From the NCBI GenBank assembly GCA_002401685.1, contig NVTU01000008.1, positions 1 through 64,000 of the forward strand: a stretch of 64,000 bases of DNA, in the 5' to 3' direction. The translations under genes and the position numbers were made by a program. Shown here in pieces: positions 1 through 64,000 of this stretch (the first letter of the stretch is position 1; every line of letters begins with the position of its first letter). A model generated the notes under the pieces. The model ran no database searches. It was not told the origin of the DNA and saw only the letters and a program-made list of their open reading frames with translations. The stretch is from Kordiimonadales bacterium (GTDB lineage Bacteria; Pseudomonadota; Alphaproteobacteria; Sphingomonadales; Kordiimonadaceae).

Positions 1-583
1 CGATGAACGGGAAAATACCGTTAAAGAATAGGTCACCCATGTGAACCAGGTTAGTTTCTTTAAAGAAGATGAAACTGTCACCGTCAGTATGGCCGTTCTT
101 AGCGTGAATGATGCGCGCGTCGTCACCGTTCAGATGTAGAGACATCTCATCGCTGAAAGTTACCACCGGCAACGCAATAGGGCCATAGGGGTCCATCTGA
201 TTATTGAAGGCCTTCAGGAAAGCGCCTTTTGTCAGCTGTTGTCTCACATTATCATGCGCAATGATCACTGAGCCCGTTTTACCGAACGCTTCGTTACCGC
301 CGGTGTGGTCGCCGTGATAATGTGTATTGATGACATAGCGGATATCTTTGTCAGAGATTTTGGCGATCGCCGCCCTGATGCTATCATTCATTCGCGCAAA
401 CTGATCATCAATGATGAAAACACCGTCTTCACCAGCCGATACACCAATATTTCCGCCTTGACCGAAAATAACATAGACGTTGCCGCGGAGTAGTTCGGCC
501 TTAACTTCTGCCGTTTGCGCCTGCGCGGCACCTGCGAGAGTTAAAGCGGCAATACCGCCAATTACTATCTGCCTGATTTTCAA
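1..583 (-). CDS. MBL-fold metallohydrolase with N-terminal signal peptide (partial, truncated by window edge)
   Basis: Reverse-strand reading frame from a TTG at 583 gives a signal-like N-terminus and the motif INTHYHGDHTGGNEAFG (HxHxDH). Not in the ORF track because it is truncated and starts with TTG. Confidence 0.85.
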   Translation of the reverse strand, partial: MKIRQIVIGGIAALTLAGAAQAQTAEVKAELLRGNVYVIFGQGGNIGVSAGEDGVFIIDDQFARMNDSIRAAIAKISDKDIRYVINTHYHGDHTGGNEAFGKTGSVIIAHDNVRQQLTKGAFLKAFNNQMDPYGPIALPVVTFSDEMSLHLNGDDARIIHAKNGHTDGDSFIFFKETNLVHMGDLFFNGIFPFI

Positions 584-798
584 CTGAGCCTCCTCATTTT
601 TATCGTTTTTCTATAGGTGCGTATCATAATTAGCGCCTACGGCTGGTCAATTGAATTCAAAACGATCCGCGCGCAAGGCAAACTAATCTGACCTATGCCC
701 GCAAAAGGCCATGCTTTTTCTGTATTAGCCTTTGCTCAGCCAGTGGTTTTTGGCTACATGAAACAGAGACCTATTTTTTTGAGACTTAAGGGGGACCC

Positions 799-2025
799 AT
801 GGCCGCACAAAAGGTCATTGCCGTTGTATTTGGCGGTCGCAGTGTAGAGCACGACGTAAGTGTGCTAACGGGCTTGCAGTTCCTTGAGGCGCTAGACCCC
901 ACAAAATATACTGGACTACCGGTTTATATCGACCCGCTTGGCCAGTGGTGGACCGGAAGCGCGCTTACAAAGCGCAGCCGCTATCCTATAGCCGCAGGTA
1001 CCGCGAAAGACCTAACCCAGCTCACGCTTGACCTTGCAACGCCCGCAAGTGGCCGCCCCCAGTTCATTACCTTCCAAAAAGGATTGATGGGTGAGAAGCG
1101 CACGAACATCCCTTTTGATCTGATCGTTCCAGCCATTCATGGCTCTAACGGGGAAGACGGCACCTTGCAGGGCTTGCTTGAGTTTGCTGACATTCCTTAC
1201 ATAGGCTGCCGTTCGCTGGGCTCTGCCGCAACCATGCATAAGATTTTCGCGAAAAATGCTGCCCGTGCTGCAGGTATAAACGTATTGCCCGAACTTTCAG
1301 TGAAACGCCCCGCGAAAGGGAGTTTTCTGGATCCGGCGACCCTAGAGGCCGACCTTAAGTCAGCTTTTGGCGCTATAGAGTTTCCGCTGATCGTAAAGCC
1401 CTGCAATCTCGGCTCAAGTGTCGGTGTCGGAAAAGCAGACGATATGGACGCTGTTATTTCATCTCTGATGACAGCCTTCAGGCTGGATAACGAAGCGCTT
1501 GTTGAACCCTTCGTAGCCAATCTGGTTGAATATAATATCGCAGTCAGGCGAGCACCGACCGGTGCGACGGTTACGTCCGCGATCGAACGCCCAGTTCGCG
1601 AAGCGGAACTACTTGATTTTAAAAACAAATACCTCGCGGGCGGTGCGCCTGGTGGGCCAAAACTGGATGCCGCACCTAGCGAAGGCATGGTTTCCCTGAA
1701 CCGCACCCTGAACCCGAGCGAGCTGTCCGACAAACAAAACAGCTTTATCCGCACCAGCGCCTCAAAGCTGTTTGACCAATTGTCCTTGGCTGGCAGCGTG
1801 CGCGTTGATTTTCTCTGCAATGAAAAAACCGGTGAGATCTGGCTTAACGAAGCCAATACAATTCCTGGCTCCTTCGCGTATTTCCTTTGGGAGGCGGCTG
1901 CAAAGCCTATCAGTTTCCTTACTCTCACCGATGAGCTGATCCAGGAAGGCTTTGCCTTGTCCGCGGCGCGGCTCGGTGCGACGGACACTAAGTCGGGCGG
2001 CGCAACTATATTTGCAGCGGGATAA
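799..2025 (+). CDS. D-alanine--D-alanine ligase family ATP-grasp protein
   Basis: VVFGGRSVEHDVSVLTG N-terminus, ATP-grasp core (FPLIVKPCNLGSSVGVGK), RVDFLCNEKTGEIWLNEANTIPGSF. Confidence 0.85.
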   Translation: MAAQKVIAVVFGGRSVEHDVSVLTGLQFLEALDPTKYTGLPVYIDPLGQWWTGSALTKRSRYPIAAGTAKDLTQLTLDLATPASGRPQFITFQKGLMGEKRTNIPFDLIVPAIHGSNGEDGTLQGLLEFADIPYIGCRSLGSAATMHKIFAKNAARAAGINVLPELSVKRPAKGSFLDPATLEADLKSAFGAIEFPLIVKPCNLGSSVGVGKADDMDAVISSLMTAFRLDNEALVEPFVANLVEYNIAVRRAPTGATVTSAIERPVREAELLDFKNKYLAGGAPGGPKLDAAPSEGMVSLNRTLNPSELSDKQNSFIRTSASKLFDQLSLAGSVRVDFLCNEKTGEIWLNEANTIPGSFAYFLWEAAAKPISFLTLTDELIQEGFALSAARLGATDTKSGGATIFAAG

Positions 2026-2029
2026 GCGA

Positions 2030-2788
2030 ATGAAGTCCCCTGCACCTTGGCATGTCGAAACCATAGGCTCAACGGGCACGCCGCTTGTTTGGCTGCACGG
2101 CTGGGGCTATGATCACAAAGGGTTAGGGCGCATTGCTGCCTTGTTTGAAGCACGCAATATAAACCAGCTTTATGATCTGCCTGGCTTTGGCCAAACGCCG
2201 ATGATGCATGAAGGCGCCTCTACTTCAGACTATGCTGATCGCCTTGTTGAACTATCCCCAAAAGACCAAAAATCTGTTCTTATCGGCCACAGCTATGGCG
2301 GTAGAATAGCCGTACAATATGCCGCTAAATACCCCGACCGTGTTTCTGCGATCGTGCTTATTGCTGGCGCAGGCCTACAGCGAAAAAGATCCCTATCCTT
2401 TAAAATTAAAGCAAGTTATCTGCGCATGATAGGTCGTTTAGCACGGCTATCTGACAGGATTGTAAAAACAAATTTGCGCGAAGCCTATACCGCCCGCTTC
2501 GGTAGCGCAGACTATAAAAATGCAGGGCCTTTACGGGCCACGCTCGTAAGCGCAGTCACCGAAAACCTGACAGCAGAAGCCGCCAACGTAAAGTGTCCAG
2601 TTTTGCTGATATACGGCGCAGAAGACACAGACGCACCGCCTGAGATCGGCAAACACTACGCAAAGCTGATGCAAAAGGCGCGATTTGTTGAACTTGCGGG
2701 CTATGATCATCATGATATTCTGCAGCGCGGCGCCTACCAGTGCGAAGCGCTTATCAAAAGTTTCCTGAAGGAAATACCCGATGCCTGA
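2030..2788 (+). CDS. alpha/beta fold hydrolase
   Basis: WLHGWGYDHKG, GHSYGGRIA nucleophile elbow, C-terminal GYDHHDILQ; start at internal ATG 2030 directly after the Ddl stop. Confidence 0.85.
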   Translation: MKSPAPWHVETIGSTGTPLVWLHGWGYDHKGLGRIAALFEARNINQLYDLPGFGQTPMMHEGASTSDYADRLVELSPKDQKSVLIGHSYGGRIAVQYAAKYPDRVSAIVLIAGAGLQRKRSLSFKIKASYLRMIGRLARLSDRIVKTNLREAYTARFGSADYKNAGPLRATLVSAVTENLTAEAANVKCPVLLIYGAEDTDAPPEIGKHYAKLMQKARFVELAGYDHHDILQRGAYQCEALIKSFLKEIPDA

Positions 2789-4532
2789 GATACCGCCACA
2801 GCTAATGATCATCGCCGCTGGCGCCCTGCTGGCCCTTTGGTTTTCAGTCGAACGTGGCCTGAGCCTGATGATGTTTTTCCAGCAGGAAGAGTATGACGGC
2901 CCGCGTTTTATCGTTTGGCTAAAAGAAAAGCGCGGTTTCGACAAAACAGCTAGTCTTTGGCTAAGTGCTGCTGTGCTTATAGGCGTGGTTTCGCAGATCT
3001 TGCTTTCGCAGACTGAAAGCAGCATAGCCCTTGCAGGGTTTGCAGCTCTTATTTGGCCAATGCTTGCCCTCAGCTTTGTGGTAGGAAGCTTGAAGTCACG
3101 CACAGTACGAAAAAACTCAAAAAAGCCTCTGGTTCTCACTACCCGTGCCAAACGCATCCTTTCGGTATACGTGCTTTTGGCGCTGGGTTTGTTCGCACTA
3201 GTTACTTTGATTGCCTTGCTTGCGCCCAAAGGCAGCGAGTATGCGATCCGGTTCGAAAGCGATAGCGGCAGTATATTTGATTATATTGGTTTCGTACAGC
3301 TGACCTATGATTGGCAACTTGTTACGACGGCTTTGTTATTGCTCTTATTCGTTCAGACGCTGCCATTCTTATTGGTTGGCGCAAACAAAGTTTTGGAACC
3401 GTTTGAAGAACGCGTGAAAGCCCGCTTTCGGGACGAAGCCCTAGAAAAGTTTGCAGAGTTAAAACCAAAGACAATCGCGATTACAGGCTCCTACGGGAAA
3501 ACATCCACGAAGCACATCCTCGCTCACATCCTCGGAGCGGCAGCGCCAACACTTGCTACCCCAGGCAGCGTCAATACCGAAATGGGCATCACCCGCGTGA
3601 TCCGCGAAAGCCTGACGCCCGAGCACCAGTTTTTCATTGTTGAAATGGGCGCATACGGCCCCGGTTCCATAGCACGGCTTTGTAAATTGACACCGCCCGA
3701 TATTGCTATGATTACAGCCTTGGGCCCGGCGCACTATGAACGGTTCAAATCACTCGACACCGTGGCCCGAGCCAAGTTTGAACTTGCAGAGGCCGTATTT
3801 CTGCAGGGCGGAACAGCGATCGTCAATAAAGACGGCATGGACGAAAAGCTTCTTATCGAGCGCATGGCTGCCGTACCAGGTAATTACAGCCTTGTGGGCA
3901 AGGATGGTGCGCTTTCTCTTACCGCAACCACCATGGATAAAAATGGTCTCACCCTGCAGGTCTCTGAAGGTAGCGAAACTCACACACTAAAAGCACCGCT
4001 TTTTGGCTACCATCAAGCTGGTAACATCCTTCTAGCAGCAGCTTGTGCCCGGGCGCTTTCTTTACCTTGGACTGCCATTAAAGGTGCGCTTGCTTCGGTC
4101 CCGCAAATTCGCTTTCGCCTTGAGGTTAGCAAAAATACTGGGCAACCCACCCTTATCAATGACGCCTACAACAGTAACCCCGTAGGGTTCGCCGCAGCGC
4201 TCGAATGCTTGGACACGTTAGTGGAAGATAGTGGGCGCCGTATCTTAGTGACACCCGGAATGGTCGAGCTCGGCGAAAAACATGACCAAGAACATGAACA
4301 TCTCGGAGCGCTTGCAGCAAAACACGCGGATATTATTGTAGTTGTTACACCTGCGCGTATTCCCACCTTCATGAAGGGGCTGGAACAGAACAATGATGGC
4401 TCGGTAACAGTGATGACATTCGACAAGCAGGAAACCGCTGAAGCTTGGGTGAAGCGCAATTGGAAAGCCGGCGATGCCGTACTTTTCGAAAATAATCTAC
4501 CAGATCTTTATGAAGCCGACTTTAGCTTTTGA
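2781..4532 (+). CDS. Mur ligase family protein (MurF-like) with multi-TM N-terminal region
   Basis: Mur P-loop TIAITGSYGKTSTKHILAHIL, NTEMGITRVIRE, NDAYNSNPVG; about 200 aa hydrophobic N-terminal extension. Confidence 0.85.
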   Translation: MPEIPPQLMIIAAGALLALWFSVERGLSLMMFFQQEEYDGPRFIVWLKEKRGFDKTASLWLSAAVLIGVVSQILLSQTESSIALAGFAALIWPMLALSFVVGSLKSRTVRKNSKKPLVLTTRAKRILSVYVLLALGLFALVTLIALLAPKGSEYAIRFESDSGSIFDYIGFVQLTYDWQLVTTALLLLLFVQTLPFLLVGANKVLEPFEERVKARFRDEALEKFAELKPKTIAITGSYGKTSTKHILAHILGAAAPTLATPGSVNTEMGITRVIRESLTPEHQFFIVEMGAYGPGSIARLCKLTPPDIAMITALGPAHYERFKSLDTVARAKFELAEAVFLQGGTAIVNKDGMDEKLLIERMAAVPGNYSLVGKDGALSLTATTMDKNGLTLQVSEGSETHTLKAPLFGYHQAGNILLAAACARALSLPWTAIKGALASVPQIRFRLEVSKNTGQPTLINDAYNSNPVGFAAALECLDTLVEDSGRRILVTPGMVELGEKHDQEHEHLGALAAKHADIIVVVTPARIPTFMKGLEQNNDGSVTVMTFDKQETAEAWVKRNWKAGDAVLFENNLPDLYEADFSF

Positions 4533-4569
4533 TATTCACATTTAGGTAATGAAATAAGCAGGCAAATGA

Positions 4570-5397
4570 TTAACGGTCTTTATTCACGTCCGTCCGTTCT
4601 AGATTGGCTCTTGCTGCATCAGCGTCCGGCCCAAATTCCGTCAAGGCCAATACTTTAAGCCAGCTTTTCCGCGCCAACGTTGAAAAGCCTTGTACATCCA
4701 TCAAATTAGCACGCTCCAAATGCCCTGCGGTATTCTCAGGATACACCTCCTGAAAGGTATCGAGAGCCGCAAGGGCCTTGCTATAATTGCCGATACCGCG
4801 TGCGGCCGAAGCAATCAAAACTAAAATGTCTTTCCGACCAGAATCGAGCCGTTTAACAGTCTCCAAATCCGTGAGTGCCAACTGGTAATCGTCATCGGCG
4901 GCGGCTATTCTCGCTCGGTCGATCAGCAAATCAAGTGCCTGAGGGCTTTCTTTGGTTACCAAACCAAGGGCTTGATCAATAGCCCCTTCAGCTCTGATAA
5001 TTTCACCAGCCTTCAGCCAGGCCTTGGCTGCTTGCCCGTACATATCCGCCATCATACTGGAACTTGCCACCAAGCGCTTGCCGCCGCGCACAGGCATGCC
5101 CTTGCCGGTCCGCATATCTGTAGCAATTAGCTCCATGCGCGCTGCAGCCTCTTCATATTCCTGCATATGAAACAAACCGACGGCTTCGCAGTGGCGCGCA
5201 GGCACACCGCCCCCTTCATTTTTCCAAACTAAAGCGTTATTAATCGCTTTATCTGGAGAGCGTGCGGCGAGGTCCATACAGTCGCGGTACCGGTTCTCAT
5301 CGTGCCCAGTTTGCGCAGACGCGATGGCCGAAAACCCGAAAAGAAAGGCACCGAGGAAAACCCGAGACAATAAACGAAATGTGACATATATTTTCAT
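4570..5397 (-). CDS. tetratricopeptide repeat protein, secreted
   Basis: Signal peptide (MKIYVTFRLLSRVFLGAFLFGFSAIASAQ) followed by TPR-like helical repeats. Confidence 0.65.
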   Translation of the reverse strand: MKIYVTFRLLSRVFLGAFLFGFSAIASAQTGHDENRYRDCMDLAARSPDKAINNALVWKNEGGGVPARHCEAVGLFHMQEYEEAAARMELIATDMRTGKGMPVRGGKRLVASSSMMADMYGQAAKAWLKAGEIIRAEGAIDQALGLVTKESPQALDLLIDRARIAAADDDYQLALTDLETVKRLDSGRKDILVLIASAARGIGNYSKALAALDTFQEVYPENTAGHLERANLMDVQGFSTLARKSWLKVLALTEFGPDADAARANLERTDVNKDR

Positions 5398-5468
5398 GCG
5401 CCAGACACTGCAAAAAACCCGTGTCAATTTCAAGGCACAAATTGGCGATCATCCGAAGGCGAACCATC

Positions 5469-6326
5469 ATGACTGCACATCTTTTTGTTCTTGGCCCCGG
5501 CTACACGGCCCTGCCGATCATTGAGAAAGCGCGGAAAAGCGGCTGGAATGTAACCGTGACGGTCCGTTCTGAAAAAACAGATGAAAAAATAGCCCGGCCC
5601 TATAGTCATATCTCTTTTGAAGCTGGGCGGCTTAGTGAGGACGCGGATGTAACACATATCCTTTGCACGATCGCACCGTCAGCAAGCGGTGATCCGTCCC
5701 TTGAGCACTGGTCAAAGTGGATAAGGGATCAGAAAAACCTGCAGTCGTGCCACTATCTTTCAAGCACCAATGTCTACGGTGACCACGGCGGCGCCTGGGT
5801 TGACGAGAATACTAAGCCCGCGCCGTCCTTGGACCGAGGCCATTATAGACTGAAAGCAGAACAGGCGTGGCAGGCCACAGCGGACGCAGCCGGATGCCCG
5901 CTTTTTATCTATAGGCTCGCTGGTATATACGGCCCAGGACGCAACGCGCTAAAGACAATCCTCAGCGGCAAGGCGCGGCGGATCATTAAGAAAGGCCAGC
6001 AATTTGGTCGCATCCATGTGGATGACATAAAAACCGTAATTTGGGCAGCCATGTGCAGCGCGCACAATGGCGGGTTCTTTAGTGTAACCGACGATCTACC
6101 AACCCCGCCTCAAACTGTGATCGAAGCTGCAGCTCGTCTGCTGGGGGTTTCACCGCCCCGGAAGGAAGCCTTTGAAACCGCAAAAATGAGCCCTATGGCA
6201 CGCAGTTTCTATGCGGAGAATAAACGTGTGCGGAACCAAAAGATAAAGGCTGAGCTCGGAGCGGTGCTTCAATACCCAACGTACGAAGAAGGGCTCGCGG
6301 CACTTTTGAAAGACATTGAAAGCTAG
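5469..6326 (+). CDS. NAD-dependent epimerase/SDR family protein (YeeZ-like)
   Basis: FVLGPGYTALPII Rossmann start, YLSSTNVYGDHGGAWVDE, YRLAGIYGPGRN. Confidence 0.8.
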   Translation: MTAHLFVLGPGYTALPIIEKARKSGWNVTVTVRSEKTDEKIARPYSHISFEAGRLSEDADVTHILCTIAPSASGDPSLEHWSKWIRDQKNLQSCHYLSSTNVYGDHGGAWVDENTKPAPSLDRGHYRLKAEQAWQATADAAGCPLFIYRLAGIYGPGRNALKTILSGKARRIIKKGQQFGRIHVDDIKTVIWAAMCSAHNGGFFSVTDDLPTPPQTVIEAAARLLGVSPPRKEAFETAKMSPMARSFYAENKRVRNQKIKAELGAVLQYPTYEEGLAALLKDIES

Positions 6327-6369
6327 GGTGAAAATAGCATGACAGACAGTATTTCAACCAAACCACGGA

Positions 6370-6894
6370 CTATGCCATCGCATCCACTTGTTCAGATGTC
6401 ATGCTACCCGGCACCAGCATAACAGGGCACGGCAAAGCGCAAATTTCAGCCCCTGAGAAATAATCCACAAGCGGACCAGGTTCGCCCTCAGCGCCAGCGC
6501 CGAGAACAAGGCCAAATATATCGCGTTCACTTTCGATAAACTTGAGGATCTCTGCAGAAGGTTCGCCTTCAACAACAATAACCCTCGGTGTGATGCCGCA
6601 ATAATCATTGAGGCTTTTGGCTACCTTATTCAAAAGGTCTTCGGCATCTTGATACGCTTCATCGCGCATCCGGTCTGCAACACCCAACCAATGCTGAAAT
6701 TCACCCGGCCGAATGCAGTGAAACAATATCAGCCCGCCGCCGGTGATATGAGACGCCCGAGCAGCTGCAAACCTAATCGCTATTTTTGATTCAGGAGAAT
6801 CGTCCACAACAACGACCAGCTTACGCAACCGCCTCCGCGGCGGCCGAATGGGCCCGTGGATTTCCTGGGAATGTTCTTTTTCAGTGTCCGCCAT
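6370..6894 (-). CDS. universal stress protein
   Basis: VVVVDDSPESKIAIRFAAARA, LVLGAGAEGEPGP...CPVMLVPG. Confidence 0.85.
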   Translation of the reverse strand: MADTEKEHSQEIHGPIRPPRRRLRKLVVVVDDSPESKIAIRFAAARASHITGGGLILFHCIRPGEFQHWLGVADRMRDEAYQDAEDLLNKVAKSLNDYCGITPRVIVVEGEPSAEILKFIESERDIFGLVLGAGAEGEPGPLVDYFSGAEICALPCPVMLVPGSMTSEQVDAMA

Positions 6895-6936
6895 AGCCAC
6901 CAGAGTGCCAGCGACAGGCACATCTGGCAAGCGACT

Positions 6937-7959
6937 TTATTTTAACAGGATATTGGTAACTTCCTTAAGTTGGGTGCGTGCCCGCAGCAAATAGAAGCCC
7001 TGCATAGACAAATGATTGGCAAGCGTGCCATCCGCCGCCCCGTTGTATACTATTGTTGGGTCGAGCGTTGCAGCCATGGTTAGTGAACGGAGCAGCTCGG
7101 TAAAAATGCTTGCAAGCTCGCGGTCAGCAATCACTTTTCTGAAGTCCTGCTCCAGCGCCATCAAGATGACCGTGTACGCATATACCTTGCCCTTCACCTC
7201 GTAGAACAGGTCATCAGCACCAGTGTCCGGCCAAAAGCCGCCTGCGTTTTCGCTGATATAATGTTCTAGTTCAGCAGATGACGCGCCGAGATCAAGCGCA
7301 ATCCGGTCAAGCGTCGCCAGCAAATTATCAGACCGACGCTCGAACACAGCGTTGCCCGCTGCTAAGCGTATATTATAAGCTTTAAACTGATCTGAGCCTT
7401 CACGGTAATAGGTGTCAGACGCCGTTGTCGGTAGCAGGCGTGTGGGGAAATCAACAACCCAGCGGCCCGGTTCTTTTGCCAAGTTTCCGGATGCAGTTTC
7501 GAGATCTTTGTCTGCGGCACTGGAGCCACGTGACCGGCCAAGCTGATCGCGCAATTCAAAGCTGAAGCGCGACAGAGCCTTTAAAATGCCCTTCTGATAA
7601 TTGGGTGTATTATCGAGCCACCACCCCGGCATGAACATCGGGTCATTCGGTGTCCAGTTATGGGTTCGCGTTTCCCGGTCCACCAAATAGACTAGGGCTG
7701 CTACGGATCTTGAACCACCCTCAGGTGTCTCATAACTAAACTGCATAGTATCTTCAATACGGTGCGCAAACGGCATGCCGACAAAGATGTATAAGAAAAA
7801 CACCACAGGTATACCGACTGCGATTTTGCGCCAAACGCTGCCTGATACCGTACGAACCCAGCCGGTGAACCACCGCCAAAGCTTCACAATTAGACGCCCC
7901 GCTGCGCCAAATAATCCTGCTATCTGCTCCTTAAACCAGAGCCATATTTCTTTTGCCAC
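6937..7959 (-). CDS. DUF2333 family protein
   Basis: Single N-terminal TM segment then FVGMPFAHRIEDT; overall length and pattern match DUF2333 proteins. Confidence 0.75.
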   Translation of the reverse strand: MAKEIWLWFKEQIAGLFGAAGRLIVKLWRWFTGWVRTVSGSVWRKIAVGIPVVFFLYIFVGMPFAHRIEDTMQFSYETPEGGSRSVAALVYLVDRETRTHNWTPNDPMFMPGWWLDNTPNYQKGILKALSRFSFELRDQLGRSRGSSAADKDLETASGNLAKEPGRWVVDFPTRLLPTTASDTYYREGSDQFKAYNIRLAAGNAVFERRSDNLLATLDRIALDLGASSAELEHYISENAGGFWPDTGADDLFYEVKGKVYAYTVILMALEQDFRKVIADRELASIFTELLRSLTMAATLDPTIVYNGAADGTLANHLSMQGFYLLRARTQLKEVTNILLK

Positions 7960-8133
7960 AAAGTGCTCCTTGCGTATCGTTACGCTTAATGTCGGTATTC
8001 AAAGCCTAGTAAGCAAGGGTTAATCGATAATTTCGCACTAAACGTTGGCCAGGCACTGCTTTCATTAATCCAGCATTCAGCTTAGATTGGGCATTCTGCT
8101 TAGTATCCTTTGGAATGGCGAAAAACACACCAA

Positions 8134-8547
8134 ATGCAACGTTTTACGAAAAACTCTCGACTTGTTGCGGCCCTTGCCTTTTGCATATTTGAAGGCGGGG
8201 CTAGCATTGCCCAAGATGAACAGTCCGAGAATACTGAAGCCGCACCTCCTGAGGAAAGTACCAACGAAAGCCGCTGCGTAAAAACCGACAGCATTGTCAG
8301 ATATAAAGTTGAAAGTGATACTGCTGTACGGCTTTTCCTGCGCGATGACCGGCAGATTGTGTTGCGAGTTAAACGGTTTTGCCCACAACTTCATTTCCAC
8401 CGCTATATGTCCTACACGCCCGTTGACGGCCGCATCTGTGCGGGAGAGGACGACATAAAAACCCGAGCGGGCCTTGCCTGCCGTATCGAAAGTCTCACTC
8501 CAGCCTCAAACCTCATCGCCCTTACTGCGGCCGCTGGGGCAAAATAA
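8134..8547 (+). CDS. hypothetical secreted protein
   Basis: ORF with signal-like N-terminus (MQRFTKNSRLVAALAFCIFEGGASIAQ) and conserved-looking Cys residues; no family recognised. Confidence 0.5.
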   Translation: MQRFTKNSRLVAALAFCIFEGGASIAQDEQSENTEAAPPEESTNESRCVKTDSIVRYKVESDTAVRLFLRDDRQIVLRVKRFCPQLHFHRYMSYTPVDGRICAGEDDIKTRAGLACRIESLTPASNLIALTAAAGAK

Positions 8548-8622
8548 TAACGCTATGCTCCCGTTACGCTCACACGAATGCTGGCTCTTGCACCTGCGGG
8601 CAAAGCCGCCTATTGAACGGGC

Positions 8623-8991
8623 ATGCAGAGCATCATATTTAAAATATTGCGGCGCCACGAATGGGAACAGGCGGAAAAAACGTCGTCCTACCTTGGTTCA
8701 GCAGATGATGAACGAGATGGTTTCGTCCATTTTTCAACTTTCTCACAGCTTCCCAGTACCACCAGTAAGTATTTTTCTGGGGAAGCCGACCTAAAATTGC
8801 TTGCCTATGATGCAGACAGTTTTTCCGAAAAGACGCTAAAGTGGGAAGCCTCACGCAGCGGCATGCTTTTCCCCCATTTGTATAGCTCTTTTGATATTGC
8901 GACGGCAAAAAACGTATGGACATTCAAGGCTTTGCAAGAAGGGTCCACTGACTTTTCCTTTACGCAGCCCTCAAGAGTAGAGCCAAAGTAG
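8623..8991 (+). CDS. DUF952 domain-containing protein
   Basis: IIFKILRRHEWEQA...DGFVHFSTFSQLPSTTSKYF...WEASRSGMLFPHLYSSF pattern. Confidence 0.8.
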   Translation: MQSIIFKILRRHEWEQAEKTSSYLGSADDERDGFVHFSTFSQLPSTTSKYFSGEADLKLLAYDADSFSEKTLKWEASRSGMLFPHLYSSFDIATAKNVWTFKALQEGSTDFSFTQPSRVEPK

Positions 8992-8997
8992 AGACCA

Positions 8998-10071
8998 ATG
9001 ATTGACCTTTTTCCCCTTATTAAACCTTTCATTCACGCATTTGATGCGGAACGTGCTCATACTTTAACAATTTCAGCGATGAAAAGCGGGATGGACGGCC
9101 TAATTGGCAAATCGCGTGAGTACAAAAACCTTCGTACCGAGGTTTTTGGGCTTTCCTTCAGTAATCCGGTTGGCCTCGCCGCTGGTTTCGATAAAAATGC
9201 GGACGTCATCAAAGCCTCCCACGCTATGGGGTTCGGCTTTGCCGAGGCCGGAACAGTAACACCACTTGCCCAAGTAGGAAACGATAAGCCTCGCCTTTTC
9301 CGGCTAAGCGAAGACAAAGCTGTGATCAACCGTTTTGGTTTCAATAACAAAGGCTTAGGGTACTTTAAGAAGAATTTGGAGAAACTTGAGGTTGGCGGCA
9401 ATAAGCCCTTCGGCGCGAACATCGGCGCGAACAAAACCAGCGATGATAAATCGGCTGATTATGTAACGTGCATTAAAGACCTTTACGGGTTGTCCGACTA
9501 TTTTACAGTCAATATTTCCAGCCCCAACACGCCTGGCCTTAGATCCCTGCAAAGCCGGGAAGCGCTTGCTGACTTGTTGCAGCGCGTACTGAAAGAACGA
9601 TCAGACGCCATCGCAAGCGGCCATAAATACATACCAATCTTAGTAAAAATCGCCCCCGACCTGACGGAAGGCGACATTAAAGATATTGCCGAGATCGCAG
9701 CAGACAGTGCGATCGACGGCTTGATTGTTAGTAACACCACAGTGGCTCGGCCGGCCTGCTTACAGAGCCGGCACAAAGGCGAAAGCGGCGGCCTTTCTGG
9801 CGCCCCTCTTATGGAGCCGTCTACTAAAGCACTCGCTAGTGTTTGGCTTGCCACAGGCGGAAGAGTTCCGCTGGTAGGCGCTGGCGGAATTAGAAGTGGC
9901 ACGGATGCTTACAGAAAGATCAGAGCAGGCGCCTCACTGGTTCAGCTATATTCTGCACTGGTATATGAAGGCCCAGGCTTAATCGACCGAATAAAACGAG
10001 AGCTATCAGCTTGTTTGGAGAAAGATGGTTTTGCCACCGTTAGAGATGCAGTGGGAGCAGACCACAGCTAA
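8998..10071 (+). CDS. pyrD: quinone-dependent dihydroorotate dehydrogenase
   Basis: FSNPVGLAAGFDKNADVI, GANIGANKTS, NISSPNTPGLRSLQ, LVGAGGIRSGTDAYRKIRAGASLVQLYSA. Confidence 0.95.
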   Translation: MIDLFPLIKPFIHAFDAERAHTLTISAMKSGMDGLIGKSREYKNLRTEVFGLSFSNPVGLAAGFDKNADVIKASHAMGFGFAEAGTVTPLAQVGNDKPRLFRLSEDKAVINRFGFNNKGLGYFKKNLEKLEVGGNKPFGANIGANKTSDDKSADYVTCIKDLYGLSDYFTVNISSPNTPGLRSLQSREALADLLQRVLKERSDAIASGHKYIPILVKIAPDLTEGDIKDIAEIAADSAIDGLIVSNTTVARPACLQSRHKGESGGLSGAPLMEPSTKALASVWLATGGRVPLVGAGGIRSGTDAYRKIRAGASLVQLYSALVYEGPGLIDRIKRELSACLEKDGFATVRDAVGADHS

Positions 10072-10097
10072 GCGTTTCGCCCGGCTGCAGGTTGATA

Positions 10098-10949
10098 TTA
10101 TACTAAGAGGTTGATGCTCGACGCGTCATCGCGGCGAGTAACGATGTCACCTAATTGATTAAAAGCGTCTGAGGACCCTGATAAAGCGCTCGAAAAACCT
10201 GACGCTGCAGGCTCTTCTTGGTTAGCAATACTAGAGATTGGGCTCGCTTCTTCATCATCACCCTTTAACGCCTGTGCGGCCTCGTCTTTATCGCGTTGGG
10301 ATATTTCCTGGAGAGCCTCTCTTTTTGTCGCTTCAGCGGCGGCAGCGACCGACCTGTCCTGACCTGAAGGCTGAGCTGGTGCCAATGCGGCGCGACGAAC
10401 CACTTCCGCCTTCACGATCGTGGCCTCAGGATCACCTGCTATTGGACCGACATCAATGTCAACATGACCACCCACGGCATATTGCTGGCCGTCGGGCCCG
10501 GTTACAAAGTCAAAGCTTGGAGAACCAGTATAGGTCCCTCCTGCCGAAGCATGTGCGCTCTCATGTGCCCGAACCTCACGGTCCCGCTCTTGTAAGCGCG
10601 TCACCTCACCTTGCTCTTCCTCTGTAAGAACCGGTTCAATCCCTATTCCCTCAGAAGGTCCATTGTCCTCAGGAGATTTTTGGCCCTCGTTGACCTGCAA
10701 TACGACAGCAGCATCACCACCAAGGTTGCTAACAGGTTGGCCGTTTGACACGCCGCGTGTTTCTCTGCCTGCCTGGCTCTCGTCCTTATTATCCGAGGGA
10801 TTGCGTAACGCCGTATCGGCAGCGCTCGCCTGCGTACGCTGCACAGGCGGTTCACCGCCAAGCTTGGGGAGCAAGCTTTCGGGTACAAAGGACCGCCTAA
10901 ACTGAGGAGGAGGAGGCCCAATGGACGGCAATGTCGTCGCAATTGTCAT
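10098..10949 (-). CDS. putative metalloprotease CJM1_0395/SprA-related family protein
   Basis: [57 protein letters not shown] motif (HExAH). Confidence 0.8.
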
Positions 10950-11054
10950 ATATCTATTCTACCATAAATATAGCATCGCAACTCTATTGATTTATTTGTT
11001 TATTTACAGTCACTTGCAAACATTGCTTGTACAAATACAAGAAGGTAAGCATTT

Positions 11055-11654
11055 TTAATTTGCAGCTGGCTCTTGGCTAGGCGGGATCCGTTCGCCCTGT
11101 GGCGGATGCCTAAAACCATCGCCTTCACCGCGAGGACCCTTGCGGCGCTTTCTAAATTGACCCGGTTGTGGCTTGAAAAAGTCATCAACCATTTTAACGC
11201 GTGTTTCATGATCCAGTTCAGCAATCACTTCCAAAAGCACAATATTCATCGGTGCGCGCATATCATGCACAAGCGCTGTATGGCTTTCGAGGGCAGCGGC
11301 AAGCGCAGGCTTATCCACCTGGATCGACTTTAGCAGGTCTTTGATCCGTTTTTGGCTTTCCTGGATCGCCGTGTAACGCGCGCGCAGCTCCATCCTTTGT
11401 CGCTGAAGCGCTTTTCTCATTTTTAAACGGTCTTCTTCACCCAAATGTTGACTGATCCGCCTCACATTAAATACAACGTTTGGATCGATGCGCTGTGTTC
11501 GTTGATGAGACCCAGTTGGATGGCCAAGATAATTTTTGCCGATAGTTATGCCTGCGACAAAAACATTAAGTCCCAAAGAGACAACAAAGGCTGCGATCAA
11601 CCATTTTATTTTTACTGTCATAGCTGTCCGCTCCATAAAATTGGCAGCCCCCAA
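11055..11654 (-). CDS. periplasmic heavy-metal sensor / Spy-CpxP-like protein
   Basis: N-terminal TM anchor, helical basic region, LLEVIAELDHETRVKMVDDFF; C-terminal PQPGQFRKRRKGPRGEGDG. Confidence 0.65.
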   Translation of the reverse strand: MGAANFMERTAMTVKIKWLIAAFVVSLGLNVFVAGITIGKNYLGHPTGSHQRTQRIDPNVVFNVRRISQHLGEEDRLKMRKALQRQRMELRARYTAIQESQKRIKDLLKSIQVDKPALAAALESHTALVHDMRAPMNIVLLEVIAELDHETRVKMVDDFFKPQPGQFRKRRKGPRGEGDGFRHPPQGERIPPSQEPAAN

Positions 11655-11703
11655 GCACTCTCAGCATAAGCCGTGTGGCTATAATTACACGTCGGAGCTA
11701 TCA

Positions 11704-12228
11704 TCATTCATCTTCCAAACTAAGATCGTCACTTACAATAAAAAGGCTATAGCTAATATCCATCTCATTATCTGTGATTAAGTTTGTGCCGGCCCCTGCT
11801 GTTGTCGTGGCCCCAACCGCGACCCCCAAGCTAAGAACCGCCGCAAAAACAGCGGTTTGAGACGCCAAAGCAGCAGGTGAAAGCCAACGGCTGGTGTCGC
11901 TGAAAAAAGCAACGAGGCGATCAAAAACTCCGCTTTCCGCAATCTCTGGTAAAACTTGAGCAGCTGATAGTGGAATGTCAGCCAGTCTCTCCAAAAACAT
12001 ATCGCAATTGCCGTCTGACGTGGTTTCTGGCCCTATAGCGAGCGCAGCGCTAAACATCTTATCCAAAGCGGCTTCCGCTAACAGAGCATCTCTTCCTGCG
12101 GCACTAGCTGCAAATTTCGTTGCGCTCTCAGAAATTTCCGCAGGCCAAGCTGAACAGTCGCTGCCGTAAAGAGAAAGGCACATCTCAAAGTCTTCGGATG
12201 TCATCTGGTTTTTTTTCGCCATTTTCAT
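11704..12228 (-). CDS. putative anti-sigma factor (membrane protein)
   Basis: Overlaps the ECF sigma gene stop by 4 nt; N-terminal soluble helical region, one C-terminal TM segment. Confidence 0.5.
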   Translation of the reverse strand: MKMAKKNQMTSEDFEMCLSLYGSDCSAWPAEISESATKFAASAAGRDALLAEAALDKMFSAALAIGPETTSDGNCDMFLERLADIPLSAAQVLPEIAESGVFDRLVAFFSDTSRWLSPAALASQTAVFAAVLSLGVAVGATTTAGAGTNLITDNEMDISYSLFIVSDDLSLEDE

Positions 12229-12788
12229 GCAAATGCTGACATCAAGTCAGCCCTTTCCGTCATCATTTTTTTTCTCATGTTGGTGCGCGCCCGCACCAAC
12301 AGCGATTCGTAAGCCTTTATGTTCAAGCCCATCACATCCGCCGCTTCTTGGTTGGACATACCGTCAAAGTAATTGAGCACAACAGCTGTTCGCTGTCTTT
12401 CCGGTAAATCGCCAAGCACGGCTTTCAAGCGGCTTTGAACCGCATTTACTTCGAGCGTATCATCTGCCGCAGGCGCCGCGTCGACCACATCAAACCCTTC
12501 AGGGAGCGGCAAAATACGGCGTTTTCTTTTTTCGTCCAGACAGCGGTTAACGACTATGCGGTGGAACCAGGTCGTGAATTTTGACTTAGTGGCATCAAAC
12601 AGCGACGCGTGCGTCCATAGTTTTACGAAGGCTTCCTGCACGAGGTCTTCCGCTAGCGCCATATCGTTCACAAACCGGAAAGCCAAAGCCCGATACCGGG
12701 CGCCGTGACGCGCTGTAAGAACCCCAAAGGCAGCCCTATTGGCTTGGGTTACGCGAACCACAAGCATCTCGTCATCGAAGCTATCCAT
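12225..12788 (-). CDS. ECF RNA polymerase sigma factor
   Basis: Sigma region 2 (YRALAFRFVNDMALAEDLVQEAFVKLWTHA) and region 4 (LPERQRTAVVLNYFDGMSNQEAADVMGL). Confidence 0.9.
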   Translation of the reverse strand: MDSFDDEMLVVRVTQANRAAFGVLTARHGARYRALAFRFVNDMALAEDLVQEAFVKLWTHASLFDATKSKFTTWFHRIVVNRCLDEKRKRRILPLPEGFDVVDAAPAADDTLEVNAVQSRLKAVLGDLPERQRTAVVLNYFDGMSNQEAADVMGLNIKAYESLLVRARTNMRKKMMTERADLMSAFA

Positions 12789-12983
12789 CGCAGGTTTTGT
12801 CAAAACACACTCGCAAACTTTCTACCTGTGCATATCCTTGTACGGTAGCACAGGTAAAGCCCTTCGGTTTGTAATAAATATATCGGCCAGAGTAGCCAAG
12901 AAATGCGCTAATGACCTTGCACTTAATGCCAAAGTCTGTTCCTTTGGCGGCATATTTTTACTGTCGTTTCTGGAGAGGCCTTT

Positions 12984-14285
12984 ATGAAAATTGCTGTAAT
13001 TGGAACAGGTTATGTTGGTCTGGTGTCTGGTGCATGTTTCTCAGAATTTGGCCATACCGTTACCTGTGTCGATAAAGACATCAGCAAAATAGCCCGTATT
13101 CATCGCGGTGTAATGCCGATCTATGAACCTGGGCTAGAGGATCTAGTAGCACGCAACTGTAAGGCCGAACGGTTATTTTTCACCACCGACCTGAAAGAGG
13201 CAATGAAGGGCGCACAGGCCGTTTTTATCGCAGTGGGCACGCCTAGCCGAAGGGGCGACGGTCATGCTGATCTGCAATATGTATATGCTGCCGTTGAAGA
13301 GCTTGCCGCTTACATCGAAGACTATACTGTGATTGTCACCAAATCGACAGTGCCCGTTGGAACCGGGGCAGAGATCAAAAAACGGCTATCAGCGCTGGTT
13401 GATGACAGTATATTTGGCGTGGCTTCCAACCCCGAATTTTTGCGCGAAGGGGCGGCGATAGAGGACTTTATGCGGCCTGACCGGGTGGTTGTGGGCGTGG
13501 ATTGCGATAAAGCACAAGCGGTGATGCAGGAGCTATACAGGCCACTATTCCTTAGCGAAACACCGATTGTTTTCACGGGCCGCGAAACCGCAGAACTGAG
13601 CAAGTATGCAGCCAACGCCTTCCTTGCTACCAAAATCAGCTTTATCAACGAGATTGCGGATATGTGCGAGAAGGTGGGCGCTGACGTGCAAATGGTTGCG
13701 AAAGCCATCGGCCTTGATAATCGTATTGGCGGGAAATTCCTGCACGCGGGTCCAGGTTTTGGCGGTAGCTGTTTTCCGAAGGATACAAGGGCCTTGGCAA
13801 AGTCTGCAGAAGCCGCGGGCGCCCCGCTGCGTATCGTAAACGCAGTTATTGAGGTGAACGAGAACCGCAAACTAGCGATGGCAGATAAAGTTTTAACAGC
13901 GTGCAGTGATGATCTCAAAGGCAAGAAGATCGCAGTCCTAGGGCTGACTTTCAAGCCCAACACGGATGACATGCGGGAGAGTCCGAGCTTGGATATCATC
14001 CCGGCCCTGCAGGCAAAAGGTGCCGATATTCACGCGTTTGACCCTAAGGGCATGGACGAAGCAGAAAATCTCTTAACAGATGTCACTTTTCATGAGGACC
14101 CTTACGCCACCCTGGAAGGGGCTGAAGCAGTTGTTATCATCACCGAGTGGAATCAGTTCCGCGCGCTGGATTTTGAGCGCATGAAAGACCTGATGAACAA
14201 CCCCGTCATTGTTGACCTGCGGAATATATATGCTGGTGTCGATATGGCGGCGCTTGGCTTCACCTATTCAGGCATTGGGCGTTGA
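12984..14285 (+). CDS. ugd: UDP-glucose 6-dehydrogenase
   Basis: MKIAVIGTGYVGLVSGACFSEFGH, GPGFGGSCFPKDT catalytic Cys motif. Confidence 0.95.
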   Translation: MKIAVIGTGYVGLVSGACFSEFGHTVTCVDKDISKIARIHRGVMPIYEPGLEDLVARNCKAERLFFTTDLKEAMKGAQAVFIAVGTPSRRGDGHADLQYVYAAVEELAAYIEDYTVIVTKSTVPVGTGAEIKKRLSALVDDSIFGVASNPEFLREGAAIEDFMRPDRVVVGVDCDKAQAVMQELYRPLFLSETPIVFTGRETAELSKYAANAFLATKISFINEIADMCEKVGADVQMVAKAIGLDNRIGGKFLHAGPGFGGSCFPKDTRALAKSAEAAGAPLRIVNAVIEVNENRKLAMADKVLTACSDDLKGKKIAVLGLTFKPNTDDMRESPSLDIIPALQAKGADIHAFDPKGMDEAENLLTDVTFHEDPYATLEGAEAVVIITEWNQFRALDFERMKDLMNNPVIVDLRNIYAGVDMAALGFTYSGIGR

Positions 14286-15628
14286 CAGCTGACAGCAAGC
14301 CTTACCGACTAAACGCTGACCGCCGCATTTGGGCCATCGCGGGCCCCGCCATTGTTGCCAATAGTAGCGCGCCGCTTGTGGGCCTTGTTGATACCTGGGT
14401 GATAGGGCACTTGCCGGGTGCGGTTCACTTGGCATCCGTCGGCGTGGGGGCCGCGATCTTCAGCTTTATGTTTTGGGCCTTTGGTTTCCTGCGGATGAGC
14501 ACAACCGGGCTGATTGCACAAGCATACGGCAATAAGGACGACGCCCTTATAAAGCGTACCTTGGTTCAGTCCGTTTTCCTGGGGCTTGTATTTGCCGCCT
14601 TCCTGCTTGTAGCGCAAAGCCAGATCCTTTGGCTGGGAGTTGAGGCACTTGGCCCACCAGAAAGTACCACTGGTTTTATTGATGACTATTTTTCTATCCG
14701 CATCTGGTCCGCGCCTGCATCCCTTTTTATATTCTCGCTCACCGGATACTTGTTTGGCACAACTCAGGCGAAAGCGGCTCTTTGGCTTCAGCTCATCCTC
14801 AATGTATCCAACGGTATTCTTAACCTTATCTTTGTCCTCGGCTTTGATATGGGCGTCAGTGGTATTGCCCTTGGCTCCGTTTTAGCAGAGTGGATCGCTG
14901 CAATATTCGGAGTTTACCTGCTTGGCAAAAACTTCGAGTTCAGAGAGCTCATGGACACCATTAGAGACAAGCTAAATTGGCGCTTCAGCCAGCTCAACAA
15001 ATTGCTGTCTGCCAACATGTATATTTTCTTGCGAACACTTGTGCTAATGACGGCGCTCGCCCTCATCACCCGGAATGCAGCCACTTTGGGCGAAGAAGCC
15101 CTTGGCGCAAACCAGGTACTGATGAATTTTCTTTTATTGATAAGTTTAGGGCTGGATGCCTTTGCTCACGCAGCAGAAGCCTTTGTAGGCGCGGCTTATG
15201 GCAGGAGAAATAGGGCAGAAATGCGCTTTTGGATTGGGCGAACCAGTCTGTGGGCGGGAGTTACAGCACTGCTTTACAGTCTGACCTTTCTGATGGCTGG
15301 CCAGAATTTAATTAATACACTAACTAATATTGAAGAGGTGCGGGCAATTGCGGTAGTTGGCCTACCGGTCATGATCTTGATGCCAATTTTTGCTGTCTGG
15401 TGTTATCAGTTTGATGGGATTTTTATCGGGGTCACCTCTGGACGCGGCATGTTGATTACTATGATAGCCGCTTTTGCGATCTATCTGCTTGTTCTTACTC
15501 CTTTAACCGCTGAATATGGGTTTAAGGGTCTGTGGATTGCAGTCCTGATATTCATGACCAGCCGGGGCCTTATGCAGGTCCTATATTACCCCTTCATTGA
15601 GAAAAAAATGGCAAGGGCCGGGGCATAA
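14282..15628 (+). CDS. MATE family efflux transporter (DinF-like)
   Basis: IWAIAGPAIVANSSAPLVGLVDTWVIGHL, 12-TM pattern; TTG start overlapping the ugd stop. Confidence 0.9.
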   Translation: MTADSKPYRLNADRRIWAIAGPAIVANSSAPLVGLVDTWVIGHLPGAVHLASVGVGAAIFSFMFWAFGFLRMSTTGLIAQAYGNKDDALIKRTLVQSVFLGLVFAAFLLVAQSQILWLGVEALGPPESTTGFIDDYFSIRIWSAPASLFIFSLTGYLFGTTQAKAALWLQLILNVSNGILNLIFVLGFDMGVSGIALGSVLAEWIAAIFGVYLLGKNFEFRELMDTIRDKLNWRFSQLNKLLSANMYIFLRTLVLMTALALITRNAATLGEEALGANQVLMNFLLLISLGLDAFAHAAEAFVGAAYGRRNRAEMRFWIGRTSLWAGVTALLYSLTFLMAGQNLINTLTNIEEVRAIAVVGLPVMILMPIFAVWCYQFDGIFIGVTSGRGMLITMIAAFAIYLLVLTPLTAEYGFKGLWIAVLIFMTSRGLMQVLYYPFIEKKMARAGA

Positions 15629-15754
15629 CAGGATCACTGAAATGCGACATCACCGATAACGAAAGTGCTTTTAAGTTAATATATTAATTAAACTACATCT
15701 CAAGTTAAGACCGGCCTAATAAATTGCCAACCCCTTGATACCTTTACAAAATAA

Positions 15755-15786
15755 CAAAAAAGGTGTCCCTTAACAGAAACACCTTC
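15755..15786 (-). terminator. Rho-independent terminator downstream of arsC-like gene
   Basis: AAGGTGT...ACACCTT inverted repeat followed on the minus strand by a T-run (aaaaaa on plus). Confidence 0.6.
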
Positions 15787-15816
15787 CTTATCAATCATCA
15801 TGAATAGTGCCCAAAA

Positions 15817-16161
15817 TTAGAGAATTTCGAGCACACTTTCGGGCGGGCGGCCAATTTTTGCTTTGCTTTGGCTAAAGACAATAGGCCGTTCGATCAGTTT
15901 AGGTGTTTTACTCATCGCTTCGATCAATGTGGCATCATCTGACGCCGAAGACAGGCCTTGTTCCTTATAGTCAGCTTCGCCTTTGCGGACTATCTCGGAA
16001 GCCGAAAGGCCAAGGCTTTTCAACGCCGCACGAATTTCATCTGCAGAAGGTCCATCTTCAAGATACAGGCGTACTTCTGGTATTAGGCCTTTGTCCTCAA
16101 GTATTGCTAATGTCTGACGGGATTTGCTGCAGCGCGGGTTATGCCAGATCTTGAGGCTCAT
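15817..16161 (-). CDS. arsC: arsenate reductase (glutaredoxin family), ArsC/YffB-like
   Basis: MSLKIWHNPRCSKSRQTLAILEDKG, ERPIVFSQSKAKIGRPPE. Confidence 0.85.
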   Translation of the reverse strand: MSLKIWHNPRCSKSRQTLAILEDKGLIPEVRLYLEDGPSADEIRAALKSLGLSASEIVRKGEADYKEQGLSSASDDATLIEAMSKTPKLIERPIVFSQSKAKIGRPPESVLEIL

Positions 16162-16223
16162 AATTGTCACCTGTAAAGTTGTTTCGCACAATATATACTC
16201 TGGGCAGATATTGGCTGGAAGAT

Positions 16224-16298
16224 TGGAGCGGGTGAAGGGAATTGAACCCTCGACACCGAGCTTGGGAAGCTCGTGCTCTACCACTGAGCTACACCCGC
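16224..16298 (-). tRNA. tRNA-Gly (anticodon CCC), encoded CCA
   Basis: Minus strand GCGGGTGTAGCTCAGTGGTAGAGCACGAGCTTCCCAAGCTCGGTGTCGAGGGTTCAATTCCCTTCACCCGCTCCA: full cloverleaf, anticodon loop TTCCCAA. Confidence 0.95.
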
Positions 16299-16517
16299 TT
16301 ATTACCAATTGGTCATGATGCGGCAGACCCTATCTGCGGGCCCCTTCAATTGCAAGCTTCCTCAACAGTATTTATTTTTGCCGCAGGTAGGAACTTTTTA
16401 AGACCAGTGCGCCCAGTACAATGCAGCTAAACCTTGACGCCGCACCGTCAGAGGGCCAATTTAGCCCCGGAAAACACACTCCCTCTCGTTACCCCCATCG
16501 ATACAAAGGAAACCGCA

Positions 16518-17726
16518 ATGAAATCTGGCGCAGGCAGAGACCGCAGCATCACCAAAAAATGGGCCCGCCAAACCCAAATGGTGCGCGCTGGCAGCATGCG
16601 ATCAGAACTTGGCGAAATGTCAGAAGCCTTGTTTCTGACATCCGGATTTGCTTATGCGAACGCTGAACAGGCGGAAGCGCGCTTTAACGGCAGCGAAGAG
16701 GGCTTTACCTATTCGCGCCAAACCAACCCCACGGTTTCAATGTTTGAAGAACGCATGGCCGTACTGGAAGGCGCAGATATTGGCCGCGCCACCGGTACAG
16801 GCATGGCAGCGATGACAGCGTCGTTGCTCGCAGGGCTAAAAAGCGGTGATCACGTGCTCGGGTCGCGGGCACTTTTTGGATCGTGTCGTTGGTTGATGGA
16901 TGAGCTCCTACCTCGTTACGGAATCGAAACGACGGTTATTGACGGTACTGATATGGAGGCGTGGAAAGGGGCCGTACAGAATAACACACGTGCCTTTTTC
17001 ACTGAAACACCGGCAAACCCTACGCTTGAAATTGTTGACCTTAAAGCCGTGGCTGACCTTGCGCATGAGAACGGCGCAAAACTTATTGTTGATAATGTTT
17101 TCGCAACGCCTGTATTGCAGCGCCCTATGGAACTTGGTGCCGATATTGTTTGTTACTCAACAACAAAACACATTGACGGCCAGGGGCGGTGCTTGGGCGG
17201 TGTAATTCTCTGCGACAAGGAATGGGATGAAGAGTTCCTCTATCCGTTTTACCGCCATACCGGCTGCGCAATGTCGCCCTTCACCGCATGGGTGATGCTT
17301 AAAGGGCTGGAGACAATGGGCCTACGCGTGCACGCAATGTGTGATGCTGCGGAAGATATCGCCCTTGCGCTTGCTGACCGAGTAACGGATGTGCGTCACC
17401 CATCTCTCGCGAGTTTTGGTCAGTCGGAGCTTGCGTTCTCTCAAATGGATCGCGGCGGCACCATGGTGGTTTTTGAGTTGCCTGGCGGGCGCGATCAGGC
17501 ATTCCGCTTTCTCAATGCCCTAGAGATAATTGATATCTCAAATAATCTCGGTGACAGTCGGTCAATCGCCACGCATCCGTGGAGTACAACACATAAAGCC
17601 CTAGCGGAAGAAACCAGGCTAGAGCTTGGCATCACACCCGGCCTCATCAGGCTCTCTGTTGGGCTCGAGGATACTGAAGACCTAAAGGACGATCTTTTAC
17701 GTGCCTTAGAAATTGCGGGGAGTTAA
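16518..17726 (+). CDS. metZ: O-succinylhomoserine sulfhydrylase
   Basis: Cys/Met metabolism PLP enzyme: YSRQTNPTVSMFEERMAVLEGA, PLP Lys in VCYSTTKHIDGQGRCLGG. Confidence 0.9.
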   Translation: MKSGAGRDRSITKKWARQTQMVRAGSMRSELGEMSEALFLTSGFAYANAEQAEARFNGSEEGFTYSRQTNPTVSMFEERMAVLEGADIGRATGTGMAAMTASLLAGLKSGDHVLGSRALFGSCRWLMDELLPRYGIETTVIDGTDMEAWKGAVQNNTRAFFTETPANPTLEIVDLKAVADLAHENGAKLIVDNVFATPVLQRPMELGADIVCYSTTKHIDGQGRCLGGVILCDKEWDEEFLYPFYRHTGCAMSPFTAWVMLKGLETMGLRVHAMCDAAEDIALALADRVTDVRHPSLASFGQSELAFSQMDRGGTMVVFELPGGRDQAFRFLNALEIIDISNNLGDSRSIATHPWSTTHKALAEETRLELGITPGLIRLSVGLEDTEDLKDDLLRALEIAGS

Positions 17727-17731
17727 ACCCG

Positions 17732-18154
17732 ATGAGTGAAGAACTGATTAAAGAACTACCAACTTTTGAAGCCGTTACAGACGAAATACGCGTGGCTGTT
17801 CAGTCCTATTTTCTGGCGGCACAATCGGACCCGGATAATGATCAGTATTTTTGGGCTTACCGGATAAAAATCAGCAACGAGAGTGACGCTAGCGTGCAGC
17901 TTCTCAGCCGTCACTGGATCATTACTGACAGCAACGGCAAGCGAGAGGAAGTAATAGGCGACGGTGTTATTGGTGAGCAACCGCGCATTCCACCGGGCAA
18001 GCACTTTACCTATACCAGCGGCTGTCCGCTAGACACGGCATCCGGCTTTATGCACGGCACATTTGATATGCTCGGCGGAAAAAATCGGCTTTTTACTATT
18101 GCCATTCCGGCGTTTTCGCTCGACAGTCCCTACTGCTCAGAAATTATCAACTAG
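17732..18154 (+). CDS. apaG: Co2+/Mg2+ efflux protein ApaG
   Basis: YFWAYRIKISNESDASVQLLSRHWIITDSNGKREEVIGDGVIGEQPRIPPGKHFTYTSGCPLDTASGFMHGTF. Confidence 0.95.
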   Translation: MSEELIKELPTFEAVTDEIRVAVQSYFLAAQSDPDNDQYFWAYRIKISNESDASVQLLSRHWIITDSNGKREEVIGDGVIGEQPRIPPGKHFTYTSGCPLDTASGFMHGTFDMLGGKNRLFTIAIPAFSLDSPYCSEIIN

Positions 18155-18203
18155 ATTCCAGCGCTTTAGCGCCCGGAACAAGGTAATAAAATGGTAGTGA
18201 AAT

Positions 18204-19652
18204 TTGCTTGATCTTAGACCAGTCTTCTTTTCACTTGGGTCGCTTATATGCATGCTGTCTTTGGGGATGGCTGTACCGGTTACCGTTGATCTTCTGGCAG
18301 GGAACCCCGATTGGGGCGTGTTTTTCCTCTCCTTACTTTTAACGCTCACGGTTGGCGGCATGCTGGCGCTCGCCAATAGGGATACAGGCAACGCCTTGAA
18401 CCTGCGGCAAGCCTTTCTGCTTACCAGCTTGGCTTGGTCAGTTCTGCCGGCTTTTGCGGCGCTGCCGCTCGCTTTTTCAGATTTAGGCCTTTCCTTTACC
18501 GACGCTTACTTCGAGGCCATGAGTGGGCTTACGACCACAGGTTCCACCATTATCAACGGACTAGACAATGCGCCGCCCGGCATTTTGATATGGCGCGCGC
18601 TCCTACAGTGGTTTGGTGGCATCGGTATTATCGTGATGGCCGTGGCCGTGCTACCAATGCTGCAGGTCGGCGGCATGCAAGTATTTAAGGGCGAAAGTTT
18701 TGATAGCGTAGAGAAAATATTGCCGCGCGCCGGGCAAATTTCTGGTGTGATAAGTGGGCTCTATATCGCTTTTACTGCGCTGTGTATTTTACTGTATTTG
18801 CTAGCAGGTATGAGCATATTTGATGCCTCAGCCCATGCAATGACAGTGATTGCTACGGGTGGCTTTTCCACGTCTGACGGCTCCATCGGTCATTTTGATA
18901 GCTTCTCCATCGATATGATCACCGTGGCCTTCATGATCATTGGCTCCGTGCCTTTCATCCTCTTTTTGCAGGTGCTGCGCGGTAGGCCGCTTGCGGTATG
19001 GAAGGACGAACAAGTACGCGGTTTCCTCAAGCTTGCCGGGCTCCTATGTGTCAGCGTCACGCTGTGGCTGGTAATATGGAAAGATTTCACCCCAGTTGAA
19101 GCCTTTCGGTACGGTACATTCAATATTATCTCTGTCCTCACAGGCACTGGATATGCGACCACTGATTATAGCCAGTGGGGCAGTTTCTCTGCGACCTTGT
19201 TTTTCATGGTGATGTTCATTGGCGGCTGCGCTGGCTCCACAAGTTGCGGTATCAAGATCTTCCGTTTTCAGGTGTTATTGAAATCAATGCGCAGCTGGAC
19301 AAATCACATCACTCAACCCAACGGCATTTTTGTGCCCAAATATAACGGCCGGCCCATTCCCGCCGACGTGAAAAGCAGTGTGATGGCGTTCATGACATTA
19401 TTCATGGCCATTTTTCTGCTGCTCGCAATGGCGATCGCAGGCACCGGTGAGGATTGGATCACATCTTTCTCAAGCGCGGGGTCTGCTCTTGCCAACGTTG
19501 GGCCAGGGCTAGGCGAAAAAGTTGGACCGTCAGGAAACTTTTCAGGGCTTACAGATACAGCCAAATGGTTGATGTCTGTCGGCATGCTTGTTGGCCGCCT
19601 TGAAATATTCTCGGTTTTGGTTCTGTTTTCCCCAGCTTTCTGGCGCGGATAA
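18204..19652 (+). CDS. trkH: TrkH family potassium uptake protein
   Basis: EAMSGLTTTGSTII selectivity-filter-type motifs, ATGGFSTSDGSIGHFDS, GGCAGSTSCGIKIFR. Confidence 0.9.
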   Translation: MLDLRPVFFSLGSLICMLSLGMAVPVTVDLLAGNPDWGVFFLSLLLTLTVGGMLALANRDTGNALNLRQAFLLTSLAWSVLPAFAALPLAFSDLGLSFTDAYFEAMSGLTTTGSTIINGLDNAPPGILIWRALLQWFGGIGIIVMAVAVLPMLQVGGMQVFKGESFDSVEKILPRAGQISGVISGLYIAFTALCILLYLLAGMSIFDASAHAMTVIATGGFSTSDGSIGHFDSFSIDMITVAFMIIGSVPFILFLQVLRGRPLAVWKDEQVRGFLKLAGLLCVSVTLWLVIWKDFTPVEAFRYGTFNIISVLTGTGYATTDYSQWGSFSATLFFMVMFIGGCAGSTSCGIKIFRFQVLLKSMRSWTNHITQPNGIFVPKYNGRPIPADVKSSVMAFMTLFMAIFLLLAMAIAGTGEDWITSFSSAGSALANVGPGLGEKVGPSGNFSGLTDTAKWLMSVGMLVGRLEIFSVLVLFSPAFWRG

Positions 19653-19724
19653 GGAAGCTGCGCCGCGCATTAAAGCTAGGGCATGTTATGCCTGTGTTCA
19701 GGTTGGGGAGCTATACTGGCTATT

Positions 19725-20555
19725 ATGAAACATCTGCTTACAGTACTTTTCATATTCTTTGTTAGCGCTTGGGCGCCTGCATCTGCGACCGACGGGCTCC
19801 CTGGCGCGGAAGAATATGTGCGGGGCGACTATTACAAAGCTCGAACTATAGCGAGAACTGCCAATACCAGTGATGGCTACGCAAATGCCTGCCAAAGCGG
19901 GTTGGTTATTGGTGGGTTTTTAGAAACAGGGGACGAGGCGGTAGCGGCACTACACGGTGCTATTAGTGACTGCATCAAAGCCCTTGAACTGGCTCCAAAT
20001 CATTATCTTGCAAAACTCAGTCTGTCTGTCGCCCTTAGTTTTGAAGGCAAACGCCTGAAGAAAATCATTTATCCAAAACATGCCAAAGCTCTAATTGAGC
20101 AACTGATGCAGCAAGAAAATAAAAACCCAATTGGGTTCGGCGCCATGGGGGCATGGCATTCTGAAATTAGCGCTGCTGGGTTTTTCGCACGGCTTCTGCT
20201 AGGGGCGCGGCGAAAAAACGCCGAATTTTTCTACGTTCGTGCGCTGGAACTTGGCGTAGACGACTATGCGTTAAAGTTAGAACACGTAAAATTTTTAGCG
20301 CGCGGCAAGAAAGCTGAGCGGAAGCAAGCGACAAAGCTCGCAGGTGAATTATTAGCATTACCAACAGATAATGCCTTTGATGATATGCTTAAGGGTAGGT
20401 GCCGTCTTTTACTTGACGCCATACGAGTTGGGAAAAAAAGATTTATAAAACAAACGCTTATTGATATATCTGCATTCAAGAGCATTGCCAGTTTTAGAAA
20501 GTTGAAGGCCTACCCACTGAATAAAGTTAATATACTAACTTTATTGAAGTCATGA
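19725..20555 (+). CDS. hypothetical secreted TPR-like protein
   Basis: Signal peptide (MKHLLTVLFIFFVSAWAPASA) and helical repeats similar in layout to TPR proteins. Confidence 0.5.
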   Translation: MKHLLTVLFIFFVSAWAPASATDGLPGAEEYVRGDYYKARTIARTANTSDGYANACQSGLVIGGFLETGDEAVAALHGAISDCIKALELAPNHYLAKLSLSVALSFEGKRLKKIIYPKHAKALIEQLMQQENKNPIGFGAMGAWHSEISAAGFFARLLLGARRKNAEFFYVRALELGVDDYALKLEHVKFLARGKKAERKQATKLAGELLALPTDNAFDDMLKGRCRLLLDAIRVGKKRFIKQTLIDISAFKSIASFRKLKAYPLNKVNILTLLKS

Positions 20556-21175
20556 AGAATAATGCCGCCAATACAAAACAAAGTGGATACACGCTGGTTG
20601 CCATGACCCTCCACTGGGTCTTGGCCGCTTTAATAACGTCTCAGTTCCTGGTGGGACCCGTGATGACACGGCTTTCGGATGCGGATGCCGACTTACAGTT
20701 TACGCTCTATCAATTCCATAAGTCGATTGGCATAACTATATTGATCCTGATGGGCATCCGGTTGGTATGGCGCATACTGCACAAACCACCCGCCCTGCCT
20801 GAGGACTTTCCCGCTACTATCGTTACTGTCTCAAAGGTGGTTCACGGGACCCTCTATGCCTTGGTGATTATCCTTTGCTTAGTTGGCTGGTCGTTGGTCT
20901 CTGCGTCACCCTACAATATTCCTACCGTCTTATTTGGTGAAGTCGTCTGGCCGCATATCTGGTTTATGGAGCAACTAACCGATAAACAGGCCGCAGAAAC
21001 AGCTTTAAAAGCTGTACACACGTATGGCGCTTATGTCCTTCTAACACTTGTAACTCTGCATACTTTCGCAGCGCTGTATCACCAGTTTTACCGTAAAGAT
21101 GGTCTTATAGGGCGCATGTTGCCTTTCGCGCCGCGTGCGCCTAGCGCACCGAACCCCGCAAAGGAAAAAGGATGA
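20552..21175 (+). CDS. cytochrome b561 family protein
   Basis: MTLHWVLAALI, FHKSIGITILILMGIRLVWR, HTYGAYVLLTLVTLHTFAALYHQF (paired His in TM helices). Confidence 0.9.
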   Translation: MKNNAANTKQSGYTLVAMTLHWVLAALITSQFLVGPVMTRLSDADADLQFTLYQFHKSIGITILILMGIRLVWRILHKPPALPEDFPATIVTVSKVVHGTLYALVIILCLVGWSLVSASPYNIPTVLFGEVVWPHIWFMEQLTDKQAAETALKAVHTYGAYVLLTLVTLHTFAALYHQFYRKDGLIGRMLPFAPRAPSAPNPAKEKG

Positions 21176-21741
21176 CGACAAAAACCCTGATAGTTTGTTT
21201 TCTGCTTTCCGTATTTTCCGCAAGCGCGTTGGCCAGCGACTGGATCATTGATAAAGAGGCCAGCCACGTCAGTTTTTTTGCCAAGCAAACGGGTAATAAG
21301 TTCACAGGGTCCTTCAGCAGGTTCACTATTGAGGTGTCCTTTGACCCATCACACCCAGAAAGTGGTTCAATTACCGCGAAAATTGATATGACGTCGTTGG
21401 ACGCTGGCGACAAGCAGCGCAACATCGCCCTCCCCGGCAAAGAATGGTTTGATAGTGAGATTTTCCCAACGGCCAATTTTGTATCTTCATCGATGTCTAA
21501 AACCAGCGACGGCACCTATGTTGCTCGTGGCGCCCTAACCTTGCACGGCGTGACAAAGCCCATCTCTTTGCCTTTTACTTTTGTTGAAAGCGAAGGGAAA
21601 GCTCGGGTCACCGCGATGATCTCGCTCAATAGAGGTGATTTTGGTGTCGGATCTGGTGCATGGGCAACAGGAAAATGGGTCAGTCTTGAAGTTGGCGTGG
21701 AAATATCCATCGTTGCTGAGCGCGCAGGAGAGAGCCAATAA
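21172..21741 (+). CDS. YceI family protein
   Basis: DWIIDKEASHVSFFAKQTGNKFTGSFSRF..., LHGVTKPISLPF, RGDFGVG. Confidence 0.9.
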   Translation: MTTKTLIVCFLLSVFSASALASDWIIDKEASHVSFFAKQTGNKFTGSFSRFTIEVSFDPSHPESGSITAKIDMTSLDAGDKQRNIALPGKEWFDSEIFPTANFVSSSMSKTSDGTYVARGALTLHGVTKPISLPFTFVESEGKARVTAMISLNRGDFGVGSGAWATGKWVSLEVGVEISIVAERAGESQ

Positions 21742-22370
21742 TGCCCTACAGAAAGAACTTGAAAATTGCCGCTATCGGCATGCTGCTTTTACTGGCTGGC
21801 TGCGCGTCTCTAGCCAAAATAATTTATCCTGTCATCACAGATCCACTCAAAAGCAAGCCTGGCGTCTACGCACTGGATAGCGACCACGCCAATATTATAT
21901 TTTCGCTCAATCACTTGGGGTTCTCCCTGCACCACGGCCGCTTCAACAAAATCTCTGGGTCGCTAGAGCTGGACACAAGCGCACCGGAGGCCAGTTCGTT
22001 ATTCATAACCATCAACACAGCCAGCATTGATACCAATAGTCAGGTTTTGGATGATGACCTCCGATCACCGAAAATGTTTGATGCCGCAGCTTTCCCAGAG
22101 GCGACTTTCCAAAGCACGGTCATTCGCCTAACAGGCGACACAACAGCCGTGATAGAGGGGATGCTTAATATTAAAGGTGTGAAAAAGCCTGTAACCATTG
22201 AAGCAACATTCATTGGCAGCGGCGTAAACCCGCTGAACGGATTGCAAACTATTGGGTTTAGCGGGAAAGGTAGCTTCAAACGATCAGACTTTGGCCTGAA
22301 CGAATGGCTACCGTTTGTTGGGGATGATATAGCGCTGATAATAGAGGCGGAATTCACCCGCCTCAAATAA
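21741..22370 (+). CDS. YceI family lipoprotein
   Basis: Lipobox LLLAGCAS; YALDSDHANIIFSLNHLGFSLHHGRFNKISG, LNIKGVKKPVTIEATF. Confidence 0.9.
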   Translation: MPYRKNLKIAAIGMLLLLAGCASLAKIIYPVITDPLKSKPGVYALDSDHANIIFSLNHLGFSLHHGRFNKISGSLELDTSAPEASSLFITINTASIDTNSQVLDDDLRSPKMFDAAAFPEATFQSTVIRLTGDTTAVIEGMLNIKGVKKPVTIEATFIGSGVNPLNGLQTIGFSGKGSFKRSDFGLNEWLPFVGDDIALIIEAEFTRLK

Positions 22371-22422
22371 TTAACTGCCTAATCAAAAATATTTAGGCAC
22401 ACTAAGCATTTGATACTTAGTG

Positions 22423-22833
22423 TTAAAACCGTTTTTGGCGGCTAGCAATACCGCGTTCAATTGCTGCGGCTGTTAGCCGATCGATATTAAAATGGTGGCG
22501 GATCATTTCCAGAAGGCGCAATTCTTCTTGGCTTAAATTACCATCTGATGCAGCCACTTCGCACGCGAGCGCATAAACAAGGTCAAGATGTGTTTCAGGT
22601 ACAGCTTCGTGAACAAGACCAAGAACGGCATCAAGCCCTTCTTCACTTTGAAGAAGGTCGATGCAGCTTTCGGTATCAGCGCGGAGTTTTTCAACGTTAT
22701 AGTCCTGAAAGGCAGGAAGATACCCGACAAGACCTGTCATGCGGGTTAACTCGCTGTCCGTCATTTTATTATCCGAAGCCGCAACTGTGACCATGGTGTA
22801 AACGAGGGCGGTTTCTGGGCTGACTGTAGACAT
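22423..22833 (-). CDS. TerB-like tellurite resistance family protein
   Basis: DNKMTDSELTRMTGLVGYLP...VAASDGNLSQEELRLLEMIRHHF acidic EF-like motifs. Confidence 0.75.
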   Translation of the reverse strand: MSTVSPETALVYTMVTVAASDNKMTDSELTRMTGLVGYLPAFQDYNVEKLRADTESCIDLLQSEEGLDAVLGLVHEAVPETHLDLVYALACEVAASDGNLSQEELRLLEMIRHHFNIDRLTAAAIERGIASRQKRF

Positions 22834-22892
22834 ATAACTCTCCTTTGTCCGCAAACTATAATGCGAACTCCAGCTTCACAAGGGAAATAAAC

Positions 22893-22914
22893 ATCCCTTC
22901 TCTGAGGAAGGGAT
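22893..22914 (-). terminator. hairpin between helicase and terB-like gene, probable terminator
   Basis: ATCCCTT-N8-AAGGGAT perfect 7-bp inverted repeat 45 nt past the helicase stop on the minus strand; weak T-run. Confidence 0.4.
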
Positions 22915-22958
22915 TCTTTAGCGGAATAACCTCTGAAGTTTGGGTTGTTTCTTGCCTT

Positions 22959-25790
22959 TTATGCTGGCTGCAGGGGCAAAAATTCACGAACAATTTGTAC
23001 GGCTTCACTCAGCCCTACTCGCTGCCTCTCAACACCTTCTGGCAGTGCCTCAAGAAGTCGTGTTGGGGTCTGGCCATCGAGTATCACAAACACACCCCTA
23101 TCATCGGTGCGCCTGATCAGTCTTCCGTATGCTTGTGAGAGTTTCAAACGTGCGAGCATTTCGTCATACTGCCTGCCACCAAAGGCCGCGCGGCGGGCAC
23201 GGTGCAGCAGGTTAGGCCTAGGCCACGGCACCCGGTCAAAAACAATCAGCCGCAGGCTATCACCCGGCACATCAACGCCGTCGCGTACAGCGTCTGTTCC
23301 CAGCAAGCAGGCATCTCTGTCATCCCGGAATATATCCACAAGTGTCGCGGTATCAACCGGGTCAACATGCTGGCCGTAAAACGGAATACCCTCTTCTTCC
23401 ATCGCGCCAGCGATATGAGAATAAGTCATCCGCAAGCGACTAATCGCCGTGAACAGCCCAAGCGCGCCGCCGCCAGACGCTAAAAACAAGGCCCGGTACG
23501 CGCTTGCCACTTGCTGCGGGTCGTTTTTGTTCACATCGCCCACGACAATAATTTTCGTTTGTTTGTCGTAGTCAAAGGGCGACGCCACATAAAGACGTTT
23601 AGGCGGCACCAGCAAATGCTGTGCACCGGTGCGCATATCGGCGCTCGCCCAGTTTTCTTCACCATCTGATTTATCCCTGAGCGTGGCCGAGGTAATGAGC
23701 ACACCGTGCGCATTTTCCAGCACCACACTGGCAAAAGGCTTGGTTGGATCAACAAAATGGCGGCAATAGGCAATATCTCGCTCGCGGCCATCAATGCGGT
23801 CAACGGCCAGCCAATCGACAAAATCGTCCGGTACAGAGCCGCCGAGACCTTCGGTGATTGCAGCCCATGTGGTTACAGTGTCCGCCCGCATTCGAAGCGA
23901 CCGGGCGCTTGCCTCGAGCCTGCCACGCGAACTGCTATCAAGGACATCCGCATCTTCATCAAGGCGCTGTATCAGCAAAGTCGCTAGCCCCGTCATTGGC
24001 CGCGCCAAGTTTGCAAGACCGGTGAAAAGCGCCTGCGCAGCATCAACCAAACCTTCGATCGGGTCTGCGATACTGGCCTCAAGCGAATGCGGACCCCTTG
24101 CATCTGACCGCGCCATTACTTGTGCCCGCAAAAGCATTAAAAATGTTTCAAAGCGAGTGATCGGCGCTGCGCCTGTAACTCGGCCGAGCCAATTGTCTGA
24201 GGGCAGCAGGCGTGCGGCTTCTAAAATATCATCAAGCAATTCTTTGGCGTCGTCATCATCTGTGATGAGCTCTTCAACACGGTTCTTCAGTCCCCGCGCC
24301 CTGGTATTACCACCGTTTTCTTTACCCCGCAGCCAGCGTCTCAAATCCGCGCCCTCTAGGCCCGATAGGTGCACACTAAAGGCGCTGTCAGCGGCTTCAA
24401 AAACATGGTGCCCTTCATCAAAAACTATCCGTTTCGGCAAATCCGGGTCCCCGGCCCGGCTTGCCGCTTGCGCCACTACCAGCGCATGGTTTGCCACCAC
24501 CAAATCTGCATGCTTTGATTTCCGTACGCTTTTCTCGATGAAACAGCGCCTGAAGTGCGAGCAGGCTGAATAGAGGCATTCACCGCGCCTGTCCGTTAAG
24601 CCCGCAATCCGGCCACGGCCGAAGTGGGCGCCAAGCCAGCTAGGGAAATCGCCGCCGATCATGTCGCCGTCTCGGCTATAGCGCGCCCAGCGGGCCACCA
24701 GCCCGATCAGTATTTTATCGCGGTCCATACCGTCTGCGGGGTTTGAGCGCCCCATAACAGCGCGTGTTGCTTCTTCAAGGTTAAGCAGGCAGGCGTAATT
24801 TTCGCGGCCTTTGCGAATAACAGCGCGTTTGGCTTTGATGCGCGGATCAGGATACAGTTTGGATAGTTCCTGATCCAGCTGGCGCTGAAGGTTCTTAGTA
24901 AATGTCGAAAGCCAAACCGGGCCATCGTTTTTCTCGGCCCAAAGGCTGGCGGGGGCAATGTAACCCAGCGTTTTCCCGGTACCTGTACCCGCTTCCAAGA
25001 GCTGTATATTTGGCCCTTCGGCCATTTCGCGTGGTTTGAAAACATGAGTAGCGGCCGCGGCGTAGCGCTCCTGCCCCTCACGCTTCTCGGATTTTTCACC
25101 TAACAGTTTCGAGAGCCGTGCCTGGCTCTCTTCGCCTAACACTGCATCATCACCAGGCGGCGGCGGCGGTGCACCATCTTCCCATTCTGGCAGCGCCATC
25201 CAAACGTTGAGGCCATCTTCCCGGCTGTGATCCGCATATGTCTCAATAGCACCGATTACCAGCGGCCCCCACGACCAGCCAGCCTTTGCCATCATCATCG
25301 CGACGCGGCTGCCGCCTGCTCGGTACCGGTAGGTTTCAGAACCTGCATCGGCTAACAACCTTTCGGCCACCTGGTGCAAAACCAAGCATTCATCTTCTGA
25401 AGAGTTGATGGTTGTGTCCAACCTCAGCGCCGACAAAAGTCCCGATATCGTCGGCAAACAGTACCGCGCAGGCCGAATGAACGCATAAAGTTCAAGCAGA
25501 TCATACGCCCGAATTTGCGGCACACCCAAGCGCTGGGCCGTCGTAACGCGGTTCACAACGATATGAGGGTTGCGGGTTATGCGATCGCACGCGGCATCAA
25601 GGGATAGCTCCTCAATCTCACCGTCAGCGCTAAAAATCATTGCTGACCGAATGCCGACAACAGCTGTAGGCAAAGACCGAAGGCTCGTGCCTCGGCGTTC
25701 TGCGTCTACAACCAGATCTGCTATTTGTTCTGTCGGCCGATAGTCTTCCATCGGCGCAGCATAGGGGCGAGCAACGGCAAAAAAAAGCAC
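22959..25790 (-). CDS. ATP-dependent DNA helicase, DinG/XPD-like
   Basis: LLEAGTGTGKTLGYIAPA Walker A, VVANHALVVAQ, FDEGHHVFEAA (DEGH), Fe-S type Cys cluster, LSQAYGRLIRRTDDRGVFVILDGQ. Confidence 0.9.
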   Translation of the reverse strand: MLFFAVARPYAAPMEDYRPTEQIADLVVDAERRGTSLRSLPTAVVGIRSAMIFSADGEIEELSLDAACDRITRNPHIVVNRVTTAQRLGVPQIRAYDLLELYAFIRPARYCLPTISGLLSALRLDTTINSSEDECLVLHQVAERLLADAGSETYRYRAGGSRVAMMMAKAGWSWGPLVIGAIETYADHSREDGLNVWMALPEWEDGAPPPPPGDDAVLGEESQARLSKLLGEKSEKREGQERYAAAATHVFKPREMAEGPNIQLLEAGTGTGKTLGYIAPASLWAEKNDGPVWLSTFTKNLQRQLDQELSKLYPDPRIKAKRAVIRKGRENYACLLNLEEATRAVMGRSNPADGMDRDKILIGLVARWARYSRDGDMIGGDFPSWLGAHFGRGRIAGLTDRRGECLYSACSHFRRCFIEKSVRKSKHADLVVANHALVVAQAASRAGDPDLPKRIVFDEGHHVFEAADSAFSVHLSGLEGADLRRWLRGKENGGNTRARGLKNRVEELITDDDDAKELLDDILEAARLLPSDNWLGRVTGAAPITRFETFLMLLRAQVMARSDARGPHSLEASIADPIEGLVDAAQALFTGLANLARPMTGLATLLIQRLDEDADVLDSSSRGRLEASARSLRMRADTVTTWAAITEGLGGSVPDDFVDWLAVDRIDGRERDIAYCRHFVDPTKPFASVVLENAHGVLITSATLRDKSDGEENWASADMRTGAQHLLVPPKRLYVASPFDYDKQTKIIVVGDVNKNDPQQVASAYRALFLASGGGALGLFTAISRLRMTYSHIAGAMEEEGIPFYGQHVDPVDTATLVDIFRDDRDACLLGTDAVRDGVDVPGDSLRLIVFDRVPWPRPNLLHRARRAAFGGRQYDEMLARLKLSQAYGRLIRRTDDRGVFVILDGQTPTRLLEALPEGVERQRVGLSEAVQIVREFLPLQPA

Positions 25791-25911
25791 CGATTGATGC
25801 CAAATTTCAGTTGCTGCAGGAAACTGTTCAAAAATAGGTGTTTAACTTGACGGAAGGCCTTAGAATACATAGTGTCCGGCGGCTTTTAACCTTTTTTTCG
25901 TGGTGACTTTT

Positions 25912-27483
25912 ATGACTGTAGATATCGATCTCGCACTTTCCTCTGGCGCATGGCCGTTCAAAGAAGCTGCAAAATTGGTCAAACGGTTCAAACGTAATCC
26001 GCCAGAAAAAGGTTATGTGTTGTTCCAAACAGGGTATGGCCCATCAGGTTTGCCGCACCTTGGTACGTTTGGCGAGGTCGCGCGGACCAGTATGGTTATT
26101 CGCGCCTTTCAGGAAATTTCTGACATTCCAACCAAGCTCATCTGTTTTTCAGATGATATGGATGGGCTTCGCAAAGTACCGCCGAATGTGCCGAACCAGG
26201 AACTGCTGACGGCAGCGCTCGGCAAGCCGCTGACTGATGTGCCCGATCCGTTCGGAACGCACGATAGTTTTGGTGCCCACAATAATGCGCGGCTACAAGC
26301 GTTTCTTGACCAGTTTGGCTTTGACTATGAGTTTCTATCATCAACCGAATGCTACCGCTCAGGCCGATTTGACGCGACGCTGTTGAAGATTTGCCAGCGC
26401 TACGACAAAGTTATCAATGTTATTCTACCAACGCTTGGTGAAGAGCGCCGCAAAACATACAGCCCGTTTTTGCCGCTATGCCCAGACACAGGCAAAGTAT
26501 TGCAAGTACCTGTGCATATTATCGACGCGGAAAAAGGCCTTATTTCGTACGAAACCGAGCAGGGCCGCAAAATTGAAACGTCTGTCACCGGCGGCAATGT
26601 AAAATGCCAATGGAAAGTGGATTGGGCCATGCGCTGGGATGCGCTGGATGTTGATTACGAGATGGCCGGCAAGGATCTGGACGAAAGCGTGAAGCTTTCT
26701 TCGATTATTCGGCGCGTGCTAGGCGGCCAACCCCCTGAAGCGCTTAGTTATGAGATGTTCCTTGATGACCAAGGGCATAAAATCTCAAAGTCCAAGGGTA
26801 ACGGCATTTCAATTGAAGAATGGCTGGCGTATGCCAGCCCTGAAAGCCTATCGCTTTATATGTATCAAAGCCCACGCAAAGCTAAGCGCCTGCATTTTGA
26901 TGTCATCCCAAAAGCAGTGGACGAATATTATACCTTCCTTGGGAAATATCAGGAGCAAGAGCAAGGCGACCGGTACAAAAACCCGGTATGGCACATACAC
27001 GGCGGAAAAGTTGGGCAGGACGAAATACCGATCAGTTTTGCGTTGTTGCTTAATCTGGTATCTGCTGCCAATGCAGAAGACAAAGCGACCTTGTGGGGCT
27101 TTGTTGCAAAATATGCTGAAGGCGCCAACGCTGAGAAATTCCCTGCACTCGACAACCTGATGGATTATGCGCTCAAGTATTTTGAAGACTTTGTAAAACC
27201 AAACAAGTCTTTCAGGCCAGCAACAGATCAGGAGACTATTGCTTTCAAAAGTTTGCTAAAACGACTTTCTACTTTTGATGCAACCGAAAATGATGCCAAC
27301 GTGATTATGACGGAAGTCTACTCAGCAGGCAAAGATGCGGAGTTTGAAAACCTGCGTGATTGGTTCAAAGCCTGCTACGAAGTACTGTTGGGGCAAAGCC
27401 AGGGCCCAAGAATGGGCGGTTTCATTGCCCTTTACGGCATTGAAGAGACCAAGCTACTCATCGAAAATGCCTTAAATGGTTAA
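25912..27483 (+). CDS. lysK: lysine--tRNA ligase, class I
   Basis: GYGPSGLPHLGTFGEVARTSMV (HIGH-like) and DDQGHKISKSKGNGISIEEWL (KMSKS-like). Confidence 0.93.
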   Translation: MTVDIDLALSSGAWPFKEAAKLVKRFKRNPPEKGYVLFQTGYGPSGLPHLGTFGEVARTSMVIRAFQEISDIPTKLICFSDDMDGLRKVPPNVPNQELLTAALGKPLTDVPDPFGTHDSFGAHNNARLQAFLDQFGFDYEFLSSTECYRSGRFDATLLKICQRYDKVINVILPTLGEERRKTYSPFLPLCPDTGKVLQVPVHIIDAEKGLISYETEQGRKIETSVTGGNVKCQWKVDWAMRWDALDVDYEMAGKDLDESVKLSSIIRRVLGGQPPEALSYEMFLDDQGHKISKSKGNGISIEEWLAYASPESLSLYMYQSPRKAKRLHFDVIPKAVDEYYTFLGKYQEQEQGDRYKNPVWHIHGGKVGQDEIPISFALLLNLVSAANAEDKATLWGFVAKYAEGANAEKFPALDNLMDYALKYFEDFVKPNKSFRPATDQETIAFKSLLKRLSTFDATENDANVIMTEVYSAGKDAEFENLRDWFKACYEVLLGQSQGPRMGGFIALYGIEETKLLIENALNG

Positions 27484-27723
27484 CTAGATAATCAAAAGCG
27501 GCCTTGACCATCACGGGTTTCAACTAAAATTTGAACCCGTTGATGGTTCTACGTTTATTTACAGTTAGTTACAGATATAATTTAACGTCAATTTCCTGCA
27601 TCGGAAGATTATACTGGAGTCTTCATCAATGGAAGACCCCGTCGAAATGTAAGATAATGCGTTGTTTTAACAAACGAAATTTAACTTTTGGGGTTTAGGC
27701 TAGCGTCCTGTCTGTTGCTATGT

Positions 27724-27770
27724 GTGACGGAATTTAATTAATGCACTAATCAAATTCCGTCACTTTTGAT
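27724..27770. other. long perfect inverted repeat, possible terminator or sRNA hairpin
   Basis: GTGACGGAATTT ... AAATTCCGTCAC (12/12) with inner ATTA/TAAT pairing, followed by TTTTGAT. Confidence 0.5.
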
Positions 27771-27850
27771 AGATTCTATGCCGATAGCAAGAAAATAGTT
27801 TATAAGCAGTATGTTACGACACAATCCTGAGCTTATTATCATTCAATTTT

Positions 27851-28054
27851 TTAGGTGTCGCCCACTTCAGCCTCAAAAATGTCTTCGATCTGACTTGAGA
27901 AGACAGCCGCGAATTTAAACGCCAACGGCAAACTTGGATCATATTTCTGCCGTTCGATCGAATTAATCGTCTGGCGCGACACCCCAAGGCGGTCGGCCAA
28001 TTCCTGTTGGCTCCAGTCGCGTTCAGCCCTTAGAACTTTCAGGCGGTTCTTCAT
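27851..28054 (-). CDS. XRE-family helix-turn-helix transcriptional regulator
   Basis: MKNRLKVLRAERDWSQQELADRLGVSRQTINSIERQKYDPSLPLAFKFAAVF. Confidence 0.9.
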   Translation of the reverse strand: MKNRLKVLRAERDWSQQELADRLGVSRQTINSIERQKYDPSLPLAFKFAAVFSSQIEDIFEAEVGDT

Positions 28055-28431
28055 TTATATTTCCTCGTCACGTACACAAGTGCCGCGCCCCATGTCCCAA
28101 TAAGGGCCGGGAAAATGAAGATTGCCTGCAAGGGCGGAAAACCTACACCTTCTGCGAAGCCGTATGTAAATGTGGCCAGCCCAACAAGTAAAAAGGATAT
28201 CAATACGGCCTGGCCTTGTATTTTCTTTTGCAGCTCGTCCATGGTCTCTACGAAAGTGAAAACGACCTTGAGTGCCAACAACACAGGCAACATTGGAACA
28301 AGCACGACCAATATGGTTACCCACTGCGGCAAACTGACGAACTTCATAACTAAAATCGAAGAGACGAGTGTTACACTATAGAGCACCATAGCCAGAGCAA
28401 AATCGCGCGAATATTTTTTTGCCGCAGTCAT
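28051..28431 (-). CDS. small four-TM membrane protein (paralogue A)
   Basis: Hydrophobic; overlaps the XRE start by 4 nt; shares DELQKKI, ISFLLVG, FTYGF-EG-GFP with the next gene. Confidence 0.75.
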   Translation of the reverse strand: MTAAKKYSRDFALAMVLYSVTLVSSILVMKFVSLPQWVTILVVLVPMLPVLLALKVVFTFVETMDELQKKIQGQAVLISFLLVGLATFTYGFAEGVGFPPLQAIFIFPALIGTWGAALVYVTRKYK

Positions 28432-28513
28432 CGCAACCGTCCTTTGTTTGATACCGGACGCTTGCCCCTGTTAGTTTCTGCCGTACTCTGGCCAATATGT
28501 TTCAATCCGATTT

Positions 28514-28900
28514 TCATTTGTATTTTCTCGAAACAAAAGCCAGAGCCAATCCCTGGAAACCAATCAGCGCAGGCAAAATCCAAATCGATGGCAGGTGCGG
28601 AAAGCCCGCGCCCTCCAAAAACCCGTACGTGAATGTGCCAAAACCCACCAATAAAAACGATATGATAACCGACTCTGACATGATTTTTTTCTGTAGCTCA
28701 TCGACGCTTTTATAGAAGACAAGAGCAACCTTAAGCGCAAGAAGCGCGGGCAAGACAGGCAGAATGGCCAACAGCACAATGATCCAGGAGGCTAAGCCCT
28801 CATTAGCGCCAATGAAGTAATTCACGCCGAAAAGGACTACGGCGTATAAGCCAAGGGCTAAAAACAGATCTCGCTGGTATGTTTTTGCGGCACTATTCAT
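28514..28900 (-). CDS. small four-TM membrane protein (paralogue B)
   Basis: Paralogous to 28051..28431 by shared motifs and the C-terminal ...RKYK. Confidence 0.75.
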   Translation of the reverse strand: MNSAAKTYQRDLFLALGLYAVVLFGVNYFIGANEGLASWIIVLLAILPVLPALLALKVALVFYKSVDELQKKIMSESVIISFLLVGFGTFTYGFLEGAGFPHLPSIWILPALIGFQGLALAFVSRKYK

Positions 28901-28902
28901 CG

Positions 28903-29805
28903 TTACATTCCTTCTTTCACAGCAGCAGCAAGAGCTTTGGAAAAAGCCTCCGGCTGATCAATCATGATGAAATGGAAACTATTGTCTATAATCTCAATAC
29001 GACCATTTTGTAGGCCGACGTACTGTGTTTCGTAAAGAGCTTTGTTCTTTTCCCGGCCAAATGGCATTTGCTTGTCGTAGGCCGCGAGCACTGTAACCTG
29101 TGCTGTGATGCTCTTTAGGTTGCTTCGGTAATCTGTGCCAAGCGCTTCAGCGAAAGCAGTAGCCACTGTTGCCTGATCTGAGGCAGCACCCCATTCGAGA
29201 ACCGTTGGCAGGAAACTGACAGTTTTCGACTGGACACCAACGCCCTGTTTTTGTTGCTCTAAATACATTTCTCGTGGCATTTTCTTCATTTGCGCCGCAA
29301 AATACTGGGCACGTTGCCCCGCCTGTTCAGGCGAAACACCAGGCATCATAAGGCCAGCAAGAAACGGTAGGCTATCAACAACAAGCACATTCCGCACAAG
29401 ATCCGGCGCTTCATTCGCGATCATCAATGACATCAAGCCGCCAATCGAATGACCAACAAGTGTGACATCAGCTACTTTCGCGGTTCTTAGAGAACTGATG
29501 ATTTCATTGACCGTGGCTTGGAAGAACGCCTCCGAGCCTTCCCTGGCGGGTTCGCCAGCAAAGCCAGACGCCGTTACAACGAACACGTCGTTACTGACAG
29601 AATATTGTTTAGCCCAACTTTCCCACAAATCGCCGTGAGAGGCCAAGCCAGGAATAAAGACAATCGCGTGTGTTCCTGCTTTGCCGCTCCGTTCAATTGT
29701 AGAGGCTTCAGCGCCGATGCTTAGAAGCACAGGCAATAAAGCGAAGATTAGTGATTTCAAAATGATGCGTCTCATGGGGACCTCTATGTCGTTAGTGTTT
29801 TCCAT
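28903..29805 (-). CDS. secreted alpha/beta hydrolase
   Basis: Signal peptide, VFIPGLASHGDLWESW, LVGHSIGGLMSLMIA, SFHFIMIDQPEAF. Confidence 0.85.
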   Translation of the reverse strand: MENTNDIEVPMRRIILKSLIFALLPVLLSIGAEASTIERSGKAGTHAIVFIPGLASHGDLWESWAKQYSVSNDVFVVTASGFAGEPAREGSEAFFQATVNEIISSLRTAKVADVTLVGHSIGGLMSLMIANEAPDLVRNVLVVDSLPFLAGLMMPGVSPEQAGQRAQYFAAQMKKMPREMYLEQQKQGVGVQSKTVSFLPTVLEWGAASDQATVATAFAEALGTDYRSNLKSITAQVTVLAAYDKQMPFGREKNKALYETQYVGLQNGRIEIIDNSFHFIMIDQPEAFSKALAAAVKEGM

Positions 29806-29883
29806 TATGTACAGTTTCCTTTACATATTAACTTACACAACGGATGTCAAGGGTCCTTGATACCAGTTCGCTGAAGTAATAAT

Positions 29884-29914
29884 AAAAAAGGCCCTACCGT
29901 CACGGTAGAGCCTT
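29884..29914 (-). terminator. Rho-independent terminator downstream of grpE
   Basis: AAGGCcCTACCGT-C-ACGGTAGaGCCTT with T-run on the minus strand (aaaaaa on plus). Confidence 0.75.
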
Positions 29915-29948
29915 CTCAAATCGTTTTAAAAAGAGGAGCTTTGCCTCG

Positions 29949-30536
29949 CTAGGCTTTAGTATCCACTTTCTTTGCTTCGCCTTTTGCCACACCAACCATC
30001 GCCGGACGCAACAATCGTGATTTAATAGTAAAACCAGGAGCAACAACTTGCATAACGCTGCCAGGGGCATAGTCTTCACTTGGCGCCTCAAACATCGCTT
30101 GGTGCACCTTATGATCAAATTTCTCGCCAACCTCAGGCTCGATCTTCTTAATGCCGTGACGTTCCATCGTATTAAGCAGCTCGCGCTCAGTCATCGCAAC
30201 ACCCTCGGTAAAGGCTTTCATATCTTCCGTTACTTCTTCGGGCTGACTATCAAGCGCGCGGCGCATGTTATCGCCAACGTTCAACATATCACGAGCAAAT
30301 GCTGTAACCGCATAAGCGCTAGCATCAGTTTTATCTTTTTCAGCCCGACGGCGCACATTCTGGGTTTCCGCAACCGCGCGTAGCAGCCGGTCCTTCAAAA
30401 CAGTAACTTCTGACTGAAGGCCTGAGATGATTTCGTCGGCTGAGGGCTCTTGCGTTTCTTCAACAATTTCCGCCGCATCAATTTCTTCTTGGGTCAAGCC
30501 GCCGTCAGCATCTTCATTTTGGTTTTCGTCAGTCAT
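29949..30536 (-). CDS. grpE: nucleotide exchange factor GrpE
   Basis: LLRAVAETQNVRRRAEKDKTDASAYAVTAFARDMLNVGDNMRRAL, FDHKVHQAMFE, GFTIKSRLLRPAMVGVAKG. Confidence 0.95.
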   Translation of the reverse strand: MTDENQNEDADGGLTQEEIDAAEIVEETQEPSADEIISGLQSEVTVLKDRLLRAVAETQNVRRRAEKDKTDASAYAVTAFARDMLNVGDNMRRALDSQPEEVTEDMKAFTEGVAMTERELLNTMERHGIKKIEPEVGEKFDHKVHQAMFEAPSEDYAPGSVMQVVAPGFTIKSRLLRPAMVGVAKGEAKKVDTKA

Positions 30537-30595
30537 TACAAGTCCGTATACTCTTGCAGAGCGGCTAGATGGCCGTGGCCCTGCTGGGTTTCTTT

Positions 30596-31642
30596 CTAGG
30601 GGCGATTTAACAGGCGGGTAACCACCTGCGCTGTATAATCAACCATTGGCACAATACGCGCATAATTCAGCCTTGTAGGGCCAATCACACCGATCACGCC
30701 AACAACATTGTTTGCACCGTTCATATAGGGAGAAACCACCAAAGAAGAACCCGAAAGGGAAAATAATTTATTCTCGGAGCCAATGAACAAGCGCACACCG
30801 CGCCCGTCTTTGGCAAGCTCCATCAATTTGATCAAGTCTTTTTTTCGCTCGAGCTCTTCAAAAAGCTGGCGCACGCGCTCCAAATCTCCTGCAACATCAA
30901 CGTTTTCGAGTAGATTTGATTGTCCAGAGATAAGTAAGGAGGCCGTATCCGCTTCACCGCCTGACCAAACGGCAAGCCCGCTTTCCACAATGCGCGTTGT
31001 TATGCCGTCCAGTTCTGCTTGGCGGGAATTGAGCTCCAATTCAATCGCCCCTTTCATCTCCTCCAGCGAATGCCCCACAAGTCGCGCGCTCAGAAAATTA
31101 CCCGCGCGCACCAAAGCAGAAGGCGGCAACCCTGGCGGCAGGTCGATCAAACGATTTTCAACTGTGCCGTCCTCGGCCACCAAAACAACAAGAGCCTGAA
31201 CGGGCGAGATAGAAACAAATTCGATGTGCTTTACCGCAAGTTCACTTTTAGGCACCATCACCACGGAAGCGCAGCGCGAAAGCCCCGAAAGAGCCTTGGT
31301 CGCATCCGCCAACACTTTATCAATGCCTTGCCCCGACGTAGCACACTGACCTCTAATGGCCTCTTGCTCAGATTTCGTTAGGTTCCCTACTTCCATCAGG
31401 CCATCAACGAACATACGAAGGCCAAGGTCGGTAGGTACGCGGCCTGCTGATGTATGGGGGGCTGAGAGCAAACCAGCGTCCTCCAGGTCCGCCATAACGT
31501 TCCGAATAGTCGCTGGCGACACATCAATGGCCTCAGCTCGGCTTAAAGTACGGGAGCCAACGGGCTCACCCGTATCTAGATACGTCTCCACAATACTGCG
31601 GAATATAGCGGTGGACCGGTCATTCAGGCTGGCGAGCGACAT
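30596..31642 (-). CDS. hrcA: heat-inducible transcription repressor HrcA
   Basis: YLDTGEPVGSRTLSRAEAIDVSPATIRNVMADLEDAGLLSAPHTSAGRVPTDLGLRMFVD. Confidence 0.95.
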   Translation of the reverse strand: MSLASLNDRSTAIFRSIVETYLDTGEPVGSRTLSRAEAIDVSPATIRNVMADLEDAGLLSAPHTSAGRVPTDLGLRMFVDGLMEVGNLTKSEQEAIRGQCATSGQGIDKVLADATKALSGLSRCASVVMVPKSELAVKHIEFVSISPVQALVVLVAEDGTVENRLIDLPPGLPPSALVRAGNFLSARLVGHSLEEMKGAIELELNSRQAELDGITTRIVESGLAVWSGGEADTASLLISGQSNLLENVDVAGDLERVRQLFEELERKKDLIKLMELAKDGRGVRLFIGSENKLFSLSGSSLVVSPYMNGANNVVGVIGVIGPTRLNYARIVPMVDYTAQVVTRLLNRP

Positions 31643-31788
31643 ATTTTTCCTCTACTTAGACTGCCGAGTGTAAAAACACTGCTCGCCAGCGTCAATCCAC
31701 CGTTTGTTGTTTCTTCTTCTTTGACCTTGGCGTCGCAGAACGCTAGAAGAAGCGAAACAACCATTTCCCCTTTTATGAAGGATGATTT

Positions 31789-32505
31789 ATGCGACCCAGT
31801 GGACGCGCGACTGACGAATTACGGGCCCTAGAAATGACCCCTGGCTTTTCCCTGCACGCTGAAGGCAGCTGTATGGTGAAATTTGGCAACACCCATGTTT
31901 TGGTAACTGCCACGTTTGAAGAGCGGGTTCCGAGCTTCCTGCGTGATAGCGGCAAAGGCTGGATCACAGCTGAGTACGGTATGCTGCCACGTTCCACACA
32001 TGGCAGAATGGGTCGTGAAGCTGCGCGCGGCAAGCAGTCAGGCCGCACACAAGAAATTCAGCGCCTTATTGGCCGGTCGATGCGGGCAGTGGTTGACCTT
32101 GTAAAGCTCGGCGAATGCCAGATCCGGATCGACTGTGATGTTATTCAGGCTGACGGCGGCACGCGCACGGCCTCTATCTCAGGCGCTTATGTTGCTCTTC
32201 ATCAATGTTTCACATGGATGATCGAAAATGGTCACCTGAAAGAAATACCGTTCACTGACAGTATCGCGGCTATCAGTTGCGGCATATACAAAAACACCCC
32301 AGTGCTTGACCTTGATTACCCTGAGGACAGCGAAGCGGAAACAGATGCTAACTTCGTTCTGACGGGCCGAGGTGGTATTGTGGAAATTCAGGCAACGGCT
32401 GAAGAAGAGCCTTTCTCTGAAGAAGAGTTTCTTCGTCTCCTGCGTCTTGCTCGCATGGGCTGCGATACAATTGGCAAAGCCCAGCGCAAGGCTCTTGGGC
32501 TCTAA
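31789..32505 (+). CDS. rph: ribonuclease PH
   Basis: [56 protein letters not shown]. Confidence 0.96.
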
Positions 32506-32569
32506 CGAACAACAATAGGGTGGGTCGAAGACCCTCCCTACGACAGACTTACAAACAAAGGGTAATACG

Positions 32570-33172
32570 TTGGCGCGCATATTCGAAACGAACAAATTGG
32601 TGATCGCCAGCCATAATCTGGGTAAAGTTCGGGAAATCGGCGAACTATTAGCACCCTTTGGCACGGAAACCCTGTCGGCCGGGGAACTCGGCTTGCCGGA
32701 GCCTATTGAAGACGGGATTACTTTCATTGCCAATGCTGAAATTAAGGCCTTGGCCGCGGCAACAGCTTCTGGCCTACCAGCGCTTGCAGACGATAGCGGC
32801 CTAGAGGTGGAAGCCCTTGGTGGGGAACCTGGTATCTATAGCGCGCGTTGGGCAGGGCCCTCCAAAGACTTTACGGTCGCCATGGCTGCGATTAATGGAA
32901 AGTTATCCGGCATAACTAATATGGCCGCAAACTTCACCTGTGCCCTAACACTGGCTTGGCCAGACGGGCATATGGAAAGCTTCGAAGGAAAAGTGTTTGG
33001 TACATTGACTTGGCCGCTTCGCGGGAACAGAGGATTTGGCTATGATCCGATGTTTATACCCACCGGCCATGCAGTAACTTTTGCTGAAATGGAGCCTTCT
33101 GAAAAACACGCGATGAGCCACCGTGCACACGCCTTTAAGCAATTGATCGATGCCTGCTTTAAAAACAGTTAA
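32570..33172 (+). CDS. rdgB: XTP/dITP diphosphatase
   Basis: [63 protein letters not shown]. Confidence 0.95.
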
Positions 33173-34355
33173 TCAACTAACCTTCACGCCAAGCAAATAT
33201 GCTGGAACGGCCGCAATATACGTACATTGGCCGTTCTGCCTCAAAAAGTGCCCTTATTGTGATTTCAATAGCCATGTCCGCGAGACCGTAAGCCAGAAAG
33301 AATGGCGCTCGGCTTTGGTTCGGGAAATTGAAACAGCTGCGGCGAATTTTCCCAACTTAAAGGCCAAATCAATATTTTTTGGTGGCGGCACGCCCAGTTT
33401 AATGCCGCCCGAAACCGTTTCAGCTGCGATAGAAGCCATCCACAAATATTGGGCACCAAACGGCGACATTGAAGTTACTTTAGAAGCCAACCCCTCAAGC
33501 GTAGAAGCTGGCCGCTTTCAGGGATATAGGCAGGCAGGGGTCAATAGGCTATCGGTCGGCATCCAGTCACTGGACGACCGGGTACTAAAATTCCTAGGAA
33601 GACTACATTCAGCAGAAGAGGCTCTTGCAGCACTAAAAGTTGCACAGGACAACTTTGAACGTGTTAGTTTTGACCTTATCTACGCACGACCAGAACAAAC
33701 ACTGAGCGACTGGAAAAAGGAACTAACCGAGGCGCTTGGTTTTGGTACCAGCCATATGTCACTTTACCAGCTGACGATCGAAGAAGGCACAGCCTTTTTC
33801 CATCAGTTCCGGCGCGGGAAATTCTCCTTGCCTGACGAAGATGCGGCAGCCGCGCTTTATGATCTAACGCTAGACCTCACAAGTTCTAAGGGCCTGAATG
33901 CATACGAAGTATCTAACCATGCCATCCCAGGGCAAGAATCCCAGCACAATCTGGCCTACTGGCAAGGTGACTATTATGTTGGCATTGGGCCTGGGGCACA
34001 TGGGCGGCTTCCTGCGCAAAAACCTGGCGATGCCTACGCACATGCGCAGATAAAACGGCCAGAAGATTGGCTCGCGGCCGTTGTTTCACGTGGAACGGGG
34101 CTGCAAAGCCTGGATTACATTCCATCCGATGAGCGAGCCGGGGAGGCAATCCTTACGGGGCTACGGCTAACGGAAGGTGTGGACGTTGTGCATTGGGGCA
34201 AGCTGTTTGGCCAGAAGTTATACGATGTGATTGATAAGAACCAAATGGAAACCATGATCGCCAGTGGCCATATGGAAAAGACGACTAGCCATATCCGCCT
34301 AACACACAAGGGCATGCCCTTGCTTAATTTCATTTTGGGCAAGTTATTGGCTTAA
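33150..34355 (+). CDS. hemW: radical SAM family heme chaperone HemW
   Basis: [21 protein letters not shown] (CxxxCxxC), [22 protein letters not shown]. Confidence 0.95.
34082..34097. promoter_or_regulatory. degenerate parS-like site inside hemW
   Basis: TGTTTCACGTGGAACG, 2 mismatches from the perfect TGTTTCACGTGAAACA sites in this window. Confidence 0.4.
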
Positions 34356-34443
34356 GACCAGCAGCGTGCACGGTCACCGTCCTAAAGGGCTACATTTACC
34401 GTACCTTTAGTTAATGTGTTTATTATTTCCGAAAGATATACTG

Positions 34444-35835
34444 CTAGCGGTTATCTGGCGCCTTCAGGGCAAAACCAAAACGAGGAAACGAGGTAGGTGC
34501 AGGGTCTACGACCAGAAAACCTCTTCGGCGCACCTCCAATATTGCCAACGCTCGCTCTATGGTTCCGTCCGGAAGAAACCGGAAAAGGCCATCAATTCCC
34601 ATGAAACCCAGGTTATTGGTTAGCCTATTAATCGAAAACGGCTGCTCGCCTTCAAGTGATGGATCAGGGCGCGCTAGTAGGGCCACGAGGCTCACTGCAT
34701 CATAGGCCAAGCTGGCTATTCTCAATGGTTCTTCGGAGAAATTGTTTTCGAAGCGCTTCTGAAACTCTTTTGAGCCTTGAGGTTCAGGCGCTGCAAACCA
34801 TGCTCCTTGCAAAGGTGGCTCGCGCAACAATCCTTTATCGCTCCATAGCCCAGTCCCTAGCAACTTGATCTTTTTCGGGTCCAATTCGTAAAAGGGTAAT
34901 AACGGAGCTAGTGTACGAAGGAGCGCTCCGCCCTCAGGAACCAAAACGGCATCATAGTTAAGGCTATCGAGCACTTCGCGTTGCTCTAAGCCTTTTGCGA
35001 TGTCATCCATCATGTCACTGCGTAGTGAACGCAGAAAACGGACTTCATCGCGCATATCTTTTTTACGTTTGTCAAAATTTGACAAACGTTTCACCGGTTC
35101 AAATACCGCATCACTATCTGGTGGGTAGCGTTCGATGGCAGAAATTACAGCACCAGCGTCGGATACGACTTTACCAAAGGCGGTCACGACGCGTTCGCCG
35201 TATCGCCCTTCAGGTATCAGGGCTGCGTGGTTCAGTAATCCTTCGCTTATTGCAAAGTCTACAACACGTTTAACTTCGGTTTCTGGCAGAAATCCCATGA
35301 TAAACCTACCAGAAGCAGCTGCGCTACTGTCATTTGAAAAACTTATGATAGGAATACCCGCTGGGCCAAGAATCTCCCCAGCAGCTAATAGGTTCTCTGA
35401 AAGCAGCGGTCCAATTACTATGGCGGCATTTTCTTCAATAGCCCGCAGCGCGACCTTTTTGGTCTCTTCCGGATCGGCTTTTGTATCAAGAGGTAAGAGC
35501 GTTAAGCGAGGATCAACCGCATCAAACAGTGCCATGATAGCGGCGCGTAGCAAGACATTGCCTGTTTCGGCTTCCGGACCCGTGAGCGGCAACATAATAG
35601 CTATCGTGATCTTATCGCCTGGTGAAGCCGTTTCAGGCGAAACACCGTGCTGAAGAGGACTATCACTTATCGGCGCTGTGGGCGTCAGTGGCGCTTGTTT
35701 AGGCACCGAACGCCCAAGAGAGGACCGCTCCAAAGGCCCCACCCCAGGAGGGGTCGCTGCACAGCCTACGAGCGCCATGAAAGAAAGACATACGAGCAAA
35801 GAAGTAGATTTTTCTTTAATCGCCCTTGCAAACAT
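34444..35835 (-). CDS. penicillin-binding protein activator / LppC-like lipoprotein
   Basis: Lipobox LVGCAAT, periplasmic binding-like fold (IAIMLPLTGPEAETGNVLLRAAIMALFDA...IVIGPLLSENLLAAGEI). Confidence 0.8.
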   Translation of the reverse strand: MFARAIKEKSTSLLVCLSFMALVGCAATPPGVGPLERSSLGRSVPKQAPLTPTAPISDSPLQHGVSPETASPGDKITIAIMLPLTGPEAETGNVLLRAAIMALFDAVDPRLTLLPLDTKADPEETKKVALRAIEENAAIVIGPLLSENLLAAGEILGPAGIPIISFSNDSSAAASGRFIMGFLPETEVKRVVDFAISEGLLNHAALIPEGRYGERVVTAFGKVVSDAGAVISAIERYPPDSDAVFEPVKRLSNFDKRKKDMRDEVRFLRSLRSDMMDDIAKGLEQREVLDSLNYDAVLVPEGGALLRTLAPLLPFYELDPKKIKLLGTGLWSDKGLLREPPLQGAWFAAPEPQGSKEFQKRFENNFSEEPLRIASLAYDAVSLVALLARPDPSLEGEQPFSINRLTNNLGFMGIDGLFRFLPDGTIERALAILEVRRRGFLVVDPAPTSFPRFGFALKAPDNR

Positions 35836-35968
35836 AACAACCCTCAGTATTTTCAATATATTACGACCATACGAACCTTGGAGCCCACCTTCTATGCAGC
35901 AATTGCGCTGGTATAGAAACGGCTGTATCAGGTTTTTGGTATATCTGACGAAAGAATGGTAGCAAAAA

Positions 35969-36841
35969 GTGGCAGAAATCAGCATCGACGATCAAAAACT
36001 AAGTGCGGGGCTCTACATTGTTGCCACACCTATCGGAAACCTTGGCGATATAAGCGCCCGTGCGAAAGATATATTATCCCGTGTTGACGCCGTTGCCTGT
36101 GAAGATACACGCGTTACTGCTAAATTAATGACTGCGTATGGCCTGAAGAAACCTTTGGTGCAGTATCATGAGCATAACGCAGCACATCAACGCCCGAAGA
36201 TATTGGCTAGAATTGAGGCTGGCGAGGCTATTGCGCTGGTTTCGGACGCGGGAACACCCCTTATTTCTGATCCAGGTTATAAGCTGGTCGAAGAAGCCCA
36301 TGCTGCTAGCCTTGATGTAACATCCATCCCAGGGCCTAGCGCTGTTGTAACCGCACTCTCGCTTGCCGGTTTACCAACCAACAGGTTTCTGTTTATGGGC
36401 TTTCCACCTAACAAAACCAAAGCCCGTAAAGAATGGTTTCAAGCCGAAGTAAATACGCCAGCTAGTTTGGTGTTTTACGAAAGTGCTAAACGCCTTCCAG
36501 CCAGCCTCGCAGATGCAGCAGAATCCCTTGGGGACCGCAAGGCCGCGGTTTGCCGGGAATTGACGAAAAAATTCGAGGAAGTTGTTTTAAACGACTTAAA
36601 TGGTCTCGCTGCCCATTATGAAGCCTCAGGCCCACCCAAAGGCGAAGTTGTTGTTGTCGTAAGTGCGCCAGCAAAAGCCTCAAAAACGGAGATGTCTGAT
36701 ACTGCGGATTTAGATGAAATGATTTTGACTGCGCTCAAGCATATGACGCTAAAAACTGCGTCAGCTTTTATTGCTGAGCAAACAGGCCTCCGCAAAAAAC
36801 AAGTGTATGCACGCGCGCTTGAACTATCTGACAGCAAATAG
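35969..36841 (+). CDS. rsmI: 16S rRNA (cytidine(1402)-2'-O)-methyltransferase
   Basis: GLYIVATPIGNLGDISARAKDILSRVDAVACEDTR, LVSDAGTPLISDPGYKLV. Confidence 0.95.
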   Translation: MAEISIDDQKLSAGLYIVATPIGNLGDISARAKDILSRVDAVACEDTRVTAKLMTAYGLKKPLVQYHEHNAAHQRPKILARIEAGEAIALVSDAGTPLISDPGYKLVEEAHAASLDVTSIPGPSAVVTALSLAGLPTNRFLFMGFPPNKTKARKEWFQAEVNTPASLVFYESAKRLPASLADAAESLGDRKAAVCRELTKKFEEVVLNDLNGLAAHYEASGPPKGEVVVVVSAPAKASKTEMSDTADLDEMILTALKHMTLKTASAFIAEQTGLRKKQVYARALELSDSK

Positions 36842-36849
36842 GTCGTGAT

Positions 36850-37224
36850 GTGAAAAAGGCCTCACCGCACAAACGCAAAGCCGCGGAAGCAAGAGGCCGC
36901 CGCGCGGAAAAGATCGCAGCTTGGTACTTACGGTGTAAGGGCTACCAGATAATTGATGAACGGTTTCGATCAAAACGCGGTGAAATTGACCTGATTGCGA
37001 AACGTGGAACCACGACAGTTTTCGTAGAAGTTAAAGCCCGTAAAGACGTGGTAACAGCAGCAGAGTCAATTACTTACAGACAACGGCGGCGCATTGAAGC
37101 TGCAGCAGAGGACTGGATCAAACACACTGGCCATAGCTCAGGTTCACTGAGGTTTGATATTATCTTGGTTGTGCCGCGTGCTATTCCAACCCATATCTCA
37201 GACGCTTGGCGCGTTGGCGACTAA
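36850..37224 (+). CDS. YraN family protein (UPF0102)
   Basis: KIAAWYLRCKGYQIIDERFRSKRGEIDLIAKRGTTTVFVEVKAR. Confidence 0.93.
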   Translation: MKKASPHKRKAAEARGRRAEKIAAWYLRCKGYQIIDERFRSKRGEIDLIAKRGTTTVFVEVKARKDVVTAAESITYRQRRRIEAAAEDWIKHTGHSSGSLRFDIILVVPRAIPTHISDAWRVGD

Positions 37225-37254
37225 GCAACACAGTAATTGTCTAAGGAAAACAAA

Positions 37255-38202
37255 ATGGTAGCTCAAGCGCTTAAGGTCGCATTTCAGATGGACCCTATGG
37301 AAACCGTCAATATCGATGGGGACAGCACTTTTGTTTTGATGCTTGAGGCACAAGCGCGGGGCCATGAAGTTTGGCACTATTTAGCTGAGGACCTATCCTA
37401 TGCGGAAGGCGCTGTATACGCCGAAGCGCGGCCAGTTTCGGTCCGGCGCGAAAAGGGCAATCACTTTAGTTTCGGCAAAGCCAAAGTTATTAATATCCGC
37501 GATATGGATGTAGTATGGATGCGGCAGGATCCGCCTTTTGATATGGCCTATATTACCGCGACACACCTATTGGATATGGTGTCCGACGAGACGCTTGTTG
37601 TGAACAACCCGGCTGAGGTCAGAAACGCGCCTGAAAAGCTTTTTGTGATGCAATATCAAGATCTTATGCCCGCCACAATGATCACGCGCAGCGAAGACGA
37701 AGTACGTCGCTTCCGCGACAAACATGGTGACATCGTGATTAAGCCACTTTACGGCAACGGCGGCGCTGGTGTTTTCCATATTAAACCGGGTGATAGCAAC
37801 ATAGGTAGCCTGATGGAAATGTTCCTAGAGGTTAGCCGCGAGCCAGTGATGGCCCAAAAATTCCTTTCTGAAGTCGTTCGAGGCGACAAACGTATCATTC
37901 TGGTAGACGGCGAAGCCGTCGGCGCGATCAACCGCGTTCCTGCAGAAGGCGAAGTTCGATCAAACTTGGTCGCCGGCGGCACTGCTGAAAAATCAGTTCT
38001 GACCGAGCGCGAAGTTGAGATATGTGAAAGATTAAAACCGGAACTAAAAGCGCGCGGGCTACTATTTGTTGGCATCGACGTGATTGACGGCTACCTGACA
38101 GAGATAAACGTCACATCGCCAACAGGGCTGCAATCCATCAACAAATATGACGGTGTTTCCCTGGAAGCAACAATTTGGGATGCCGTTGAGCGCAAGCTCT
38201 AA
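37255..38202 (+). CDS. gshB: glutathione synthase
   Basis: VAFQMDPMETVNIDGDSTFVLMLEAQARGH, DVVWMRQDPPFDMAYI, NVTSPTGLQSINKYDG. Confidence 0.95.
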   Translation: MVAQALKVAFQMDPMETVNIDGDSTFVLMLEAQARGHEVWHYLAEDLSYAEGAVYAEARPVSVRREKGNHFSFGKAKVINIRDMDVVWMRQDPPFDMAYITATHLLDMVSDETLVVNNPAEVRNAPEKLFVMQYQDLMPATMITRSEDEVRRFRDKHGDIVIKPLYGNGGAGVFHIKPGDSNIGSLMEMFLEVSREPVMAQKFLSEVVRGDKRIILVDGEAVGAINRVPAEGEVRSNLVAGGTAEKSVLTEREVEICERLKPELKARGLLFVGIDVIDGYLTEINVTSPTGLQSINKYDGVSLEATIWDAVERKL

Positions 38203-38235
38203 GTTTGGCCTTTGCTCTTCCTTAAACAGAGATCT

Positions 38236-38264
38236 GTGTTTGCGGTATTAAACGCCGCAAACAC
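38236..38264. terminator. perfect 10-bp inverted repeat between convergent gshB and parB, probable bidirectional terminator
   Basis: GTGTTTGCGG-TATTAAACG-CCGCAAACAC, spanning the parB stop codon. Confidence 0.45.
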
Positions 38265-39153
38265 CAAGCTTGCCGCACAACTCATCAAGCTTATCTAAAT
38301 CGTCATAGCTGATAACCAGCTTGCCGCTTTCACCTTCATGCTGAATGGAAACTTTAAAACCAAGCGCGGCTGACAGGTCTTTTTCCAAAGCGATGGTATC
38401 TGCATCTTTGCGTTTACCACCGGTGCCGCCAGGACGCGGCTGCCTGCGCTTTTTACCTTTAGTTTCACCAGCAAGAGCTTCAGTCTGCCGAACGCTAAGC
38501 CCCTCTTTTACAACAGTATTAGCGATTTCAACAGGATCACTGCTGCCAATAAGAGCGCGAGCATGGCCCATCGAAAGCGTGCCTGCTCCCAGCATGTTTT
38601 GCACTTTTTCGGGCAAGGTCAAAAGACGCAGTAAATTTGTAATATGGCTACGGCTTTTTCCAACGATCTTCGCAACGTTTTCTTGGGTATGGCCAAATTC
38701 GGCCATTAGCCGTTTAAAGCCAATAGCTTCTTCAATTGCAGAAAGGTCCTGGCGCTGAATATTCTCAATAACCGCAATTTCTAAAACTTCTGCTTCAGTC
38801 AGGTTATGAACAACAACAGGCACTTCATGCAGGCCCGCCTTTTGCGATGCGCGCCAACGGCGTTCGCCTGCCACGATCTGAAAGCTATCCTTGCCAAGTT
38901 TGCGAACAAGGATTGGCTGAAGCATGCCTTTACTTTTTATAGACGAAGCGAGTTCGCCAAGGGAGACCTCGTCAAAATGTACACGGGGCTGTGCTGGGTT
39001 ACGCTCAAGAAACGCAATAGGCAGCGTGCGCCTGGTACCAGCGGCGTCATCAATTGGGGCAGCGTCGTTGGATACTGTCGTGAAGGCGGGCCTATCATCG
39101 CCGAGTAGTGCGGAAAGCCCTCTCCCTAAACCTTTACGGCCTGCTTTTGCCAT
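38248..39153 (-). CDS. parB: chromosome partitioning protein ParB
   Basis: KGLGRGLSALLGD, RNPAQPRVHFDEVSLGELASSIKSKGMLQPILVRK, GERRWRASQKAGLHEVPVV. Confidence 0.97.
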   Translation of the reverse strand: MAKAGRKGLGRGLSALLGDDRPAFTTVSNDAAPIDDAAGTRRTLPIAFLERNPAQPRVHFDEVSLGELASSIKSKGMLQPILVRKLGKDSFQIVAGERRWRASQKAGLHEVPVVVHNLTEAEVLEIAVIENIQRQDLSAIEEAIGFKRLMAEFGHTQENVAKIVGKSRSHITNLLRLLTLPEKVQNMLGAGTLSMGHARALIGSSDPVEIANTVVKEGLSVRQTEALAGETKGKKRRQPRPGGTGGKRKDADTIALEKDLSAALGFKVSIQHEGESGKLVISYDDLDKLDELCGKLGVCGV

Positions 39154-39186
39154 CGAAATTCGTCCTAACCTATTGGTTTTACTATA

Positions 39187-39984
39187 CTATGCTGCTTCCG
39201 GCTGGGTCCGGCTAAGCACCTCTCGGGCAAGGCTTATATAAGCCCTGCTTCCGACACACAAATGATCATAAAGAAGGACTGGCCGGCCAAAACTCGGCGC
39301 TTCGGAAATTCTTACATTCCGCGGGATAACAGTTTTGAAAACCTTATCCCCCAGATAATCACGCACGTCCTGAGCTACTTGCTCCGACAGATTATTACGC
39401 TTGTCAAACATGGTCAGAACCACACCGTTGATATCCAGCGTCGGGTTAAGGCTCGCCCTTACCTGTTCAATAGTTTTGAGCAACAAGCTTAGACCCTCAA
39501 GCGCAAAAAACTCACATTGAAGCGGGACCAAAACCGAATCGGATGCGACAAGGGCGTTTATGGTGAGGAGCGACAATGATGGAGGGCAATCTATCAGGAT
39601 ATAATCAAACTCATCCCGAGCACCGGCCTTTTCAAGTGCCTGTTGAAGCCTGAAGTTACGCTGCGGCAATTCAGCTAATTCCAAATCTGCGCCTGAGAGG
39701 TCAACCGTCGACGGCACGATGAAAAGGCCAGGAACTTCCGTTTCCCTAACCGCATCAGCAAGCGGCGCCGCACCCAAAACCACATCATATGACGTAATCT
39801 CGCGGTCATTCCTGTCAATGCCAAGACCTGTACTCGCATTTCCCTGCGGATCAATATCCAACACGAGAACACGCTTGCCGACTGCAGCCATAGCTGTTGC
39901 AAGATTGATTGCGGTCGTGGTTTTTCCAACCCCGCCCTTCTGGTTGGCCAACGCAATCACCTGCGTTTTAGAAGAATTCTGCAT
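39187..39984 (-). CDS. parA: chromosome partitioning ATPase ParA
   Basis: VIALANQKGGVGKTTTAINLATAMA, VLDIDPQGNASTGLG, YILIDCPPSLSLLT. Confidence 0.97.
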   Translation of the reverse strand: MQNSSKTQVIALANQKGGVGKTTTAINLATAMAAVGKRVLVLDIDPQGNASTGLGIDRNDREITSYDVVLGAAPLADAVRETEVPGLFIVPSTVDLSGADLELAELPQRNFRLQQALEKAGARDEFDYILIDCPPSLSLLTINALVASDSVLVPLQCEFFALEGLSLLLKTIEQVRASLNPTLDINGVVLTMFDKRNNLSEQVAQDVRDYLGDKVFKTVIPRNVRISEAPSFGRPVLLYDHLCVGSRAYISLAREVLSRTQPEAA

Positions 39985-40035
39985 ATTCCCGTCCCCCGGA
40001 AGCGGTAACCTGTAATTACCAATACTATCAAACAG

Positions 40036-40659
40036 TTACAGTTTTTCTATGTCGCGGAGCCTTAAGATTACCCCTGATGGGTCAGACAGGCTCTGATAGC
40101 GACTTATCTCCATATTCCAACAAGCTTTCGCTTCGGTCAATTCTTCTTCAAACTTTTCGCCTTTTAACAGCCAAACTTCGGTGGTTGCGGACAAAAATGG
40201 AGCGGCCCAATCGAGTAACTTTAGAATTTTGGCGCACGCCCGGGCTGTGATTATATCAACGGGGAAAATATCGAGTTCTTCGATACGACTGTTATGAATC
40301 ATAGCATTAGCACCGGTGTCCCGGACAACCTGCCGCATAAAGATACATTTTCGACCGTTAGATTCAACCATATGTGCCGTACCGACACCCATTGCTGCAA
40401 GCACCAAACCTGGGAACCCCGCGCCAGACCCGATATCGAGTATCGAAAGCTGCTTTTCACCAAAAACCTCTCGAAGTTTTGGGGCAAGCTGGGCCGAATC
40501 GAGAAAATGCCTCTTCCAGATTTCGTCGAGCGTACTGTTTGAGACAAGGTTTTTGGTCTTTTGCCACTTAATCAGCAGCTCACCGTAGGTCCGAAGTTTC
40601 TCCGATGTTTCACGTGAAACATCCGTGTCGTTCTCAAGATCAGAAAATGAATAATTCAT
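40036..40659 (-). CDS. rsmG: 16S rRNA (guanine(527)-N7)-methyltransferase
   Basis: LDIGSGAGFPGLVLAAMG, LLKGEKFEEELTEA; N-terminal DVSRETSEKL. Confidence 0.95.
   Translation of the reverse strand: MNYSFSDLENDTDVSRETSEKLRTYGELLIKWQKTKNLVSNSTLDEIWKRHFLDSAQLAPKLREVFGEKQLSILDIGSGAGFPGLVLAAMGVGTAHMVESNGRKCIFMRQVVRDTGANAMIHNSRIEELDIFPVDIITARACAKILKLLDWAAPFLSATTEVWLLKGEKFEEELTEAKACWNMEISRYQSLSDPSGVILRLRDIEKL
40606..40621. promoter_or_regulatory. parS: parS centromere site (in rsmG 5' coding region)
   Basis: TGTTTCACGTGAAACA, perfect 16-bp palindrome. Confidence 0.95.
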
Positions 40660-40670
40660 ATAGGGAAAAC

Positions 40671-42548
40671 CTAAGCAACGCGCTTTTTTTTGATATAACC
40701 GAGCAGCAGCGTGAGAGCCGCCGGCGTTACGCCTGCAATTCGAGCTGCGGCACCAAGCGTCGCTGGGCGAGCTTGGTTAAACTTCTCCCGCATCTCGTTT
40801 GACAACCCAATAACCGTATCGAAACTCAGGTCCTCAGGAATGATCATTTGTTCGTCTTTTCGAAAGGCAATTACATCCGCTCGTTGACGGTCTATATAGG
40901 CATGATAAAGAGCATCAATCTCAATTTGCCCGGCAATAGAGGTACTTACACTAGATAGTTCATCCGGCCAGACCTCCCTAAGATTATTGAAGCCGATATC
41001 ATTAAAGCCCAACAAAATGAAAGCAGAACGACGGACCCCGTCCTGCTTAACCTTCAGACCATATTCCACAGCCTGGTTAGGTGTAAGGGTCAACCGCTCA
41101 AGTATTACACGAGCCGCATCGAGAGATTTTTTCTTTTTTAAATACACACTTGCGCGCTCTGCCTTAACCAGCGCGTTAGCAATGCCCTTTTCCGTCAACC
41201 GTTGATCCGCGTTATCGGCCCGCAATGTCAGCCGGTACTCAGCCCGACTTGTAAACATCCGGTACGGCTCCTTTGTCCCCTGTGTGATAAGATCATCAAG
41301 CATCACACCAATATAGGCATCCGCGCGGTCTAGTATAAACGGCCCTTGTCCAGACACCTTAAAAGCAGCGTTAGCCCCAGCCATCAGCCCTTGGGCTGCT
41401 GCTTCCTCATATCCCGTCGTGCCATTAATTTGCCCCGCGAGATAAAGCCCAGGAACACGGCGTGTCTCAAGCGTACCTTTCAATTCGCGCGGGTCAATAT
41501 AATCATATTCAATGGCATAGCCCGGTTCGATAATCTTAGCATTTTCAAGGCCGGGTATGGTGGCGATGAAGGCTGCCTGTACTTCTTCCGGTAGGCTCGT
41601 CGATATACCGTTCGGGTACACTGTATGATCATCAAGCCCTTCTGGCTCCAAGAAAACCTGGTGATTATCTTTTTCCGCAAACCGAACAACTTTGTCTTCA
41701 ATCGACGGGCAATACCGCGGGCCAGTCCCTTCAATAGTGCCGGAATACATTGGCGATCGATGTAAGTTGTCTCGAATAACTTTATGGGTGGCCTCCGTTG
41801 TACGGGTGAGGTAGCAGCTAATTTGCGGCACAGTGACCTTGTCAGTCATAAACGAAAGCGGCACTGGTTGCTCGTCACTGGGTTGCTCAATGCATACAGA
41901 CCAATCGATGGTTCTGCCATCAAGGCGTGCTGGCGTGCCTGTTTTCAGCCTACCGAGGTCAAAGCCCAGTCCGTAAAAGGTATCAGATAAACCGTTCGCC
42001 GGTTGCTCACCAACTCGGCCCGCTGGAGTTTGCTGGTCCCCAACATGAATAAGGCCTCGCAGAAAAGTCCCCGTAGTAATTACCACCGCCGTTGAGAAGA
42101 TCTCAGTACCGTCAGCCAGGATAACGCCGGTCACTATAGGTTTCGGCCCAGCCCTATCTAGAACAAGGTCCTCGACTGCGCCCTCCATCAAGGTCAGGTT
42201 CTCGTAATCTTTCAAGATGCGCTGAACAGATTCTTTATAAAGGCGCCGATCAGACTGAGTGCGTGGCCCTTGAACTGCCGGCCCCTTTTTACGGTTTAAC
42301 AAGCGGTACTGTATACCCGAGGCATCGGCTGCTATGCCCATGATCCCGTCGAGCGCGTCAATCTCCCGCACCAAATGGCCTTTACCCAATCCACCAATTG
42401 CTGGATTACAAGACATGACGCCAATTGTATCGAGCTTATGAGTTAACAGACACGTCTTCGCCCCGGTACGTGCGGCAGCTGCTGCTGCCTCACAGCCTGC
42501 ATGTCCTCCGCCCACAACTATTACATCAAACTGAACCATCAAACGCAA
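40671..42548 (-). CDS. mnmG: tRNA uridine-5-carboxymethylaminomethyl(34) synthesis enzyme MnmG
   Basis: [70 protein letters not shown]. Confidence 0.97.
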
Positions 42549-42686
42549 CTAACTCTCTAGAAAAAACAGAAGCCACAAAAATGCGGCGCAGGATTATACC
42601 TTGCCGTAAAACCAAGGCTGGCTATAGACCGTGCTCAGTCTAATGTCAAAAAAGAAGCAGTCCCAGGTCCAAAAGGGAGTAGTCGA

Positions 42687-42702
42687 TGTTTCACGTGAAA
42701 CA
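42687..42702. promoter_or_regulatory. parS: parS centromere site (abutting mnmE stop codon)
   Basis: TGTTTCACGTGAAACA, perfect 16-bp palindrome. Confidence 0.95.
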
Positions 42703-44055
42703 TCATTTTCCAATACAAAAATCACCGAACACAACATCTAACATATCTTCAACAGAAACCCTGCCGGTGATACGGCCCAGCGCCCGTGTCGCCATTCTGG
42801 CATCCTCCGCCGCAAGAACGGCATCAAAACCAGCATTTTGTTCAAACCGCGAAAGATGCGCTACAGTTTCTTCAAGGGCGTTTCTATGGCGTGCTCTTGT
42901 GAGAGACGGTTGTTCCCGGGGAGCCAAAGCGTTCGATACATGGTCGGAAAGTACCTTGAAAAAATCGTCAAGACCGAGCTCGTCCTTAACGGATACAGCA
43001 GCATGCGCCAAAACCCCTTCAGGAACATCTCCATGTTTCACGTGAAACATCGGCACTTTATCTGTCTGCGTAATTACCAACAGAGTTTTATCGTCGAGTA
43101 ATACACGAACAGCGGCAGGAATATTGGGCCAGGTATCGGCACGCACCAAAACCAACCTTAAATCTGCCTCATCAGATTTTTTCAATGCACGGCGAACGCC
43201 CTCCTGCTCAACGGCGCTTTGACTGTCCCGAAGGCCAGCCGTATCAATCAACCGAACAGGGAACCCGTTTATGTCTAACGCCACATCAATCACGTCCCGC
43301 GTTGTTCCGGCTTCATCAGAAACAATAGCTACATCGGATTTGGCAAGGGCATTTAACAGCGAAGACTTACCTACATTAGGCTCCCCCAATATCACCACAC
43401 GGTAGCCATCCCGCAGAGCTTCACCGCGACGCCCATCCACAAGATATTGTGTTATACTATCGCGAAGACGCAATATCTTCGGTAAAACCGCCCCTGCAAC
43501 CCCGTCCGGCAGATTTTCATCAGGGAAATCGATATCTGCCTCCAAATGCGCCAAATGACCAACGATATCAGCCCGCCACCCTTCGTAAATTTCCTTCAAA
43601 CCGCCATCTAGTTGGTTCAGCGCTTGTTCGCGCTGAGCGGCAGTTTGGGCATGGATTAAATCATTTAGACCTTCGGCTTCGGTAAGATCCAACTTCCCTT
43701 GCTCAAAAGCGCGTCGGGAAAACTCTCCCGCTTCGGCTGGCCGCAACCCATCCTGCGCCGCCAGCGCGGTGATCACACCGTCAACGACTGAGCGGCCCCC
43801 ATGTAAATGGAGCTCAACAACATCTTCCCCTGTGAAACTTGCGGGTGCCTGAAATACCAAAACAAGCGCCTTATCAAGCCGCGCCTTTGATCCCGGATCC
43901 TTGAGCTCGCGGAGAACAGCTGTTCTAACTTTTGGAACAGGTCTGCCACTAAGCGCCACCAACGCCTCAAATGCACAGGGCCCAGAAAGCCGCACCACAG
44001 CAACGCCAGCAACGCCTGCTCCGCTCGCCAGTGAAAATATTGTATCTTTATCCAA
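42703..44055 (-). CDS. mnmE: tRNA uridine-5-carboxymethylaminomethyl(34) synthesis GTPase MnmE
   Basis: DTIFSLASGAGVAGVAVVRLSGP, GEPNVGKSSLLNALAKSDVAIVSDEAGTTRDVIDV, C-terminal FCIGK. Confidence 0.97.
   Translation of the reverse strand: MDKDTIFSLASGAGVAGVAVVRLSGPCAFEALVALSGRPVPKVRTAVLRELKDPGSKARLDKALVLVFQAPASFTGEDVVELHLHGGRSVVDGVITALAAQDGLRPAEAGEFSRRAFEQGKLDLTEAEGLNDLIHAQTAAQREQALNQLDGGLKEIYEGWRADIVGHLAHLEADIDFPDENLPDGVAGAVLPKILRLRDSITQYLVDGRRGEALRDGYRVVILGEPNVGKSSLLNALAKSDVAIVSDEAGTTRDVIDVALDINGFPVRLIDTAGLRDSQSAVEQEGVRRALKKSDEADLRLVLVRADTWPNIPAAVRVLLDDKTLLVITQTDKVPMFHVKHGDVPEGVLAHAAVSVKDELGLDDFFKVLSDHVSNALAPREQPSLTRARHRNALEETVAHLSRFEQNAGFDAVLAAEDARMATRALGRITGRVSVEDMLDVVFGDFCIGK
43034..43049. 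promoter_or_regulatory. parS: parS centromere site (inside mnmE coding sequence)
   Basis: TGTTTCACGTGAAACA, encodes MFHVKH within MnmE. Confidence 0.95.
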
Positions 44056-44185
44056 CTGTCTGTCCGCCTAACATTAATGTTGCAGCCTCTTGCTTGACCG
44101 GTTAGCAAGAAGAATAGAATTATCTTTCTGCCCTACCGCTCAATTTACCACCTGTGTTATTGCTTTCTTTACTTCGGGAACCACT

Positions 44186-44686
44186 ATGTCGCAACTGTCG
44201 ATGCACACTCCTATCATAGATATCACCATCACAGAACTGGATGGCTCGATCATCTCTCTGGATTGGGGATGGTCTCCTTTTCAGGAAAGTTCGCCACTGC
44301 TGCAGGAAGCCAAGCGTCAGCTTGATCTCTATTTTGATGGAGAGCTAGAAACATTTAGCCTACCGATCCAGCCGATGGGTACCAGGCACCAGGAAAAAGT
44401 TTGGCATGCGATGATGGAAATTCCGTTCGGCGCAGTGGCAACATACGGCGAATTGGCGAAAAAAATTGGCTCCGCTGCCCAGCCTGTTGGCTCGGCTTGC
44501 GGTAGAAACCCGTTACCGATATTAGTACCGTGCCACAGAGTTGTGGGATCAGGCGGAAACTTTGGCGGATATTCTGGCGATGGTGGGCTGTATACCAAAC
44601 GCGCGTTGTTGGTTTTGGAAGGCGCGCTTTCGATCGAAGAAGGCAAAGCCTTAGAGGCATCCGGTGCGTTGGATGAGCCAGAATAG
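44186..44686 (+). CDS. ogt: methylated-DNA--[protein]-cysteine S-methyltransferase
   Basis: PFGAVATYGELAKKIGSAAQPVGSACGRNPLPILVPCHRVVGSGGNFGGYSGDGGLYTKRALLVLEG. Confidence 0.95.
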   Translation: MSQLSMHTPIIDITITELDGSIISLDWGWSPFQESSPLLQEAKRQLDLYFDGELETFSLPIQPMGTRHQEKVWHAMMEIPFGAVATYGELAKKIGSAAQPVGSACGRNPLPILVPCHRVVGSGGNFGGYSGDGGLYTKRALLVLEGALSIEEGKALEASGALDEPE

Positions 44687-44756
44687 ACCCTGCAGACCGC
44701 CCGGATTCGGCCTCAAAACCTAAGAGCATCTACCTTTGAAAACAAAAAGAAACTCC

Positions 44757-45485
44757 ATGGTCCAATCAATTGATGTTGTGGCAACAGACGGCAGCGGCTG
44801 TTTCAAGGCATACATTGCAATGCCAAAGGCGGCGCCTATAACAGGGCCAACAGCGCGAACCTTCCCTGTAGTTTTAGCCATACAGGAAGTGTTTGGGGTA
44901 AACGCAAACATGCGCGGTGTATGCGATGCACTTGCCGATGAGGGATATATAGCCATTAGCCCAGACCTGTTCTGGCGTACGGAATCGGGACTAGACCTCT
45001 CGGACAAAATTCCCGCTGAACTGGAACGAGCACTCCAGCTTTTTCGATCTTTTGATTTTGAGAAGGGGATGGAAGATTTGGAGGCAACAATATCAGCCGC
45101 CCGCGCCCTTCCAGAATGCAGCGGCAAAGTAGGCGCTGTTGGTTACTGTCTGGGCGGATTGCTCGCATACAAAGTTTCCACTGATCTAAACATCGATGCA
45201 GCCGTTAGTTATTACGGGGTTGGCATTGACCAGAAACTGAACGACGCTAGCGGCATTACATCCCCGATGATGCTACATATGGCCGGGGACGACCAGTTTG
45301 TGAACAAAGATCAGCAGCAGGCCATCACGGAAAAACTGTCAGCCCATGCCCACGTGACCCTTCATACTTATGTCGGACAAGAACATGCTTTCGCACGCTC
45401 CGACAGCACGCACTGGAATATAGAAGCCGCAGAAATAGCTAATGGGAGAACAAATAGATTTTTTAAAACTATGCTCGAAATATAA
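44757..45485 (+). CDS. dienelactone hydrolase family protein
   Basis: VVLAIQEVFGVNANMRGVCDALADEGYIAISPDLFWR, VGAVGYCLGG. Confidence 0.92.
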   Translation: MVQSIDVVATDGSGCFKAYIAMPKAAPITGPTARTFPVVLAIQEVFGVNANMRGVCDALADEGYIAISPDLFWRTESGLDLSDKIPAELERALQLFRSFDFEKGMEDLEATISAARALPECSGKVGAVGYCLGGLLAYKVSTDLNIDAAVSYYGVGIDQKLNDASGITSPMMLHMAGDDQFVNKDQQQAITEKLSAHAHVTLHTYVGQEHAFARSDSTHWNIEAAEIANGRTNRFFKTMLEI

Positions 45486-45634
45486 TGATAGCGCATTTCT
45501 CACCGACCAAAGACTAGGTACAAACACACCCATATTTACTTGCTAATCGCCGTTATCTTGGTTGAATAAGCCACCCTAAAATCAATCGACCAATATGCTA
45601 AATATTCCTGATTATACTGAGGAAAAAGACCTGA

Positions 45635-46450
45635 ATGGATACCATAAATCGACGACCTGTCGGGCAGGCATACAGTGTTTGTGTTTTCAATTATTCGCAA
45701 ATGAATAATTTTGGTGATAAATTGGGATGGAATCTTGCCAACGCAATCATTCCCCCAAACTTCACGTTAACATACAAAAGCTTGCCTTTGACGCCTGATC
45801 TCTGGGAAGCGCCTCTAAATAATTATGACCTCATTTTAGTAGGTACAGGCCAATCTATCTTTCACCGCAGTCTAGACCCAGCCTTTCTTAAATGGCTAGA
45901 ACAAGCCAAGTGCCCGAAAGTGGGACTATTCGGCTTGCAGTATCTGGATATGATAGACAAGACACTGTTGCAGCGACTTGTTGATACATTGGATATCTGG
46001 TTTGTGAGAAACAAAGTAGACCTCGAGTTTTTACCGAAATGTGAACATACTCAGCATGTCGGTGACTTGCTTATTGACTTTTTTCCACTAACAAAATGGT
46101 CCAATGACCACCGAATAAATATTCCTGCTAGTATTTCTAAAGCGAATTTCGACATCCAGCAATTGGTCCATAAATTTCAAGAGTACAAACACGTCCACTC
46201 TCACCGTATTCATCCACTATTATGCGCTCTGTGTTCGGCAGACCTTTTCTCATTCACTGAGCAACGAGAATTGCCGGATAGTAGTATATCGGGCAAATTT
46301 AACAAAATGTTGAAAGACATTTTTGACAGAGAATTCGAGGAAAATATCATTTACACCAATGATATGGAAAAAGTAATTTCCTACAAAAAAATGGCGCGAC
46401 AAAACATTAGTATGATCAATGATTGGATTACTGAGCGGTTTCCAGACTAA
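45635..46450 (+). CDS. polysaccharide pyruvyl transferase-like protein
   Basis: NNFGDKLGWNLAN, LILVGTGQSIFHR, VRNKVDLEFL, HVGDLLIDFFPLTKW, HVHSHRIHPLLCALCSADLFSFTEQREL: layout resembles the PS_pyruv_trans family. Confidence 0.5.
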   Translation: MDTINRRPVGQAYSVCVFNYSQMNNFGDKLGWNLANAIIPPNFTLTYKSLPLTPDLWEAPLNNYDLILVGTGQSIFHRSLDPAFLKWLEQAKCPKVGLFGLQYLDMIDKTLLQRLVDTLDIWFVRNKVDLEFLPKCEHTQHVGDLLIDFFPLTKWSNDHRINIPASISKANFDIQQLVHKFQEYKHVHSHRIHPLLCALCSADLFSFTEQRELPDSSISGKFNKMLKDIFDREFEENIIYTNDMEKVISYKKMARQNISMINDWITERFPD

Positions 46451-46523
46451 TTGAAGTTTAACTATCTACACGTCTAAAACTTACCAATGGTTACCTACTA
46501 ATGGACAATCCTTCGAACCGGAA

Positions 46524-47756
46524 TTAGGCCTTAAAGCCATCCGAAAGAATATCGTGAAACATAGCAATGCCGTCCTCGTAACCACTTAGAAGCAATGTAT
46601 CGTTCGCGCCTGATGCCATACCGCGCTGGGCGTTTTCACAAACAAAATAGTCTTCCGATTGAAAGACACCATTTTCGATCAGGTCATAGGACCGAGCTAT
46701 GTGGCTTTTCTCTTCATCCGTTTCAGCCAGCTTAGGCACTAGAAATGTGTGCGTTACCAGGGTTTCGTCAGTGCCTACGGGAAACAGTCCTAAATGACTG
46801 ATATAATCGGGATGATAAACCATGATGGTATTGGGGAAAATATAGTGTGCGAAGGAAACATGATTGCGGTCATCCCACTCTTCTGCGGGCAGTTCTAAAG
46901 CGTCTTCAAAACTAGTGCGGGCAACAATGGCGCGGATGTGCTTGCCCACACGTTCGTTGGCAGTTTGGCCATCTATGAAAAAACGGCCAACCGTTTTATT
47001 ATGCAAGCGCACCACATGGTAGCCATCCTGAAAGGCTTCAACTATCAGTTTCCAGTTTGCTTTCTTCAGGCTGGTATCCGACCGGTAGGTCAACTGATCC
47101 GCTACAGCAAAGCTATCCAAGTCATCACTGATTGTGCCGAGGAAGTCAGGCAGATCTATTGGTTTAGTATCGTCAATTTGCACCCAGATAAAACCACTAT
47201 GTTCTGCACACTGAACCGGCTTCAAATTTCGACACGAAAGATCAACACCTTCGAAACCATCCTTAAGCGGCGTATTTTTCAAGGTGCCGTCCAACCCGTA
47301 TGTCCAGTGGTGATAGGGGCAAACAAACACCGGTGTCTTGCCAGTGCCTTCTTCCGCTACAAGCCGCATACCCCGGTGCCGACAGACATTTAAAAAAGCC
47401 CGTATCACCTTATCCTTGCCGCGAACAATCAGTAGCGGTTTACCCAGATGATCATGGGTAAAATGACTGCCTGCTTTCTCAAGCATCGAGGCATGCCCGA
47501 CAATGACAGGTGTTTTGTCAAACAGCTCGGTTTGCTCTCGCTTAAGTAAATCTGGATCAAGATACATTTCGACAGGAACTTCCGAAGAAGGTGGTAGCGG
47601 AGCACTGTCTTGTCTTTTTACTTTATCCCTGAAAGTACTGAACATCTGCATATGCGGTTTCAAACTTTCTCCGCTTGCCATGGTATCTTTACTGTCTTTG
47701 CCCACGCCGCATCCTTTCAGAATATGCTGTCTTATCTGCCTAGATCTATCGCTCAA
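46524..47756 (-). CDS. aromatic ring-hydroxylating dioxygenase subunit alpha (Rieske)
   Basis: Rieske motif NVCRHRGMRLVAEEGTGKTPVFVCPYHHWTYGLDG. Confidence 0.9.
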   Translation of the reverse strand: MSDRSRQIRQHILKGCGVGKDSKDTMASGESLKPHMQMFSTFRDKVKRQDSAPLPPSSEVPVEMYLDPDLLKREQTELFDKTPVIVGHASMLEKAGSHFTHDHLGKPLLIVRGKDKVIRAFLNVCRHRGMRLVAEEGTGKTPVFVCPYHHWTYGLDGTLKNTPLKDGFEGVDLSCRNLKPVQCAEHSGFIWVQIDDTKPIDLPDFLGTISDDLDSFAVADQLTYRSDTSLKKANWKLIVEAFQDGYHVVRLHNKTVGRFFIDGQTANERVGKHIRAIVARTSFEDALELPAEEWDDRNHVSFAHYIFPNTIMVYHPDYISHLGLFPVGTDETLVTHTFLVPKLAETDEEKSHIARSYDLIENGVFQSEDYFVCENAQRGMASGANDTLLLSGYEDGIAMFHDILSDGFKA

Positions 47757-47952
47757 TAAAAGTCTTCTCTAAATTAGATAAGGCGAAAGCTTTGAGAAAA
47801 AACTGTTGCTGAAGATTGGCCTCCATATTCTATCCCTAAACATGCAATGAGCGTGCTTCCCTGCACTCAGATATATTAAAGCCAAAGCTAATAAAGTTTT
47901 GTATTCACCGCCATTCACACGTTAAGCCCATATTTTCCTAAGATTTATATGC

Positions 47953-47982
47953 AAAAAAAAAGGCCCGCAAAAGCGAGCCCCT
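47953..47982 (-). terminator. Rho-independent terminator downstream of rho
   Basis: GGCCCGCaaaaGCGaGCC stem with nine A's on plus (T-run on minus). Confidence 0.75.
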
Positions 47983-48003
47983 TAATCCAAATTCTAACAG
48001 ATT

Positions 48004-49272
48004 TTAGTTGTTCATCTGCGAGAAGAAATCATCATTATTTTTAGAATCCTTCATCTTACCAAGCAGGAATTCCATCGCATCAATTGTACCCATCGGTGTC
48101 AAGATACGGCGTAGCACCCACATTTTAGAAAGTGTCGCTGCATCAACAAGCAGCTCTTCTTTCCGTGTGCCGGATTTAACAATATCGATTGCAGGGAAAA
48201 TGCGTTTATCAGCAACTTTGCGGTCGAGAATAATTTCACAGTTACCTGTGCCTTTAAATTCTTCAAAAATCACTTCATCCATGCGGCTGCCAGTTTCAAT
48301 GAGCGCCGTTGCAATGATAGAAAGCGATCCGCCTTCTTCAATGTTCCGTGCAGCACCAAAGAACCGCTTAGGGCGTTGGAGCGCGTTCGCATCCACGCCG
48401 CCTGTCAGTACTTTACCAGAGGACGGAACCACCGTGTTATATGCACGAGCAAGACGCGTAATACTATCGAGCAGAATAACAACATCGCGGCCATGCTCCA
48501 CCAGACGTTTGGCTTTCTCAATAACCATCTCTGCTACCTGCACGTGGCGCGTCGCTGGCTCATCAAAAGTTGACGAAACCACTTCAGCATGAACACTGCG
48601 CTGCATGTCGGTAACTTCTTCAGGCCGTTCGTCAATCAACAGAACAATCACAAAACACTCAGGGTGATTTTTAGTGATGTTTTTGGCAATATTTTGCAGA
48701 AGAACAGTTTTACCTGTACGCGGTGGTGCGACGATCAAGGCACGCTGGCCTTTACCAATGGGTGCCACCAGATCAATCACGCGCGGTGATTTGTCTTTTA
48801 CTGTCGGGTCATTGGGATCAAGGCTAAAGCGCTCATCAGGATAAAGAGGTGTCAGATTATCAAAATTCACTTTGTGACGCATTTTTTCCGGGTCTTCAAA
48901 GTTAATCTGATTAACTTTAAGAAGGGCAAAATAGCGCTCGCCGTCTTTCGGCGCCCTGATCTGGCCGTCGACTGTATCCCCGGTGCGCAAGCCAAAACGG
49001 CGAATTTGCGAAGGGCTTACATAAATGTCATCTGGCCCTGGAAGATAGTTCGATTCAGGACTGCGCAGAAAACCAAAACCATCAGAAAGTGTTTCAACAA
49101 CACCTTTTCCCAAGATTTCCACACCGTCATCAGACAGGTTTTTCAAAATAGCAAACATCATATCTTGCTTGCGAAGGGTGCTGGCGTTTTCAACACCGCA
49201 TTCTTCAGCACACGTCAATAGGTCTGCGGGTGATTTGTCTTTCAAATCCTGCAAATGCATAGTTGCATCCAT
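48004..49272 (-). CDS. rho: transcription termination factor Rho
   Basis: [54 protein letters not shown]. Confidence 0.97.
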
Positions 49273-49525
49273 AGCTTTAGTACTCTTCTGGATAACTTGC
49301 CCGAAAGGGGCTGGCGATTTTAAATATCAATTTTCTAGTTTAGAAAATCAGTGATGGTGGGGAAGTTGGTCTCGTCAGTAGCCGAATGAGGTAATCAAAC
49401 GGATGGTGTCACTTTTTACGTCCGGCAGGTGCGCGAACAACTGGAAGGTACCATGTCGGAACCATCTGTCAAGAATTTTGCGTTCGCTAGAGAAAGCCCA
49501 AAATTATAGCCTAAAAAACAGCTAT

Positions 49526-49969
49526 TTAGAAAGGTCTTACAACAACCAGAATAACAACAGCAATTGCCACAAAAGCCGGCACTTCATTTATCTTTCGCAG
49601 AAACTTTTCGGACTTGGTTCGGTTACCATCGGCAAAATCTTTGCGTATGCGCGACAGCATGCCATGGAAACCTGAAAATAAAAACACCAGCGCCAATTTA
49701 GCATAAAGCCAAATTTCAGCACCAAACCCTAGGTTAAGAACAAGGCAAATCCCAAGTATCCATGCGGCGATCATGGCCGGGTTCAAAATAATGCGCATCA
49801 GTTTGGCTTCACGCTCAATCCATTTGGCATCTTCTTCAGACCCAACAGAATACTGACAGTGGTAGGCCAGATAGCGCGGCATCATAAACATACCCGCCAT
49901 CCAGAAAATTACGAAAATAATATGGAACGCTTTCACCCAAAGATACGCGTCGCCCAAAAAGCCTTCCAT
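49526..49969 (-). CDS. hemJ: protoporphyrinogen oxidase HemJ
   Basis: YLWVKAFHIIFVIFWMAGMFMMPRYLAYHC, next to hemE. Confidence 0.92.
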   Translation of the reverse strand: MEGFLGDAYLWVKAFHIIFVIFWMAGMFMMPRYLAYHCQYSVGSEEDAKWIEREAKLMRIILNPAMIAAWILGICLVLNLGFGAEIWLYAKLALVFLFSGFHGMLSRIRKDFADGNRTKSEKFLRKINEVPAFVAIAVVILVVVRPF

Positions 49970-50038
49970 TATTTTTTCTCCCTCGCCTCAATCACCACTA
50001 TTCTAAGTTTGAATAGGCGTTAGGCTACAGCTTCAATC

Positions 50039-51070
50039 TTATCGGCGGAAGGCTTTAATTGTCGCAGCAAGTTCAGCAACATTTTCTGGCGGTGTTTCCG
50101 GCACAAAGCCATGCCCAAGGTTAAACACATGCGCGCCGCCTTTCAGGCTTTCAAGAATACGGTTGGTCTCATCCACCATTTGTTTGCCGCCCGCTACAAC
50201 CAGATGCGGGTCCAAATTACCCTGCACACAGACCTGACTTTGCACTTCCGATACCGCCCACCCGAGAGGGACCCCTGTATCAAGCGAAACAGCGTCTACG
50301 CCAGTACGGGATACAAAGTCAGGTAACAGGGCGCCAGCAAGCCTTGGAAAGCCAATTATCGGTGTTTCACTGTGCTTAGCACGAATCTTTTCCACAATTG
50401 CCTTGGTAGGCTCGATCACCCATTTCTCAAACATTGTCTCAGGCAAAGCAGCCGACCAGCTATCAAAAATCTGGACAACTTCAGCACCAGCTTCAATCTG
50501 GGCACATAAATATTCAGCGGTAGAGTCAACAAGAATATCGAGTATTTTTCCAAAAAGCTCAGGGTTCCCGTACCCTAGCTGACGTGCGGCGGCATGGTCT
50601 TTACTACCCTGACCACCGATCATGTAGGTCGCTACAGTCCAAGGAGATCCCGCAAAACCAATAAGCGTTACATTGTCAGGCAAGCTATTTGAAAGCCTCG
50701 ACACTGTCTTGTAGACAGACCCCATTTTGTCGTGAAACCCGCTCATTGACAGGTTTGCAAAAGCTTTTTCCGTGGCAATGGGATCCAGGCGAGGGCCTAC
50801 ACCTTGCTCAAACCAAACCTTTTGGCCAAGCCCATCTGGTACGACCAAAATATCTGCAAAAAGAATTGCGCCGTCCATACCATAGCGACGGATGGGCTGC
50901 AGAGTCACTTCCTCGGCTTTTTCAGGTGTGTAGCAAAAATCTAGAAACGAAGGCGTTGTCTCCCTAACTTTGCGGTACTCCGGCAAATACCGGCCAGCCT
51001 GACGCATAAACCAGAAAGGAACTCTGTCACCAGGATTGCCTTTAAGAGTTTCAAGTAAGATTTTTGACAT
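50039..51070 (-). CDS. hemE: uroporphyrinogen decarboxylase
   Basis: RVPFWFMRQAGRYLPEYRKVRE, ILFADILVVPDGLG, GHGFVPETPPENV. Confidence 0.97.
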   Translation of the reverse strand: MSKILLETLKGNPGDRVPFWFMRQAGRYLPEYRKVRETTPSFLDFCYTPEKAEEVTLQPIRRYGMDGAILFADILVVPDGLGQKVWFEQGVGPRLDPIATEKAFANLSMSGFHDKMGSVYKTVSRLSNSLPDNVTLIGFAGSPWTVATYMIGGQGSKDHAAARQLGYGNPELFGKILDILVDSTAEYLCAQIEAGAEVVQIFDSWSAALPETMFEKWVIEPTKAIVEKIRAKHSETPIIGFPRLAGALLPDFVSRTGVDAVSLDTGVPLGWAVSEVQSQVCVQGNLDPHLVVAGGKQMVDETNRILESLKGGAHVFNLGHGFVPETPPENVAELAATIKAFRR

Positions 51071-51512
51071 GGAAGTTTGACCTGACTGAAAGAGGGAAAC
51101 GAAGCCGCCTTAAGCTCTGCTCTAATACATTAATATATATATATAGAAATATAGTAGTGGTAGTAGATAGCTGTGAATTGTGGGGAAAACTATTTATCCA
51201 CATGTTTATACACATTTCCTAACCAAGCATACTAGCCTCAAAAAAAATGTGGATAAAACTTGGGTTAACTCAAAAACCTTAGGGAAAACCAACAGATTTA
51301 ATTATGGGGATAAGTTTTAAAACGCGGTTTTCTGGGCTTCTGAAGTTATCCTGTATCCCCGTAATTTCTGGTTTGGGATAAAAAGGGCAAACTTATGGAT
51401 GACCTCTTCACAATATGTGGTTAAGTGCCGTACCCTAGGTATTCCACTGGTTACTAACAATTTATCCACAGGCTGTTCCCATGAGTCGCACACAGCCAAT
51501 TAAGGTTTGAAA
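51071..51512. other. oriC: probable chromosomal origin of replication (oriC)
   Basis: Intergenic hemE/PPSR gene; TTATCCACA at 51194-51202 and 51462-51470, TTATACACA at 51206-51214, TGTGGATAA at 51248-51256, near-matches at 51305 and 51416; AT-rich taatatatatatatagaaatata at 51131-51153. Confidence 0.85.
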
Positions 51513-52421
51513 ATGGCCACTCCTTATGCTGATGTGTCAGCCGATAAAGATGATGATAGTGAGATTTTTCATCTGCATCTAGTTTCAGATTCTACCGGCG
51601 AAACACTGGAGGCCATTGTCTCCGCCGCGTTGGTTCAGTTTGAAGGGGTGAAAGTACGCAAGCATTTTTGGCCTTTGGTAAGGTCAGCCTTGCAGATGAA
51701 CCGCCTGATGATTGATATTGCTGAAGACCCGGGTCTAGTGATGTATACGCTGGTCAACCGCGAGATCCGCGAAGTTTTGGAAAAATGCTGTTTGGAAGAA
51801 AACTTGCCGGCACTTTCTATCCTTGATCCGGTGATCAATTTGCTGGGCTCATACTTTGGCCAGAAAGCATCGCGAAAACCAGGCCGCCAACATATTATGG
51901 ATGCGCATTATTTCCAGCGTATTGATGCGCTGCATTTTACGATGGCTCATGATGACGGGCAGCTTGTGGAAAACGCGGCAGAGGCTGATATTATTCTGGT
52001 CGGCGTGTCGCGCTCCTCAAAAACACCCACGAGCATTTATTTGGCCAACAAAGGTTTCAAGACAATGAACGTGCCCTTTGTGCACGGCTGCCCAATGCCT
52101 GCTGAACTTAATGGTTTGGAAAACACGTTTGTATTGGGGCTGACAACCAGCGTTGAACGGCTGGTTCAAATTCGGACAAACCGGCTGCGATCCCTTAAGG
52201 AAAGCGCGGATGCAGATTATACAAACCAATTGCATATTCAGGACGAAGTGAAAGAATGCCGGCGCTATTGTACTGAACGTGGATGGCAAATTCTGGATGT
52301 GACCAGACGGTCGATTGAAGAATCGGCGGCGGCTATTTTAAACAGGTATCAGACATGGCTCGATAAGCAGGAAGATGGTGCTTTGCATAAACGTAGGCCA
52401 CAATCCAAGGACCTGCAGTGA
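51513..52421 (+). CDS. pyruvate, water dikinase regulatory protein (PPSR, DUF299)
   Basis: FHLHLVSDSTGETLEAIVSAAL, LVGVSRSSKTPTSIYLANKGFKTMNVPFV. Confidence 0.95.
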   Translation: MATPYADVSADKDDDSEIFHLHLVSDSTGETLEAIVSAALVQFEGVKVRKHFWPLVRSALQMNRLMIDIAEDPGLVMYTLVNREIREVLEKCCLEENLPALSILDPVINLLGSYFGQKASRKPGRQHIMDAHYFQRIDALHFTMAHDDGQLVENAAEADIILVGVSRSSKTPTSIYLANKGFKTMNVPFVHGCPMPAELNGLENTFVLGLTTSVERLVQIRTNRLRSLKESADADYTNQLHIQDEVKECRRYCTERGWQILDVTRRSIEESAAAILNRYQTWLDKQEDGALHKRRPQSKDLQ

Positions 52422-53014
52422 CTAACATCATTTTGGCCTCTGCCAGTAAAACACGGGCTGATATGCTGCTAAAGGCTGGTGTTTCATTCTGTACCGAGAA
52501 ACCGCTAACCGATGAAGGTGCTTTGAAGGCCGCGCTTGTTGCTGAAGCCGCACCCGCCCGTGATATTGCTGATGCGCTGGCGGATGCCAAAGCCAGATCG
52601 GTCTCTCTCATAAATCCTGACGCGCTGATCATTGGTGCAGACCAAGTCTTGACGCAAGGGGGCTCGCTTTTTTCCAAGGCAAAAAACCGGGAAGAAGCAG
52701 AGCAAACACTGAACGTGTTATCGGCACAAACCCATGACCTGTATAGTGCGGCTGTTGTGTATTTAGGCGGCCAACCGCTGTGGCGCACGGTCACAAAAGT
52801 ATCCCTGACTATGAGGCCACTATCTGCGGACTTTATTACCACCTATTTAGACGCGCTTGGCGAGGATGCTTTTTGGTCGGTTGGCTGCTATCAGATAGAA
52901 GGGCTTGGCGCGCAGCTTTTCACGCAAGTTAAGGGGGACTATTTTACAGTCCTCGGCTTGCCGCTGTTGCCACTATTGGATTTTCTCCGCGGGTACGGTG
53001 CGTTGAAGAAATGA
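52418..53014 (+). CDS. maf: Maf family nucleotide pyrophosphatase
   Basis: IILASASKTRADMLLKAGV, ALIIGADQVL, QIEGLGAQLFTQVKGDYFTVLGLPLLPLL. Confidence 0.95.
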   Translation: MTNIILASASKTRADMLLKAGVSFCTEKPLTDEGALKAALVAEAAPARDIADALADAKARSVSLINPDALIIGADQVLTQGGSLFSKAKNREEAEQTLNVLSAQTHDLYSAAVVYLGGQPLWRTVTKVSLTMRPLSADFITTYLDALGEDAFWSVGCYQIEGLGAQLFTQVKGDYFTVLGLPLLPLLDFLRGYGALKK

Positions 53015-53871
53015 GTAAGAAGAGTGTAATGGATAACAGTTTCCTCAAAAATGCAGCGGTGATTGGTTTTCCTATTACCCAGTCGCTTTCGCCTTTGATC
53101 CACGAACACTGGATGGAGGAAGTTGGGATAGTTGGCAGTTACAGTGCGGTTGAAGTTGACCCTGGTGCCTTGGCTGATTTTGTGAAGTCGGCACACGCGA
53201 AAGGCCTATCCGGTTTTAATGTGACCGTGCCGCACAAAACTGAAATTCTGCAGTATCTGGACACGGTTGCGCCGCTCGCGCGTCAAATGGGGGCTGTGAA
53301 TACGGTAAAAATTTCGGCTGACGGCAAGTTGTCCGGATTTAATACCGACGGTATTGGCCTGGTAAACCATTTGAAAGCAAGTGTGCCAGCATTCCCCCTA
53401 GATAAACCTGCGCTTATTCTAGGGGCGGGCGGTGCGGCGCGCGCGGCAGCCTTGGGGTTGCTGACAGAAAAACTACCTATGGTGATGATTGCCAACCGGA
53501 CCCGCGAAAAAGCCGAAAAAATTGCAATAGAGATTGGCCGCGGCCGGATGACCGTTGTAGATTGGGATGAACGGAATGCTGCCGTTGCTGCTGCTGGGCT
53601 TATTGTTAATACGACGGTGCTCGGCATGACAGGCCAGCACCCGCTTGTGCTTGATCTGACGCACGCCGCAAAAGATACGGTTGTCTACGACATTGTTTAT
53701 AAACCACTTGAAACGGATCTTTTAAAAAATGCGAAAAGCTTTGGGCTGAGGACAGTCGATGGCCTTGGTATGTTAGTATTGCAAGGAGCTGCCGCATTTA
53801 AAATTTGGTTCGGGCATGATGTTGGTTTCACGGCTGATTTACGGGCTAAATTGGAGGCACAATTGCCGTGA
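53011..53871 (+). CDS. aroE: shikimate dehydrogenase
   Basis: [59 protein letters not shown]. Confidence 0.96.
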
Positions 53872-54470
53872 TTATTGTTGGCCTAACCGGGTCCATAGGG
53901 ATGGGGAAAAGTGAAACCGCAAAAATGTTTGCAGCCGAAGGGGTGCCTGTTTTTGATGCGGACGCTGCAGTACATAGTCTGCAGGCAAAAGGCGGCGCGG
54001 CGATTGCGCCAATTGAAGCGGTTTTCCCCAGTGTAATTACAGAGGGCGTATTAGACCGAGGAAAATTAGGCGAGATTATTTTCTCGGACACCGAGGCAAA
54101 AGCCACACTCGAAGCGATCATTCATCCGATGGTGGGCGATATGCGCACGGGCTTTTTCCAAAAAGCTAAAACAAATAACGTCCCTTTTGTGGTACTGGAC
54201 ATTCCGCTCCTGTTTGAAACGCACGGTGACAAAGCCTGTCACAAGGTTGTTGTCGCATCAGCACCCGGCGACGTGCAGCGCGGCCGCGTTCTAAAGCGGC
54301 CAGGGATGACTGTCGAAAAATTCGAGAAAATTCTAGGCAAGCAACTGCCAGATGCAGAAAAACGAGCCAAAGCGGACTATATTGTGGAAACGGATAAAGG
54401 CCTTGATTATGCTCGGCAGCAAGTTGCGACCATTGTCAAAACACTGAGGGATATAAGCCAAGATGCGTGA
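53868..54470 (+). CDS. coaE: dephospho-CoA kinase
   Basis: [44 protein letters not shown]. Confidence 0.96.
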
Positions 54471-55128
54471 GTTGATTTTTGATACGGAAACTACTGGGTT
54501 TGACCCGCTTTCTGGTGACAGGCTGATTGAAATTGGCCTTGTTGAAATGGTCGACCGGTCTCTCACAGGGAATCATTATCATGTGTATGTAAATCCGGAG
54601 CGTGATGTGCCTGAAGGGGCTGTGAAAATTCACGGACTAACCACTGAATTTCTTGCTGACAAACAAGTATTCTCGGAAGTGATGGACGAGTTTCTCGAGT
54701 ATATCGGGGATGATAGTGTGCTGGTTGCCCACAATGCTGATTTTGATATGAGGTTTATCAATTGGGAACTAGAACACGCCGGGCGACCCATCATCCACAA
54801 AAAGCGCTTCATTGATACGCTGGCGATTGCGCGGACAAAATATCCAGGTGCTGCCAACAGTTTGGATGCGCTCTGCAAACGGTTTTCGATCAACAATGCC
54901 CACCGAACTTTGCACGGCGCATTGCTCGATGCTGAGATTTTGGCTGAAGTATATATTGAGCTGCTTGGTGGCCGCCAAGGTGGCATGGATTTGTCGGTGA
55001 TTAAAGAAGCGCGGGCCATTGTTGAGAAGAAAAAACGGGAACATCGCCGGTTCCCAGCCAGTGCTGAAGATTTAGTCGCGCACACGGAATTTCTGAAAAA
55101 GCTCAAAGATCCTATCTGGAACCAGTGA
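54463..55128 (+). CDS. dnaQ: DNA polymerase III subunit epsilon
   Basis: [29 protein letters not shown] (DxE), [33 protein letters not shown]. Confidence 0.96.
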
Positions 55129-55751
55129 AGGAGATGCTTGTGAGAAAGATTACCACACTCGAAGCGCTTGAGGCTCTATACGGCGATCCCGTTGTGAACG
55201 CCGTTAAAAAAGAAACTCGCACTCTTACACCTGAGTATCGCCGCTGGATCGAAAGTTCAAATTTCTTTGCTATTGCCAGTATTGGCGCAAACGGCGTTGA
55301 TTGCTCTCCGCGCGGTGACGCCTCAGGGCAGCTATTCCGGGTTTTGGATGACGAAACGATTGCGGTGCCGGACCGGCGCGGTAATAACCGACTTGATACA
55401 CTAAAAAACATCGTTGCTGACCCGCGTGTCTCGCTGCTATTTCTTATTCCAGGTATCAATGAAACCTTGCGTATTAGGGGCCGAGCTACACTTACCGACG
55501 ATCAGACGCTGCTCGAGAGTTTTGACATGGGCGGCAAAAAACCAGCAGCGGTTATTTTGATCGAGATTGATGCTGTGTATTTCCAATGTGCCCGCGCCTT
55601 GAAACGGGCGCGATTATGGGAACAGGGTGCGCAGCGCACCAAAGGTGATGTGCCAACGGCAGGTCAAATGGTCGCTAGCGCCATCGCAGGATTTGACGGC
55701 GACGCTTATGATAGCGTTCTAGACGAGCGGCAAAAAACTACGCTTTATTAG
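55125..55751 (+). CDS. pyridoxamine 5'-phosphate oxidase family protein
   Basis: SNFFAIASIGANGVDCSPRGDASGQLFRVLDDETIAVPDRRGNNRLDTLKNIVADPRVSLLFLIPG. Confidence 0.88.
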   Translation: MKEMLVRKITTLEALEALYGDPVVNAVKKETRTLTPEYRRWIESSNFFAIASIGANGVDCSPRGDASGQLFRVLDDETIAVPDRRGNNRLDTLKNIVADPRVSLLFLIPGINETLRIRGRATLTDDQTLLESFDMGGKKPAAVILIEIDAVYFQCARALKRARLWEQGAQRTKGDVPTAGQMVASAIAGFDGDAYDSVLDERQKTTLY

Positions 55752-56506
55752 TCAATATAATCGAAGAATCGACCGAACGGGATGCCAAGCGGGCAGGTGA
55801 TGTCTTTGCCTTGATCGCAATCATAAAGGCTGAACGTTGTGATGCCCGCACGGCCAACCAGATACTCATGTTTTACGTATCCAATGGTACCCGGCCCACG
55901 CGCCCTGCTGTCTTGGCTTCCGTCCCGGTTATCACCCATCATAAAATAGTGTCCGGCGGGCACCTTGAACCGGTTTGTGTTATCCATACGCGCGCGGTCA
56001 GATTGCTCGTAAATGCGGTGAACCACACCGTTCGGAAGGGTTTCGTCATATTCTTTTACTGAAATAGAACGACCATTATAGTTGGTATAATTGACATCGC
56101 GAACAAACGCTCGTTCAACCATTTTGTTGTTGATATAGAGGCGCCCGGATATCATTTGTACGGTATCACCTGGTAGGCCAATAACGCGTTTAATGAAGGC
56201 TTCATTCCCGATATTTGCAGGAACAAAAACGGCTACGTCGCCGCGCTTTGGTATGCTGCTTAGGGCGCGGTCCGTAAAGATAAATTTTGGCTCAAAAAGC
56301 ACGCTGTACCGGTTATAGCCGTATGCATACTTGGAAACGAACAGCCGGTCCCCGACCTCAAGCGTTGGCTCCATACTGCCGCTGGGGATATGAAAGCTAC
56401 TCCAGCCAAAAGTGGTAAAGACCAGAAAGAAAACCACAACAAAGAGAATGTCTTTCAACAGGGATTTCACAGTGGTTTTTTGATTTTTTTCTAGTTTTTT
56501 TGCCAA
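55748..56506 (-). CDS. lepB: signal peptidase I (copy 1)
   Basis: SSFHIPSGSMEPTLEVGDRLFVSKYAYGY, FIKRVIGLPGDTVQM, YFMMGDNRDGSQDSR. Confidence 0.95.
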   Translation of the reverse strand: MAKKLEKNQKTTVKSLLKDILFVVVFFLVFTTFGWSSFHIPSGSMEPTLEVGDRLFVSKYAYGYNRYSVLFEPKFIFTDRALSSIPKRGDVAVFVPANIGNEAFIKRVIGLPGDTVQMISGRLYINNKMVERAFVRDVNYTNYNGRSISVKEYDETLPNGVVHRIYEQSDRARMDNTNRFKVPAGHYFMMGDNRDGSQDSRARGPGTIGYVKHEYLVGRAGITTFSLYDCDQGKDITCPLGIPFGRFFDYID

Positions 56507-56518
56507 AACATGGAGACC

Positions 56519-57319
56519 TTATTCAACGATATTAAAAAAGCGACCGAACGGAATACCTAAGGGGCAAGTAACCTCTTTGCCTTGATCACAATCATAAAGA
56601 CTGAAAGTTGTGACATCTGCGCGGCCAACAAGATACTTGTGCGCGATATAGCCCATAGCTCCGTAGCCTTTAACCCGACTGTCACCACTACCGTCCCTAT
56701 TGTCGCCCATCATAAAATAATGGCCTGCAGGCACAACAAACTTGCCAGTATTATCATAGGTGCTTGCATCGGACCGTTCGTAAATGCGGTGCTCGACGCC
56801 GCCAGGCAGCGTCTCGATATATTCTTTAGCAATAATATCGTGTCCTAGATAACTGGTATAATGAACATCACGCGCAAACTTTCGCGGCACCATTTCACCG
56901 TTTATATATAGGCGGCCACGGGTCATTTGAACGGTATCACCCGGCAACCCTACTAGACGTTTGATAAAATCCGTGTCGTCTAAGTAAGGCAGAGTGAAAA
57001 CCACGACATCACCACGCTCCGGAACGCTGCTTACAACATGCGCCTCCGGCAAAGCCTCAGGATCAAAGGGAACACTGTACCGGCTGTATCCGTAGGCGAA
57101 CTTTGATACAAAAATGCGGTCACCTACCTCAAGCGTGGGTTCCATGCTGCCGCTTGGGATGTGAAAAGCACTCCAGGCAAAAACTGTGAAGATAAAGTAG
57201 AAAACTATTATAAAGCCAATATCTTTTAAAAGTGTCCGTAGATCGCTTTTTTCACTCTCGTTAGGTGTATTGGTTTCTATCGTGTCGGGAGAGGTATGTT
57301 CCTCTGGCTGGTCGCTCAT
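56519..57319 (-). CDS. lepB: signal peptidase I (copy 2)
   Basis: SAFHIPSGSMEPTLEVGDRIFVSKFAYGY, FIKRLVGLPGDTVQM, YFMMGDNRDGSGDSR. Confidence 0.95.
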   Translation of the reverse strand: MSDQPEEHTSPDTIETNTPNESEKSDLRTLLKDIGFIIVFYFIFTVFAWSAFHIPSGSMEPTLEVGDRIFVSKFAYGYSRYSVPFDPEALPEAHVVSSVPERGDVVVFTLPYLDDTDFIKRLVGLPGDTVQMTRGRLYINGEMVPRKFARDVHYTSYLGHDIIAKEYIETLPGGVEHRIYERSDASTYDNTGKFVVPAGHYFMMGDNRDGSGDSRVKGYGAMGYIAHKYLVGRADVTTFSLYDCDQGKEVTCPLGIPFGRFFNIVE

Positions 57320-57511
57320 CTTTGTCCCTTATAGGTCGCTGTCTTTTTATATTTATAGGCGTGAGTTTAGTGTGCTGGCGACTATTTGCAAAGGCTGAAT
57401 ATAGTGTCAGGTGGCGCTTTTCAAGCAAGCGAATAGATAACACGTCACACCAATCTTGGTTATTAAGTCCGCCCATCACTAAAAAACTTACATATTTAAT
57501 TGCCGGTCGCC

Positions 57512-57543
57512 CTTGCAGCGTAAGCGATTGAACCCTATATAGG
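57512..57543 (+). promoter_or_regulatory. putative RpoH (sigma-32) promoter upstream of dnaK
   Basis: CTTG (57512-57515) - N18 - CCTATATAGG (57534-57543), matching the alphaproteobacterial CTTG-N17/18-CYTATNTNNG pattern. Confidence 0.6.
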
Positions 57544-57680
57544 CCCTGAAACAAGCTGTCTTTCGATTGTTTTTGAAAGCCAGTTTTATTTAGCATTAAT
57601 GCGACGAAATAGCCCAGGAGGCTGCAATAGGATGCTCTTTGAGGTCCAAAGCAGTCGGCTGCAACCGGATGAGGTAAAAA

Positions 57681-59609
57681 ATGGGTAAAGTTATCGGTAT
57701 CGATTTGGGTACAACAAACTCTTGTGTATCTATCATGGACGGCTCTAAGCCAAAAGTAATTGAAAATGCAGAGGGTGGTCGCACGACCCCGTCTGTTGTT
57801 GGTTTTTCCGACGAAGGCGAACGCCTTGTAGGTCAGCCGGCGAAACGCCAGGCAGTAACCAACCCTGGTGATACGCTTTATGCGATTAAGCGTTTGATCG
57901 GTCGTACATATGAAGACCCGACCACGCAAAAAGATAAAGACATGGTTCCTTACGACATCGTCAAAGCTGACAACGGCGATGCGTGGGTAGAAGCCAAAGG
58001 CGAAAAATATTCTCCGAGCCAGGTATCTGCAATGATCCTTCAGAAAATGAAGGAAACAGCGGAAAGCTATTTGGGCGAAACTGTTGACCAGGCGGTTATC
58101 ACCGTTCCTGCGTATTTCAACGATGCTCAGCGTCAGGCTACTAAAGATGCTGGTAAGATCGCCGGCCTTGAAGTGCTCAGGATTATCAATGAGCCAACAG
58201 CTGCGGCTCTTGCATACGGTTTGGAAAAAGAAGACGGCCACACAATCGCGGTGTTTGACCTCGGTGGTGGTACTTTTGACGTATCGATCCTTGAGATCGG
58301 CGACGGCGTTTTCGAGGTGAAGTCTACCAACGGTGATACCTTCCTCGGCGGTGAAGATTTTGACATGCGCTTGGTTGATTATTTGGCCGACGAGTTCAAA
58401 AAAGATAACACCATTGATCTCCGCAAAGACAAGATGGCTCTGCAGCGTCTTAAGGAAGCAGCAGAAAAAGCGAAGATCGAACTTTCCTCAGCGCAGCAGA
58501 CAGAAGTAAACCTGCCGTTCATCACGGCTGACGCTTCTGGTCCTAAGCACCTTCAGATCAAACTGACACGGGCAAAACTTGAAAACCTTGTGGAAGATCT
58601 GGTTAAACGGACACTTGGCCCTTGTGCGAAAGCGCTTAAGGATGCTGGCCTAACGGCTTCTGATATTGAAAGCGTTGTGCTTGTTGGTGGGCAGACACGT
58701 ATGCCTAAAATTCAGCAGCTTGTGCAGGAATTCTTCGGTCAAGAGCCACATAAAGGTGTGAACCCGGACGAAGTTGTTGCCATGGGCGCGGCTATTCAGG
58801 CGGGTGTTCTTCAGGGCGACGTTAAAGATGTACTGCTTCTTGATGTAACACCACTGTCGCTGGGTATTGAAACGCTCGGCGGTGTGTTCACTCGGCTAAT
58901 CGAACGCAATACAACGATCCCAACAAAAAAAGCTCAGGTCTTTTCTACAGCAGAAGACAATCAGGGCGCTGTGACCATCCGGGTTTTCCAGGGTGAGCGC
59001 GAAATGGCGTCAGACAATAAAATGCTCGGTCAGTTTGACCTTGTTGGTATCCCGCCAGCACCACGCGGCGTTCCGCAGGTGGAAGTAGCGTTCGATATTG
59101 ACGCCAACGGCATCGTTAATGTGACGGCCAAAGACAAAGGCACAGGAAAAGAGCAGCAGATCCGCATTCAGGCATCTGGTGGTCTCTCGGATGACGATAT
59201 TGAGCAGATGGTGAAAGACGCGGAAGCAAACGCTGATGCTGATAAGGCTCGTAAAGAGCTTGTTGAAGCCAAAAACCAAGGCGAAGCGTTGATCCATACT
59301 GCAGAGAAAAGCATCTCTGAGCACGGTGACAAGGTAAGCGCCGAGGACAAAACAGCTATTGAAGCTGCAATGGCTGACTTGAAAACGGCGCTCGAGGGCG
59401 ATGATGTTTCTGACATTGGCGCTAAAACTGAAGCGCTGGCTCAAGCATCAATGAAGCTTGGTGAGCAGATCTACAAAGATAGCCAGGAAGGCGCGGAAGC
59501 ACCAACCGAAGCACAGCAAGCTGACACAGCAGCAAAAGAAGCTGAAGCTGGCGATGACGATGTAGTGGATGTTGACTTTGAAGAAGTCAAAGATGATGAC
59601 AAAAAATAA
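57681..59609 (+). CDS. dnaK: molecular chaperone DnaK
   Basis: [41 protein letters not shown]-terminal acidic tail. Confidence 0.98.
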
Positions 59610-59637
59610 AGTGGCCGTTAACGCCATTTAAAAAGAT

Positions 59638-59667
59638 CGCCGTCTCTAATTCGCGTTAGAGACGGCG
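59638..59667 (+). other. intercistronic hairpin between dnaK and dnaJ
   Basis: CGCCGTCTCTAA-TTCGCG-TTAGAGACGGCG, perfect 12-bp stem with no downstream T-run. Confidence 0.75.
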
Positions 59668-59739
59668 TCCTGTTATCTGGCCCCCACTTTACTAGAGCCC
59701 ATCACGAGTTACTTGTGTGAAGGGGCGGAGTAGCCGCAA

Positions 59740-60876
59740 ATGTCGAAGCAAGATTATTATGATTTGCTAGGTATCGCCAAAGATGCCGATGCGGGCACGC
59801 TGAAAAAAGCGTTCCGCAAAGCCGCTATGCAGTATCACCCGGACCGTAACCCAGGGGACGCTACGGCTGAAGTGAAATTCAAGGAAATGGGCGAAGCGTA
59901 CGAGGTTCTGAAGGACCCGGAAAAACGCGCCGCTTATGATCGGTACGGCCACGCAGCCTTTGAAGGCGGCATGGGCGGCGGCGGGCGAGGCCAAGGTGGC
60001 GCTGGTTTCGATTTCTCTGATGTATTCGAAGAGTTTTTTGGTGATTTCATGGGTGGCGGTGGTCAACGTCGGCGCGGCCCTCAGGCTGGGCGTGGCAGTG
60101 ACTTGCGCTTCAATATGGAAATCACTCTTGAAGATGCATTTGCGGGCAAAACCGATACAATCACAGTGCCGACTTCTGTTGGTTGTGAGCCGTGTAGCGG
60201 TTCTGGTGCTGAGCCTGGTTCTCAGCCGGAAGTATGCGGCACCTGTGGTGGGCACGGTAAAGTTCGTGCGAACCAGGGCTTTTTCATGGTGGAGCGAACC
60301 TGTCCAAAATGCCGCGGTGCTGGCAGCATTATAAGCAATCCATGCAAAAGCTGTCGCGGTGCTGGTAAAGTAAACAAAGAGAAAACCTTGCAGGTTAAAA
60401 TCCCGCAGGGCGTTGAAGAAGGCACGCGTATTCGCCTCTCCGGTGAAGGAGAAGCCGGCACCCGCGGGGCATCAGCGGGTGATCTCTATATATTCCTTTC
60501 TATAAAACCGCATCCGCTTTTCAAGCGTGATAGTGACATGCTTTATTGTCAGGTACCGATCCCAATGTCGAAAGCAGCACTTGGCGGGCAAATCGAAGTC
60601 CCGACAATCGGCGGCGGCAGAGCACGGATTAAAATTCCTGACGGCACTCAGTCTGGACGCCAGTTCCGATTGCGCGGCAAGGGAATGCCGGAGCTGAATG
60701 GTGGCTTTGTTGGGGATATGATCATTGAAACGGTGGTTGAAACACCGGTTAACATGACCAAGCGCCAGCGTGAACTCTTGGAGGAGTTTGCCCAAGATGG
60801 CGGCGATACCGTAAGCCCTCGATCAGACGGTTTCTTTACTAAAGTCAAAGACTTATGGGAAGACCTGACGGACTAA
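59740..60876 (+). CDS. dnaJ: molecular chaperone DnaJ
   Basis: [36 protein letters not shown] (HPD), four CxxCxGxG-type zinc repeats. Confidence 0.98.
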
Positions 60877-60897
60877 ACGCTATAATATTATTGAGAA

Positions 60898-60934
60898 TAA
60901 GGGGCTGTTCAGAAAATGAACGGCCCTTTTTTTG
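60898..60934 (+). terminator. Rho-independent terminator downstream of dnaJ
   Basis: AGGGGCTGTTCA-gaaaa-TGAACGGCCCTTTTTTT. Confidence 0.85.
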
Positions 60935-60962
60935 TGGTGCTTTTTGGCAAGAAGATAAGACC

Positions 60963-61598
60963 CTATGCCAGATACCCCGATAATAAGAGAGCGAGCTCAT
61001 CGATCAGGGTTTGAGCTTTGTCAGCATCATCTTCCTCAAAGGCAATATCGACGACCGCGGAAACTACAGTTACTGAGATGCGCAGCACGGCTTCTTTTCG
61101 TGCAGCTGGTAGGTTAATGCCTGTTATTTCAAAAGTACGCATGATGAGGCGGGCTAAACTGCTGTCTGTTCCCGGGGTAACTTCTACGAAACTATGCTCG
61201 CGGTTTGCCCAACGTGTTAGCGCTCCAAAGGTTGGGTGCGACCGAGCGGTTTGCCAAAAGCATTGAAGCAATGTTCTGTTGATATGGTCGAACCCAAGCG
61301 CTGGGTCTACCGCACTCTGTTCTGCCAAGACCAGCTCTTCCACTTGCTTGGATGCTTCTGCATAAAGTTGCTCAAGAATATCGTTTTTATCGCGGAAATA
61401 CTGATAGACGGAACCGACAGGGATCTTCGCAGTGTGTGCGATCGCCGTTGTGGTAATATTGCTTGGAAGCGACGAACGCAGTAAGGCGTCTGTCGCAGAC
61501 AGAATGGCTGCAATACGCGCTTTCGCCCGTGCCTGCTTTGGTATTCTTTTTGTTTTTACCATACTTTTAGTCACAAAATTTAGAGTGCGTCCCTGCAT
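60963..61598 (-). CDS. TetR/AcrR family transcriptional regulator
   Basis: RIAAILSATDALLRSSLPSNITTTAIAHTAKIPVGSVYQYFRDKNDILEQLYAE HTH. Confidence 0.92.
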   Translation of the reverse strand: MQGRTLNFVTKSMVKTKRIPKQARAKARIAAILSATDALLRSSLPSNITTTAIAHTAKIPVGSVYQYFRDKNDILEQLYAEASKQVEELVLAEQSAVDPALGFDHINRTLLQCFWQTARSHPTFGALTRWANREHSFVEVTPGTDSSLARLIMRTFEITGINLPAARKEAVLRISVTVVSAVVDIAFEEDDADKAQTLIDELALLLSGYLA

Positions 61599-61647
61599 AC
61601 TAGGACCGTGTTAGGTGCCTTGAGTCTAACAATAGCGCAAACCGTTA

Positions 61648-61670
61648 AAAAGTGAAACTGTTTCATTTTT
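61648..61670. promoter_or_regulatory. palindromic operator candidate in tetR/beta-helix divergent intergenic region
   Basis: AAAAgTGAAACtGTTTCAtTTTT; core TGAAAC-T-GTTTCA is a perfect 6+1+6 palindrome. Confidence 0.5.
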
Positions 61671-61776
61671 ATTGACCTTTCACAGGCAATCAGGCAATAA
61701 GAAGGGTGAAACTTGTGTTGATTAACCAGTTTCCTACCGGGAAAACGGCGCATTGTGTTTGGATGATTAGGGGACG

Positions 61777-63024
61777 ATGATGACAAAACTGTTCAGAATG
61801 GTGGCTTTTGCCGTAGCATTTATGTGCTGCGCTTCAGGAACGCACGCTGCGGACACCATTACCATTGATGTATCTGGTGATGTGCAAGAGGCGTTGCAGG
61901 AAGCGCTTATTCTTGCAGAACCGGGCTCGACTATCCTTATTCCGGAAGGAACCTTTCATTTCACTAACGCGCTTTCGCTGGATGTGGCCAACATCACGAT
62001 CAAAGGCGCTGGTATGGATAAAACCATATTGTCTTTCGCTGGGCAAACCAGCGGGTCGGAAGGGTTGCTTATAACCTCTGACGGGGCGTGGCTTGAAGGC
62101 TTTGCAATTGAAGATACGCCAGGTGACGGCATTAAAACCAAGGGTGTCGATGTCATTTCCTTTGTAAAGATACGCGTAGAATGGACCGGTGGGCCAAAAT
62201 CGACCAATGGGGCTTACGGAATTTATCCTGTCGAAAGCCAGAATGTGCTGGTGGACGGTGCTGTGGTGATCGGTGCGTCAGACGCTGGAATATACGTTGG
62301 GCAAAGCCGCAATATCATTGTGCGCAATAGTCGTGCGGAACATAATGTTGCGGGTATCGAAATTGAAAATTGCTATTTCGCTGATGTGTATAATAACGTC
62401 GCGACCCATAATACAGGCGGCATTTTGATATTCGATATGCCGAACCTGCCGCAAAAAGGCGGCCATTCAATTCGGGTTTTTAATAATAAATCGATCGATA
62501 ATGATGTGCCTAACTTCGCCCCTGTAGGCAACATTGTGGCCGGCGTACCGCGCGGTACGGGCATTATGGTGATGTCAAACCGCGACGTGGAAGTGTTCGG
62601 CAACGAAGTAAGCGGAAATGCTTCGGTTAATATGTTAATTGTTGCATATGCCGACGCATACGATGACCCAGACTTTAACCCACTACCGCAGAATATATAC
62701 ATTCACGACAATATTTACGGCCGTGGTGGTTGGGATCCGGACGGTCTCGCGAAAGAGCTAATCGCTCCAAAAACAGGCCTTCCAGTACCTGATATTATCT
62801 GGGACGGTGCCGTTGACGGTGTATGGTCTGCTTTTTTTGGACCAGATAGCGATGATGCTCTTCATATCAAGGAAGCCGAAGGCACAACTTTTGCCAGCCT
62901 CGAATATGTTTATGATCTGATCGTTCCGTGGGACGCTGATATCAACCGAGATATCACGGATTATCCTGGGTCGATTGCACCGCGCGCGGCTATAATCCTG
63001 CCTCAGGATAAAGGCAGCAAATAA
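61777..63024 (+). CDS. parallel beta-helix domain-containing protein, secreted (TIGR03805-type)
   Basis: Signal peptide; right-handed beta-helix repeats (LSLDVANITIKGAGMDKTILSF... AGIYVGQSRNIIVRNSRAEHNVAGIEIENCYFADVYNNVATHNTGGILIFD). Confidence 0.85.
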   Translation: MMTKLFRMVAFAVAFMCCASGTHAADTITIDVSGDVQEALQEALILAEPGSTILIPEGTFHFTNALSLDVANITIKGAGMDKTILSFAGQTSGSEGLLITSDGAWLEGFAIEDTPGDGIKTKGVDVISFVKIRVEWTGGPKSTNGAYGIYPVESQNVLVDGAVVIGASDAGIYVGQSRNIIVRNSRAEHNVAGIEIENCYFADVYNNVATHNTGGILIFDMPNLPQKGGHSIRVFNNKSIDNDVPNFAPVGNIVAGVPRGTGIMVMSNRDVEVFGNEVSGNASVNMLIVAYADAYDDPDFNPLPQNIYIHDNIYGRGGWDPDGLAKELIAPKTGLPVPDIIWDGAVDGVWSAFFGPDSDDALHIKEAEGTTFASLEYVYDLIVPWDADINRDITDYPGSIAPRAAIILPQDKGSK

Positions 63025-64000
63025 TGACGCGGGTTAAAGTGTCGTTCCTAACAACTTTTATATGCACGGTGCTGCTTGCCTTATCTCAAGCAGCATCTGC
63101 GCAAATTTCTGTCAACGATACGGCTCTGATGCAGGCCCGGCCCGCGAAGCTTTTGAGTGCGTACGGTCTGTTTTCATCGTTACGTGGGCAAACACCAAGC
63201 CAACGCGTTCATCCTTACGACCTACAGCAGGCGTTATTCTCCGATTATGCGGTTAAGTACCGGTTTGTGTATTTGCCGTTTGGCACCCGCATCCAGTATC
63301 ACGCAACCGAAGCCTTTGATTTTCCTATTGGCAGCGTTTTGGTTAAAACATTTGCCTATCCTGCTGACTTTAGAAAGCCGCAGGAAAATATTCGCCTGCT
63401 AGAAACCCGGCTGTTGATCCGTCAGGAAAAAGGATGGAACGCATGGGCCTACGTGTGGAACGACGCACAAACGGACGCTGTGCTTAAAGTCGCGGGCAAA
63501 ACATTGCCGGTATCATGGGTTGACGCTGGGGGGCAACCACAAAACATTCAATATGTTGTGCCCAACAAAAACCAGTGCAAAGGCTGCCACAGCCTGAACA
63601 AGACCATTACCCCAATTGGCCCCAAGGCCCGAAATCTAAACCGTTCTTATACCTATGCGGCGGGCGCTAAAAACCAATTATTATATTGGTCAGAAAACAT
63701 GGCTTTGGATAATGCCCCGACGCTTGCGAACGCGCCTTCCGTTTTTGCCTTCTCGGACACTGTAGCCAGTGTTGAGAAACGTACGCGGGCTTATCTTGAT
63801 ATCAACTGCGCGCACTGTCACCGGGCTGAAGGCCCTGCCTCGAATTCCGGGCTTTTCCTAACCTACGGAGAAGATGTGCCGGTTAAATGGGGGCTCCTGA
63901 AACGGCCCGTGGCTGCCGGGCGCGGTTCCGGTGGTTTTCTTTTTGATATTGATCCCGGCCATGCAGACAAGTCGATCCTGCTCTACCGCATCCTCTCTAC
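63024..64000 (+). CDS. SO2930/HNE_0200-type diheme c-type cytochrome (partial, runs off window end)
   Basis: Frame from ATG 63024 reads a signal peptide then LLSAYGLFSSL...HPYDLQQALFSDYAVKYRFVYLPFGT...FDFPIGSVLVKTFAYP; CxxCH at KNQCKGCHSLNK and DINCAHCHRAEGPASNSG. Not in the ORF track because it is truncated. Confidence 0.8.
   Translation, partial: MTRVKVSFLTTFICTVLLALSQAASAQISVNDTALMQARPAKLLSAYGLFSSLRGQTPSQRVHPYDLQQALFSDYAVKYRFVYLPFGTRIQYHATEAFDFPIGSVLVKTFAYPADFRKPQENIRLLETRLLIRQEKGWNAWAYVWNDAQTDAVLKVAGKTLPVSWVDAGGQPQNIQYVVPNKNQCKGCHSLNKTITPIGPKARNLNRSYTYAAGAKNQLLYWSENMALDNAPTLANAPSVFAFSDTVASVEKRTRAYLDINCAHCHRAEGPASNSGLFLTYGEDVPVKWGLLKRPVAAGRGSGGFLFDIDPGHADKSILLYRILS

Follow-up and report, generated by a model that had tools for sequence, protein, structure and literature searches.

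MurF is regarded as universal and essential in bacteria that make peptidoglycan, and it is regarded as a drug target. A ligase, a dipeptidase and an extra MurF also occur together in Van operons. MurT is a Mur ligase that lacks the uridine-binding domain; it amidates lipid I and lipid II rather than UDP-linked precursors (PMC6085368). The window analyzed here is a 64,000-nt stretch whose first letter is the terminus of contig C60 in a Kordiimonadales draft genome (G000:C60:1-64000; 2.68 Mb, 77% complete). Near its start, ORF calls and Pfam identified a triad of plus-strand ORFs encoding a D-Ala-D-Ala ligase (Ddl), an alpha/beta hydrolase and a Mur ligase, with the following features.

799..2025, plus strand: long-form D-Ala-D-Ala ligase, 408 aa (Pfam PF01820/PF07478; conserved catalytic residues)
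1846..1893, plus strand: Ddl clade signature NEANTIPGSFAYFLWE, residues 350-365; S. aureus Ddl has a longer loop here
2030..2788, plus strand: alpha/beta hydrolase, 252 aa, ATG at 2030 (Pfam; triad Ser88-Asp199-His227)
2781..4532, plus strand: membrane MurF-like ligase, 583 aa (Pfam, alignment, tree, predicted structure)
2781..3467, plus strand: predicted N-terminal membrane domain where MurF would have its domain 1 (AlphaFold2 model, hydropathy, positive-inside pattern)
2880..2918, plus strand: membrane-edge motif QQEEYDxxRFxxW, residues 34-46, predicted cytosolic (alignment, topology)
3120..3155, plus strand: basic motif KKPLVxTxRxKR, residues 114-125, predicted cytosolic (alignment, topology)
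3480..4049, plus strand: Mur_ligase_M (ATP-binding) domain (Pfam)
3483-3503, plus strand: P-loop TGSYGKT in the Mur_ligase_M domain (Pfam)
4116..4487, plus strand: Mur_ligase_C domain (Pfam)
4158-4181, plus strand: NDAYNSNP motif in the Mur_ligase_C domain (sequence, alignment)

The ORFs bore out the original prediction of three tightly coupled genes, both in their positions (Ddl, 799-2025; hydrolase, 2030-2788; Mur ligase, 2781-4532) and in their spacing, with a 4-nt gap between Ddl and hydrolase followed by an 8-nt overlap of hydrolase and Mur ligase. Of 18 related loci, 17 share this gene order, which places the arrangement far beyond chance. The accompanying claim that no mur genes are adjacent is limited by the contig end, which leaves a view of one gene upstream of the triad. 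When neighborhoods were compared, no recurrent neighbor gene was found beside triad members at loci outside the order.

Both Ddl domains were present in the first gene product (Dala_Dala_lig_N, 1.6e-29; Dala_Dala_lig_C, 4.1e-28), and its C-terminal motif, NEANTIPGSFAYFLWE, reads as originally quoted. Alignment of 22 sequences showed that E17, K277, Y278, R335, E351 and N353, which we take to correspond to positions of E. coli DdlB, are invariant; they comprise catalytic Glu, Arg and Asn residues and, in the omega loop, the Lys-Tyr pair that is characteristic of D-Ala-D-Ala ligases. Judging from this alignment, the long Ddl retains the residues expected for D-Ala-D-Ala synthesis, although it has a shortened loop close to the second substrate. 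Its scores against two NCBIfam subfamily models fell below the cut-offs (230.6 against 262 bits and 221.3 against 245.65 bits). The predicted structure had a mean pLDDT of 85.6, with residues 279-300 poorly predicted.

In a profile search of the 77% complete draft, this Ddl was the sole PF01820 match; a second Ddl elsewhere in the genome was rejected, as the other PF07478 matches were weak and lacked the PF01820 domain. The dcw cluster of the source genome lies on contig C61 and reads ftsI-like, murE, murF, mraY, murD, ftsW, murG, murC, murB, ftsQ, ftsA and ftsZ, with gene names assigned by sequence inspection and later matches; ddlB was absent between murB and ftsQ. Because neither the draft nor its dcw cluster contained a second ddl, the Ddl of the triad is very probably the essential one of this organism. 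The search for a second ddl/murF pair thus had a divided outcome, with no second ddl and a canonical murF on C61 that many relatives carrying the ligase lack. The idea of an accessory membrane pathway for amide-bond formation likewise stands as far as membrane location, amide-bond formation and sparse description are concerned, but not in the word accessory, since this is the only Ddl found. A search of the open-access literature, with subscription journals and bioRxiv outside its scope, returned no description of the triad.

The third gene product carries the predicted P-loop (ITGSYGKTSTK) and NDAYNSNP motif exactly as first read, within Mur_ligase_M (9.5e-34) and Mur_ligase_C (5e-12) domains. 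A profile search with residues 1-233 gave no Pfam family above cut-off and no PF01225 match. Its best NCBIfam match was MurF TIGR01143, at 221.4 bits over model positions 65-403, short of the curated cut-off of 288.6; the 64 unmatched positions at the start of the model form part of the UDP-MurNAc-binding domain. Pfam, structural model and topology agreed that MurF domain 1 is missing and that membrane helices occupy its place, as the original prediction of a multi-TM replacement had it. The AlphaFold2 model (mean pLDDT 90.8, pTM 0.83) consisted of five membrane helices (about residues 6-35, 55-77, 91-111, 121-146 and 179-205) followed by MurF domains 2-3, and its top Foldseek match was MurF (4qf5, E 9.1e-25), aligned across ~367 columns, a length equal to that of the MurF part. 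MurT (19.6 bits against a cut-off of 800), pseudomurein ligases and cyanophycin synthetase were rejected as identities of the ligase, each giving weak scores only. In a maximum-likelihood tree that carries a long-branch warning, 29 membrane ligases grouped in a single clade (100/99), next to MurF (99/90) and separate from MurC, MurD and MurE; by this phylogeny the membrane ligases are sister to MurF and of MurF ancestry. K240 of the P-loop, E288, H318, K332, N415, R446 and D461, to which the catalytic roles known in Mur ligases are assigned, were invariant among 29 diverse sequences, and the enzyme looks catalytically active.

Lys/Arg residues were abundant in the cytosolic loops of the membrane domain and scarce in the predicted periplasmic ones, a positive-inside pattern. 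The two most conserved motifs of this domain, QQEEYDxxRFxxW and KKxLVxTxRxKR, both fall on the predicted cytosolic side. Since the UDP-MurNAc-binding domain has given way to membrane helices whose cytosolic loops are basic and conserved, a lipid-linked tripeptide would be the most likely acceptor, a reading that draws on the domain loss and the analogy with MurT and to which we give about even weight.

An order-wide survey of 81 genomes, like those below including many drafts, found the long Ddl in 34, the short DdlB in 41, both in none and neither in six incomplete genomes. Of the 34 long-Ddl genomes, 33 carried the membrane ligase, one of these on the strength of a partial match. The ligase was found in no genome among the 41 with DdlB, and it turned up in two incomplete genomes of the order in which no Ddl was detected. 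Across 289 genomes of the class, ligase and long Ddl were each found in 20, and 19 genomes had both; the two genomes that break the pattern, G111 and G148, have completeness of 84% and 78%. In the co-occurrence survey that had been proposed for the cassette, the ligase within the order thus goes with the long Ddl and never with DdlB, and long Ddl and ligase are strictly paired. A sample of 399 genomes from the phylum gave four membrane-ligase matches, all inside Alphaproteobacteria, and named public relatives of the ligase were mostly Kordiimonadales. Membrane Mur ligases might also be expected in Firmicutes. Spread on plasmids was discarded: tblastn with the window ligase and the divergent L072 ligase returned shared Mur domains only, among the matches listed. 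A match in Subdoligranulum was rejected as a membrane ligase and is a canonical MurF.

A joint exchange of Ddl and MurF across genomes, together with the changed and shortened Ddl loop for the second D-Ala, would also be expected if the pair made and attached a different dipeptide (D-Ala-D-Lac, D-Ala-D-Ser or another), altering the stem ends, while the hydrolase cleared the competing normal product in the manner of VanX. Van operons of glycopeptide producers do resemble such a set of ligase, hydrolase and MurF. We consider this improbable. Scores against Van-type models were far below cut-off (159 against 495 bits for VanG and 121 against 550 bits for D-Lac), and the omega-loop Lys-Tyr is invariant; on these two counts a Van-type resistance ligase was rejected, and the original suggestion of D-Ala-D-X resistance chemistry is not supported. 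Moreover, the triad has no further conserved gene outside the order, and where both ligases exist the long Ddl has to supply the canonical MurF as well.

If the operon instead replaces DdlB and MurF, the canonical murF should bear traces of it. No full-length canonical MurF was detected by HMM in 13 of 35 ligase-bearing genomes of the order, as compared with one of 41 DdlB genomes (Fisher p 1.4e-4, kinship ignored). Within the genus of the window, HMM searching, as distinct from reading of dcw clusters, found no canonical MurF in eight of 13 genomes that are 96-100% complete. Eleven ligase genomes of the class had completeness of 90% or more and contamination of 5% or less; the membrane ligase was the only MurF match in eight of them, one (G297) had a MurF without the DxYNANP motif, and two had an intact-looking MurF. 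Among class genomes of comparable quality without the ligase, MurF was matched at 1e-45 or better in 218 of 223, although a few of these matches were weak.

The dcw clusters told the same story of absence. In G006, G137, G352, G313, G196, G300, G216 and G315, mraY and murD come straight after murE and murF is absent, and ddlB was not seen between murB and ftsQ in those of the clusters that reach ftsQ. The murE and mraY genes of G006 overlap by four bases, and tblastn of the murE-mraY gaps for a hidden MurF gave no significant match. Assembly gaps were ruled out as the cause of MurF loss for dcw clusters read through. MurE scored above the mDAP-adding equivalog cut-off in G006, G137, G313 and G196, and an FtsI-type transpeptidase was found in all four dcw clusters tested. 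The Mur-ligase matches in G006, G313, G352, G196 and G315 comprised MurC, MurD, MurE, the membrane ligase and at most one weak match of FolC size.

Elsewhere MurF was degenerate rather than absent. This was so in six genomes, in four of which (G129, G328, G231 and G100) a MurF remnant without P-loop and C-terminal domain forms a C-terminal extension of MurE. Domain 1 was recognizable in these remnants by alignment; a Pfam scan of three of them confirmed it in G129 and G231 and not in G328. In G244 a fused MurF is without the catalytic His and the DxYNANP motif. Such graded decay is the trace that replacement would leave. G000, G194 and G276 keep a canonical MurF with its motifs. MurF sequences of ligase genomes departed from 8-57 of 125 columns invariant in DdlB genomes, against 2-13 in leave-one-out comparison, but evolutionary distance confounds these departures and relaxed evolution of the coexisting canonical MurF was not retained as a conclusion.

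On comparative evidence, replacement of the DdlB-MurF pair is well supported. The presence of canonical murF in the source genome could instead suggest that the ligase is accessory, serving a non-peptidoglycan or modified envelope peptide, and that MurF loss elsewhere is unrelated. However, MurF absence is concentrated among ligase genomes, and several of these have no other MurF candidate yet keep MurC-E, MraY, MurG and FtsI; we regard this possibility as very unlikely. Since the source genome keeps an intact-looking murF, the cassette there may offer an additional way to carry out the MurF step rather than the sole one, with the membrane-ligase and canonical MurF routes side by side.

Replacement would also hold if the ligase were a true MurF substitute acting on soluble UDP-MurNAc-tripeptide, its helices merely tethering it to MraY or to the division or elongation machinery. 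Mur ligases can act within membrane-associated complexes, and the domain-1-keeping MurF remnants fused to MurE in four genomes could supply substrate binding. Yet the ligase itself has no domain 1, the genomes read with adjacent murE and mraY have no MurF remnant at that place, and the conserved basic loops, which lie at the edge of the membrane, suit contact with a lipid phosphate better than a mere anchor. We consider a soluble substrate rather unlikely.

The third member of the triad is less easily placed. S88, D199 and H227 of the hydrolase (Abhydrolase_6, 2.5e-18) were invariant in 24 homologs, in keeping with the Ser-Asp-His triad of the superfamily. No membrane or signal segment was seen in its sequence, and at almost every locus the gene adjoins that of the membrane ligase. 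The gene neighborhood gave no clue to its role, as nothing but the triad recurs outside the order. A conceivable role, offered as a weak guess, would be to turn over or proofread the dipeptide or stem end in the cytosol.

Taken together, the operon probably constitutes the branch of peptidoglycan precursor synthesis that makes and attaches D-Ala-D-Ala, replacing DdlB and MurF and acting at the membrane. The Ddl would make D-Ala-D-Ala, and we infer from the replacement pattern that the membrane MurF-like ligase would join it to the tripeptide stem, using ATP. With lipid I or lipid II bearing the tripeptide as acceptor, the final peptide step would come after MraY, not before it. A somewhat more tentative extension is that in several alphaproteobacterial lineages MraY, and perhaps MurG, act on the tripeptide and the ligase then adds D-Ala-D-Ala, so that no UDP-MurNAc-pentapeptide is formed. 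Some alphaproteobacteria with the rest of the pathway appear to be MurF-free, the only candidate left being a membrane relative without the substrate-binding domain. Completion of the pentapeptide on the UDP carrier before MraY, a fixed point of textbooks, thus becomes testable in naturally MurF-less species. Replacement would also explain murF and ddlB genes that may be "missing" from pathway annotation of such genomes.

Compared with known systems, the triad resembles Van operons in the adjacency of ligase, hydrolase and MurF paralog; it differs in that its Ddl is below Van-type cut-offs and is the genome's only Ddl, and in having no further conserved partners. MurT, of the lipid II-amidating MurT/GatD complex, shares with the window ligase the absence of the uridine-binding N-terminal domain, whereas the cysteine-rich insertion, the GatD partner and amidation belong to MurT and the window ligase is MurF-like; no GatD partner was found for it, its conserved neighbors outside the order being the Ddl and the hydrolase only. 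With DdlA/DdlB the window Ddl shares both domains and the catalytic residues, but it is longer (about 410 aa), has an altered PGSFAYFLWE loop and stands in place of ddlB. The nearest family to the membrane ligase by HMM, tree and fold is MurF (TIGR01143; PDB 4qf5, 1gg4, 4cvm), with which it shares the central and C-terminal domains, the P-loop, D(A/S)YN(A/S)NP and the Glu/His/Lys/Asn/Arg/Asp catalytic pattern, and from which it differs in lacking the UDP-binding domain 1, in its five predicted membrane helices and in its operon with Ddl and hydrolase.

In genome G315, the dcw cluster closes with murB, which the hydrolase and the membrane MurF-like ligase adjoin tail to tail. This arrangement is a direct physical tie between genes of the triad and peptidoglycan genes:

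L080:1-3121 (G315), hydrolase and ligase genes adjoining murB

The same genome carries two Ddl genes (C5:267764-268126 and C5:383748-384128), the second of which is far more divergent.

G110 carries the triad in a highly divergent form, with the gene order hydrolase, ligase, Ddl:

L072:3905-7501 (G110), divergent triad

Its ligase showed 32% identity and reads HMLQLNGYK where FFQQEEYD, a conserved region of the membrane domain, stands otherwise.

Because the window opens right at the edge of contig C60, only one gene can be seen upstream of the operon in this genome:

window 2-583, metallo-beta-lactamase-like gene

At four other loci (L014, L015, L027, and L030), genes judged by eye to be murJ-like (lipid II flippase) and trpS-like were observed 5′ of the triad. 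Separately, a dcw-like run (murE, murF, mraY, ftsW, murG) occurs on OY725839.1 (locus L093), a record typed as "plasmid 5" of Subdoligranulum variabile that is probably a piece of chromosome.

Two MurF copies have lost their catalytic motifs, and each of their genomes also encodes a membrane MurF-like ligase:

L092:3116-4801 (G297), motif-deficient MurF
L087:6911-9994 (G244), motif-deficient MurF

In nine members of the class (G109, G336, G151, G156, G234, G251, G346, G096, and G325), the best MurF match was weak and the membrane ligase was not detected by profile; these matches could represent divergent MurF proteins or membrane ligases that the profile missed. At four further loci, spread over two families, MurE is fused to a MurF remnant:

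L083:6654-9065, MurE-MurF remnant fusion
L088:1969-4281, MurE-MurF remnant fusion
L089:1878-4145, MurE-MurF remnant fusion
L090:397-2670, MurE-MurF remnant fusion

All four remnants keep domain 1, while the P-loop and C-terminal domain are gone; the retained domain may reflect decay in progress or may serve as a scaffold for substrate binding.
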